Shown piece after piece: positions 1 to 39,613 of a stretch of 39,613 nucleotides of DNA. Origin of the DNA: a virus. The notes beneath the pieces are model-generated. The model had not been told where the DNA came from. It was given only the letters and a program-made list of their open reading frames with translations, and made no database searches. The position numbers and the translations under genes are program-made. The stretch spans positions 1 through 39,613 of the IMG/VR virus record IMGVR_UViG_3300045970_000995; one strand, given 5' to 3'. Numbering within the stretch: position 1 is the first letter of the stretch; each line of letters begins with the position of its first letter.

Positions 1-14
1 ACGGCAATCGCTTA

Positions 15-121
15 CGCAAACGTCGTAAACCGTTCGAAAAAATCGTTCACAAACATGGAGTTATGCCAATGGTTTGTGTACGATCTTGAAATAGGGTCTA
101 CTCTCGATTTTTACCGAGAGT
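15..121. repeat. Left copy of 107-bp inverted terminal repeat
   Basis: The 107 bases are the exact reverse complement of 39507-39613. The repeat is AT-rich and lies in the gene-free stretch 1-280 beyond the stop of gene G. Inside it, two related motifs face each other: ATCGTTCACAAAC near 43-55 and the reverse complement of ATCGTACACAAACC near 70-83, with looser relatives (TCGTAAACCG, CGCAAACG) further out, which could be transposase subsites. CTCTCG/CGAGAG at 101-120 can form a hairpin. Fourteen extra bases (1-14) lie outside it here but are absent on the right. No 5'-TG end typical of Mu is visible at the edge. Apart from the repeat, 122-280 shows nothing recognisable. Confidence 0.9.
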
Positions 122-280
122 GAGTGGACGTGAGATATTTGAAGGGCTGGAATTGAGATAAATGGTGGGAAGTGCTCGGACGTTCCGGGAATTAGAGCGA
201 GAGAAGTGAAAACTCTTTGCAATGGCTGCAACGACCGAGCCGCGATAAAAATTGGCCCGCCATTCCCAAAAACCAACTGA

Positions 281-778
281 TTAAATGCCTGCCTCTAAAT
301 GCTGGCTGATGATCGTAATTATGCTTTCCCGCCAGACATCCGGAAACTCGCCAACGCCGTTGCGGATCGGTAAAAAAGGGCGAGCCGGAATTGTCACCTG
401 CCGGCCACGTCCGGCTTGGCCACCGAACTGGTGAATAGCAGCGCCGGTTGAGATGCGATCGGCCATCCAGTTGGTGCCAATCGTGACGCTGGTCGCGTCT
501 GCCAGAGCAGAGAAACTATTGGCCAAGGCGCCGGTATCGACCAGCGGCTTATCCGATCCAAAACCCACGCCGTGCCGCCGTTTGAGCATCGTAACAATCG
601 AAAGCTTTTGCCAGCTGGGGCCCCAAGGGTCCCTACTTTCCCGAAAACCGTCCTTTACCCGATTCATTATGTCGTCGCCAATATCTTGCATCGCAGGCCG
701 CGTGTCCGTGACTCGTTCGCGCAAGCGATCCAGCGCAGCCAAGACGGCGGTGTCGTCGATGCTGATGGTGATGGACAT
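281..778 (-). CDS. G: Virion morphogenesis protein, Mu gpG-like
   Basis: This 165-aa protein resembles the phage virion morphogenesis family (Mu gpG), which acts in tail completion or head-tail joining. It has a beta-rich start (MSITISIDDTAVLAALDRL), a central RDPWGPSW stretch and a C-terminal half with IHQFGGQAGRGRQVTIPARPF, typical of the family. It follows gene F in the minus-strand late operon, with a 129-bp gap in which I see no gene. No strong ribosome binding site precedes the ATG at 778. In canonical Mu-like genomes the next gene would be protease I. Here the operon instead runs out into the AT-rich window end, and protease I is at 24253 on the other strand. Confidence 0.85.
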   Translation of the reverse strand: MSITISIDDTAVLAALDRLRERVTDTRPAMQDIGDDIMNRVKDGFRESRDPWGPSWQKLSIVTMLKRRHGVGFGSDKPLVDTGALANSFSALADATSVTIGTNWMADRISTGAAIHQFGGQAGRGRQVTIPARPFLPIRNGVGEFPDVWRESIITIISQHLEAGI

Positions 779-907
779 GGCGGGCGATTCGTCCTATTCT
801 TCGTTTAAGGGTGGCTGCGCGAAATCCGCTGGGACTTGGCCCAAGAGCGGACGTTAGGGCCACCGGCAGCGCCAAGTTCGCTGTCGCTCGTGGACAACCA
901 GCCGCCC

Positions 908-2161
908 TTATCTCCCATAAAGCAAGCTCCCGATCCTCGTTTTGTTGAGGCTTTTCGAGTCGGACTGCATGATGTTCCACACGACCGATCCGTCTAAATT
1001 CACCCTAACCGAAACCAGGAAATCACGGGAGCCTCGAAACAATCCGATGTAACGGTTGCGCACACGCCTATCGCTGTATTCCACTGCCCAGACTTCGAAT
1101 GGCGACTCCAGCGTTGGAATAATGAAGTTGGCGTAGCGCTCGCGTGCGTCCAGCTCCTTAGCAACGAAGTGCTCCAGGAGATCGTAGCGAATCAAGGCGG
1201 ATTCGACCGGAGTCTGTATAGAGCGCAGGGGATTTTCAGCGGAAATACTCAACGCTTCCGCCATCAAACGCAATGCGGAGTTTCGGTCGGAAGCCATATC
1301 GAGCAGCGCTGGCGCGGCCGGACGTAGATCGTCCGTCACCTGCCGCAGATCCTGACGCCCGGCATCGCGCCAAGTTGTTTGCCCGGCTACCGGAGCGAAA
1401 CCAGCAGCGCCAACTGCCGCCTCCGGCGCATTCGCTGCCATATCGGTCAATAACGGGAGCGCCCGGTTGAGTTGGTCGAAGGCTTGTGCCACCGGTGCGG
1501 GCGCCAGTTGACGTCGAGTGCTCGCCAGCCTGGCCAACGTCGCGTCGTGTTCGCCGGGCTTGTGACCAAAGCCGGCGTCGCTTTGCATGGCCTCAGTGAC
1601 CGGCTTGTTGAGACCCTGGCCGCCCAGGCTGCGCGCCTCGGCATCCTTGGCTGATAGCGCGATCAGCCCGCAGCGGCAGTTGAAGCCAAGCGGCGGAGAA
1701 TGGCTGTCCCAGAACGGATCATCGACCGGCCGGATGATGCCGGAGAGCGCCCGGTGCGCTGGCCTTGTGCGCGAATCGTTGACCGCGCTATACATCAGAT
1801 AGGGCCGGCTCAACTTGCCGCGCTCGAAGGATTTCCAGGCGCCAGCGTTGTAGGCCGTCTGAATCGCCGTGCGGTAGATGGTTTCCAGGTGCGCCGGCGT
1901 CACATCCCAGTCCAAAGTCGGCGCAAATGCCTTGAAATCCTGCAGAGATTGGCCTTTTTCGAGGATGGTGGCGAGCTTTTCCTTGACCGCTTCGACCTGG
2001 TCTAGGCTGCCCAGGCCGGAGATCATGAAGGCATCGCGGCGCACGACGGCCGGCATCATGTAGTAATCGTCCGGCAGCATCACCCGCCGCGCCCGCAAGG
2101 CGTCGATCGCCTCGCTAAAAGGCAGGTTGAACGACAGCGCCAGCGGCGATTTAGCCGGCAT
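908..2161 (-). CDS. F: Head morphogenesis protein F fused to a PBECR-like nuclease domain
   Basis: This 417-aa protein is the Mu gpF-type minor head protein. Residues about 85-170 carry the family core, with RTAIQTAYNAG, a YLMYSAVNDSRTRPAHRAL block and the conserved PPLGFNCRC motif near 157-164. After a long alanine/proline-rich linker, residues about 310-417 look like a PBECR-type (phage Barnase-EndoU-ColicinE5/D-RelE-like) RNase domain: HFVAKELDARERYANFI, then LESPFEVWAVEYSDRRVRNRYIGLF, a basic SVRVNLDG strand and the C-terminal LNKTRIGSLLYGR. Such domains are known as C-terminal fusions to F-type proteins and may be injected into the host. I chose the ATG at 2161, which overlaps the portal stop by 11 bp. 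The nuclease call rests on motif memory; no catalytic residue is proven. Confidence 0.8.
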   Translation of the reverse strand: MPAKSPLALSFNLPFSEAIDALRARRVMLPDDYYMMPAVVRRDAFMISGLGSLDQVEAVKEKLATILEKGQSLQDFKAFAPTLDWDVTPAHLETIYRTAIQTAYNAGAWKSFERGKLSRPYLMYSAVNDSRTRPAHRALSGIIRPVDDPFWDSHSPPLGFNCRCGLIALSAKDAEARSLGGQGLNKPVTEAMQSDAGFGHKPGEHDATLARLASTRRQLAPAPVAQAFDQLNRALPLLTDMAANAPEAAVGAAGFAPVAGQTTWRDAGRQDLRQVTDDLRPAAPALLDMASDRNSALRLMAEALSISAENPLRSIQTPVESALIRYDLLEHFVAKELDARERYANFIIPTLESPFEVWAVEYSDRRVRNRYIGLFRGSRDFLVSVRVNLDGSVVWNIMQSDSKSLNKTRIGSLLYGR

Positions 2162-3638
2162 CGACGTAGCCAAGCAGGCTAGCGGCGAACATGGCGTGTT
2201 CGGTAACGCGGCGGAAGTCGGCGGCATCGGCGCCAGCGAGCAGCACCGCCAGCTTGTCCTCCAGGTCGGCCGGACTGCTGGCAGAGGCGATCGCGTCGCG
2301 AATCAGGGTGCCGTCGATCGGGCTTTTCAAGCCGGGCAAGGTGTTGGCGATACCAGCCTCGATCACCTGTTGCTGCGGAGTGAAGGTCGGCGCAGCCGGA
2401 TCGGCAAACTGCGCTGCCGCGGCCGGGTCCGTCGCAGCGTTGGGATCGGCCAGCCCACGCGGAATCATCGGCGCCGGCTTGTCTTCCCACTCACCGCCGT
2501 AGGTTTCGGTGACATATTTCAAGGTCGGCTTGTAGCCCATCGTGAAGATGTTCTTGTCGCGGTCGCTCTTGACCTTCAAATCGTCCGGTTCGTCGATCAC
2601 ACGCCAGATGCCGGGCACCGCCGCACCGGGGAAATTCCACTCGGTCAGCCAGTGCGCCACCGAGGAATTGAACGAGGCGCTAAGCAGATCGGCGTCGGCG
2701 CGGACGATGTCCATGCGCACTTCGCCCTGTTCCTGCTCGCTGCCAAGCTTGCCGGGCGTCCCGGAAGTGGTCCCGGTCTGGCCGATCGCCGCCACCAGGA
2801 TGGCCTTGTTCATGGCCTCGGTGAAGGCCGCATAGTCGGCGGTGCCGCTGCGCGTCGCCTCCAGCAGAGAGATCGCCATGCCCTCCGGCGTGATCACCGC
2901 CGAATCCTGGCGGAGCGCCTTCAGTGCCGACAGCAGCAGGTCCTGATCAGCCTGCGACGCCGAGGCCGGATAGGTACCGTGCGTTGCCGGCGTGCCGAAC
3001 TTCTCCAGATAGACCGCCCAGAAGCGGAAGCCGTTGCGCTTGAACCACACCGGCCAATACAGCCAGTGCGCCAGGCCCAGCCCGTAAGGCGCGTCGTCGT
3101 GGTCGGCGCCGGCCGAAAAGGCCCAGAATTTGCGCTCTGGCAGAAGTTCGCCGAATGGTTGCGCCCAGGTACGCAGGCGCAGCTGGCCATCGCCGCCGTA
3201 ACAGAAGCGGCGGCGGTTGCGTACCTTGATGGCGTCGAGTCGCCAGTAGCGGCCATCCGCCGCCCAAAGGCACTCGGAGACGGCAAAGCCGTAGAAAATA
3301 CCCATCAGCATCTTGTCGCAAACCGTATCCCAGCCGATGGCATCGAGGTTCTCGCGCAAGAAATCGGCGGCCGCCTTGTCGATCGCCCGCTTGCCGCCGG
3401 GCCGCACTTCCCAGGTGCGCGAGATGACCGCGCGGCGGCGCTGTTCGACCGCCGCCTTGACATGGTCATCGCGCCATACCTCGTCGTAAAGGCGGAAGTC
3501 GCCGCCGCCGCGCTGCATCAGCACCAGGTCCTCGGTCGGCAGCGGCATCAGCGCGGAAACCCACGGCCGGGTGATGTCGCGGCCGTCGCCGGTGGTGGCG
3601 ATTTCGTTGGTGATCGGTGTCGCGGGCGTCTCAGCCAT
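2151..3638 (-). CDS. Portal protein, DUF935 (Mu gp29-like)
   Basis: The 495-aa protein matches the DUF935 portal family of Mu-like phages, which form the dodecameric DNA entry ring at one head vertex. Recognisable features are the N-terminal RDITRPWVSALMPLPTEDLV stretch, VWRDDHVKAAVEQRRRAV near residues 70-90, the aromatic DRYWRLDAIKVRNRRRF-like core (here written DGRYWRLDAIKVRNRR), and the C-terminal PGLKSPIDGTLIRDAI region. The ATG at 3638 is preceded by AGGGG and overlaps the terminase stop by 8 bp, so it is preferred over the upstream start. It sits in the conserved order terminase, portal, F. Confidence 0.93.
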   Translation of the reverse strand: MAETPATPITNEIATTGDGRDITRPWVSALMPLPTEDLVLMQRGGGDFRLYDEVWRDDHVKAAVEQRRRAVISRTWEVRPGGKRAIDKAAADFLRENLDAIGWDTVCDKMLMGIFYGFAVSECLWAADGRYWRLDAIKVRNRRRFCYGGDGQLRLRTWAQPFGELLPERKFWAFSAGADHDDAPYGLGLAHWLYWPVWFKRNGFRFWAVYLEKFGTPATHGTYPASASQADQDLLLSALKALRQDSAVITPEGMAISLLEATRSGTADYAAFTEAMNKAILVAAIGQTGTTSGTPGKLGSEQEQGEVRMDIVRADADLLSASFNSSVAHWLTEWNFPGAAVPGIWRVIDEPDDLKVKSDRDKNIFTMGYKPTLKYVTETYGGEWEDKPAPMIPRGLADPNAATDPAAAAQFADPAAPTFTPQQQVIEAGIANTLPGLKSPIDGTLIRDAIASASSPADLEDKLAVLLAGADAADFRRVTEHAMFAASLLGYVDAG

Positions 3639-4959
3639 GTGAATACCCCTCAAAATTCATCGGCGCGGCGACGCCAAGCTCGCTCGGCACGCTGCGGTAG
3701 GCAATCGGCGCGATCGGGTTCGATGCCGCATTGATGGCCAGAAAAGCCGCCCAGGCGCGGTCGGCATGGCCGGCGCTGTCCGAATCGGCGACAAAGCGCG
3801 GCGCCCCGGTTGGCGAATTGACTTTCTGCAGCTTGTGCAAGTCGGCGCGCAGCTCCTGCCGCCCTTGCGGCGTGCGAATGCGCCGATCCTCGAAGGTCTG
3901 CTTGCCCTGGGTGGCCAGCGTCAGCTTGTTCGGGCCGGTGAACAGCACGCCTTCGACGCGCATGCTGCCGTATCGCGCCTTGGCATCCTCGACCGGCTTT
4001 TCGCCCATGCCGGTCTGGTCCATGCAGCAGCGCAGCACCCGATAGCGGCGAAACACGTCGTCGAGGAGCGCGTCCTGCTCGGCGAACTTGATGCGCCGGC
4101 GTTCGATTATCTCGCGCGTCCACAGCACGTCGCCGACCTGTTCGAGCACCCAGATGACGAACAAGTCGTTGCGGATCGAAATGTCCACGCCGACATAGCA
4201 GGGGCCGCCGCCGTACAGATCGGGGATGCCGGCCAGCTCATGTTCGACGCTGTTGATCAACTCGAAAGATAGCCAGGCGCTGGCTTCGTCCAGCCACTTG
4301 AGCTCGTATTCCTGGCCCCACAGATCCTCGTCGTTGAGGCCGCTCCTTAGCTCCTCGATGTCGCGCGGCAGGCCATCCTTGACCGCCTGGTAAATATCGA
4401 CCAGGTGCTTCGACCAGGGGCCGGCGCCAGTCATCAGGTCGTAGAACTTGTTGCCCTTGCCATTCGGCGTCGAGGTGACGCGCATCTTGTAGCCGTTGGA
4501 AATCACCGGGAACAGTGCGCCCCAGATCTTGCGCGAATCGGCGTGGAAGGCGAACTCGTCGAGAAAGACGTTGGCGGAAAAGCCCCGCGCCGTGTCCGGG
4601 TTGGCCGGAAGGGCCGTAATCTTCGACCCTCCCGGCAAGACCACATCGAGCATCGTGTATTCGGTACCGGATTCGCCCTTGTAGGCGCCCTCGAACTCCT
4701 GCAGGGCCAAGTTGTAGGCGCGGCAATGCTTCTTGACGCCCTCCTCCATCGCTTCTTTCGCCTGGCGTTCGCCGCGCGACAGGATCACCCAGCGGGTGCG
4801 ATGCCCGGAAGCCTCGGCCTCAAAGCAGTCGTCGACCAACTCCAGGGTAGTGGTGAAGGTCTTGCCCGTTTGCCGGGCGAACATGCCGATCTTGAAGCGC
4901 GAACGATCGGTAAGCCAGCGCTTCTGGTAGCCGTAGAGGGGAACGGCAGGCGTGGGCAT
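3631..4959 (-). CDS. Terminase large subunit (Mu gp28-like)
   Basis: This 442-aa protein is the packaging motor ATPase and nuclease. A Walker A-type loop ARQTGKT lies at residues 28-34 and a Walker B VFLDE at 131-135. The motif TSTPNGKGN follows, and an RNase H-like nuclease start GVDISIRNDL lies near residue 253. Length and motif order fit the gp28 terminase of Mu-like phages, which package by headful from the phage end into flanking host DNA. It follows a 78-aa gene and the DUF3486 small terminase-like gene and overlaps the portal gene. Confidence 0.94.
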   Translation of the reverse strand: MPTPAVPLYGYQKRWLTDRSRFKIGMFARQTGKTFTTTLELVDDCFEAEASGHRTRWVILSRGERQAKEAMEEGVKKHCRAYNLALQEFEGAYKGESGTEYTMLDVVLPGGSKITALPANPDTARGFSANVFLDEFAFHADSRKIWGALFPVISNGYKMRVTSTPNGKGNKFYDLMTGAGPWSKHLVDIYQAVKDGLPRDIEELRSGLNDEDLWGQEYELKWLDEASAWLSFELINSVEHELAGIPDLYGGGPCYVGVDISIRNDLFVIWVLEQVGDVLWTREIIERRRIKFAEQDALLDDVFRRYRVLRCCMDQTGMGEKPVEDAKARYGSMRVEGVLFTGPNKLTLATQGKQTFEDRRIRTPQGRQELRADLHKLQKVNSPTGAPRFVADSDSAGHADRAWAAFLAINAASNPIAPIAYRSVPSELGVAAPMNFEGYSHG

Positions 4960-5196
4960 TTACTCGACGCGCGGCGGCCAGTGCCACGACGGACCCTGAG
5001 CGGGGCGGCTGTCGCTGCTCTCCAGGTAAATAGATCCCCTGGGAGCTGCCCCAGAGGAATCGAACAGAACCGTCAAATTGACCATTTGGTCGCTCCACAC
5101 GCGGGTGATGATGGCCGGGTGTTCGCGCGAGCCATTGACCGGCGCTTCGAGTTCCGACTGCTGAAAAATTACGATACGTCCAATACTGGGATACAT
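4960..5196 (-). CDS. Hypothetical 78-aa protein between the terminase genes
   Basis: I do not recognise this 78-aa protein. It has a beta-rich N-terminus (MYPSIGRIVIFQQSE, then HPAIITRVWSDQMVNLTVLFD) and a C-terminus ending in a tryptophan-rich GPSWHWPPRVE. Similar short proteins reading 'PAIITRVW...VNLTVF' occur in many siphophages as small structural or packaging-region proteins; that is recollection, not a search. The stop lies directly beside the terminase start with no gap, so the two are probably translated together. Confidence 0.7.
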   Translation of the reverse strand: MYPSIGRIVIFQQSELEAPVNGSREHPAIITRVWSDQMVNLTVLFDSSGAAPRGSIYLESSDSRPAQGPSWHWPPRVE

Positions 5197-5206
5197 GGCG
5201 CTCTCC

Positions 5207-5734
5207 TTAAACGATGCCGTAGATTTCCTCGCGGACGCGGCGCAAGGTGTTGAGATCGAAGCTGCCGTTGCCCTTGCTCGCCTCGGATTCCAGCGCGTCC
5301 ATGCGCGCGCCGATCTTGTCGCGCGTCTCCGCCTGCCAGCGCTTCTGGTTAATCGTCGCCCGCGCCAGTTCGGCCACCGCCTTGGCTGCGGCAGCGATGT
5401 TGAGCGGCTTGTCCGGGTCGACTTCGAAATTGAGCATCACCTGGAAAAGCTTTTCCTGGACCAGGCGCATCAGCGCTTCGGAGACGGCGCCCTCGTCGTC
5501 GGGCGCGGCGGTGACAATGGCGCGCGCCTGTTCGCTGGCCAGTTTGAGGGTGGCCAGCTTCCGCTCGAATTCCGAGCCGTAGCGATGGATCGAAGACTTG
5601 CCGATCTGGTAGCCCTTGGCCTTGATCTCGGCCTCCAGCAGCTCGTAGCCGCTGAAATTTCCTTCCACCAGGGCGGCGTCGAGCCAGGCCTTGACCGCCT
5701 TGGGTAGTGTCTCGATTTTCGAGCGTCTCGGCAT
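5207..5734 (-). CDS. DUF3486 protein, terminase small subunit-like (Mu gp27)
   Basis: The 175-aa protein matches DUF3486. It begins MPRRSKIETLPKAVKAWLDA, followed by a helix-turn-helix-like segment (GYQIGKSSIHRYGSEF near residues 42-57) and long charged helices. The family lies just upstream of the large terminase in Mu-like phages and is taken to be the small terminase that recognises the packaging site. In this genome the packaging site would be expected near one of the phage ends. Confidence 0.88.
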   Translation of the reverse strand: MPRRSKIETLPKAVKAWLDAALVEGNFSGYELLEAEIKAKGYQIGKSSIHRYGSEFERKLATLKLASEQARAIVTAAPDDEGAVSEALMRLVQEKLFQVMLNFEVDPDKPLNIAAAAKAVAELARATINQKRWQAETRDKIGARMDALESEASKGNGSFDLNTLRRVREEIYGIV

Positions 5735-5740
5735 GTCGGC

Positions 5741-6052
5741 TCAGCCCCAGTATTTCTTCGGCCGGCTGATGCCCGGATCGCAGTCGACCGTGTACTCGAC
5801 CACATCGATGCCGTTGCGGTTGATATCGGCATGCCAGCGGCCATCGGGCGACTTGTTGAGGTGGATCAGGTCGCGTTCGAACAAATAGTCCAGCTCGCGG
5901 CGGATCTCGATGGCGCTGACATCGGCGAACTCGCCGCCGACCACTGCGGCCAGCAGTCTCTCAGAGCAGCCTTCCGCCTCGCGGGCATTGTTGAGGGCGA
6001 GCAGCAGAATCCAGCGCATGAACTCGCGGCGGATGCGCAGTTGTTCGGTCAT
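5741..6052 (-). CDS. Small winged-helix-like late-operon protein
   Basis: This 103-aa protein has a predicted helical N-terminus (LRIRREFMRWILLLALNNAR), a helix-turn-helix-like region (SERLLAAVVGGEFADVSAIEIRRELDYLFERDLIHL) and a beta wing (SPDGRWHADINRNGIDVVEYT). Proteins of this type and size occur just before DUF3486 in many Mu-like phages. A DNA-binding role in packaging is plausible but inferred. It overlaps the preceding membrane-protein gene by 4 bp. Confidence 0.75.
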   Translation of the reverse strand: MTEQLRIRREFMRWILLLALNNAREAEGCSERLLAAVVGGEFADVSAIEIRRELDYLFERDLIHLNKSPDGRWHADINRNGIDVVEYTVDCDPGISRPKKYWG

Positions 6053-6387
6053 GATTTACCTCTCAGGTGGATGTTTTCCAGGCGGAGCGCCAGGCCGTCG
6101 AGCTTCGATTCGATGATCGACTGGTTGCGCACGTAGTCTTCGCGGCGTACGTACTGCAGCGGCAGATCGCCGCGCATGGTGAGGAATTCGCGCTCCAGGG
6201 TGCGGATCTGGTCGAAGGTGGTGCGCTCCTCTTTGATATGGATCGAGAGCGTCTGGTTGAGGGCATTGAAGCCGCCGGTGATGCGCTTTTCGAACTGCGC
6301 CAGCAGCACTCCGGCGAATGCCCAGAAGGCCCCGAAAAATGCCATAAACAGGCTGATCAGTTCCCAGTGTTCGGTTAATTGGTCCAT
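6049..6387 (-). CDS. DUF2730-like membrane protein with coiled coil
   Basis: The 112-aa protein has one N-terminal membrane segment (residues about 8-30, LISLFMAFFGAFWAFAGVLL) followed by a long charged helix likely to form a coiled coil (SIHIKEERTTFDQIRTLERE onward). This matches the DUF2730-type proteins found before the terminase genes in Mu-like phages. Its role is unknown; membrane insertion next to the lysis region suggests an accessory lysis or spanin-like function. The ATG at 6387 overlaps the upstream stop as ATGA and is preferred to the in-frame TTG at 6390. Confidence 0.75.
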   Translation of the reverse strand: MDQLTEHWELISLFMAFFGAFWAFAGVLLAQFEKRITGGFNALNQTLSIHIKEERTTFDQIRTLEREFLTMRGDLPLQYVRREDYVRNQSIIESKLDGLALRLENIHLRGKS

Positions 6388-6683
6388 CAAATCACCTTGG
6401 ATGCCATTACGTTGAAAGAACCTTCGGCGGCGCCGGCGTTGGGCGCATCCGCTTCCCAGCGGTAGAACCAGAGGCCGGTGCTGGCCGGTGTCAGGTCGAT
6501 GTGGTAATTGCCGACAGAATCTTTGAGCAGGGTGCCGCCGCCGTAGGCGGTAGTGGTGGTAGCGCCGGCCGGGCTCTTGGTCTTGAGGCGCAGCGCGCCC
6601 GGATCCGCGGCAGTGCCGGAGAGATCGGCCAGCGCCAGGGTCAGGCGCACCGTCTCGCCGATCAGGAATGAATTAGTGGACAT
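6387..6683 (-). CDS. Probable virion-associated Ig-like protein
   Basis: The 98-aa protein is beta-rich. It begins MSTNSFLIGETVRLTLALAD and runs through GNYHIDLTPASTGLWFYRWEADAP. The pattern (charged start, alternating strands, WFYRW core) is typical of small immunoglobulin-like virion decoration or tail proteins. No function is known to me. It is translationally chained to its neighbours: its start lies inside the end of the 88-aa gene and its stop overlaps the DUF2730 start. Confidence 0.65.
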   Translation of the reverse strand: MSTNSFLIGETVRLTLALADLSGTAADPGALRLKTKSPAGATTTTAYGGGTLLKDSVGNYHIDLTPASTGLWFYRWEADAPNAGAAEGSFNVMASKVI

Positions 6684-6939
6684 GCTGAACCCCCATCACC
6701 ATGTGGTTGGCACGGCCGGCGCCGAGCGTGTAGAGGCGGGCGGAGCGCGCCAGGTGGGTGCTGCGCGCGGTGGCCACGGCTACCTCGCCGAGGGCGGTAT
6801 GCGGTCTTGCTACCAGGGCGAATGCAGTGAGCCGCCTGGTTGCCGCCGACAAGACGCCGGGCGCCCCCAGCGGCGTGCCGGTGATGAGCCCCCACGCCGC
6901 CGCCCAGGCGCTGCCCCAGCTGCTGCCCCAGGCGCTCAT
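6673..6939 (-). CDS. Small Trp/Gly-rich phage protein
   Basis: This 88-aa protein starts MSAWGSSWGSAWAAAWGL, a tryptophan-glycine-serine repeat often seen at the N-terminus of small siphophage structural proteins. The remainder is alanine- and arginine-rich with little recognisable fold. Its ATG overlaps the APS kinase stop as ATGA, and its stop lies 8 bp inside the next gene, supporting real translation. The role is unknown; association with the virion is inferred from context. Confidence 0.6.
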   Translation of the reverse strand: MSAWGSSWGSAWAAAWGLITGTPLGAPGVLSAATRRLTAFALVARPHTALGEVAVATARSTHLARSARLYTLGAGRANHMVMGVQHVH

Positions 6940-7400
6940 GGGGAGGCTCCCGGCCAAGAGTCTTTATCAATGCGAGCCACGCGTCGCGCAATCACTGCAG
7001 CCCAGGTCGACGCATCCTGCGTAAGGACTTCGACGTGGCGGTACGCGGGTGGCTCGAAAAGTTGGTTGGTATCCTCGAATCGTCCGCGTTCCAGCGTATT
7101 CACGAACACCGTAACGTCGGCAGCGAAAACATCGCGCAGCGCCGGCGTCGGGCAGACGAAGTCGGCGACGACATACTTGTCCCGGCAGCGCGCCGCGATG
7201 TCGGCCATGCGCCGCGCTTGGCGCAAGCGCCCTGCGGGGGAAAAGTCCCAATCGTCGGTCTGCCGACGCACCTGGTCGGCGTTTAAATGGCGAGCGGCCG
7301 GCAGCAACGCGCACAAAGCCACAGCGAGTGTCGTCTTGCCCGAACCGGGCAGTCCCATGATCAGGATTTTCATCGGAGTTCGGCTGCTGAAAGCGCTCAT
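6936..7400 (-). CDS. Adenylylsulfate (APS) kinase-like P-loop protein
   Basis: The 154-aa protein resembles CysC-type APS kinases, which phosphorylate APS to PAPS, the sulfate donor for sulfotransferases. A P-loop GLPGSGKT lies at residues 16-23, followed by the substrate-site-like segment HLNADQVRRQTDDWDFSPAGRL (first half near 38-46), ADFVCPTPALRDVF near 79-92, and the strand VTVFVNTLERGRFEDTN. CysC has equivalent LDGDNVR, ISPFRADRD and VFVDTP motifs. The ATG at 7400 overlaps the upstream stop (ATGA); an internal ATG at 7373 is the alternative. It lies two genes from a sulfotransferase-like gene. It could instead be another small-metabolite or nucleotide kinase of the same fold. Confidence 0.75.
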   Translation of the reverse strand: MSAFSSRTPMKILIMGLPGSGKTTLAVALCALLPAARHLNADQVRRQTDDWDFSPAGRLRQARRMADIAARCRDKYVVADFVCPTPALRDVFAADVTVFVNTLERGRFEDTNQLFEPPAYRHVEVLTQDASTWAAVIARRVARIDKDSWPGASP

Positions 7401-7801
7401 GCCGGCCCCCACGGCGTCGTTCCGCCATTGCCGGTCACCGTCACGCCATTGACCTTGACGACGTTGGCGTTGGCCGTAGCCGCGGCGGCCAGGCGGCTGC
7501 TGACATCGGCATCGAGGCTGCCCGCCACCACGCGGCAGAGCAAGTCGGTCGGGTCCGCCCCCGAGCCGCCGGTGACGTGGATCGCCAGATCGTCCAGGGT
7601 ATCCGTATGCGCCGCCGTTAGCGCCAGCGCATACCAGCCATTGCCGCGTTCCGTCACGGCCGGCGTGATGGCCGTGAAGGCGCCTCCGGCCTTGCTAGCG
7701 GTGATGGTCAGGGCCAGTCCGGTCGCTCCGGCCACATGATCGGTACTGCTGGCCATGAAGACCATCAGGTTCGTCGCGGTGGCCTGTTTAAGCAGCCGCA
7801 T
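7397..7801 (-). CDS. Phage structural protein (receptor-region/decoration type)
   Basis: This 134-aa protein reads MRLLKQATATNLMVFMASSTDH, then LTITASKAGGAFTAITPAV, RGNGWYALALTAAHTDTLDDLAIHVT. That pattern is common among virion proteins of siphophages, where it often precedes collagen-like or NVxG repeats. Here the C-terminus is short (VVKVNGVTVTGNGGTTPWG). A surface or tail-fibre-accessory role is inferred. It overlaps both neighbours and sits between the beta-helix-like protein and the APS kinase. Confidence 0.65.
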   Translation of the reverse strand: MRLLKQATATNLMVFMASSTDHVAGATGLALTITASKAGGAFTAITPAVTERGNGWYALALTAAHTDTLDDLAIHVTGGSGADPTDLLCRVVAGSLDADVSSRLAAAATANANVVKVNGVTVTGNGGTTPWGPA

Positions 7802-8630
7802 TGACTATCCTCCCGCGCGACAGACCGCCACTGATGCCGCTTAACGTGATCGTCGGGTTGAATATGGACGTGTTCCCCGTATCGCCGAGGCCGAAACCCG
7901 GATTCCAGGGAATGTAGCTTTTGTCGAACGTCCAAGACGCGCCGCTCCGGGTGGCCGGGATCGTCACTACCGGATTAAAGGCGCCCGCAGAAACGGTCGG
8001 ATTAACAGAACGTGAAGAACGGCTGAATGATCCTGTAAAAACGCCGCCTGTTATGTAGGCGTTACCGGCGAGGAAGGAGATGTTTCCAGCGATGGTCCCA
8101 CCGCCGCAGATAAAGCTTTGGGTCGTGGAAATGGGGCCGTTGATCGTTCCACCAGAGATTTGAATATTTATGGCACTGATCGTGCCATTTACTGTCACGG
8201 CCGACGACAAGAGGATCGAACCGATAGTAGCTGCTCCAACAATATTGCCAAACGTCCCCCCGGAAAGCACTAAAGTCGAGTAATAGCTTTTGTCGGTTAT
8301 CGTTCCCGCCCAAATTCCGCAATCGACGTTCAAGTTTCTCGTTGGAACATAAGCCGACGTCTCAAAGTCGACATCGCCCGGCCAGGATGTCGGTACATTC
8401 GCAATGGACGAAAGCAGCAGGTATGTATTGACGGCTGCCGAAGCCCGGTATGGCCCTAAAAAGACGATTTTGTCGGTCGGCGTTGGCAGGCGCGTTGCCG
8501 GTACTCCAGGAATCGCGCCACTCTTATCCGATGCGGCGACCGCGCGTATCGAATACCAGCACGCCAGCGCAGCGAAATCGAGCGTCCCGCTGATTAGATT
8601 GACGCCATCGCCAAAGTAGAAAGTCGTCAT
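7788..8630 (-). CDS. Beta-helix-like repetitive virion protein
   Basis: The 280-aa protein has a central run of short glycine-rich strands such as LSGGTFGNIVG, ISGGTINGPIS, CGGGTIAGNIS and ITGGVFTGSFS, spaced about 18-22 residues. This suggests a single-stranded beta-helix or beta-solenoid like those in tail spikes and surface proteins. The N-terminal 90 residues are non-repetitive. There is no signal peptide. Its start overlaps the sulfotransferase stop (TGATG). It is a candidate virion surface protein and a possible sulfation substrate, but that link is inference only. Confidence 0.6.
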   Translation of the reverse strand: MTTFYFGDGVNLISGTLDFAALACWYSIRAVAASDKSGAIPGVPATRLPTPTDKIVFLGPYRASAAVNTYLLLSSIANVPTSWPGDVDFETSAYVPTRNLNVDCGIWAGTITDKSYYSTLVLSGGTFGNIVGAATIGSILLSSAVTVNGTISAINIQISGGTINGPISTTQSFICGGGTIAGNISFLAGNAYITGGVFTGSFSRSSRSVNPTVSAGAFNPVVTIPATRSGASWTFDKSYIPWNPGFGLGDTGNTSIFNPTITLSGISGGLSRGRIVNAAA

Positions 8631-9220
8631 CAGCCGCCCCGCCTGTCGATGTAGAGCGCGCCATCGACCGTGGCGGCCGCTGCATTTTCATCGAACGCGA
8701 AGGTCGACGTATTGATGTGCTGACCGACGCCGGCCATTGCCGCGGCGGGATCCGCTACCACCGCGTCGTAATTGAGGCGGAGGAAATCGGGCCTGGCGGC
8801 GACGATGGTTTCCCACTTGTAGTAGCGGTCACGGGCTCGTGTCTGCGTGTCGTCTAGCCAGCTGCCCATTGGCCGTGCCTCGGCCTCGCAGCGGACGTTG
8901 ATCTCTGCCCATGAGGCCAGCGTCGCCGCCACCGTCCTGTTGATATAGATCAGCTTGAAGTCAGGGGGAACATCCGCAAAATAGCGGGTGTGGACCAGTT
9001 TGTAGGAGTTGACGAACTCGCCGTTCAGCGTCGGCCCGTCATGCGCATAGGCACCGTGAATATTGCGGAACAGCGCATTGGCGACCTCGTTCTCAGGCTG
9101 GCGATCCACGGCCAGCCCACCCGCCTCTAGCGCCCGCATCATCATGGACGAACCGCAGCGCCCCGGTGAGCAGAGGCAGACGCGGGGAATGCCGGGTACC
9201 AAAGTGAAGACGGCGGTCAT
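8630..9220 (-). CDS. Sulfotransferase-like protein
   Basis: The 196-aa protein has the hallmarks of the P-loop sulfotransferase fold. A 5'-phosphosulfate loop CSPGRCGSSMMMRAL lies at residues 17-31, and a 3'-phosphate-binding segment LIYINRTVAATLASW lies at 90-104 with the expected Arg96 and Ser103. A late FLRLNYDAVVADP (147-158) corresponds to the usual 'v.YEDL..dP' motif. Such enzymes move sulfate from PAPS to glycans, lipids or small molecules. I chose the ATG at 9220, which overlaps the zinc-finger gene stop. It is short for the family but keeps all three core motifs. The nearby APS kinase would supply PAPS. Confidence 0.75.
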   Translation of the reverse strand: MTAVFTLVPGIPRVCLCSPGRCGSSMMMRALEAGGLAVDRQPENEVANALFRNIHGAYAHDGPTLNGEFVNSYKLVHTRYFADVPPDFKLIYINRTVAATLASWAEINVRCEAEARPMGSWLDDTQTRARDRYYKWETIVAARPDFLRLNYDAVVADPAAAMAGVGQHINTSTFAFDENAAAATVDGALYIDRRGG

Positions 9221-9456
9221 GGACGCCGGCCTCCCTGCAGACCGCGCTCCAAATCCTCTTGGCAGCTGACGCAGGTCTGTACGCCGGGCACCGCCAGGCG
9301 CCGGGCTTCGGGGATGGCATCGTCGCAGACCGCACAAAACCAGTTCGAATCGGCCAGCGTCTTGCCGGCCAGGCCGGCGCGGCGCTGCTGCTCCTGCAGG
9401 GCGTTGTCGCGCTGCGCCGCCTCGATCTCGCTGGCACGGTCGAACTGGTCGGTCAT
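9217..9456 (-). CDS. DksA/TraR-type C4 zinc finger protein
   Basis: This 79-aa protein has a helical N-terminus (ASEIEAAQRDNALQEQQRR) and a four-cysteine zinc finger, C41-x2-C44 and C62-x2-C65, the layout of the DksA/TraR family. Phage versions bind RNA polymerase in the secondary channel and shift host transcription, as F-plasmid TraR does. It is encoded in the late operon between the holin-like gene and the sulfotransferase, overlapping both, so it would act late in infection. Confidence 0.88.
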   Translation of the reverse strand: MTDQFDRASEIEAAQRDNALQEQQRRAGLAGKTLADSNWFCAVCDDAIPEARRLAVPGVQTCVSCQEDLERGLQGGRRP

Positions 9457-10001
9457 GTCGAGTTCCGAACCTGCACGCCGGCGGAAAAGGCGATGGTGTC
9501 ATCCTTGGCGCGACTACCCGCCGAGGAGCCGAAGTAATAGCTGAGCACCAGGCCCAGCGCGGTGTCCAGCACGCCTAGCGATCTCATCACCAGGTCGCGC
9601 ATCTCTGGGGCGACGATGCCGGTGAGCAGATACCACTGCACCCCGACATACCCGATGACCACCAGCCCGCCGATAATGCGTGGCGTCCAGCTGTCACCGG
9701 TCTTGATCTCACGATTGCGGGCATCGGCCCGGTCGCCGGCGGCGATCCGTGCCAGGTCGGTGGCCTCCTGGATGCCCAGGGCGCGCATGCGTTCCTTGAA
9801 GCCCTGCTCGGCCGCCTGCAGGGTGACCAGCTGCTCGGGTGTGGCGCCGATCACGGCCTTGGTGATCGATTCGGCATCGGCCTTGATCGGTACGCCGATG
9901 GCGTTGCCGATCTCGGAAGCGGCCATGCTCACCAGGAGCGGGACGTTGCCAGTCGCGGCAGCACCCAGGAAGGGAAGAATCTTTTGCAGGAAATCGTTCA
10001 T
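9453..10001 (-). CDS. Holin-like membrane protein (3TM family)
   Basis: The 182-aa protein has a hydrophobic N-terminal segment (LPFLGAAATGNVPLLVSMAASEIG), a charged middle helix region (EQGFKERMRALGIQEATDLARI) and two C-terminal membrane segments (RIIGGLVVIGYVGVQWYLL and LGVLDTALGLVLSYYFGS). This matches the 3TM phage holin superfamily that often ends '...LGLVLSYYFGSSAGSKAKDD'. It probably forms membrane pores that release the endolysin. The ATG at 10001 is preceded by AAGGAG and overlaps the stop of the 34-aa membrane peptide as ATGA. Confidence 0.82.
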   Translation of the reverse strand: MNDFLQKILPFLGAAATGNVPLLVSMAASEIGNAIGVPIKADAESITKAVIGATPEQLVTLQAAEQGFKERMRALGIQEATDLARIAAGDRADARNREIKTGDSWTPRIIGGLVVIGYVGVQWYLLTGIVAPEMRDLVMRSLGVLDTALGLVLSYYFGSSAGSRAKDDTIAFSAGVQVRNST

Positions 10002-10102
10002 CGCGAAAACTCCTTTGCCCACAAGACCGCATCGATTGCCAGCAGCACCAGGTCGGTGGCGGCCAGCACCAGGAACGGAATGATCAGATCGGCATCCTTC
10101 AT
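9998..10102 (-). CDS. 34-aa single-span membrane peptide in the lysis cassette
   Basis: A short ORF starts at the ATG at 10102 and stops at 9998. It encodes one hydrophobic helix (DLIIPFLVLAATDLVLLAID and on to AVLW) followed by KEFSR. Both ends overlap neighbours by the ATGA arrangement (endolysin stop/start, and stop/holin start), which strongly suggests it is translated. It could be a small holin, an antiholin or a lysis regulator. No family is recognised. Confidence 0.65.
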   Translation of the reverse strand: MKDADLIIPFLVLAATDLVLLAIDAVLWAKEFSR

Positions 10103-10554
10103 GTCAGGAACAGCACCTTTTCCGCGGCGCGGCGCGCCTTGAGGCCGGCCAGCACCTGGCTACCGGCCTTGACCCAGGCGGAAAACTGGCGGGCAGCGGC
10201 GATTCTGTCGCCGGCCTTGAGCAGCTTGAACAGGGTGGAACGCTCGAAGGCACCCAGGCCGACGTTGAAACAAAAGCTGGCCAGGGCGTCGAACTCGTTC
10301 TGGTTGACGTCTGGAAACACTGCCGACAGATAGATTTCGATGGGCGCAAGGTCTTTGCGCAGCAGCAGATCAGCCTGCGCTTCAGTGATCGGCGGCTTCA
10401 ACCCGTCGCACTCGCGCAGCACATGGCCATAGCCGATGGTCGGCTTGCCCGCCGGGCAGTAATACAGGTCGCCGCGAAAGGCCTCGAAAGTGCGAATCAG
10501 CGACAAGCCGCGCGGGCTGACGAACTGACGGGGAGCGGGGATCGGCGGTGTCAT
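10099..10554 (-). CDS. Endolysin, T4-type lysozyme (GH24 muramidase)
   Basis: The 151-aa protein is a glycoside hydrolase 24 endolysin that cuts the MurNAc-GlcNAc bond of peptidoglycan. The catalytic pattern E-x8-(D/C)-x5-T is present as Glu24, Cys33 and Thr39 in the stretch TFEAFRGDLYYCPAGKPTIG, followed by YGH. The conserved FDALASFCFNVG segment follows near residue 88. There is no obvious signal or SAR anchor, so release should depend on the holin. It is the first gene after Mor and the short promoter-like gap at 10555-10614. Confidence 0.95.
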   Translation of the reverse strand: MTPPIPAPRQFVSPRGLSLIRTFEAFRGDLYYCPAGKPTIGYGHVLRECDGLKPPITEAQADLLLRKDLAPIEIYLSAVFPDVNQNEFDALASFCFNVGLGAFERSTLFKLLKAGDRIAAARQFSAWVKAGSQVLAGLKARRAAEKVLFLT

Positions 10555-10592
10555 TCCCCGATCATGCGCGGGTGCGCGGGCGATCCTTAAAG

Positions 10593-10602
10593 GACGGCCG
10601 TC
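10593..10602. promoter_or_regulatory. Perfect GACGGCCGTC palindrome upstream of the lysis/late genes
   Basis: In the 60-bp gap between the Mor stop and the endolysin start there is a perfect 10-bp palindrome, GACGGCCGTC, flanked by AT-rich runs (CTTTAAGG on one side, GTTTCGTTTTTAAAG on the other). Mor binds a dyad next to a weak promoter in Mu, so this gap is a candidate Mor-activated late promoter. The link is inference from position only. Confidence 0.35.
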
Positions 10603-10614
10603 ACTGTTTCGTTT

Positions 10615-10968
10615 TTAAAGCGGCAGGTTGCCCTGGCGGCTGCGCCGATCGCGTTCGCGCATAGCCGCGACGATGCGCCCGAGATGGCGCGCCGAGATGG
10701 TGTATTCGCGACACAGCTCCGGGCCGTTGCGGCCGTTCCAGCGGGCGTAGATGCTCTTGTCGCGATCGGACAAGGCAAACTCCACGCCGATCGGGATATA
10801 GGGCTGCTGGCCGCCGAATTCACGGCGTACGCCCTCCGCCGTGGCGAAGGCCGCTTGTTGCGCCAGATCGGCACCGATGCCGACCTCGCGCAGGTTTTGC
10901 CACACCACCTGGGCGATCTCGCCAAGCAGGTCCGGATAGCCTTCCGGCAGGGTCAGCGTTTCAGCCAT
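10615..10968 (-). CDS. mor: Mor-type middle/late transcription activator
   Basis: The 117-aa protein belongs to the Mor/C family of activators. The N-terminus YPDLLGEIAQVVWQNLREVG and the central GGQQPYIPIGVEFALSDRDKSIYARWNG are characteristic of the dimerisation region. The C-terminal helix-turn-helix CREYTISARHLGRIVAAMRER binds promoter dyads and recruits RNA polymerase. Only one Mor/C protein is seen, so, as in several Mu-like phages without a separate C, it may switch on the late genes directly. It overlaps the GemA gene by 16 bp. Confidence 0.92.
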   Translation of the reverse strand: MAETLTLPEGYPDLLGEIAQVVWQNLREVGIGADLAQQAAFATAEGVRREFGGQQPYIPIGVEFALSDRDKSIYARWNGRNGPELCREYTISARHLGRIVAAMRERDRRSRQGNLPL

Positions 10969-11372
10969 TGCTTGAGCGCCTCAATCAACCGCGCCAGCTG
11001 CGCGCCGCTGCAGAACTGCAAGGCATCGACGCCGATCTGCCGTTTGACGAAGCTGGCCAGCGCCGCCTCCGATGGATCGCGCACCAGGCCAGCGCCGTGC
11101 AGCTCCAGCCACAGGCCGCGAATCATCTTCGCCTGCGGCGCATCGTCCAGCTTCCGCCCGCCGGCCTTGGTCGGCGGCTTCTTCTTCCAGCCACAGGCTT
11201 TGAGGTGGTCAAGCACCTTCTTCCGCCCCGCCCAGTCCAGATCCTTCGCCGAACGCACCCGGCCGAGCGTAAACAGCATGGCGCGATAAGTGTCGTCGTC
11301 AAGACCCAGATCCTTCTTGGCGATGTGGATCTGGGCGAGTTCGGAGGAGCGGACGGCCTGGGCGGTGGACAT
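10953..11372 (-). CDS. gemA: GemA/gp16-family regulatory protein (DUF1018)
   Basis: This 139-aa protein matches the GemA/gp16 family: ELAQIHIAKKDLGLDDDTYR (the family signature KKxLGLDdxtYR), a long linker with CGWKKKPP, and the C-terminal LIEALKQWLKR. In Mu, GemA affects host gene expression and DNA gyrase. The start chosen is the ATG at 11372. A longer in-frame extension runs through the KilA-N gene in another frame and is not believable. It lies between the antirepressor and Mor, the usual place in Mu-like genomes. Confidence 0.9.
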   Translation of the reverse strand: MSTAQAVRSSELAQIHIAKKDLGLDDDTYRAMLFTLGRVRSAKDLDWAGRKKVLDHLKACGWKKKPPTKAGGRKLDDAPQAKMIRGLWLELHGAGLVRDPSEAALASFVKRQIGVDALQFCSGAQLARLIEALKQWLKR

Positions 11373-11374
11373 GG

Positions 11375-12055
11375 TCAGAAGCCGGCGAAGGCCAGTTGCT
11401 GGGCGTACTTGCGGCGGTGCGCCCACAGAATGCCCATGCCGATGCGGGCGATGCGCAGTGCGTTGGCGTCGATCATGGCCCGCTCGACCATGTCGCGGAT
11501 CGCCTTGCCGACCGTGCCGGACGTCCGCCGCACCATGCGCCCGATGTACCAGTAGGGTTCGCCCTTGAGCGCCATCTCGCGGATGGTCCGTCGCTCCGGG
11601 TAACGGCGGAAGTAGATCCGCTCGGCGGCGTTGACCTTGTGCCGGTAGGAGCGAATCTCGCCGCTGACCAGGGCATCGTAGGCGCGGATCACCTTGAGCG
11701 TGAAAGCCGGGCTGATCCACATCGCGTAGGCGTAGACCAGTTCCTTGACGACGAAAGTGCCGAGTTTCTGGGTCATGGAAACAGGCGGAATTCCGCCTAT
11801 TGCAGCGGCTGAAATAGCCGGAATTCCGGCTATTCCCAGGGGCGGAATTCCGCCCCTGAAAGTAATCGGAGTTCCGTCCACTTTGGAGTGCTCCATAGGA
11901 AGTTCGGCGATCAACGCCTTTGTTTGCTTGTTTCCGATGAAGTACTTCGGCCGATGACGCTGTTCGCCGCCGGAAGCCTTGTGCAGATCGTTGAGACAAT
12001 ACCGCCCGGCGTCGTCCTGGCGGATCGGGGTGTCGATGATGGTCAGCGCGGGCAT
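11375..12055 (-). CDS. KilA-N domain antirepressor-like protein with palindromic insertion
   Basis: The 226-aa protein begins with a KilA-N-type region (DDAGRYCLNDLHKASGGEQ, RPKYFIGNKQTKALI) and resumes it at LGTFVVKELVYAYAMWISPAF. The C-terminal part is helical and basic (IREMALKGEPYWYIGRMVRR). KilA-N proteins bind DNA and serve as phage antirepressors. Between the two halves of the domain (about residues 66-92) is an odd proline/glycine/isoleucine insert with GGIPPLG, AGIPAIS and GGIPPVS, encoded by a run of palindromes (separate entry). The start overlaps the icd-like gene by 13 bp. The upstream antisense-RNA locus mirrors the P1 c4-icd-ant arrangement. Confidence 0.82.
   Translation of the reverse strand: MPALTIIDTPIRQDDAGRYCLNDLHKASGGEQRHRPKYFIGNKQTKALIAELPMEHSKVDGTPITFRGGIPPLGIAGIPAISAAAIGGIPPVSMTQKLGTFVVKELVYAYAMWISPAFTLKVIRAYDALVSGEIRSYRHKVNAAERIYFRRYPERRTIREMALKGEPYWYIGRMVRRTSGTVGKAIRDMVERAMIDANALRIARIGMGILWAHRRKYAQQLAFAGF
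11782..11857. repeat. Three perfect GGAATTCC-centred palindromes inside the KilA-N gene
   Basis: Three perfect palindromes sit in tandem: 16 bp at 11782-11797, 22 bp at 11812-11833 and 22 bp at 11836-11857. All share the core GGAATTCC but have different flanks (AGGCGGAATTCCGCCT, AATAGCCGG core flank, CAGGGGCGG core flank). Their centres are 33 and 24 bp apart, so the reading frame is kept. A degenerate fourth (CGGAGTTCCG) follows near 11869. Such DNA could form cruciforms, or hairpins in the mRNA. Confidence 0.95.
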
Positions 12056-12300
12056 GACGGTCTCCAGACGAGGTCAGGTTGGGCGGTGTCGAGCAGGTCG
12101 GCGATCAGGCCGAAGGTCACGGCGATCGATTCCATCCGTGCTTCGCAGAACTCCTCGCGGTTACAGGCGAACACGGACAGGAGGCTGCTCAGATGCCGCG
12201 CCTGGTACAACGCGGTATGCTGGTCTTCGTTGATGCGGTAGGGGTTGCGGGGGTCGAACGCGGCAACGTCCGGGGCGGACGGGGTTTGTTTCTTTGGCAT
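12043..12300 (-). CDS. icd-like small protein between antisense RNA and antirepressor
   Basis: An 85-aa protein starts at the ATG at 12300, seven bases after GGAG. It reads VAAFDPRNPYRINEDQHTALYQARHLSSLLSVF and is predicted to be mostly helical. I recall relatives of the '(F/L)DPRxPYRI...ALYQA' type from phage and island loci in Pseudomonas and other proteobacteria, function unknown. By position it corresponds to icd of P1, the gene whose translation is blocked by C4 antisense RNA and through which the downstream antirepressor is controlled. An in-frame extension up to 12567 exists but overlaps the RNA locus and is considered doubtful. Confidence 0.7.
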   Translation of the reverse strand: MPKKQTPSAPDVAAFDPRNPYRINEDQHTALYQARHLSSLLSVFACNREEFCEARMESIAVTFGLIADLLDTAQPDLVWRPSCPR

Positions 12301-12478
12301 GGCATGGCTCCAAGTAGGCGCTTCATTCGCCCGCCGCCCCGCTGTCAAACGGGAGGGCGGACACGTGCGGGTTGACAGACCGGACTTGGACCGGCGAGCC
12401 CGAAGGCTCCCCACACGCGCCGCCCAAAACCTGGGCTCGCCATGCAACGGACGTAAAAAAACCGCTTGAGGCGGCCGT
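12301..12478 (-). promoter_or_regulatory. Structured leader with candidate C4 target sites
   Basis: This 178-base gene-free leader lies between the C4-like RNA and the icd-like gene. It contains sequences able to pair with loops of that RNA. On the minus strand, CTGTCAACCC (12369-12378) is complementary, with one bulge, to the C4 loop GGGTTTGACAG. GCGGCGGGCGAATG (near 12324-12337) partly complements the C4 loop CGTTCGCCGC and lies just upstream of the ribosome binding site. A TTCG-capped GAGCC/GGCTC hairpin and a second CGTTTGACAGCG segment add competing structures. Confidence 0.6.
12455..12474 (-). terminator. Hairpin plus T7 run after the C4-like RNA
   Basis: On the minus strand CCGC-CTCAA-GCGG is followed directly by seven T residues. 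It lies 5 bases beyond the outer stem of the C4-like RNA, so it could define its 3' end or attenuate transcription into the icd-like and antirepressor genes. The stem is only 4 bp, so it is probably weak and conditional. Confidence 0.5.
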
Positions 12479-12554
12479 CCGCCAAGTACCGGGCTGTCAA
12501 ACCCGACCGCTGGAACCCCAGCGGCGAACGGATTCTGCGCCCGGTAAATGGCGG
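12479..12554 (-). ncRNA. c4-like: C4-type antisense RNA (P1/P4 immunity RNA family)
   Basis: A 76-nt segment folds on the minus strand into a long outer stem: arms 12540-12554 and 12479-12493 pair at 13 of 15 positions. An inner perfect 7-bp hairpin (12507-12513 with 12518-12524, CCGCTGG/CCAGCGG) and a loop segment GGGTTTGACAGCCC lie within it. The motifs CCGCCATTTACCGGG, CGCTGGGGTTCCAGCG and GGTTTGACAGCCCGG match my memory of the C4 antisense RNA family, which is about 77 nt in phage P1. C4 is processed from the operon transcript, pairs with a downstream leader and stops expression of icd and the antirepressor. Here the same order is seen. Its location inside an early operon of a Mu-like phage is unusual. 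Confidence 0.8.
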
Positions 12555-12563
12555 CTGTCAAGC

Positions 12564-12812
12564 TCATAGCACCGGCCCCTCCGGAAACTCCGCCCAGTGC
12601 GTCGGTGCGAGGATGGGCATGGCATCAGCGCAGTACCAGACGACGCGGTCGCGTTCGTCCACGTCGTACCAGCACGGCCACACCGGATCCGACCAGAGCG
12701 GATTGAAGCCCAGCACCGATATGGTGGCGTCTGGGTATTCCATATCCGTGGGAATCCAGACAAGCTGTTCCATATGCAATGGGCTGCTGCGGGGAACGGC
12801 AGCGCTCAGCAT
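12564..12812 (-). CDS. DUF551-like small protein (divergent copy)
   Basis: The 82-aa protein reads EQLVWIPTDMEYPDATISVL, then WYCADAMPILAPTHWAEFPEG. The WIP start and the terminal THWAEFPEGP correspond to the DUF551 pattern (WIxxxxxxP ... VTHWMPLPxPP) of small phage proteins. Function is unknown. It is adjacent to another DUF551-like gene and is probably a diverged duplicate. The ATG at 12812 overlaps the upstream stop region. The internal ATG at 12773, just before EQLVWIP, is an equally good start. Confidence 0.7.
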   Translation of the reverse strand: MLSAAVPRSSPLHMEQLVWIPTDMEYPDATISVLGFNPLWSDPVWPCWYDVDERDRVVWYCADAMPILAPTHWAEFPEGPVL

Positions 12813-13066
12813 TTAGGCGGCTCCGGCAGCGGCATCCAGTGGGAGACAACGGCTTCCTCGTTCTCGAATCCGGTGGCGTGCCAGGTCTTGCCATCCCAAT
12901 AGCCGAGGAAGACGATCCGCTCATCGGCGAAAGGCAGGGTTTCTGCCGTCAGCACATCCTCGAAGGGCTCCGGCAGGAATTCTTCGGCCGGGATCCAGAC
13001 CGGCGGCGGGCACTTCGCGTTGTGATCGCCGCCGAGTCCGTAGGGGCAATGGCAGTGATTACTCAT
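12806..13066 (-). CDS. DUF551 small protein with Cys/His-rich N-terminus
   Basis: The 86-aa protein begins MSNHCHCPYGLGGDHNAKCP, a short cysteine/histidine cluster that might bind metal. It continues as a DUF551 domain: VWIPAEEFLPEPFEDVL, then IVFLGYWDGKTWHATGFE and the hallmark VVSHWMPLPEPP. DUF551 proteins are common in early regions of temperate phages and have no known function. It overlaps the Gam stop by 4 bp. Confidence 0.8.
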   Translation of the reverse strand: MSNHCHCPYGLGGDHNAKCPPPVWIPAEEFLPEPFEDVLTAETLPFADERIVFLGYWDGKTWHATGFENEEAVVSHWMPLPEPPKC

Positions 13067-13584
13067 GCCGTCGTCTCCTCGGTAGCCGCCTTGAGCAGTG
13101 CGTCGACCATCTTGTCCACGGCGCTGTCGACCGGCTTGATGAACACGGCTTCGCCACCGTCTTCGATGCTGATGCCGAGCTTTTTCAGCTCCGCCGCGGT
13201 GAGGTTGTTGAGCGCATCCTTGGCCGGCTTCTTGGTGGTGGTGATGAGCACGTCGGCCTGCAGCGGGTAGTGCTTTTCGATGAGGCGCACCACCTGGTCG
13301 GCATCATCCCACTCGATCTTGCCCTTGCCTTTCATGTAACCGAGGCGAATACCGTGGAAGGTGGCGGTCTTGGGTTTCTCGAACAGTTCCGGCGCCGCCT
13401 CGACCAGCGCCTTGAGGGCGTCGTGATGCTCGGCAGCCGCCGCCACGGCGCGGCGCAGCTTGGGCAGGGCAGCCTTCTTGATGACGTCCATGTCGGTTTC
13501 GAGTTCGGCGACGATGCAGGTCATGCGGGCGCGAGCGTCGGCATACTTTTTTGCCGCCAGCTCGATTTGGTTCATGTGGGTCAT
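13063..13584 (-). CDS. gam: Gam-type host-nuclease inhibitor
   Basis: The 173-aa protein fits the Mu Gam family, Ku-like proteins that coat double-stranded DNA ends and block exonucleases. It shows a long N-terminal helix (NQIELAAKKYADARARMTCI), an EHHDALKALVEAAPELFEKP stretch, the beta-hairpin ATFHGIRLGYMKGKGKIEWDD typical of the family, then IEKHYPLQADVLITTTKKP. Its place between B and the antirepressor region fits the Mu order. A second ATG (13575) is nine bases downstream. Confidence 0.85.
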   Translation of the reverse strand: MTHMNQIELAAKKYADARARMTCIVAELETDMDVIKKAALPKLRRAVAAAAEHHDALKALVEAAPELFEKPKTATFHGIRLGYMKGKGKIEWDDADQVVRLIEKHYPLQADVLITTTKKPAKDALNNLTAAELKKLGISIEDGGEAVFIKPVDSAVDKMVDALLKAATEETTA

Positions 13585-13597
13585 TGCGTCCCTTTCT

Positions 13598-13915
13598 TCA
13601 AGTGGGTAAATGGAGCTGGCCGAACAGATCGGCCAAGGGGATTTTCGACAGGCGCGAGGCCAGCGTCAGCGAGCACAGGGCACGCTGTTTGAGGAACTCG
13701 ACAGTTTCGAGCAACTCCTCGGGAGTGGCGGCGATGTAGTAGCCATCGCGCGGATGGCCGCAGACCGCGCAGCCCTCCTCGCGTGCGGCAGTAATCAGCT
13801 TGCGCACGTCGCGTTCGGGAACGTCCAGGCGCCCGGCCAGGTGGCGGGCGGTGATGCCGCGGTCCCGGCCGATGTGGCCGGCCAGCACGCCGATCAATTG
13901 CGTCACGTTACTCAT
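13598..13915 (-). CDS. Small helix-turn-helix early protein
   Basis: This 105-aa protein has a winged-helix-like N-terminal half: QLIGVLAGHIGRDRGITARH, then LAGRLDVPERDVRKLITAAREEG with a wing CAVCGHPRDGYYIAAT. The C-terminal helices (EELLETVEFLKQRALCSLTL) may mediate dimerisation. Proteins of this pattern occur between B and gam in Mu-like phages; the exact role is unknown. Confidence 0.7.
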   Translation of the reverse strand: MSNVTQLIGVLAGHIGRDRGITARHLAGRLDVPERDVRKLITAAREEGCAVCGHPRDGYYIAATPEELLETVEFLKQRALCSLTLASRLSKIPLADLFGQLHLPT

Positions 13916-13924
13916 GGCGATCTC

Positions 13925-14290
13925 CTAGGTGGCAATGGCGTAGGGGCTGACGTTGCGTGTGCGGCAACCATCACAGAGCCGGTTCATCGAGCCGGCCGAG
14001 CGGAACGAGCGGCCGCAGCACAGGCAGGGACGCTGCAGCGGACGCGGCTTGGCCAGCGGCGCTGCGCTCGGCCGCGCCGCCCCGCCGGCCAGATAGAAGC
14101 GCCGGTGGGCGCGGCCCCGTTCCGGCTTGTAGTGTTCGACGCAGACCCGGCCCAGATCGATATCCGCCACCAGGAAGTTGTAGATATTGCTGGCGCTGAT
14201 GTTGCCGCCGATGCAGGCCGCGATCGCCGTCGCCGACAGCGGCTCCGTGGCCACCCGCAGGGTATGCAGGATCATGTTGCGGCGGCTCAT
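13925..14290 (-). CDS. DNA-binding protein with C-terminal zinc ribbon
   Basis: The 121-aa protein has an N-terminal winged-helix-like region (RNMILHTLRVATEPLSATAI, then SASNIYNFLVADIDLGRV). A basic proline-rich linker leads to a zinc ribbon near residues 90-109 with CLCC and CDGC as the probable metal pairs. The architecture suggests a small phage transcription regulator. Its start overlaps the stop of the 61-aa gene upstream by 4 bp. Confidence 0.65.
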   Translation of the reverse strand: MSRRNMILHTLRVATEPLSATAIAACIGGNISASNIYNFLVADIDLGRVCVEHYKPERGRAHRRFYLAGGAARPSAAPLAKPRPLQRPCLCCGRSFRSAGSMNRLCDGCRTRNVSPYAIAT

Positions 14291-14472
14291 GTACGATCTC
14301 CGAACGTGCCGAAGAAGCGGTCGAGGGCGCGGATGTCCTCCGCGTCCAACAGCACCGTGGTCTCGCCCTTGATGACGATCAGCTGACCGTCGGAGAACAG
14401 CGCAAAGCGCGCCGCCGAAGCCTTTTTGAGCAGCATGTCGGGGATCGCCCGGACGTCGAGGGATGCACTCAT
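14287..14472 (-). CDS. Small 61-aa early protein
   Basis: The ATG at 14472 overlaps the upstream stop as ATGA. The protein (MSASLDVRAIPDMLLKKASA, then FALFSDGQLIVIKGETTVLL and AEDIRALDRFFGTFGD) looks like a compact alpha/beta fold. I do not recognise the family. Tight coupling at both ends supports it as a real gene. Confidence 0.6.
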   Translation of the reverse strand: MSASLDVRAIPDMLLKKASAARFALFSDGQLIVIKGETTVLLDAEDIRALDRFFGTFGDRT

Positions 14473-14831
14473 GGCGCCCCCACCGGCATCGCCTGGCACC
14501 ATTCGATGAGTACCGGGCCGACGGTGAGCTGATAACGCGCCCGCCGCACGCCGGCCTTGCAGGTCCACAACTTCACCCATAGGGCCCGGCCGGCGGCCAC
14601 CTCCTTGGCTGTGACATGGTTCGGTGCCACTGTGATGCGCGCCTGCAGACGCCAGGCGTCGACCTCGGCCTTGCGGATGTCGTAGCCATCGCGCTTCATG
14701 GCCAGCAGCGCGGTCAGCATTTCGCGCAGCAGATCGATGGTGATATCACTGTGCGGCCGTGGCTTGCCGGCGTTGGGGCCGCTGCTGATGACGGGCTGCC
14801 GCGTCGGCAGATGTTCAATGATTTCGAACAT
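14469..14831 (-). CDS. Hypothetical 120-aa protein following B
   Basis: This 120-aa protein (HSDITIDLLREMLTALLAMK, RDGYDIRKAEVDAWRLQARI, AAGRALWVKLWTCKAGVRRA) has mixed alpha and beta character. No family is recognised. It overlaps the end of the MuB-type gene by 17 bp and is part of the early operon, so it is expressed with the transposition proteins. Confidence 0.6.
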   Translation of the reverse strand: MFEIIEHLPTRQPVISSGPNAGKPRPHSDITIDLLREMLTALLAMKRDGYDIRKAEVDAWRLQARITVAPNHVTAKEVAAGRALWVKLWTCKAGVRRARYQLTVGPVLIEWCQAMPVGAP

Positions 14832-16062
14832 GAGCAGCCTCCTTGATCACATCGGCGGACACGGTCGGCACGCCCAGTTCGGCGGCACGGTTCATGGCCA
14901 GGGTGGCGAGGTTGTTCACCACCAGCGGATAGACACCCTGGCGCATCTGGTTGAGCGTCTCGCGCAGGGCATCGAAGGCGTCGTCGGCAAACACCTGGCC
15001 GAGCGGAACGGTCTGCCGGCCGAGCTTGTGCTGCAGGTAATCGCGGACATTGGCGTCGAGCGGCTGCAGCTCGGCCACCTCGCAGCGGCGGATCACTTCG
15101 CGCGCCTCCGGATGGCGGCGCTCATCGAGCTTGTGTTTGAGTTCCGGCTGGCCGATCAGGACGATGGAGAGCAGCTTGCGAAAGCCATCCTCCAGCTCAT
15201 AGAAGCGCTTCAAGTACTTGAGCGTAGCGATCGACAGGTCGTGGGCTTCCTCGATCAACAGCACATGGTTGTAGCCTGCCGTTGCCGAATCCTTCAGCAC
15301 CTTCTCGACTTGCCGCGCCTGCCCTTCCAGGCTGGCGCGCATCTTCTCGCCTTCGGCCAGATCATTGACGATGGCCTGGCAGATGTTGCCGGTGGATAGA
15401 CGCGACTTGTCCAGGGCGCGCGGGAAGATAACGCGGATCTGCAGCTCGCGGATGCGCTCCAGCAGCATCTTGCGCAGCGTGCTCTTGCCGCTGCCCGATT
15501 CGCCGGCGACAGCCAGGAAGCCGCCATTCTTGGCCGTCTGGAACATCGCCTCGCTGATGTAGCGCTGCCCGGCCGAAACGAAGACATCGTCGGGACTGCT
15601 CATCTCATCGGTAAAGGGATCGCGGAATAACTTGAAATGGCGCTTGGCACTGGGGGAAAGCATGACAACCTCCAAAGGTTCAATATCGGTTTTGGCAACG
15701 CGGTGGGCAGGGCGACCGAACGGATTGCCGCTGGCCTGGCCAAGATGGACGCCGGCGGGCTGCCGGGCGCGGTAACGGTCATCGCCGTCGATGGCCCAGA
15801 TCATGTCGATCTCGGCCTGCGGTACGCCCTCGGCAGCCAGCCAGACTTCGGTCTGCAGGCGGATCGACTCGGCCGGCGTGTTCTTCGGCCAGGTGCCCCA
15901 GTTGATCAGCAGCGCCATCGCCGCGTGCGACAGCGGTCGGCCGTTGCTCTGCAGGATGGCGCCGGCCAGCTCCGACTGGTTGAGTCCATGCCGCAGCAGC
16001 GCGCCTTTCAGTTCCAGGGGCATGTACGGATCTCCGTTAAAGTTGAGGACGGCGGCAGGCAT
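14815..16062 (-). CDS. B: MuB-type transposition ATPase (AAA family)
   Basis: The 415-aa protein is the AAA ATPase that selects target DNA and activates the transposase. Residues 1-100 hold a helical DNA-binding-like region (LKGALLRHGLNQSELAGAIL). After a linker, the ATPase begins near 135 (LSPSAKRHFKLFRDPFTDE), with Walker A GESGSGKST at 187-195 and Walker B VLLIEEAHDL at 267-276, followed by IGQPELKHKL. The ExeA/GspA-like layout and larger size differ from the 312-aa MuB of phage Mu. The ATG at 16062 follows GGAGG. An 18-aa leader ORF overlaps this start, and a hairpin lies between A and B. Confidence 0.9.
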   Translation of the reverse strand: MPAAVLNFNGDPYMPLELKGALLRHGLNQSELAGAILQSNGRPLSHAAMALLINWGTWPKNTPAESIRLQTEVWLAAEGVPQAEIDMIWAIDGDDRYRARQPAGVHLGQASGNPFGRPAHRVAKTDIEPLEVVMLSPSAKRHFKLFRDPFTDEMSSPDDVFVSAGQRYISEAMFQTAKNGGFLAVAGESGSGKSTLRKMLLERIRELQIRVIFPRALDKSRLSTGNICQAIVNDLAEGEKMRASLEGQARQVEKVLKDSATAGYNHVLLIEEAHDLSIATLKYLKRFYELEDGFRKLLSIVLIGQPELKHKLDERRHPEAREVIRRCEVAELQPLDANVRDYLQHKLGRQTVPLGQVFADDAFDALRETLNQMRQGVYPLVVNNLATLAMNRAAELGVPTVSADVIKEAAHVRNH

Positions 16063-16093
16063 GGCGTCCTCCAAGTAATGCGTTGGTGCTCAT
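16037..16093 (-). CDS. Possible 18-aa leader peptide overlapping the B start
   Basis: An ATG at 16093 is preceded by a strong GAGGGAG ribosome binding site, better than most in this operon. It opens an 18-codon frame (MSTNALLGGRHACRRPQL) that reads across the B start codon in another frame and stops at 16037. Such an overlap could couple or limit translation of B. This is a weak call based on site quality alone. Confidence 0.3.
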   Translation of the reverse strand: MSTNALLGGRHACRRPQL

Positions 16094-16125
16094 GTAAAAT
16101 CTCCCTCGCGTGTGTTGTTGCAATC

Positions 16126-16156
16126 GCCCGGCCGCTGTTGACGCAGCGGACCGGGC
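16126..16156 (-). other. Strong hairpin in the A-B intergenic gap
   Basis: Between the transposase stop and B, GCCCGGCCGCTG (16126-16137) pairs with CAGCGGACCGGGC (16144-16156), with one bulged base and a six-base loop. No T run follows in the direction of transcription, so it is not a standard intrinsic terminator. It may protect or process the mRNA, or set the ratio of A to B. Confidence 0.6.
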
Positions 16157-16160
16157 ACCT

Positions 16161-17990
16161 TCAAGCCGCGCTGCCGGCAATGCGCCCGGCAACTTGCGGC
16201 AAGCCATTGAACCGGTCGGCCACGGCCACCAGTTCGGATTCCAGAATTCCCTGCGGGTAATCCCGCGCCAGCTGCTGGTAATGCGTGGCCGACCAGCCTT
16301 CGACCAGGCGAATCAGCCGGCCGGCAGCCTGAATCACCGACAGCGGCTGTTCCTCGATCTGCAGCGCCGCCGGAACCGTCAGTGCCGAGGGCTGGGCTAC
16401 GACGCCCGGCAAGGGCGTCGCCAATGCCGTCCCGCGCCTGGGCAAATAAGCGGGGGCGTTGGCCAGATCGTTTTCCATGTGCTTGCGTGGATCCACCTTG
16501 CCGCCAAACGGCAACCGCCTGGCCTTGCGCGCCGCCGCCGCACCTTCCAGGGTGTCTTCACCCATCACCCGCTTTTCGATGGCTTTGGCGGCCGTCTGCG
16601 CCGGCGTGTCGGCGTGGCGGGCATAGCGCTCGCCGATCACCACGGCGGTATCGTCGAAGCCAGTGGCATCCTTGCCCACCGACTCCAGCACGTAAAACAC
16701 TTCGCGGCCGTCGCCATCGACCGCCACCACCTGGGCACCGTCCGGGCGCCACGGATTGCGCGCCACCAGCACCTTGTCGCGGTTCTGCACATTCGGTACG
16801 GTCGACACGTCATAGGTGGTGCCGCGAAAGCTCACCTGCAGCTTGTCGCTGACGGTGCGCTCTTCCGGTGCTGTCGTCGCCAGTTCGCGGCAGATCGCCA
16901 CTTCCGGCGCCAGGCGCAACTGCTCGGCACTGATGCGCAGCCAGGCCTCATAGCGGGTGCGGCCGTGACGGCTATGTACACTGGTGCCGTTCAGCCAGCG
17001 CCGCCACTGCGCCGCCTCGGCATTGAGTTCGTCCAGGGAATGCACCGTCATCAATTTCAAGCGCGACTCAAAACTGCACTCGATCAGGTTGTGCGCCTGT
17101 TCCACCTGGCCCTTGGCCCGTGGCGCGCCCACCTGGTTGATCAGCACCCGCACCTGCAGCGCCTTGCACAGATTGCGGAAGAGCGCCCCCGTATTGGCCG
17201 AACCCGGATCAAGCATGGCCATCAGCGGCACGCCGTGCACCGGTTCATCCGGACGCTTCTGGATGGCGTTGATGAAGATGTTGCAGAGGTTCTCGCCGGA
17301 TTCGGCGCCGAGCACGTATTCGACATAAATATGGCCGCTGGTGTGGTCGGTCACCGCATAACGCCAGACCCGTTCATTCTCGATCCTGGCCAGGTTGGCC
17401 GGCTTGTTCTTGTAGAACTTGTCGGCATCCATCACCTGCAGGCCGCCGGCACCGGGGACCTTTTCCGCCTTGAGGTAATAGAGCACGCAAATCGAGGCGT
17501 CGATCTGCCAGACATGGTTGGGGTGCAGGGACGCCAGCGAGACGGCCGGCGCCGGGCGCAGCAAGGTGTCCGGGTGATAGCCATGCTTCTTCATGCCTTC
17601 GATCACCGTCGACACGCACAGCAGGCGGATTTCCCCGGTGATCGGGTCGATCGCCTCCAGCTTGGCCAGGCCATTGGCGCGGGCGGTGTCGATAGCCTGC
17701 TCGAACGACAGCAGGCGCTTCGGGTTCTTGCGATAGGAGTTCAGCATTAAGGCCGCGACCGCTTCGGCCTCGTCGCGGAGCACGGCGCTGCGACCGGCAT
17801 CGGCGCGCCGTTTGCGAGGGTTTTTCACAGTGATTTCCTTGGAAAGACGCATGACGGTTTGCAGGCTCTTGCCCAGATCGGTCGCTGCCGCCTGCCAGAT
17901 GGCGCCCTTGCCCCCGTGCGCTGCCAGAGCGGCATCGCGGGCAGCCAGGGCAAGCCGTTCGGCAACGGCCGGGCTCATCATCGGCGGCAT
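16161..17990 (-). CDS. A: MuA-type DDE transposase
   Basis: The 609-aa protein catalyses strand transfer during phage integration and replicative transposition. The RNase H-like core carries Asp164 (HVWQIDAS), Asp261 (MLDPGSANTG) and Glu297 (RAKGQVEQAHN). The last two are 36 apart, the DDE spacing. Upstream are DNA-binding helices (RKNPKRLLSFEQAI; STVIEGMKKHGYHP), and downstream is the Mu-transposase beta-barrel region (LQVSFRGTTYDVSTVPNVQN, then VLVARNPWRPDGAQVVAVDG). The ATG at 17990 is chosen because longer in-frame starts run back into the upstream DUF3102 gene. The length is close to MuA (663 aa). It should act on the phage ends. Confidence 0.95.
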   Translation of the reverse strand: MPPMMSPAVAERLALAARDAALAAHGGKGAIWQAAATDLGKSLQTVMRLSKEITVKNPRKRRADAGRSAVLRDEAEAVAALMLNSYRKNPKRLLSFEQAIDTARANGLAKLEAIDPITGEIRLLCVSTVIEGMKKHGYHPDTLLRPAPAVSLASLHPNHVWQIDASICVLYYLKAEKVPGAGGLQVMDADKFYKNKPANLARIENERVWRYAVTDHTSGHIYVEYVLGAESGENLCNIFINAIQKRPDEPVHGVPLMAMLDPGSANTGALFRNLCKALQVRVLINQVGAPRAKGQVEQAHNLIECSFESRLKLMTVHSLDELNAEAAQWRRWLNGTSVHSRHGRTRYEAWLRISAEQLRLAPEVAICRELATTAPEERTVSDKLQVSFRGTTYDVSTVPNVQNRDKVLVARNPWRPDGAQVVAVDGDGREVFYVLESVGKDATGFDDTAVVIGERYARHADTPAQTAAKAIEKRVMGEDTLEGAAAARKARRLPFGGKVDPRKHMENDLANAPAYLPRRGTALATPLPGVVAQPSALTVPAALQIEEQPLSVIQAAGRLIRLVEGWSATHYQQLARDYPQGILESELVAVADRFNGLPQVAGRIAGSAA

Positions 17991-18010
17991 GGCGACGGTA
18001 GGGTGGTCAG

Positions 18011-18874
18011 TCAGGACTTCCAGGGCACACTGTTGCCGAGCAAGCCGAACTCCTCGCGCAGCTCGCCCAGCCCCCGCTCGATCTGTTTCAGCGCGCCATC
18101 GAGATAATCGTCGCAACCCCCGCCATGCACGGCGATGTGGTCGGCCAGGGCGCGAAAGGCCGGGCGCAGCTTGTTCTGCAGAGCGCCTTCGACACCGACC
18201 AGGAAGCCGGCCAGTTCGGCGCGAATCTTCGCCAGCTCCTCGTCGGGCGGCAGTACCTTGATGCGCCGCGTCGTCAGCTCATCGATCTTGGCGTTCTTGT
18301 CGGCGTTGAGTTTTTCCAGGGCTTCTCTGATCGCCTTGCCCTCGCGCAGCGCCTTGCGCATCTCCGAAACGGTCATCGTTTCGAATTCGTCGAGGGTGAT
18401 TCCGCGGATGTCCTCGCCGCGTTCCAGGGCATCGATTTCGCCGTCGTCGAGCACCAGCAGTTCGAGGAGTTTGGTCTGACCGATGTTTTTCAAATGACGC
18501 GTTGACGCGACATTTGCAAACTTGACGGTAGCCGTCATGAATTTGTGTGCCATCTGACGACTAAAGCCAAGGGTCTCCACGCGCTCAATGAAGCCGCCGT
18601 GCCCGGTCAGTTCCTTCAGCACCAGCAGGCATTTGCCGAGTTCGAGCACCGCCTCGACACTGCGCCGCTGATGGTGGCGAATCTCGCATTCCAGCGCCTC
18701 CACCGTGACTGCGCCCTGGTAACCGAATTGCACGGCCACCGCCTGGGCGGTTTCGGCCGCCTCCGATTGCAGCATGACCACCTGCTGAAAGGCAGCGTGG
18801 TTGGCCTGGATGATGTCGACAGTTTCCGGGCTGGGTTCGAAGGTTTCTGCGGGTTTGCTTCTGGGTCTGGCCAT
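18011..18874 (-). CDS. DUF3102-like protein upstream of the transposase
   Basis: The 287-aa protein resembles DUF3102. It has long helices, with LECEIRHHQRRSVEAVLELG, GKCLLVLKELTGHGGFIERV and LGFSRQMAHKFMTATVKFAN. It also has ParB-like features (TKLLELLVLDDGEIDALERG; ITLDEFETMTVSEMRKALRE) followed by a coiled coil. Proteins of this type sit directly before A in many Mu-like phages. A DNA-binding role is likely, but the function is unknown. Confidence 0.75.
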   Translation of the reverse strand: MARPRSKPAETFEPSPETVDIIQANHAAFQQVVMLQSEAAETAQAVAVQFGYQGAVTVEALECEIRHHQRRSVEAVLELGKCLLVLKELTGHGGFIERVETLGFSRQMAHKFMTATVKFANVASTRHLKNIGQTKLLELLVLDDGEIDALERGEDIRGITLDEFETMTVSEMRKALREGKAIREALEKLNADKNAKIDELTTRRIKVLPPDEELAKIRAELAGFLVGVEGALQNKLRPAFRALADHIAVHGGGCDDYLDGALKQIERGLGELREEFGLLGNSVPWKS

Positions 18875-18892
18875 GATGATTTCCTTGGTGAA

Positions 18893-19198
18893 TTAGTTAG
18901 GGGTGCGGCTATAGCGCTGCTTGACTTCGTCGAGCGCGTCGCTGTGGCGATTGACTTCAAGGCTGTGCGCCAGGGCCGCCTGGATCAGGAACGGCCCCAG
19001 GCGCCAGCGCCCGGTATTGGGGATTTCTTCGGCCAGTCCGGCTTCCTTCAGGTTGGCCAGATCGCGGGTGACATTCGAGGCGCTGATGCGCATGCCCTTG
19101 GCGATCTCGGACGGCGCCAGGCCCGTGCATTCGCGGCCGGAGAGCACCCGGATCATCTTCAGCACGCGCTGCTGGCAGGGGCTCAGGTAGCGGCTCAT
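18893..19198 (-). CDS. Small winged-helix regulator
   Basis: The 101-aa protein reads MSRYLSPCQQRVLKMIRVLS, then GLAPSEIAKGMRISASNVTR and DLANLKEAGLAEEIPNTGRW, a clear winged-helix of the MarR/IclR type with a beta wing. It probably binds DNA. The ATG at 19198 overlaps the stop of the 46-aa gene as ATGA. A longer in-frame start exists but would overlap that gene fully. Confidence 0.8.
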   Translation of the reverse strand: MSRYLSPCQQRVLKMIRVLSGRECTGLAPSEIAKGMRISASNVTRDLANLKEAGLAEEIPNTGRWRLGPFLIQAALAHSLEVNRHSDALDEVKQRYSRTPN

Positions 19199-19335
19199 GC
19201 CGGCCTCCGCACGTGCGCCGGGCGGCGATACAGCCAGCCGCCGAGGGGCGACGCCATCACGCAATTGTCCTGGCGGAAAACGCGCGAAATCAGCAGTGTC
19301 TGCAGCCGACGCGGGTCGATGCGATGAATGGTCAT
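19195..19335 (-). CDS. 46-aa arginine-rich small protein
   Basis: A short ORF runs from the ATG at 19335 to a TGA at 19195. It joins both neighbours with ATGA overlaps, which argues for translation. The product is basic and holds ten arginines (MTIHRIDPRRLQTLLISRVF, then PLGGWLYRRPAHVRRPA). Nothing identifies its function. Confidence 0.6.
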   Translation of the reverse strand: MTIHRIDPRRLQTLLISRVFRQDNCVMASPLGGWLYRRPAHVRRPA

Positions 19336-19802
19336 GGCTCCAGCTCCAGTTCCGGCTGGTCGTGCTTGGCCAGGTTGTGGTAATTGAAGGCCAGCTCTTC
19401 CATGCCGCCGGCCAGCGCCGTCAGCGCTGCGCCCTTGTCGAGGTGGCCGTTGTAGAAGCGGATCAGCGCGCTGCAGGCATCGTTGAGCGCCGCCTGCAGG
19501 GCCAGGTGGTCATTACTGTTGAGCGGTCGCCCGGTCGGGATGTCGATCAGCAATTTGTGCGCTGCCCCGGCAAGGTAGTGGGTGACGTAGTCGGCGCCGC
19601 AGGCCAGCTCGAAGGCGCGCAGCTTGATCAGCGGCAGGCGGCCCTCCGCCAGCCACTTGTAGAGGCTGTGGTGGGTGGCCTCGCCCATGTGCTCGGCGAT
19701 CCGCTCCACCGAGTAGTTCTTCACCGCCCGTGCATGCTCGACACACAGCTCTAGCGCGTTCAGCAAGGAGTGCGCGCGCAGCTTCTTCCAATTGCGTTTC
19801 AT
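19332..19802 (-). CDS. Early regulatory protein with HTH-like segment
   Basis: The 156-aa protein begins MKRNWKKLRAHSLLNALELC. It has a helix-turn-helix-like stretch (YSVERIAEHMGEATHHSLYK, then WLAEGRLPLIKLRAFELACG), followed by a helical C-terminal half (AALNDACSALIRFYNGHLDK). Proteins of this kind sit early in the transposase operon of B3-like and related Mu-like phages. DNA binding is inferred from the helix pattern. About 100 bp of gene-free sequence precedes it. Confidence 0.65.
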   Translation of the reverse strand: MKRNWKKLRAHSLLNALELCVEHARAVKNYSVERIAEHMGEATHHSLYKWLAEGRLPLIKLRAFELACGADYVTHYLAGAAHKLLIDIPTGRPLNSNDHLALQAALNDACSALIRFYNGHLDKGAALTALAGGMEELAFNYHNLAKHDQPELELEP

Positions 19803-19910
19803 TCCTGGAACCTCCCTTTTATGACACTTCCAATAAATTTCATGATTTCGCCCTATGCAAATGCGTTGCGCTGGTTACAATTCGGCTACTGAATTCGCGG
19901 ATCGAGCAAC

Positions 19911-20189
19911 ATGGATGACGACAAGATCAAGCAGGTCATTTCCAGGCTGGCTAAGTCGGACGCCGATCTGGCTGAAACACAGGCGCCGGCGGCGATCGCC
20001 GAAGCGGTGCTGGCCATCGTGGCGGCGGGTGAAGTGCTCACGCTGGATGCCCTGCTGGCGGCGTTGGCGCAGCCCGTGGCGAATCCGTTTCTGCGGCACC
20101 GGAACGCAACCGCGCAAGCGCTGATCCTGGCCGCGTGCCCCAGGCCATCGTTACCACCACCGCCAGAAAGCGCAAGTCGTCTGCCGTGA
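19911..20189 (+). CDS. Small 92-aa helical protein on the plus strand
   Basis: The 92-aa frame starts MDDDKIKQVISRLAKSDADL and continues AAIAEAVLAIVAAGEVLTLD, ALLAALAQPVANPFLRHRNA. This helical pattern ending in NPFLRxR recalls small proteins near the early region of Mu-like phages. It faces the two minus-strand genes and overlaps the 3' end of the minus-strand membrane-protein gene by about 150 bp, so one of the two may be shorter than listed. The last 20 residues, proline/serine-rich, lie wholly in the overlap. Confidence 0.45.
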   Translation: MDDDKIKQVISRLAKSDADLAETQAPAAIAEAVLAIVAAGEVLTLDALLAALAQPVANPFLRHRNATAQALILAACPRPSLPPPPESASRLP

Positions 20190-20568
20190 ATTCGATGGCG
20201 TCGATCAAGTCATGCACGCAGCGGCGGATATCGTCGCGTTCGGGGGTGTCGGTGGTCGGCGTGGCCTCTGGCGCCTGGGGTTGTGGCGGGATTGCGCCAT
20301 GAAGGGATGAGGACGGATGCTCGGTAACATCGCCATTGCCATCCGCGCGCACGGGCCAGCCGCTGTTCTGATCGTTTGGATGCTGTGCTTCACCGCGCTC
20401 GCCATCTGGGGTGTCGGCGATAAGGCTGGGTACGCCCAGGGCGTCCTCGCCTCCTTTGGCGTTCTTCTGCTGTTTTCGCTTGCGCAGAAAGTCGAATAGA
20501 AGCATGGCGACCAGGGGCAATAACATGGTTAAGGCACCCATGAGAAAGAAAATATCGGGCGTGTTCAT
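20038..20568 (-). CDS. Single-span membrane protein after the Ner-like gene
   Basis: The 176-aa protein has an N-terminal membrane helix (FFLMGALTMLLPLVAMLLFD followed by FLRKRKQQK). A low-complexity polar linker comes next, then a helical tail (DDIRRCVHDLIDAIEFTADD, LRFLAVVVTMAWG). Its start overlaps the Ner-like gene stop (ATGA), so it should be co-expressed from the early promoter. Function is unknown. A 60-aa hydrophobic frame on the opposite strand inside it (20317-20499) is judged a shadow. Confidence 0.55.
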   Translation of the reverse strand: MNTPDIFFLMGALTMLLPLVAMLLFDFLRKRKQQKNAKGGEDALGVPSLIADTPDGERGEAQHPNDQNSGWPVRADGNGDVTEHPSSSLHGAIPPQPQAPEATPTTDTPERDDIRRCVHDLIDAIEFTADDLRFLAVVVTMAWGTRPGSALARLRSGAAETDSPRAAPTPPAGHPA

Positions 20569-20816
20569 GCGGCTTCCTTCATTTTGGGTAGGGGTTTGCC
20601 AATGGCGTTGAGATGGAACTCGGGATACCGGCCGGGCCACAGGGCGTCGGGATCGAGACCGGTGATCTCGCAGATGCGGCGGGCGATGCGGCAAGACTTA
20701 GTGCGGCCGTGGATCACTAAATGGACCGCCGAACCCGTCACGCGAAGTTCGCGCGCAACCTGCGCGGCGGAAGTTCGACATTCCTTCAATGTGGCGATGA
20801 CGTGGGCTGGGTGCAT
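20565..20816 (-). CDS. ner: Ner-like HTH regulator, first gene of the early operon
   Basis: The 83-aa protein is a compact helix-turn-helix of the Ner/Nlp type: MHPAHVIATLKECRTSAAQV, ARELRVTGSAVHLVIHGRTK, then ICEITGLDPDALWPGRYP. Ner in Mu represses the early and repressor promoters after the lytic switch. The ATG at 20816 is chosen over upstream frames lacking the domain. It is divergent from the plus-strand HTH gene at 20943, and the two share the pattern VxGxxxSxxI and a PxxLWP/PxxVWPER motif, so they are probably paralogues that read related operators. Confidence 0.82.
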   Translation of the reverse strand: MHPAHVIATLKECRTSAAQVARELRVTGSAVHLVIHGRTKSCRIARRICEITGLDPDALWPGRYPEFHLNAIGKPLPKMKEAA

Positions 20817-20864
20817 GGTTTGATCTCTAGTTGAAGCGGACACAGGGAATTATTACTCAACGAT

Positions 20865-20893
20865 TTGACTTGATTATTTAAGTTAATTTTATT
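20865..20893 (+). promoter_or_regulatory. Candidate repressor promoter
   Basis: TTGACT (20865-20870), 17 bases, then TTTATT (20888-20893) form a sigma70-like promoter reading toward the HTH gene at 20943. The spacer contains an imperfect dyad, ACTTGA...TTAAGT (20868-20883), a possible operator. The -10 box overlaps that of the opposing promoter. Confidence 0.5.
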
Positions 20894-20915
20894 AGTTGTC
20901 TTTGGCGGCAGTCAA
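20887..20915 (-). promoter_or_regulatory. Candidate early (lytic) promoter
   Basis: On the minus strand TTGACT (20910-20915), 17 bases, then ATAAAA (20887-20892) read toward the Ner-like gene and the transposase operon. Its -10 box occupies nearly the same bases as that of the plus-strand promoter, so one polymerase should exclude the other. Confidence 0.5.
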
Positions 20916-20924
20916 CCCCTTTCA

Positions 20925-20940
20925 TGTGATTTTTTTCACG
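20925..20940. promoter_or_regulatory. CRP-like TGTGA-N6-TCAC palindrome
   Basis: The bases TGTGATTTTTTTCACG match the CRP consensus TGTGA-N6-TCACA at nine of ten positions. They lie two bases before the ATG of the plus-strand HTH gene, and about 50 bases upstream of the predicted minus-strand transcript start. The site could serve CRP/FNR-type host proteins or the phage repressor itself. Confidence 0.5.
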
Positions 20941-20942
20941 AT

Positions 20943-21350
20943 ATGCACAAAGCACTGATCAAAGCGGAATTGGAGATGGTGGGAAGAACTCCCGGCGCAA
21001 TTGCCAAGGAGCTCGGAATTTCAACGAGCGCCGTTAGTTTGGTAATCGCTGGAAAATCCAAGAGTCGAAACATCCAGGAGGTAATTGCCAGGGCGATTAA
21101 CCGCCCGTTCGCCGAGGTCTGGCCGGAGCGTTGCGATCTCGGCCCGGGCACCCCTGACGAGAAAGCCCTGCTCGATGCCTGGCGCGCTGCCGATGACAAG
21201 CATCGCCGCCGCGCCCTTGCTGCCTTGGCTGGCGCCAGCGCAACACCGGGGATCGAGTTCTCCGGCAGCGCCACGGTCGGCCGCGTCAGCGTCGGCGACC
21301 AGGTCATCCACGGCGATCACACCATCACTGTCACCGGCAGGAAGAAATGA
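20943..21350 (+). CDS. Probable lysogeny repressor, Ner/Nlp-like HTH protein
   Basis: The 135-aa protein has an N-terminal helix-turn-helix (MHKALIKAELEMVGRTPGAI, AKELGISTSAVSLVIAGKSK, IARAINRPFAEVWPERC). An acidic/alanine helix (PDEKALLDAWRAADDKHRRR) follows, then an unusual glycine-rich beta tail (SGSATVGRVSVGDQVIHGDH). Its position, divergent from the Ner-like gene across an AT-rich operator region, is where the c repressor lies in Mu-like phages. It lacks a peptidase-type C-terminal domain, so induction would not be by RecA-type self-cleavage. Confidence 0.72.
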   Translation: MHKALIKAELEMVGRTPGAIAKELGISTSAVSLVIAGKSKSRNIQEVIARAINRPFAEVWPERCDLGPGTPDEKALLDAWRAADDKHRRRALAALAGASATPGIEFSGSATVGRVSVGDQVIHGDHTITVTGRKK

Positions 21351-21898
21351 GCGTGCCGAACTTTGAGGATTGCACCATCGGTCAGGTGGTCAAGGGCAAC
21401 GTCGTACATATCTACCCGACCCGCCCGCCGCGCCCACGCATCGTCATTCAGCCCGGCCCTGACTGCATCGACGACGCCCAGAAGCTGCGCCTGCGCGAAT
21501 TGGTGGCGGAAGTAGTGCGCCTCGAAACCATGCTGCGCAGCACCCCCAAGCGCCACGCCGCGGTGTGGGGTGCGCTCACCGCCAAGGCCCGCGTCACCAG
21601 CTATCACCTGATCCCGGCGGCGCTGTTCGCGCGCGCCGAGGCCTACCTGCTGACCTGGGGCGCCCGCCTGCGCGCCCTCGAAGCCGCGCCGGCCAAGGAT
21701 CCGGACTGGCGCAACGCCAAGTACCGCTTCATCCATGCCGCCGCCAAGGAAGCCGATCGCGCCACCGATCTGCCGCGACTGCTGGTCGAACGCTACAGCG
21801 GTCGCTCGCTCAAGGATTTGTCTTCCCTCGAACTCGAATCGGTCTATCGCATCGTCGATAGCTGGAAGCGGGTTGCGCGCCGTGCCGGCGCCCTTTAG
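21347..21898 (+). CDS. ORF6C-like phage regulatory protein
   Basis: The 183-aa protein overlaps the repressor stop (ATGA). Residues about 40-110 (QKLRLRELVAEVVRLETMLR, KARVTSYHLIPAALFARAEA, YLLTWGARL) resemble the ORF6C domain found in phage regulators and antirepressors. The end (RYSGRSLKDLSSLELESVYR, IVDSWKR) matches a tail found in related Mu-like phage proteins. It probably modulates the lysogeny decision with the repressor. A lysogenic role is inferred from co-transcription. Confidence 0.6.
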   Translation: MSVPNFEDCTIGQVVKGNVVHIYPTRPPRPRIVIQPGPDCIDDAQKLRLRELVAEVVRLETMLRSTPKRHAAVWGALTAKARVTSYHLIPAALFARAEAYLLTWGARLRALEAAPAKDPDWRNAKYRFIHAAAKEADRATDLPRLLVERYSGRSLKDLSSLELESVYRIVDSWKRVARRAGAL

Positions 21899-21974
21899 CC
21901 TTTGCCCCGCAGGGTGTGGAGGCGCAGCCGCCACGGCAAATCGAGGGCTCGGTCCTAGCTAAGAAAGGTCTGCC

Positions 21975-22304
21975 ATGATGAGTGTTATTGCTGGTTTGCT
22001 GCCCCTGGGCATCGTCGCTCTGGTGGTCTTTTTGATCGTATCCGGTTTCATGAAGGGGCTGCATGGCGTGAAAGGCACGCACATCTGTCCTCAATGCGGG
22101 ACGCGCGCCGAACCACGAACCGAAACGCGCGGCAGCATCTGGATTGAAGTGGTGCTTTGGCTATGTTTGATTGTTCCTGGCCTGATTTACTCGATTTGGC
22201 GCCTCACGTCTCGCTACCAGGCCTGCCCGGCCTGCCACCACGCCGGCATGATTCCCATCGACTCGCCGATCGGCAGGCAACTCGCCGAGCGCTTTCCGCG
22301 GTGA
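21975..22304 (+). CDS. Two-span membrane protein with split zinc ribbon
   Basis: This 109-aa protein has a membrane helix at residues about 5-27 (GLLPLGIVALVVFLIVSGFM), a CPQC pair (39-42), a second membrane segment (IEVVLWLCLIVPGLIYSIWR) and a second CPAC pair (about 84-87). The two pairs could join into one zinc ribbon at the membrane surface. The VPGLIYSIWRL motif is shared with small UPF0057/Pmp3-like proteins. Function is unknown; a superinfection-exclusion role is possible for a lysogeny-operon membrane protein. Confidence 0.65.
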   Translation: MMSVIAGLLPLGIVALVVFLIVSGFMKGLHGVKGTHICPQCGTRAEPRTETRGSIWIEVVLWLCLIVPGLIYSIWRLTSRYQACPACHHAGMIPIDSPIGRQLAERFPR

Positions 22305-22373
22305 CACCACAGATAACCCAGGCTCACCCAGCGAGCCAGCGACGATTTAGCATTCATTGATCAGGGAGCCGAA

Positions 22374-23273
22374 ATGGCGGAATTTGTCTTTGATAGCGTT
22401 CATCAGTTTTATTGGTCAAACCGCCAACCCGTGCCAATTGCCGAGGTGGCGGATACGCTGCTCGCCCTGGAACGAGTCGTCCGCTGCAGTCCGAAAGTGC
22501 TGGCAGCACTCACCCAAACGGAGATTGCCGGTCTTGAGGTCTATGTCAGTGCGATAGAATCGGGCAGTCTTCTCGAAACGATCGCGATCAGGCTGTTGTT
22601 CAAGGATGAAGAAAATCTCAACAAGTTTCTCGACAGGATCAGGGGTAACGCACTTCAGCCCGGTATGACACGCAATCTATTGATCGGTACCGTCTTTGCC
22701 TCCTTGGTTGGCTATGGTGCATGGCTTGCCGCAAAAGTCAGCAACCCGCCGGGGCAAACAACCATCAACGCCAGCAACAACACCATCATCAATCTCGGTG
22801 CCGGTCAGGTCGAACTGACGCCTGAAGCCTTTCGTGCGATCGTCGAAGCTGCCGTGGCGGACAAGAAGGACCTCGCGAAAAGCGCCGTGCGGCTATTCAA
22901 CCCGGCGCGTGCCGACGCGCAGGCCAGCATCGTGATTGACGGGAACGAGGCGACGACGTTTTCACCGGCGGTGATTTCCGCCACGCCACGCACTATCGAG
23001 AAGGTTAAGGATGAGCGTGTGGAGCATCTCATGGATGTCGATCTGCAGATTCGGGCAACCGACCTCGACAGTCTCAGTCGCGGCTGGGCAGCCTTGATTC
23101 CAGGACATATCGACCGCAGGGTGAAGCTCAAGCTCGAACCTGATGTGAAACCAATCGATATCGCCGACAAGTTTTCGGTGCGCGCTGATGTGTCCGTGTA
23201 TTACCGCCAGGATCGGTCCGGCAAGAAGATCGTCCCCGACTACATCCTGCTGCATCGCATCGTCAAGGATTAG
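22374..23273 (+). CDS. Membrane-anchored accessory protein of unknown function
   Basis: The 299-aa protein has an N-terminal soluble region (VFDSVHQFYWSNRQPVPIAE, IAGLEVYVSAIESGSLLETI), one membrane helix at about 101-121 (NLLIGTVFASLVGYGAWLAA) and a C-terminal beta-rich domain (INASNNTIINLGAGQVELTP; DVDLQIRATDLDSLSRGWAA; DKFSVRADVSVYYRQ). I recall similar proteins in mobile elements ('..GxEVYIxSIESGSLLED') but cannot name the family with confidence. It precedes a strong terminator and lies in the lysogeny operon, so an immunity or exclusion role is plausible. Confidence 0.6.
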   Translation: MAEFVFDSVHQFYWSNRQPVPIAEVADTLLALERVVRCSPKVLAALTQTEIAGLEVYVSAIESGSLLETIAIRLLFKDEENLNKFLDRIRGNALQPGMTRNLLIGTVFASLVGYGAWLAAKVSNPPGQTTINASNNTIINLGAGQVELTPEAFRAIVEAAVADKKDLAKSAVRLFNPARADAQASIVIDGNEATTFSPAVISATPRTIEKVKDERVEHLMDVDLQIRATDLDSLSRGWAALIPGHIDRRVKLKLEPDVKPIDIADKFSVRADVSVYYRQDRSGKKIVPDYILLHRIVKD

Positions 23274-23401
23274 CGGACGAGGCATAAAACGTCCGCCAGC
23301 GCGTTTTCATCACTCGCTGGCAACCTTTGCCTGACTTCGCGCCGTTGGCCGGTTTATAAACCCGGCAAAGCCGCTTGGCGGGGGATTGTCGCAACAACCA
23401 T

Positions 23402-23441
23402 CCGGCCACATTGCCGTCTTTGGCAAAGTGGCCGGCTTTTT
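23402..23441 (+). terminator. Strong intrinsic terminator after the 299-aa gene
   Basis: CCGGCCACATTGCC (23402-23415) pairs with GGCAAAGTGGCCGG (23422-23435) at 13 of 14 positions across a six-base loop, followed by CTTTTT. It is the best intrinsic terminator in the window and should end the repressor operon. Only 17 bases separate it from the next ATG (23459). A further imperfect hairpin (GCCGG...CCCGGC) lies just upstream at about 23348-23367. Confidence 0.85.
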
Positions 23442-23458
23442 GATCCAGTGGAGTCGCA

Positions 23459-23635
23459 ATGGCTGAGCCTAAAAAACCGATCGTGAATCGCCCGCAACAG
23501 CAACCGCAACCGGCGCGACAGCGCTCCGAATTTGCCGAATCGGGTAGAGTGCGAAAAAGTGACGTGGTGATCATCACCAACACTGTGCCATCGCCGCCGA
23601 ATCCCCACCAGGGAGGCGGAAAAGGAAAAAAATGA
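23459..23635 (+). CDS. 58-aa proline/glutamine-rich small protein
   Basis: An ATG at 23459 with GGAG upstream opens a 58-codon frame (MAEPKKPIVNRPQQQPQPAR, then FAESGRVRKSDVVIITNTVP). The product is disordered and proline-rich, ending in a lysine run. Its stop overlaps the start of the SLATT-like gene as ATGA, so the two are almost certainly a pair. It is too short and polar to assign. Confidence 0.65.
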   Translation: MAEPKKPIVNRPQQQPQPARQRSEFAESGRVRKSDVVIITNTVPSPPNPHQGGGKGKK

Positions 23636-24174
23636 ACCCAGCCGAAATGGACGATCACGAATACAGCCTGCTCTTCGATGTGCGTCGATCCATCCGTTAC
23701 CATGATCGGCGCCGTGCGTTCTTCGAACACATGCACCAGCTGACCGGAGGCATGACGGTGCTACTTTCCGGATCGGTACTGTTTGACTTGGCCAAGCCGG
23801 GTGAGACGGCCAGCTGGCTATTGGCGCTGGCGGCGACCGCAGCAGTATTGTCCGCCTGGGACATTGCTGTCGGCTACGCCGCATGTGCCGCGCACCATCA
23901 CGGCCTGCGTGGCCGCTTTGCTGCACTGGAGATCGCTATTCTCAACGGCGATAGCAACGCGGCTAGCTGGGCTGCCTACCAACGTGAACGTCTGTTAATC
24001 GAGCAGGATGAGCCGCCCGTTTATCGGGCACTGGATCTGTTGTGTCATAACGAACTATTGGTCGCGGAAGCTGGTCGCCGCGATGGCGACAATGCCGAGC
24101 ATTTATGGACCGTATCAACCTGGCAACGCATGACGCGGCACCTGCTCCACTGGGGCGACATCGCCACACATTAA
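23632..24174 (+). CDS. SLATT-like two-helix membrane protein
   Basis: The 180-aa protein has an N-terminal amphipathic helix (LLFDVRRSIRYHDRRRAFFE), two membrane helices (about 40-55 and 60-85, TVLLSGSVLFDLA and WLLALAATAAVLSAWDIAVG), and a helical cytoplasmic tail. This layout, including the 'RR.IRYH..RR.F' start, resembles SLATT-type membrane proteins known as pore-forming effectors of bacterial conflict systems. I recall similar genes in other Mu-like phages near the repressor. A role in defence against other phages is inference. A 78-bp gap without terminator leads to the protease gene. Confidence 0.6.
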   Translation: MNPAEMDDHEYSLLFDVRRSIRYHDRRRAFFEHMHQLTGGMTVLLSGSVLFDLAKPGETASWLLALAATAAVLSAWDIAVGYAACAAHHHGLRGRFAALEIAILNGDSNAASWAAYQRERLLIEQDEPPVYRALDLLCHNELLVAEAGRRDGDNAEHLWTVSTWQRMTRHLLHWGDIATH

Positions 24175-24252
24175 TTTTTTTGGGTAGGGAGTTCGCAAAG
24201 CCCGCATAAAGTGACATCCGTCATTTAGTCCCCGCGCGTCAGGACCGCCACC

Positions 24253-25401
24253 ATGCGGTCCATGAACACACCCAAACCCCTGCAGATTTTCCGCGCCGGT
24301 CGCCACGTCGCCATGAGTGGCCAGGCGCTCGACTTCTCCGCCGCCGATCTGGCGGCCACCGCCAAGGCTTACGATCCGGCCAAACACGAAGCGCCCCTGG
24401 TGGTCGGTCACCCGACCACCGATGGTCCGGCCTACGGCTGGGTCAAGACGCTGGGTTTCAGTGACGGCCTGCAGGCGACCCCTGACCAGGTCGATCCGGC
24501 CTTTGCCGAACTGGTGACCGCCGGCCGTTACAAGAAGATCAGCGCCAGCTTCTTCGCTCCCAACTCCCCGCAAAACCCCGTCCCTGGCGTTTATTACCTG
24601 CGCCATGTCGGTTTCCTCGGCGCCACGCCGCCGGCGGTCAAGGGTTTACGCACCCCAGCCTTCGCCGCCGACCAGGAGGGCATCGTGCATTTCTCCGATT
24701 CCGAACAAGACGACGTGGACAACGCCAGCCTCTGGCGCCGCCTGCGTGAATTCATCATCGGCAAGTTCTCCATTGCCGAAGCCGACCAGGTCGCCCCGGA
24801 ATACCTGGTCAAGAGCCTCGAACAATCTGCCCAGCAAGAAGTGCTCGAAGCGCAACAAGAGGCTGCCGATCCGGCTGCCACCGCCTCCGGCATCTCGCCG
24901 GACTTTGCCGAATCCATCCACCAGGAGACCCGAGTGACCCCTCAAGAAAAAGCCGCGCTGGAGGCCGAGAACGCCCAGCTCAAATCCCGTTTGGCCGAAG
25001 CCGACGCCCGCGACCAGGTAGCCCGCCTGGCAGCGACCCGCGCCCATCACGCCAGCTTCGCCGAAGCGCTGGTGCAGTCCGGCCAGCTCGCTCCCGGCAT
25101 CGCCCCGGTCATCGTCGCCTCGCTCGATGCCATCGCCGCTCACCAGGGCACGGTGCTCGAATTCGGCGAAGGCGAAGCCAAGAAGCCGCTGGCCACCGCC
25201 CTCATGGAGGCCCTAAAGAGCGCCCCCAAAGTTATCGAATTCGGCGAAGTGTCGCGCGACAGCGGCGCCGCCCCCACCAATCTCAAGGATCCGCAAGCCA
25301 TCGTCGATGCTGCCCGCAAGCTGCAGGCAGAACGCGAGGCGGCCGGCACCACCGTGAGTTTCGCCGAGGCGGTTGCCTTGGTCACCACCGCTCAATCCTA
25401 A
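24253..25401 (+). CDS. I: Phage protease/scaffold (Mu gpI-like)
   Basis: The 382-aa protein is the Mu I-type prohead protease, made as a fusion with scaffold. The protease part covers roughly residues 1-145: PKPLQIFRAGRHVAMSGQAL, DPAKHEAPLVVGHPTTDGPA, then YKKISASFFAPNS and the LRHVGFLGATPPAVKGL motif of the family. After residue about 165 comes an acidic helical scaffold with ALEAENAQLKSRLAEADARD. An in-frame internal start at residue 228 is described separately. The ATG at 24253 has AGGA eight bases upstream; 24262 is an alternative. Canonically it follows gene G, but here it follows an accessory gene. Confidence 0.9.
   Translation: MRSMNTPKPLQIFRAGRHVAMSGQALDFSAADLAATAKAYDPAKHEAPLVVGHPTTDGPAYGWVKTLGFSDGLQATPDQVDPAFAELVTAGRYKKISASFFAPNSPQNPVPGVYYLRHVGFLGATPPAVKGLRTPAFAADQEGIVHFSDSEQDDVDNASLWRRLREFIIGKFSIAEADQVAPEYLVKSLEQSAQQEVLEAQQEAADPAATASGISPDFAESIHQETRVTPQEKAALEAENAQLKSRLAEADARDQVARLAATRAHHASFAEALVQSGQLAPGIAPVIVASLDAIAAHQGTVLEFGEGEAKKPLATALMEALKSAPKVIEFGEVSRDSGAAPTNLKDPQAIVDAARKLQAEREAAGTTVSFAEAVALVTTAQS
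24934..25401 (+). CDS. Z: Nested in-frame scaffold protein from an internal GTG
   Basis: Inside the protease gene, AGGAGA (24923-24928) sits five bases before a GTG at 24934 in the same frame. Translation from there would give a 155-aa scaffold alone (MTPQEKAALEAENAQLKSRL and on). Mu and lambda both make such a nested scaffold (Z; Nu3). The site quality is high for a position inside a gene, which supports real use. Confidence 0.65.
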   Translation: MTPQEKAALEAENAQLKSRLAEADARDQVARLAATRAHHASFAEALVQSGQLAPGIAPVIVASLDAIAAHQGTVLEFGEGEAKKPLATALMEALKSAPKVIEFGEVSRDSGAAPTNLKDPQAIVDAARKLQAEREAAGTTVSFAEAVALVTTAQS

Positions 25402-25410
25402 GGAGCTGCC

Positions 25411-25785
25411 ATGAGCAACCCGTCCCTGCTTAAGAACATGATCGCCGGTGCGGCGATCAACGCCTTCACCCTGGTGAAGTTTTCTGCGGCTGACACCGTC
25501 GTCACCGCCGCCGCTGCCACCGACTCCATCATCGGCGTCACCAATGAAGTAGCGCCGGCTTCCGGCGAACGCTGCGACATCATCGTCGAAGGCATCGCCT
25601 TCATCACTGCTGGCGCCGCTATCGCCCTGGGCGCCCTGCTCACCGCCGATGCCTCCGGCCGTGTCGTCACTGTCGCGCCGGCCGCCGGCACCAACAACCG
25701 CATCATCGGTATTGCCTTCGAAGCCGCTGCCGCTGCTGGCGACGTCATCCGCGTCTTGCTCACCGCCGGCTCGTATCAGGGCTAA
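25411..25785 (+). CDS. DUF2190 capsid decoration-like protein
   Basis: The 124-aa protein (MSNPSLLKNMIAGAAINAFT, VTAAAATDSIIGVTNEVAPA, then RCDIIVEGIAFITAGAAIAL) matches DUF2190, small head proteins found between scaffold and major capsid. Family members decorate or stabilise the capsid. It has an AAGGAG site just upstream. Confidence 0.85.
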   Translation: MSNPSLLKNMIAGAAINAFTLVKFSAADTVVTAAAATDSIIGVTNEVAPASGERCDIIVEGIAFITAGAAIALGALLTADASGRVVTVAPAAGTNNRIIGIAFEAAAAAGDVIRVLLTAGSYQG

Positions 25786-25812
25786 TCGTTTTTCCGCAAA
25801 AAGGAGCTTTCC

Positions 25813-26892
25813 ATGAAACAGCTTTTCCGCAGCGCCTTCCCCACCTGGCAAATGGCCGTTGTCACCCTCCTGGTCCTCGGCCTTGCCGCCGCCGTCGGTC
25901 TCGGTGTTTTGCCGCACGAAGCCCTGCTCGGCGCCGCCCTGATCGGTTCGACCACCCAATTCCCGGTTAACCCGGAATTGACCGCAATCGCCATCGGCTA
26001 CAAGAACCGCGACGTCGATCTGATCGCCGACCAGGTCTTGCCGCGGGTCTACAAGGGCGCCAAGAAGTTCGCCTACACCAAGTACAACCAGGCCGACGGT
26101 TACACCGTGCCGAGTACGAAAGTCGGCCGCAAGTCCGAGCCGACGATGGTCGATTTCGGTGGCACCCTGGTGCAAGGCGAGTGCGTTGATTGGGGTCTCG
26201 ACGATCTGATTCCGAACGACGAAATGGAAGCCTGGTCGGCCATGACCAAGCCGGCCGGCGCCGTCAGCCCGATGGCCAAGAGCGTCAGCCTCCTCACCGG
26301 CCTGATCCTGCTCGATCGCGAGATTCGCGTCGCCAACACCGTCTTCGCCACCGGCAGCTACGCCAGCACCTCGACGCTGTCCGGTACCAGCCAGTGGTCG
26401 GACTTCACCAACAGCAACCCGATCGATGCCATCCTCACGGCGCTCGACACGCCGCTGTTCCGCCCCAACACGATGATCATCGGCGAAGCGGTATGGACCA
26501 AGCTGCGCCAGCATCCGAAAGTGGTGCAGTCGATCTACGGCTCCGCCACCACTGCCGGTGTCGTCTCCCGCGACCAGCTCGCCAACGTTCTGGAGATCAA
26601 GAACCTGCTGGTCGGTGTCGGTTTCTACAACACCGCCAAAAAGGGCCAGACGCCGACTTACTCCCGCGTCTGGGGCAAGCATGCAGCGTTGCTCTATGTC
26701 TCCGAAGACATGGCCAATGCCGATCAGCCGACCTTCGGCTTTACCGCCCAGTTCGGCACCCGCATTGCCGGCGAGATCGCCGAGCCGAAGAGCGGACTGC
26801 GCGGCGGCAACCGCATCCGTGTCGGTGAGTCGGTGCAGGAAGTGATCGCCTCGAACGACATGGGCTACCTGTACGCCAACGCCGTCGCTTAA
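25813..26892 (+). CDS. T: Major capsid protein with hydrophobic N-terminal extension
   Basis: The 359-aa protein is the capsid subunit. It has the pattern of Mu-like/siphophage major head proteins: FPVNPELTAIAIGYKNRDVD, YKGAKKFAYTKYN, RPNTMIIGEAVWTKLRQHPK, then SRVWGKHAALLYVSED and the closing IRVGESVQEVIASNDMGYL. Residues 1-45 are unusual: WQMAVVTLLVLGLAAAVGLG looks like a membrane helix. AAGGAG before the ATG at 25813 supports that start, so the extension is probably made and may be cut by the prohead protease. A terminator follows. Confidence 0.9.
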   Translation: MKQLFRSAFPTWQMAVVTLLVLGLAAAVGLGVLPHEALLGAALIGSTTQFPVNPELTAIAIGYKNRDVDLIADQVLPRVYKGAKKFAYTKYNQADGYTVPSTKVGRKSEPTMVDFGGTLVQGECVDWGLDDLIPNDEMEAWSAMTKPAGAVSPMAKSVSLLTGLILLDREIRVANTVFATGSYASTSTLSGTSQWSDFTNSNPIDAILTALDTPLFRPNTMIIGEAVWTKLRQHPKVVQSIYGSATTAGVVSRDQLANVLEIKNLLVGVGFYNTAKKGQTPTYSRVWGKHAALLYVSEDMANADQPTFGFTAQFGTRIAGEIAEPKSGLRGGNRIRVGESVQEVIASNDMGYLYANAVA

Positions 26893-26918
26893 CAAATATC
26901 CCCCCGCCGCAGTGCCTC

Positions 26919-26946
26919 AACCCGGCCGGATTGCCGGCCGGGTTTT
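26919..26946 (+). terminator. Intrinsic terminator after the major capsid gene
   Basis: AACCCGGCCGG (26919-26929), loop ATTG, then CCGGCCGGGTT with two further T residues form a near-perfect 10-11 bp stem. It lies between the capsid gene and the next head gene, a usual place for a partial terminator that keeps capsid output higher than that of downstream genes. Confidence 0.8.
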
Positions 26947-26961
26947 CAAAAGGAGACTTAA

Positions 26962-27132
26962 ATGGCCAAAGCCAAAGTTGCACCCGATACCAAGGTCAGC
27001 ATCACCGCCTCCACCCCCATCATTTACGACGGCGTCCGCTATGAAACCGGCGAGACCTTCGAGATCCGCGAGGTCGACCTGCAGCAGCTGCTCGACAGCA
27101 GTGCCGCCGCCGTTGCCGTACCGGCTGCCTGA
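26962..27132 (+). CDS. Small 56-aa head-region protein
   Basis: AAAGGAGA precedes the ATG at 26962. The 56-aa product (MAKAKVAPDTKVSITASTPI, YDGVRYETGETFEIREVDLQ, then QLLDSSAAAV) is like the small proteins that follow the capsid gene in many Mu-like and lambda-like phages. These read 'V.hdG..Y.pGd.feI.e.da..Ll..GaV'. Role unknown. Confidence 0.8.
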   Translation: MAKAKVAPDTKVSITASTPIIYDGVRYETGETFEIREVDLQQLLDSSAAAVAVPAA

Positions 27133-27141
27133 TCCCTCGAA

Positions 27142-27552
27142 ATGTCTTACGCCACCGCCCAGAACCTGATCGACCGCTTCGGCGCCGACGAGTTGACCCA
27201 GCTCGCCGATCGCGCCAATACCGGCACCTGGGATCCCGCGGTGGTCACAGCCACGCTGCTCGATACCGATGCCGAGATCGATGCCGCCCTGGCCTCGCGC
27301 TACCCGCTGCCGCTGGCGACGACGCCCTTGATCCTGACCGGTATCGCCTGCGATCTGACCCGCTGGCGGCTGTGGTCGAGTGCCGCGCCGGAGCGGGTGC
27401 AGAAGGCTGCTGACAATGCCCGGAAGATGCTGCTGGCCTTCGCCAACGGTGTCATGAGCCTCGGCTTGCCGGATGTTTCCGAACCGACCACGGCGATGCG
27501 CCCGGCCTTCGTGACGCCCGACGCAGTCTTCTCCGGCACGGAGGGTTTCTGA
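27142..27552 (+). CDS. DUF1320 head-tail connector-region protein (gp36-like)
   Basis: The 136-aa protein matches DUF1320: MSYATAQNLIDRFGADELTQ, DTDAEIDAALASRYPLPLAT, TGIACDLTRWRLWS. Family members are thought to act as head-completion or connector proteins. Its stop TGA lies within a direct repeat that flanks an inserted palindromic element separating it from the next gene. Confidence 0.88.
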   Translation: MSYATAQNLIDRFGADELTQLADRANTGTWDPAVVTATLLDTDAEIDAALASRYPLPLATTPLILTGIACDLTRWRLWSSAAPERVQKAADNARKMLLAFANGVMSLGLPDVSEPTTAMRPAFVTPDAVFSGTEGF

Positions 27553-27640
27553 TGCGCGCCGGGCCGCCCCAAGCGCATCGCGTCCCCCTCGGGGGGGCAG
27601 CGAACTGCCTTTGTGAGCGTGGGGGGCAACCCTGATGCGC
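27549..27640. repeat. REP-like palindromic element flanked by 9-bp direct repeats
   Basis: CTGATGCGC occurs at 27549-27557 and again at 27632-27640. Between them lie G/C-run palindromes: TCCCCCTCGGGGGG (centre about 27589) and GGGCCGCCCC plus GTGGGGGGC. The repeat contains the TGATG in which the upstream gene stops and the downstream gene starts, so an 83-bp insertion would leave both genes intact. Similar 'CCGCCCCAAG...CCCCCTCGGGGGGCAGCGAA' sequences are, as I recall, frequent between genes in Betaproteobacteria. Confidence 0.75.
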
Positions 27641-28036
27641 ATTCAGCCCGTTGTCGATCGCCTCGTTACCCAGGTACCGGCCTTGCGCCAGGTGATCAAG
27701 GCGCTCTCCGGCACGCAGCCGTCGAGCTACCCGGCCGCCTATGTGTTCCCGCTGGCCGAGAGCGGCCTGGCCAATGAAGTCTACGGTGGCCACCGGCAGC
27801 GCGTCAATGCCAGCTTCGCCGTCGAGATCATGGTCAAGTCGGCGGCCAGTGCCGCCAGCGGCGGTCCCGCCCAGGAAGCGCTCGAAGACATCCGCGACGC
27901 CGTCGGCACCGCCCTGCGCGGCTGGACGCCGGATACCAACACCGCGCCCTTCGATTTCAAGGCCGGCAAGCTGATCGGCTTCGATGCCGGCCTGGCCATC
28001 TGGCGCGACGAATACGTCACCGATTTCACCGTCTGA
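27635..28036 (+). CDS. Tail terminator-like protein (gp37/DUF1834-like)
   Basis: The 133-aa protein (MRIQPVVDRLVTQVPALRQV, AYVFPLAESGLANEVYGGHR, QRVNASFAVEIMVKS, then GWTPDTNTAPFDFKAGKLIG) resembles phage tail terminator/completion proteins of the gp37 group, which cap the tail and join it to the head. The start at 27635 has little ribosome binding signal of its own. Before the repeat insertion it was probably coupled to the DUF1320 stop. Confidence 0.78.
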   Translation: MRIQPVVDRLVTQVPALRQVIKALSGTQPSSYPAAYVFPLAESGLANEVYGGHRQRVNASFAVEIMVKSAASAASGGPAQEALEDIRDAVGTALRGWTPDTNTAPFDFKAGKLIGFDAGLAIWRDEYVTDFTV

Positions 28037-28050
28037 AAAGGATTTTCCCC

Positions 28051-28233
28051 ATGAGCGATGCCACTCCCGTCCCCGAAGCCAACCCCGAACACGGCGGCAG
28101 TTATATCCGCAACCTCGACGGCACGCTGACCCGCGTCGAGGGACCTCAGCTGACAAATGAGTTGCCAAATGAGTTGCCCGATGCGTTGCCTGGCGACACC
28201 ACGAATCCCCAAGCCTCGAAGGAGGTGATCTAA
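28051..28233 (+). CDS. Small 60-aa protein before the tail tube gene
   Basis: The 60-aa protein reads MSDATPVPEANPEHGGSYIR, NLDGTLTRVEGP. It ends in a repeated LTNELPNELPDALPG segment made by short direct DNA repeats (AATGAGTTGCC). Related short proteins with the GGSYxRxxDGxLxxVE core precede tail genes in many siphophages. An AAGGAG near its end serves the tube gene, whose ATG follows directly. Confidence 0.7.
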   Translation: MSDATPVPEANPEHGGSYIRNLDGTLTRVEGPQLTNELPNELPDALPGDTTNPQASKEVI

Positions 28234-29196
28234 ATGGCACGCCTGACACGCAACACCACGATTCTCGCCAAGATCGAAACGACGCCTGGCACCGATTCGA
28301 CGCCGACCGGCGCCGCCAACGCGATGCTGGTGTCGAATTTCAGCAGCAATCCGCTGGCCGCCAGCAACGTCGATCGCAATCTGATCCGCGGATACATGGG
28401 TGGTTCCGAGCAACTGGTCGGCGCGGCGCACATCGAGATCAACTTCGACGTCGAGCTGCAGGGTTCCGGCACCGCCGGCACCGTTCCGGCCTGGGATGTC
28501 ATCCTGCGCGCCTGCGGCTTTGCCGGTGTCACCACCGCCGCCAGCCGCGTCGATTACACGCCGATTTCGCAAACCTTCGAATCAGCGACCATCTACTATT
28601 ACGACGATGGCGTGCTGCACAAACTGTTGATGGCGCGCGGCGATATCGGCGCCATCAAGATGAGTGTCGGCGAACGGCCGGTGATCAGCTGCAAGTTCCA
28701 GGGGCTCGACGGCGGCATCAGCGCCGTCGCCAATCCCGCGGTCACCCTCACCGGCTGGAAGACGCCGCTGACCGTCAATGATGCCAATACCGGCGACGTC
28801 ACTGTCGGCTGCACCTACGCTACCAGCGCCTTGACCGGCGGCACCATCTACCCGTCGCGCGGCCTTGAGCTGGCACTCGGCAACAAGGTCGCCTATACCG
28901 GCCTGCTCGGCGGCGAATCGATCGACATTACCGACCGCGCCGCCACCGGCAAGATTGTCCTCGATCTGACCGCCGCCCAGGAAGTGACCTTCATGGGCAC
29001 TGTCAAGGCCAACACGGTGCAGAGCTTGGGCTTCGTGCATGGCACCACCGCCGGCTTGAAGGTGCTGGTGCATGCCCCGGCGGTGCAGTTGATCAACCCC
29101 AGCAAACAGGACGTCAACGGCCGCCGCCTGATCGGCTACGACCTGCGCCTGGTGCCGGTCTCCGGTAACGACGAACTGCGCATCGTGGCGCTGTAA
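28234..29196 (+). CDS. Major tail tube protein
   Basis: The 320-aa protein (MARLTRNTTILAKIETTPGT, DRNLIRGYMGGSEQLVGAAH, IEINFDVELQGSGTAGTVPA) is typical of siphophage tail tube proteins. It has a jelly-like beta core and a C-terminal region ending YDLRLVPVSGNDELRIVAL. It polymerises into the hollow tail. No sheath gene is nearby, which supports a non-contractile tail. Confidence 0.88.
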   Translation: MARLTRNTTILAKIETTPGTDSTPTGAANAMLVSNFSSNPLAASNVDRNLIRGYMGGSEQLVGAAHIEINFDVELQGSGTAGTVPAWDVILRACGFAGVTTAASRVDYTPISQTFESATIYYYDDGVLHKLLMARGDIGAIKMSVGERPVISCKFQGLDGGISAVANPAVTLTGWKTPLTVNDANTGDVTVGCTYATSALTGGTIYPSRGLELALGNKVAYTGLLGGESIDITDRAATGKIVLDLTAAQEVTFMGTVKANTVQSLGFVHGTTAGLKVLVHAPAVQLINPSKQDVNGRRLIGYDLRLVPVSGNDELRIVAL

Positions 29197-29210
29197 CCCA
29201 AGGAAAAACC

Positions 29211-29537
29211 ATGTTCAAGCTGCAACCCAATCCCACCTTCGTCGCACCGGTCCCGCTTACCCGCCTTGGCCAAGAGCCCGGCGTTATTACCTTCACCTAC
29301 CGCCATCTGGGTAACACTGAGGTCGCCGCCTGGCTTGATCGCTTGAGCGGCGGCGGCGGTACCGCCGTTCTGGCCGAGGTCATCGACGCCTGGTCCGGCG
29401 TCGCCGATGCCAATGGCGAACCGGCGGCATTCTCGATCGATTCGTTGACACAACTCTTCAATGATTTTCCGGCGGCACCGGGCGAGATCATGGACGCCTA
29501 CTTGCGCCTGCGCCGCGAGAGCCAGCTAAAAAACTGA
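29211..29537 (+). CDS. Tail assembly chaperone, short form
   Basis: The 108-aa protein (MFKLQPNPTFVAPVPLTRLG, ITFTYRHLGNTEVAAWLDRL) matches the short tail assembly chaperone that precedes the tape measure in siphophages, like lambda gpG. It ends ESQLKN with the stop immediately after a slippery heptamer, so part of the ribosomes should continue into the next frame and make a longer GT-type protein. Confidence 0.85.
   Translation: MFKLQPNPTFVAPVPLTRLGQEPGVITFTYRHLGNTEVAAWLDRLSGGGGTAVLAEVIDAWSGVADANGEPAAFSIDSLTQLFNDFPAAPGEIMDAYLRLRRESQLKN
29528..29534 (+). promoter_or_regulatory. A AAA AAC slippery site for -1 frameshifting
   Basis: The heptamer AAAAAAC lies in the correct phase (codons CTA-AAA-AAC) and is followed at once by the TGA stop of the short chaperone. 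A -1 shift leads to CTG-AAG-GCG and an open frame to 29872. This is one of the most efficient bacterial slip sequences, at the position where tail phages conserve such a shift. Confidence 0.88.
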
Positions 29538-29872
29538 AGGCGGCCGCCGCCGCGCTCGTGGGTGGCGTCCGCGATATCCAGGCCGAAGACGAGGCAGCCG
29601 CGGCCTTCGGCCTGCGCATCGAGCGAGACACTGCCGAGGTGGCGATCGATGTCTGGCCGGACAACCTGGCCGTCGTCGATGTCTTTGTCGGCATGAGTAC
29701 GCAATGGCATCGCGACCTTGACGGCAACCGCCGCGGCCTGCGCTACGAAGTGCTGCCCTGGGTGCTGCGCATGGCTGGTGTAGCCCGCGCCGATTGGCCC
29801 GACGTGCACGCCGGTATCGGGGTGATGGAGCGCGAGACGCTACGACTTTGGCGGGAGAAAGCGCATGAGTAA
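29534..29872 (+). CDS. Tail assembly chaperone, frameshift extension (DUF1799-like)
   Basis: Read after the -1 shift, this segment adds 112 aa (LKAAAAALVGGVRDIQAEDE, then VAIDVWPDNLAVVDVFVGMS, MSTQWHRD, GLRYEVLPWVLRMAGV). The region from VWPDN to WVLRMAG matches DUF1799. The full fusion from 29211 would be about 220 aa, like lambda gpGT, which links the tape measure to the tube during assembly. An in-frame GTG at 29558 could start it separately but lacks a good ribosome site. Its end overlaps the tape measure start (29865). Confidence 0.82.
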   Translation: MKAAAAALVGGVRDIQAEDEAAAAFGLRIERDTAEVAIDVWPDNLAVVDVFVGMSTQWHRDLDGNRRGLRYEVLPWVLRMAGVARADWPDVHAGIGVMERETLRLWREKAHE

Positions 29873-32339
29873 CGATGTTGTTTTAGGCATCCGCCTCACC
29901 ACTGACGGCTTCAGCGACGCGAAAAACCGCATCGCCGAACTGGCCGCCGGTTTCACCGTCGCCAGCGTTGCGACCAAGGGCCTGGAAATGGCCCTGCAGA
30001 AGGTCGGCGACGTCCTCGATTACCTGAAGGATTCGGCGCTAGCGGCGGCAAGGTATGAAACGCTCGGCGTGGCGATGGTGGTCGTTGGCAAGAATGCCAA
30101 TTACACCGCCGCGCAATTGGAAGCCGTAGCCATCGGCTTGCAGCATACCGGCATCAGCATGCTCGAATCACGCCAGGCGACCATGCAATTGGTGCAGGCG
30201 CATATCGACCTGTCGCAGGCTTCCGGGCTGGCGCGCATTGCTCAGGATGCGGCCGTGATCGGCAACATGAACTCATCGGAAGCCTTTGCCGCCCTGGTTC
30301 ATGGCGTACAGTCGGCACAGGTTGAAGTCTTGCGCACCATCGGCATCAACGTGAGCTTCGAAGACGGCTACAAAAAGCTGGCTGCTACCCTGGGCAAGAC
30401 CGCCGAGTCGCTAACAGATAACGAGAAGACGCAAGCACGGCTCAATCTGGTCATCGACAAGGGTCGCGACATAGCCGGAACCTATGAAGCGGCGATGGAC
30501 ACGGCCGGCAAGCAAATCCTCTCGATGCGGCGTTACACCGAGGATCTGAAGGTCAAGCAAGGCGAAGTCTTCAACGAAGCCTTGACGGTGGCGGTCATGG
30601 CCTACACCACGCACCTCAAGGATGCCAACGGGCAGCTGGACCAGATGGCGTCCAACAAGCAGATCGAAAGCTGGGCGCACGATCTGACCGATAGCCTGGT
30701 GTGGGTTGCCGATAGCGCCAATAACGCCGTTCTGGCGTTCCAGTTGGTTGGTAAAGCGATTGGCATGATCGCGGCAATGGGTAACACCACGCCACTGGAT
30801 TTTTCTGGGCGCACCGCCATTTGGGACGCCTACACGGCCGATCACGCCAAGATCATGGCCGGAGAAGATCGCTTCAGCAAGGCGCTCGATGCGCGCCGGG
30901 CCGCCCGAGCCGAACACGAGGCAACCGCCCTGGCTGCCCTCAAGGCCAGCAACGAAAGCTTCATGGCCTCGGTCAACTACTACGCCGGACTGCGCGAACA
31001 GGGCCTGATGTCTGAAGTGACTTATGCCAAGACTGTCAGCACCATGTTGCAGGCGGCCTATGGCGATAACCACAAATATGGCGACAGCGCGCCGCCTGCC
31101 GCGAAGCCAGCCAAGGATGCGTTCGGCGATGTCATGGCCAAGATCAACGCCAAGGAATCCGACGTTGACGCATCGTACTGGAAAGATTTGAACACCCTCA
31201 ATGCCGGCTACAAATCCGGTCGTATCGACGTTGTTGGCTATGCCGATGCTGTTCGCCGCCTGACCGAAGAACAAAAGTTCTTTACCGACGCGCAAAAGGC
31301 CGACCGCGCCCTCCAGGACGATCTCAACCGCGCCCGCGAAGCCGCCACCACCGCCATTGACCGCAGCACGTCAAGCATCGAAGCCGAAACGCGCCGCATC
31401 CGTGACCACAACCTGGAACTGATCAGCGGCAAGGATGCCCTCGAAGCGCGGCAGATCGCCCAGGACGAGGCGACCCTGGCCAGCGAACGGGCGCGCCTCG
31501 ACGAACTCGACGCCAAAGAGGTGTGCACGACCGAGACCGAGGCCCTGCGCGACAACATCGCCGCCTTGCAGGATCGCGCCAAGGCGCGCGGCGAATCCGT
31601 CAGCGCCAATGCCATCGCCAAGTCGGCGGCTGCCGCCACCAAGTTCTCCGACGATATCAGCCGCTCGCTCACCGACTCCCTGATGCGCGGCTTCCAGAAC
31701 GGCGTGCCCTTCGCCAAGAACTTCGCCGATTCGCTGCAGAGCACCCTCAAAACCGCCGTTTTGAAAGGCGTCATCGAAGCCCTCACCGATCCGATGCTGC
31801 AGAACGTCAAGCAGGTGACAAGCGGGCTGATGGGTGCGGTCTCTGGCGGTGGCGGTCTCGGCGGCATCCTCAGCCTGTTCGGCGGCGGCGGCGGCAGCAG
31901 CAGCGTCAGCGCTGCCGCCGGCATGACCGAGTCGGCGGATTCACTGGCCATCCTGTCTTCATTCGGCTTCCGCCAGGGCGGCGTCTTCGATAACTCGCCG
32001 TCCTTCCACAGTTACATCAACGGCGTCTACGACACGCCCCAGCAGTTCAAATTCGCCAACGGCGGCGTCTTCGCCGAAGCCGGCCCCGAGGCTGCCGTTC
32101 CCCTCATGAAAATGTCCGACGGCAATCTGGGCGTTCGCTCCCAGGGCGGCGGCGTGATCGTCAACGTCATGGAATCCCCCGGCAAGGGCGGCCAGGTGCA
32201 GCAGACCCAGCAAGGCGGCCAGACCATCATCACCGTCCTGGTCGAACAGGTCAAAAGCGCCTTCGCCAAGGATCTCCGCAGCCGCGGTGACTTCGCGCAG
32301 ACTATGGAAAACACCTACCCGGCCTTGAGCCGCGCCTGA
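29865..32339 (+). CDS. Tape measure protein
   Basis: The 824-aa protein sets tail length. It is mostly alpha-helical, with VVLGIRLTTDGFSDAKNRIA at the start, long charged coiled coils in the middle (QKADRALQDDLNRAREAATT and beyond) and a C-terminal glycine/serine-rich stretch (GGGLGGILSLFGGGGGSS). It ends with an FANGGVFAEAGPEAAVPLMK motif common in lambda-type tape measures. Hydrophobic pieces near 290-310 (VLAFQLVGKAIGMIAAMGN) could help membrane passage of DNA. Confidence 0.93.
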   Translation: MSNDVVLGIRLTTDGFSDAKNRIAELAAGFTVASVATKGLEMALQKVGDVLDYLKDSALAAARYETLGVAMVVVGKNANYTAAQLEAVAIGLQHTGISMLESRQATMQLVQAHIDLSQASGLARIAQDAAVIGNMNSSEAFAALVHGVQSAQVEVLRTIGINVSFEDGYKKLAATLGKTAESLTDNEKTQARLNLVIDKGRDIAGTYEAAMDTAGKQILSMRRYTEDLKVKQGEVFNEALTVAVMAYTTHLKDANGQLDQMASNKQIESWAHDLTDSLVWVADSANNAVLAFQLVGKAIGMIAAMGNTTPLDFSGRTAIWDAYTADHAKIMAGEDRFSKALDARRAARAEHEATALAALKASNESFMASVNYYAGLREQGLMSEVTYAKTVSTMLQAAYGDNHKYGDSAPPAAKPAKDAFGDVMAKINAKESDVDASYWKDLNTLNAGYKSGRIDVVGYADAVRRLTEEQKFFTDAQKADRALQDDLNRAREAATTAIDRSTSSIEAETRRIRDHNLELISGKDALEARQIAQDEATLASERARLDELDAKEVCTTETEALRDNIAALQDRAKARGESVSANAIAKSAAAATKFSDDISRSLTDSLMRGFQNGVPFAKNFADSLQSTLKTAVLKGVIEALTDPMLQNVKQVTSGLMGAVSGGGGLGGILSLFGGGGGSSSVSAAAGMTESADSLAILSSFGFRQGGVFDNSPSFHSYINGVYDTPQQFKFANGGVFAEAGPEAAVPLMKMSDGNLGVRSQGGGVIVNVMESPGKGGQVQQTQQGGQTIITVLVEQVKSAFAKDLRSRGDFAQTMENTYPALSRA

Positions 32340-32349
32340 GGCTACGACA

Positions 32350-32745
32350 ATGCCCGCCTGGCCATCCACCCTGCCATCACCGCAACACAACGGCTATTCA
32401 CTGGAACCGATCGACGCCGTGGCCAGGACCGACATGGAAGTCGGCAAGATGCGCATGCGCAGCCGCGTGACTCGCCAACCCTTGCATCTGACGGTAGCCT
32501 GGTATTTCACCAACCTGCAGCTGTCCGTCTTCGAGGCATGGTGGGAGCAACAGATCAATCGTGGCGCAGCCGCGTTCACCATCACCCTGCGCAACGGTTA
32601 CGGCGCGCAGACCGTGACCGCGCGTTTTCTCGGCCCTTACAAGGCGCCGTCGGCCGGGCGCGGCCTGGGCTGGGATGTCAGCGCCACCCTGGAAGTGGAA
32701 ACCATGACGCAACTCTCCTCGGCGGCGCTTGCGCCCTACCTGTAA
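32350..32745 (+). CDS. Minor tail protein (distal tail)
   Basis: The 131-aa protein (MPAWPSTLPSPQHNGYSLEP, RSRVTRQPLHLTVAWYFTNL, SVFEAWWEQQINRGAAAFTI) fits small distal tail proteins that follow the tape measure in D3112-like phages. Members start 'WP..LP.P...gy...p'. It probably forms part of the tail-tip ring. Confidence 0.75.
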   Translation: MPAWPSTLPSPQHNGYSLEPIDAVARTDMEVGKMRMRSRVTRQPLHLTVAWYFTNLQLSVFEAWWEQQINRGAAAFTITLRNGYGAQTVTARFLGPYKAPSAGRGLGWDVSATLEVETMTQLSSAALAPYL

Positions 32746-33273
32746 ATGACCGACGCCACCCTCAGTCAGGCCCTCAAGGAAGCCTATGCCTCCGCCCCGG
32801 CCGCCGAAACAATCTTGCATACGCTGGAATTCCGCCACCCCAGCTTCACCGTGCCGATCCGCGTGGTGCTCGACTATCAGGACCTCACCGCAACCCTCGA
32901 AGCCAGCGCGCCGCTCAACCCGTCCACCGCCGTCAATTTCACCGCCTATGCCTTCGATCTGGTGTTGCCCGAACTCGGCGTTGGCGGGACGCCGGAAATT
33001 ACCATCAGCATCGATAACGTCAGTCACGAGATTGTCAGCTACATCGACGCCGCGGCGCAGACACCGGATCTGATCGAGGTTACCTATCGGCCCTTCCTCG
33101 CCTCGACGCCGGCGGTTCCGCAGATGGACCCGCCACTGACGCTAGTAGTCACTGCCGTGACCGCCGATGTGTTTCGCGTTCAGTGTACGGCGGCCTTCGG
33201 CGACGTCGCCAACCGCAAGTTCCCCAGCGAAACCTACACGGCGGAGCGCTTCCCCGGTCTGGTGACGTCGTGA
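32746..33273 (+). CDS. DUF1833-like tail tip protein
   Basis: The 175-aa protein (EAYASAPAAETILHTLEFRH, PSFTVPIRVVLDYQDL, FTAYAFDLVLPELGVGGTPE, DVANRKFPSETYTAERFPGL) matches the DUF1833 family of phage tail-tip proteins. The terminal FPSETYTxxRFPGL is characteristic. Its ATG follows the upstream stop directly, and its stop overlaps the GTG start of the NlpC/P60 gene. Confidence 0.85.
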   Translation: MTDATLSQALKEAYASAPAAETILHTLEFRHPSFTVPIRVVLDYQDLTATLEASAPLNPSTAVNFTAYAFDLVLPELGVGGTPEITISIDNVSHEIVSYIDAAAQTPDLIEVTYRPFLASTPAVPQMDPPLTLVVTAVTADVFRVQCTAAFGDVANRKFPSETYTAERFPGLVTS

Positions 33274-33677
33274 GCCACTGGGCTGCCGCCTATATCGGCA
33301 AGCCCTGGGTGGCCGGCGCCGACGGACCCGACGCTTACGACTGCCTCGGTCTGGTCCGCGCCGTCTATCGCCAGCAGTTCGCCATCGACATTCCACGCGT
33401 CGATGCCAACGCTCATTCGCTACTGTCCTGTGCCCGCGCCTTCCGCTATTTTCCGGCCTATGACCGCTTTGCGCGGATGACCGCGCCGCGGGAACTGGAT
33501 GCCCTGCAGATGTCGCACGCCAGGGAACCGCACCACGTCGGCATCTGGCTCGACGTGGACGGCGGCGGCCTGCTCTCCGCCCTGGAAGGCATTGGTGTGG
33601 TCTTTCAATCACGCGCCGCGCTGGCCGCCGGCAACTGGAACATCACCGACATCTACCGTCTGAAAGTGGCCGCATGA
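33270..33677 (+). CDS. NlpC/P60 tail tip peptidase (lambda gpK-like)
   Basis: The 135-aa protein starts at a GTG (33270) that overlaps the upstream stop. It has the NlpC/P60 core: Cys25 in DAYDCLGLVRAVYRQQF and a His88/His89 pair in PHHVGIWLDVDGGG. Such tail-tip peptidases cut peptide crosslinks in the cell wall or process the tip during assembly. It lies between DUF1833 and TipJ, as is usual. Confidence 0.88.
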   Translation: MSHWAAAYIGKPWVAGADGPDAYDCLGLVRAVYRQQFAIDIPRVDANAHSLLSCARAFRYFPAYDRFARMTAPRELDALQMSHAREPHHVGIWLDVDGGGLLSALEGIGVVFQSRAALAAGNWNITDIYRLKVAA

Positions 33678-36600
33678 AAGCCTCCGTTACCATTTGCCGC
33701 GACCCTTTCCACCCCGGCCGCCATCGCGATACCCGCATCCTCACGCGCCGGCGCAAGATCGCCGCCCTGGCACCACGCACCCAGCAGCCGTTCATCTGCC
33801 TGATCAACGGCGCGCCGCTGCTTCGCGCCGGTTGGCAACGCAAGCTGCGCGACGGCGATCTGGTCACCTTCATCCTGCTCCCGCAGGGCGGCGGGGGTGG
33901 CGGCTCGAACCCGCTGTCCACCATCCTGATGATGGCGGTGATGGTGTTTGCCCCAGCGGTGGGGCTGTCCCTGGCCACCTCGATGGGTGTCACCAGCACC
34001 ATCGGCATCGGCCTGGTCAGGCTCGGCGTCGGCATCGTCGGCTCGGCCCTGGTCAATTCGCTGCTGCCGCCACCCAAGTTGCCGACCGCCGCCTCGGCCA
34101 ATGCGCTGGCCGCTGCCAGCCCGACTTACAGCCTGCAGGCCCAGGGCAACCAGGCGCGCATCGACCAGCCGATCCCGGTCATCTATGGGCGCATGCGCGT
34201 CTATCCCGATTTCGCAGCGATGCCCTACACCGAGTATTCCGGCAACGAGCAATACCTGTATCAGCTGCTGCTGATCGGCCAGGGTGAATACAGCATCGAA
34301 GCCATCAAGATCGAGGATACGGCGATCACCAGTTTCGAGGAGATCACCACCGAGGTGGTGGCGCCGGGCGGCTCGGTAACGTTGTTCCCGGCCAATGTGG
34401 TCACCTCCGGACTGGTGTCCGGGCAGGAAGCCTTGCTCGGTTCGCCAGTGGGCGGGTCGACCGGTTTCGTGGCCAACGCCGCCGCCACGCAAGCCAACGC
34501 CATCGGCATCGATATCGTTTGCCCGCGCGGCCTCTATTACGCCGCCGATAACGGCAGTCTCAACGCCAAGACGGTGACCTGGACGGTCGAGGCGCAGGCG
34601 ATCAACGATATCGGGACGGCCACCGGAGCCTGGGCGACGCTGGGCACGGAAACGCTAACCCGCGCCACCACCACGCCGGTGCGGCAGAGCTATCGCTATG
34701 CCGTGACTGCCGGCCGCTACCAGGTGCGTTTAACGCGCACCAACGCCAAAGACACCAGCAGCCGCGCCGGCCATGAACTCGACTGGGCTGCCATGCGCGC
34801 CTATCTGCCCGGCTCGCAAGCCTACGGCCAATGCACCATGCTGGCGGTGCGCGCCCGTGCCTCGAACAATCTCTCGGCGCAAAGTTCGCGCAAGATCAAT
34901 TGCGTCGTCACGCGCAAGCTGCCGATCTGGAGTGGCAGCACCTGGTCTGCCAACACTGCGACCCGCTCGATTGCCTGGGCTTTCGCCGATGCCTGTCGCG
35001 CGTCCTATGGCGGCAAGCTGGCCAACGCCCGCGTTAACCTCGCCCAGCTGCTGGCGCTCGATACCACCTGGACGACACGCGGCGATCAGTTCAACGGCAG
35101 CTTCGACAGCCAGGGCACGCTCTGGGAGGCACTGACCACCATCGCTCGTGCCGGCCGCGCCCAGCCCTACCTGCAGGGCGGCATCGTCAATATCGTCCGC
35201 GACCAGGCGGCAACCCTGCCGGTGGCCATGTTTACCGGCCGCAACATCGTCAAGGGCAGTTTCAAATTGACCTATGCGATGGCTTCCGATCAAAGCCCGG
35301 ACGCCGTCGAAATCAGCTATTTTGACGAGGATGTGTGGAGCTGGCGGAGCGTCACTGGCGTCGTCTCCGGCGGCACCAGCAGCAACCCTGCTAAGGTCAA
35401 ATCCGTTGGCATCACCAAACGCGCGCAGGCCTGGCGCGAGGCGATGTACATGGCCGCCTGCAATCGCTACCGGCGCCGCCACGGCGGCTTTACCACCGAG
35501 ATGGAGGGCTTTATCCCCTCGCTCAACGATCTGGCCGCGGTGTCCCATGACATGCCGCAGTGGGGCCAGTTCGGCGAAATCCTCGGCTGGGATGTGGCAA
35601 CCAAGACTTTGACCTTATCCGAACCGCTCACCTGGCCGACTGGCACCTGCTATCTGGCCTTCCGCCGCCGCGATGGATCGATGGCTGGGCCGTGGTCCGC
35701 GACGGCCGGCGCCGACGCTTATCACGCCATCATCCCCGGCTGGCTGTCGAGCACCGATCCGACCCCGGATACCGGCATCGATCGTGAGCGCAGCCATTAC
35801 GCCTTTGGCCTCGGCGCGGCACTCTACGCACCGGTGCGTGTGCTCGGCGTCAAGCCGAAATCGGACACGCAAGTCGAACTCTCCGTGGTGGTCGAGGATG
35901 ACCGCGTGCACAGCGCTGACGCTACCGGCTCGGCCCCGGCCGCGCCCGGCTGGGTGCTGCCGATTCGCAACACCGTGCCTACCGTCACTGGCCTGACTGC
36001 CACGCCGATGCTGTTCAACCCCGGCACGGTCATCATCACCTGGAATCCGGCCCCGGGCGCCGAGCACTACCTGATCGACCAATCGAGCGACGGCGTCGCC
36101 TGGACGCGCTGTGGAGACACCAGCGACACCACTTACACCACGGTGGCGCTCTACGGCGCCGCCACCATCATCCGCGTCTGCGGCGCCGGCATGGTGCGCG
36201 GCCCCTGGGCGGTGCTCGGCGGCGTCACGCCGACGCCGATCGGCACGCTGCCACCAGCGGCGCTGACCGGGCTGGCTGCCGAACAGCCCTTTGTCGGGAC
36301 CACTGCCGCCGTCAAGTGGAACGCCATGCCCGGCGCCGACAGCTACACCGTGCTGATCTATTACGGCACCGCCCTGCTGCGCACCGTGATTGGCGTCAAG
36401 GGGCTGCGCTATGCCTATTCGTTCGAGGATGCCAAGGCGGACGGCGGCCCGTACCGCGCGCTGACCTTCACCGTCTCGGCACTCTCCGGCAGCAGCGCCT
36501 CGACCGCCAGCAGCGTCACCCTGACCAATCCGCAATGCGCCGCCCCGACCAATCTGGCGGCAGTGGCGGGAGTGGGCAACATTATGGTCAGCGCCGCACC

Positions 36601-37726
36601 GGCGCCAGAAACCGATTATCTCGGGACGCGTATTTTCATGGGCACGACTTCGGGTTTCACGCCCGATCCAACCTCAGGCACCGGCAACATGATCTACGAC
36701 GGGCCGACCACCGCCTTCCTGGTCGCCGGCCTCACCTCGGTCACCACGGCGCGTTACTTCAAGATGACGCACTACGACGTCTTCGGCCAGGATAGCCCCA
36801 GCTACAGCACCGCCTCGACCACACCCCTGACCAACTCGGCCGGCCTGACCACGATCAATAGCGTACCGTCTGGAGGTGTCCTCGGCATCGCCTGGGTCGC
36901 CGATATCGTCTACAACCTCTACGACTCCAACATCTACGAGTGGCATACCACTGGCACGCCGGCCTATGTGCAGGCGGCGCCGCTGATTGCCGGCCAGCGC
37001 ATCGTTACCGGTTCGCTCAGTGCCTATTCCGGGCAGATCGGCACCATCACCGGCGGCACGCTCCAACTCGATGCCGGGGGCTGGATCAAGGGTGGGCAAA
37101 GTGCCTACAACACCGGCGTCGGCTACTGGGTCGGCTACGACTCGACGATGTACAAGCAGAGTTTCGCCAACAGCAGCGGCGACGGCTACCGCTTTGACGC
37201 ATCCGGTATGACCATTGTCGGAAACCTGACCGTCACCAGCGCCACCGAATCGGCAGTGAGCATCAACGGCGCATTTACAGCATTGACCGGCTGGTATGGC
37301 GACAGCACCAGCAACATTGCGCCCTATTCGGCAGTCTGGTCGTGGGATACGACGGCTGGCCTGAATAAGCTCAAGGTGGTCGCCCCGGCGACGCTCTATG
37401 CCACCGACGGCATGTATTCGGCCAAATTTACCGTTAGCGGCGGCGAGTTCTACCGGTTGTCGATGGATTGGCTACCGGCCAACGACGGCAACTTCGCACT
37501 TGACATCGTACTGTATTACTCCCTGCAGACGTCGTTCGCTTATTCGGCGGTGTCGCCCGCCACGATGACTGCTGCCGGCGACGATCCAACCACGCAGGTG
37601 ATTCCCATCCAGACGATCACCTTTTCCACCGGCAGCACACCTCCGTGGCAGACAACTCCGGGCGCCGTCGGAATTCCCGCCGGGGCCACCTTTGCCTCGA
37701 TCGGCCTAGTCGTCACGGCGCTCTAG
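33674..37726 (+). CDS. Central tail tip/host specificity protein (TipJ-like) with fused gpI-like domain
   Basis: The 1350-aa protein is the J-type hub. Residues 1-75 look like a small ubiquitin-like beta-grasp (CLINGAPLLRAGWQRKLRDG, DLVTFILLPQG) as in lambda gpI, joined by a GGGGGGS linker to a hydrophobic segment (83-130). The tip core begins near 155 (DQPIPVIYGRMRVYPDFAAM). Fibronectin III-like repeats lie at about 780-1000 (VTGLTATPMLFNPGTVIITW; LTGLAAEQPFVGTTAAVKWN; NLAAVAGVGNIMVSA). The end is beta-rich and may bind the receptor. It overlaps the NlpC/P60 gene by 4 bp. Confidence 0.9.
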   Translation: MKASVTICRDPFHPGRHRDTRILTRRRKIAALAPRTQQPFICLINGAPLLRAGWQRKLRDGDLVTFILLPQGGGGGGSNPLSTILMMAVMVFAPAVGLSLATSMGVTSTIGIGLVRLGVGIVGSALVNSLLPPPKLPTAASANALAAASPTYSLQAQGNQARIDQPIPVIYGRMRVYPDFAAMPYTEYSGNEQYLYQLLLIGQGEYSIEAIKIEDTAITSFEEITTEVVAPGGSVTLFPANVVTSGLVSGQEALLGSPVGGSTGFVANAAATQANAIGIDIVCPRGLYYAADNGSLNAKTVTWTVEAQAINDIGTATGAWATLGTETLTRATTTPVRQSYRYAVTAGRYQVRLTRTNAKDTSSRAGHELDWAAMRAYLPGSQAYGQCTMLAVRARASNNLSAQSSRKINCVVTRKLPIWSGSTWSANTATRSIAWAFADACRASYGGKLANARVNLAQLLALDTTWTTRGDQFNGSFDSQGTLWEALTTIARAGRAQPYLQGGIVNIVRDQAATLPVAMFTGRNIVKGSFKLTYAMASDQSPDAVEISYFDEDVWSWRSVTGVVSGGTSSNPAKVKSVGITKRAQAWREAMYMAACNRYRRRHGGFTTEMEGFIPSLNDLAAVSHDMPQWGQFGEILGWDVATKTLTLSEPLTWPTGTCYLAFRRRDGSMAGPWSATAGADAYHAIIPGWLSSTDPTPDTGIDRERSHYAFGLGAALYAPVRVLGVKPKSDTQVELSVVVEDDRVHSADATGSAPAAPGWVLPIRNTVPTVTGLTATPMLFNPGTVIITWNPAPGAEHYLIDQSSDGVAWTRCGDTSDTTYTTVALYGAATIIRVCGAGMVRGPWAVLGGVTPTPIGTLPPAALTGLAAEQPFVGTTAAVKWNAMPGADSYTVLIYYGTALLRTVIGVKGLRYAYSFEDAKADGGPYRALTFTVSALSGSSASTASSVTLTNPQCAAPTNLAAVAGVGNIMVSAAPAPETDYLGTRIFMGTTSGFTPDPTSGTGNMIYDGPTTAFLVAGLTSVTTARYFKMTHYDVFGQDSPSYSTASTTPLTNSAGLTTINSVPSGGVLGIAWVADIVYNLYDSNIYEWHTTGTPAYVQAAPLIAGQRIVTGSLSAYSGQIGTITGGTLQLDAGGWIKGGQSAYNTGVGYWVGYDSTMYKQSFANSSGDGYRFDASGMTIVGNLTVTSATESAVSINGAFTALTGWYGDSTSNIAPYSAVWSWDTTAGLNKLKVVAPATLYATDGMYSAKFTVSGGEFYRLSMDWLPANDGNFALDIVLYYSLQTSFAYSAVSPATMTAAGDDPTTQVIPIQTITFSTGSTPPWQTTPGAVGIPAGATFASIGLVVTAL

Positions 37727-37728
37727 CC

Positions 37729-38301
37729 ATGTCACGAACTCTTCATGTCGGTAGCCTCTCCCTGGCAAGGCAAACCGCTATTGCATCGGGCGTACAGGTC
37801 AACCGCCTTTATGCCGAAACACTTTGGCAGAAAGTACCGCAGGCAGAATTCAGCGGGGTCGGAACACTTTGGACGCTGGCCGGCGGAAGATGGCAGCCCA
37901 TGCGACCTGCGCCGAAGTGGTCAACGCAGGCCAACAGTGGCTATGGCTTCACCGGCCACCCGCTGCCGCCGGCCACCTCGATCGCCATACCGAGGTCTGC
38001 CCCATCGACACCGATTCCCGTGCTTTTCCGCTTTGGTTCCCTTAGTTATATGGGCTCGCTGGCAATCAGTTTCTATGCCGGTACCCGGCTATTTCATGGC
38101 GCCTACATCGAGCGGCTTAGCGATTCCGGTGATGCCTCGGTAAGCGCCAATACCGCCCATCAGTTCTATATCGCGCCTTTCGTGCCGCTGGACAGCGAAA
38201 AGGGCAAGACCGTGCTTATCCAGGCGATCTACGACAGCCACGTGGTCGGCGGCATCGAGTACGGACGGGACGTAACGCGCCCGACGCTAGAGGCTTTATG
38301 A
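37729..38301 (+). CDS. Tail-tip accessory protein 1 (MSRTxHxGxL family)
   Basis: The ATG at 37729 lies two bases after the TipJ stop. The 190-aa protein begins MSRTLHVGSLSLARQTAIAS. It is beta-rich and holds aromatic strands (FRFGSLSYMGSLAISFYAGT). The first ten residues resemble those of the next two proteins, suggesting a shared anchor to the tail tip. Receptor binding or tip decoration is inferred from position at the 3' end of the tail cluster. Confidence 0.7.
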   Translation: MSRTLHVGSLSLARQTAIASGVQVNRLYAETLWQKVPQAEFSGVGTLWTLAGGRWQPMRPAPKWSTQANSGYGFTGHPLPPATSIAIPRSAPSTPIPVLFRFGSLSYMGSLAISFYAGTRLFHGAYIERLSDSGDASVSANTAHQFYIAPFVPLDSEKGKTVLIQAIYDSHVVGGIEYGRDVTRPTLEAL

Positions 38302-38951
38302 GCACTACCGCGCATTGTGGAAACCTGCAAATGATGCCGGTGCGGCATGCGCGAATCAGTAAACTGAATGCTGCGGAAATTTACCGCGGCGGCGCTTCCG
38401 GGGCCCGCATTTATTACGCCAAGGGCGCGACCAATCACACGACTTACGATGAGATCACCATCGTCTCGGTGCCCTTCGTTGCCGGCGTCAAGCGCTTGAT
38501 CAAGGTCTTCGGCACGGTTTCCGAAGTCAGTCGCTTGAGCTTTCAATACACCATCAACGGCGTCAACGCGACGCAGACGCTGGACTGCTACGGCAGTGGC
38601 CATACCAGTTACTTCGTTGGCGCCTCGGCCAGCATTGGCAGTTACTCGATTACGAGCGGACCGGCGACCGCGATTCTTTCGGTGGCCTTGTGGACGGGCG
38701 GCTACAAGGTCATCACGAACATGCCGGGAACGGTACATCAGAGCGCCCCGGTGAGCGCCAATTTTACGACGACGCCGGACGCCTACTACGACGGAATTGC
38801 TGCGTGCCATCAAATGTTCAGCGACGTATTCGAGTACACGCCGCCGACCACCGGAACCTATAGCGTCACCATTCGCATCGGCGACGCGATCAACTCCGCA
38901 ACGGCGGCGCTGCGGGTTTCCGTCCACGACGTAGGGGCGCTGGTGCAATGA
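38298..38951 (+). CDS. Tail-tip accessory protein 2
   Basis: The 217-aa protein begins MSTTAHCGNLQMMPVRHARI and shares the N-terminal pattern MS(T/R)TxHxGNL with its neighbours. The body is beta-rich (VKRLIKVFGTVSEVSRLSFQ, YTINGVNATQTLDCYGSGHT) and ends with an Ig-like segment (TPPTTGTYSVTIRIGDAINS). It overlaps both neighbours by 4 bp. Probably a small fibre or decoration protein. Confidence 0.68.
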   Translation: MSTTAHCGNLQMMPVRHARISKLNAAEIYRGGASGARIYYAKGATNHTTYDEITIVSVPFVAGVKRLIKVFGTVSEVSRLSFQYTINGVNATQTLDCYGSGHTSYFVGASASIGSYSITSGPATAILSVALWTGGYKVITNMPGTVHQSAPVSANFTTTPDAYYDGIAACHQMFSDVFEYTPPTTGTYSVTIRIGDAINSATAALRVSVHDVGALVQ

Positions 38952-39406
38952 GCCGCACCGCCCACGCCGGCAACCTTGCCCTTATCAAAGGGCGCGGCAT
39001 CGTGGTCGGCGAGGCCGTGATAGACGCTGCTTTCAGTGGCGATGCAGGCTATACGGCGGCACAGAATGCCATGTCCTTCTATTGGTTCGCCCCACGCATT
39101 CCGCCTGGCCTTGGCGGCCAGTTTGCGATTGCCACGATCTACCTTCCCGAGCCAGTATCCGGCGGTCATGATTGCCACGTCATCGCCACAGCGGATAATG
39201 GCAATTTGGCTCTCGGCTGGGATACGACCACTGCTGGCCTCGGTTGGACTAATACAACTTACGGCGGCGACTCATCCACCGACCGGGCTCGGTGCCGCTG
39301 CCTCGAGCAGATCGTTTCGGCCAACGTCGTTTATTTACTCTCCGACTTTAGTGGTGCCGACATTACTAACGTGTCGCTCTATCTTAAAATGTTGGGGGCG
39401 ATCTAA
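38948..39406 (+). CDS. Tail-tip accessory protein 3, last gene of the window
   Basis: The 152-aa protein begins MSRTAHAGNLALIKGRGIVV, the third copy of the shared N-terminal motif. It continues as a beta-rich domain (FYWFAPRIPPGLGGQFAIAT; HDCHVIATADNGNLALGWDT). A terminal strand reads ITNVSLYLKMLGAI. After its TAA the window is gene-free to the end (207 bp), holding short repeats and the right terminal repeat. Confidence 0.65.
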   Translation: MSRTAHAGNLALIKGRGIVVGEAVIDAAFSGDAGYTAAQNAMSFYWFAPRIPPGLGGQFAIATIYLPEPVSGGHDCHVIATADNGNLALGWDTTTAGLGWTNTTYGGDSSTDRARCRCLEQIVSANVVYLLSDFSGADITNVSLYLKMLGAI

Positions 39407-39411
39407 GCTAT

Positions 39412-39462
39412 CGTTTCATACCGCGCTATTTCGTTTCATACCCTGCAATTGCGTAACATTCT
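39412..39462. repeat. CGTTTCATACC-type 20-bp direct repeats near the right end
   Basis: CGTTTCATACC begins at 39412 and 39432, and a weaker relative CGTAACATTCT at 39452, an exact 20-bp period. The block CGTTTCAY is the first half of the Mu transposase binding consensus (YGTTTCAY followed by an A-rich and CGAAA half). They may be transposase sites of the right end. No copy is seen at the left. Confidence 0.6.
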
Positions 39463-39506
39463 AAATATCTCAGTTTTCGGTGCGCAAATATCGCACGGCG
39501 CTTCAG

Positions 39507-39613
39507 ACTCTCGGTAAAAATCGAGAGTAGACCCTATTTCAAGATCGTACACAAACCATTGGCATAACTCCATGTTTGTGAACGATTTTTTCGAACGGTT
39601 TACGACGTTTGCG
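39507..39613. repeat. Right copy of 107-bp inverted terminal repeat
   Basis: Exact reverse complement of 15-121, ending at the last base of the window. With the left copy it could mark the two transposase-recognised ends of the phage. Because the window stops precisely at the repeat edge, a fold-back assembly artefact cannot be excluded. Confidence 0.9.

Follow-up and report, generated by a model that had tools for sequence, protein, structure and literature searches.

The question raised by this locus is which of its parts acts as the antisense RNA and which as the target. The material was a single IMG/VR virus record (IMGVR_UViG_3300045970_000995), analyzed over its 39,613 bases and hereafter called the window. 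A sequence-only reading had placed a C4-type antisense RNA at 12479-12554 of the minus strand, followed by a T-run hairpin, two target sequences, an icd-like gene and a KilA-N antirepressor gene. A match to the Rfam C4 model, RF01695, bore out that the minus strand carries a C4-type antisense locus within a Mu-like early operon, with an 85-aa ORF and a KilA-N gene downstream of it. The arrangement resembling P1 c4-icd-ant was also upheld, but the identities of the parts were not, since sense and antisense had been swapped.

Judged by its gene content, with MuA and MuB homologues, Gam and Mor, the virus is a transposable (Mu-like) phage. Its early operon lies on the minus strand and the C4 cassette sits within it. 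The MuA-like transposase (16161-18116, minus strand; PF00665 rve, 2.2e-4) is 47-50% identical to annotated phage transposases, and the same strand carries a MuB-like ATPase (14815-16074; PF13401) and Gam (13063-13584; PF07352). A DUF551 gene of the same operon lies between Gam and the cassette and, between that gene and the C4 promoter, there is an 82-aa ORF (12564-12812, minus strand) with no match in Pfam or PHROG. On the 3' side of the cassette come a GemA-like gene (10953-11330, minus strand) and a Mor-like gene (10615-10968, minus strand), a pair covered by PHROG 286/532, and then a lysozyme-like gene. The operon starts with a Ner-like HTH gene (20565-20843, minus strand), divergent from a second HTH gene (20943-21350, plus strand), both being HTH_35 (Ner/Nlp-like). 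The names GemA, Ner and lysozyme are assumed here from sequence resemblance. The plus-strand HTH gene is likely the phage repressor, and the KilA-N protein might counteract its action.

A cmscan search of the whole window placed the C4 RNA at 12349-12431 of the minus strand with 60.8 bits (E 1.7e-9), against a curated cut-off of 45 bits. The match is full length (model positions 1-87), and C4 was the sole Rfam family above its cut-off in the window. The segment has a predicted folding energy of -50.1 kcal/mol (z -4.56), and the mature RNA probably spans about 12354-12425. Two antisense segments were located on the minus strand: a', CTGTCAACCCG at 12368-12378, which includes CTGTCAA (12372-12378) and pairs with both sites a1 and a2, and b', TCCAAGT at 12384-12390, assigned by sequence and fold to the loop of the second hairpin. 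The stretch 12369-12378, formerly taken for a target, thus belongs to the antisense segment of C4 itself.

The covariance-model search, clearly positive for the locus, found nothing C4-like at 12479-12554 even at E ≤ 10. That region was matched instead by two other families, an isrK-like short RNA (12455-12525, minus strand; RF01394, 44.3 bits, below the curated cut-off of 50 bits; E 5.1e-8 in a permissive scan of the 1.2 kb from 11900 to 13100) and the c4-a1b1 element, named "a1, b1 targets of C4" (12486-12538, minus strand; RF03163, 33.6 bits, below the curated cut-off of 46.7 bits). From the positions of the Rfam matches, 12479-12554 was assigned to the target or decoy element of C4 and 12369-12378 to C4. 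The isrK-like RNA is composed of a 5' hairpin (12507-12524), the hairpin GGGTTTGACAGCCC (12491-12504) and a terminator, the last being the T-run hairpin already described and now confirmed by a terminator scan (hairpin 12460-12476, T-run 12455-12461, minus strand). It contains site a1, TTGACAG (12494-12500), and site b1, ACTTGG (12482-12487), complementary to the C4 segments CTGTCAA and TCCAAGT, respectively. A sigma-70-like promoter was found at 12532-12561 of the minus strand, with -35 TTGACA (12556-12561), an 18-nt spacer and -10 CAGAAT (12532-12537); it has 10/12 consensus matches, one site being found against 0.1 ± 0.4 in shuffles, and a TTGAC box is seen by eye at the corresponding place in many relatives.

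The strong fold drawn for 12479-12554 was confirmed (z -7.35) and its TTTGACAG loop is complementary to 12372-12378, as expected if the C4 RNA were encoded there and acted on 12369-12378 and 12324-12337. But the outer stem of this fold includes promoter DNA, with the -10 box inside and the -35 box just outside, and its 5' arm precedes the expected start and would therefore stay outside any transcript of the predicted promoter. Together with the isrK and c4-a1b1 matches at that place and the full-length C4 match at 12349-12431, this makes such a placement extremely improbable.

Downstream of C4, the sites complementary to both of its segments are a2, TTGACAG (12342-12348), and b2, ACTTGGA (12309-12315), on the minus strand; these replace 12324-12337, previously proposed as a target. 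Site b2 overlaps the Shine-Dalgarno sequence GGAG (12308-12311) of the 85-aa ORF (12043-12300, minus strand), the ATG of which, at 12300, stands 7 nt after GGAG. The length attributed to this ORF and its icd position were correct, whereas no similarity of the protein to P1 Icd was found by BLASTP, nor any match in Pfam or PHROG. It is probably a real gene, since it is conserved in the Thiothrix cassette described below. The KilA-N gene, rightly placed 3' of the small ORF, encodes 226 aa (11375-12055, minus strand; PF04383, 64.3 bits), and its start codon (12055) lies inside the 85-aa ORF, so that the two frames share 13 nt. The order of the cassette is hence promoter, a1/b1, terminator, C4, a2/b2 over the ribosome site, 85-aa gene and KilA-N gene.

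The pairing of C4 with its sites was evaluated on 44 non-redundant loci. Their C4 matches came from genomes and virus records with KilA-N or MuA relatives, and each was oriented. Watson-Crick pairing of the C4 segment with its own or foreign flanks was counted when both sites occurred in order with at least 6 bp each. Both downstream sites were matched in 37/44 own pairings versus 43/1892 foreign ones, and both upstream sites in 40/44 versus 195/1892. For the summed longest matches, the observed totals were reached by none of 20,000 permutations. The excess of own over foreign pairing indicates that antisense segments and targets change together. Co-folding, a method that cannot represent loop-loop pairing, found little binding energy. 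Ahead of C4, 37 of 53 loci have a terminator-like hairpin with a T-run, a feature shared by P1 and Gifsy-1. C4 matches occur in 28 of the 44 genomes holding KilA-N relatives, and the C4 of the window is otherwise unremarkable within an RNA family that is widespread. A single bacterial genome, that of Acinetobacter seifertii, held as many as 20 C4 matches, with three other genomes also noted, in agreement with the many C4-like RNAs reported in A. baumannii (PMC5320573).

The c4-icd-ant region (immI) of P1/P7 has in common with the window a1, b1, C4, a2, b2, a small gene and an overlapping regulator gene. The GenBank annotation of P1 gives a1 at 48255-48261, b1 at 48269-48276, c4 at 48343-48419, a2 at 48423-48429, b2 at 48452-48459 and icd from 48470, overlapped by ant1. 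From the end of C4 to the start codon there are 51 nt in P1 and 49 nt in the window, the a site of P1 (TTGACAG) is identical to that of the window, and a hairpin with a T-run likewise separates b1 from c4. In contrast, the b site is different, P1 encodes Icd and Ant1/Ant2 where the window encodes an unrelated 85-aa protein and a KilA-N protein, and P1 is a plasmid prophage whereas the window belongs to a transposable phage.

The second system compared was that of Gifsy-1 (NC_010392), where isrK (34240-34316), c4-a1b1 (34277-34329) and C4 (34131-34214) were matched in the order of the window, before the antirepressor gene STM2616, the C4 and c4-a1b1 matches being full and above the cut-off. As in the window, the isrK-orf45-anrP region has an isrK RNA with a terminator, C4 about 25 nt further on and then a regulator gene. 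The differences are that AnrP follows C4 after about 55 nt without a separate small gene, where the window has the 85-aa gene, that AnrP is unrelated to the KilA-N protein of the window by BLAST, and that Gifsy-1 is a lambdoid phage. Hershko-Shalev et al. demonstrated pairing of IsrK with the orf45 region downstream of it (G28/C162, G31/C159), read-through at the terminator and a processed RNA, STnc1160, derived from the region (PMC4825925). When numbering starts at the first base of the isrK match, the mutation and compensatory positions lie inside the C4 match. On the coordinates of these matches, the Salmonella Gifsy-1 isrK locus that was studied is itself a C4 locus, and in our reading such a locus would have IsrK as its a1/b1 arm and STnc1160 as its C4. 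The terms "C4 RNA" and "phage P1" are absent from the text of that paper (PMC4825925), Rfam places isrK outside the C4 clan, and a literature search found isrK and C4 antisense RNA named together in one paper alone, which lists the two next to each other in a table on Xylella. With respect to the Rfam families RF01695 and RF03163 (Weinberg et al. 2010, PMC2864571), the C4 of the window is well above the cut-off, while its a1b1 element is in the expected place, below the cut-off; c4-a1b1 was listed for gamma-Proteobacteria and phages (PMC2864571).

The same cassette of C4, small ORF and KilA-N gene was found in a transposable prophage of Thiothrix lacustris (IMGVR_UViG_2556921650_000001), which shares MuA, MuB, GemA and Mor with the window. 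Protein identities are 42-45% for MuA (44% over 49-584 of the query), MuB, the small ORF (42% over 66 aa, in the same place) and the KilA-N protein (45%), and the Rfam scores are 68.5 bits for isrK, 54.5 for c4-a1b1 and 66.3 for C4. The a sites of Thiothrix read TTGGTCG with CGACCAA in C4, versus TTGACAG with CTGTCAA in the window, and b2 reads CCAATGGA with TCCATTGG in C4, versus ACTTGGA with TCCAAGT. Since the differences fall on both partners, the pairings are kept by compensatory changes; b1 (CCATTGG) departs from complementarity to C4 at one position. GemA is encoded before the cassette in Thiothrix and after it in the window.

C4 beside KilA-N was found in none of 100 other MuA-related records (two sets of 50), an absence that marks the cassette as accessory. 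In the record with the nearest MuA relative (67%), Gam and GemA are present and other DNA separates them. In the first 50 records C4 was matched in seven, none of them before KilA-N, and these were rejected as support for C4 in transposable phages. Six precede small DUF6124-type proteins and were left uncounted, being probably located in host-chromosome flanks, while the seventh is close to the end of its record, and no recognizable gene follows it. The 50 further records gave one C4 match, which precedes no KilA-N gene, and no KilA-N relative. As a separate observation, C4 stands about 50 nt before DUF6124-type genes in nine loci, some records holding two that are oppositely oriented (PF19619 for the two proteins tested); C4 leaders seemingly control this small-protein family outside antirepressor operons. 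No paper joining C4 and transposable phages was found in the literature search.

On sequence evidence, the locus is very probably a C4 antisense switch of the P1/Gifsy-1 type with the parts given above. Transcription would start just after 12532 and run leftward, with a1/b1 and C4 on one transcript. It would either stop near 12455, giving an isrK-like RNA of about 70 nt that displays a1 and b1, or continue past the terminator across C4, the 85-aa gene and the KilA-N gene. On the model of P1, whose mechanism is taken here from the GenBank annotation, PMC5320573, PMC8198154 and general background on that phage, C4 would be cut out of the read-through RNA. It would then pair with a2 and b2, covering the Shine-Dalgarno sequence of the 85-aa gene, and the block of its translation would silence the overlapping KilA-N gene via translational coupling and polarity. 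The KilA-N regulator, probably an antirepressor or another lysis-promoting protein, would thus be off in lysogens. The switch reading is weakened by the likely 5' end of C4, which reads GGG and not the GGW at which RNase P is reported to cut (PMC5320573). The isrK and c4-a1b1 scores under their cut-offs and the dissimilarity of the KilA-N protein to P1 Ant and AnrP also count against it. By the Gifsy-1 parallel, the terminated a1/b1 RNA would compete for C4 and set a threshold, an opposing action to which we give about an even chance. Simple decoy action fits imperfectly, because IsrK, in the published Gifsy-1 model, binds the orf45 region and thereby activates translation, and because orf45 (STnc1160) RNA, when expressed constitutively, failed to counter IsrK (PMC4825925).

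The upstream element could instead serve chiefly in attenuation, where C4 bound to nascent a1/b1 would favor termination at 12455 and limit its own precursor and the operon, like P4 CI at seqA, to which Hershko-Shalev et al. likened the Gifsy-1 locus (PMC4825925). Site b1 directly adjoins the terminator region, the conservation of the terminator-like hairpin described above is consistent with this role, and the sequence after b1 pairs with that after the T-run. CGGACG (12476-12481), directly after b1, is complementary to CGTCCG (12448-12453, minus strand), directly after the T-run, so that read-through RNA can close an outer helix around the terminator, also present in the predicted fold. A helix of at least 5 bp is formed with the own partner in 15/38 loci, versus 15% of foreign pairings, a level reached by 5 of 20,000 shuffles, while its sequence varies (CGGACA/TGTCCG in P1, CGACA/TGTCG in Gifsy-1, CGCACA/TGTGCG in Thiothrix). 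Lowering the limit to 4 bp leaves a weak signal (the level is reached by 1103 of 20,000 shuffles), and the search ranges were picked after viewing the sequences; for both reasons the helix is regarded as a lead. The Rfam isrK and c4-a1b1 matches stop short of its 3' arm. Against attenuation, the helix can form only once the T-run lies behind RNA polymerase, which sets it apart from a classical antiterminator, and most of the surveyed loci that precede DUF6124 genes lack the terminator. Attenuation as the main role of the upstream element is therefore considered possible, though somewhat doubtful.

With C4 working as proposed, the silenced protein could still be a toxic or DNA-binding one, a harmful early product akin to P1 KilA and not an antirepressor. 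Its N-terminal part resembles P1 KilA (33% over 121 aa, 1.4e-11), with no similarity to P1 Ant1 or Gifsy-1 AnrP by BLASTP, and its best PHROG is the general transcriptional regulator 129. On the other hand, it also matches PHROG 2127, anti-repressor (2.5e-10), and the gene at the corresponding position in P1 and Gifsy-1 is an antirepressor. From these comparisons an antirepressor role is plausible and a KilA-like one rather unlikely. The a1b1 and isrK scores below cut-off would fit a decayed relic without function, but the C4 fold, the complementarity at four sites, the promoter, the terminator, the start sites and the open frames are all intact, and the whole cassette is conserved in the Thiothrix prophage despite the protein divergence; decay is thus highly unlikely.

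The window locus is a known RNA family in an uncommon setting. Mu lysogeny is usually discussed via protein repressors. With the antisense switch preferred here, the early operon of a transposable phage would hold an RNA layer of immunity of the P1 type, beside genes long studied in Mu. Since the IsrK locus is, by coordinates, a C4 locus, the IsrK mutational data may be reread as C4-target pairing, and this identity makes the choice between decoy and attenuator testable. Tentatively, C4 loci may form a three-RNA circuit, in which a terminated isrK-type RNA would be a dedicated antagonist of the C4 that its own promoter also yields, and the helix spanning the terminator would set the ratio of antagonist to C4/messenger. 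In that case the element of the window and Salmonella IsrK would exemplify one general system of lambdoid, P1-like and transposable phages.
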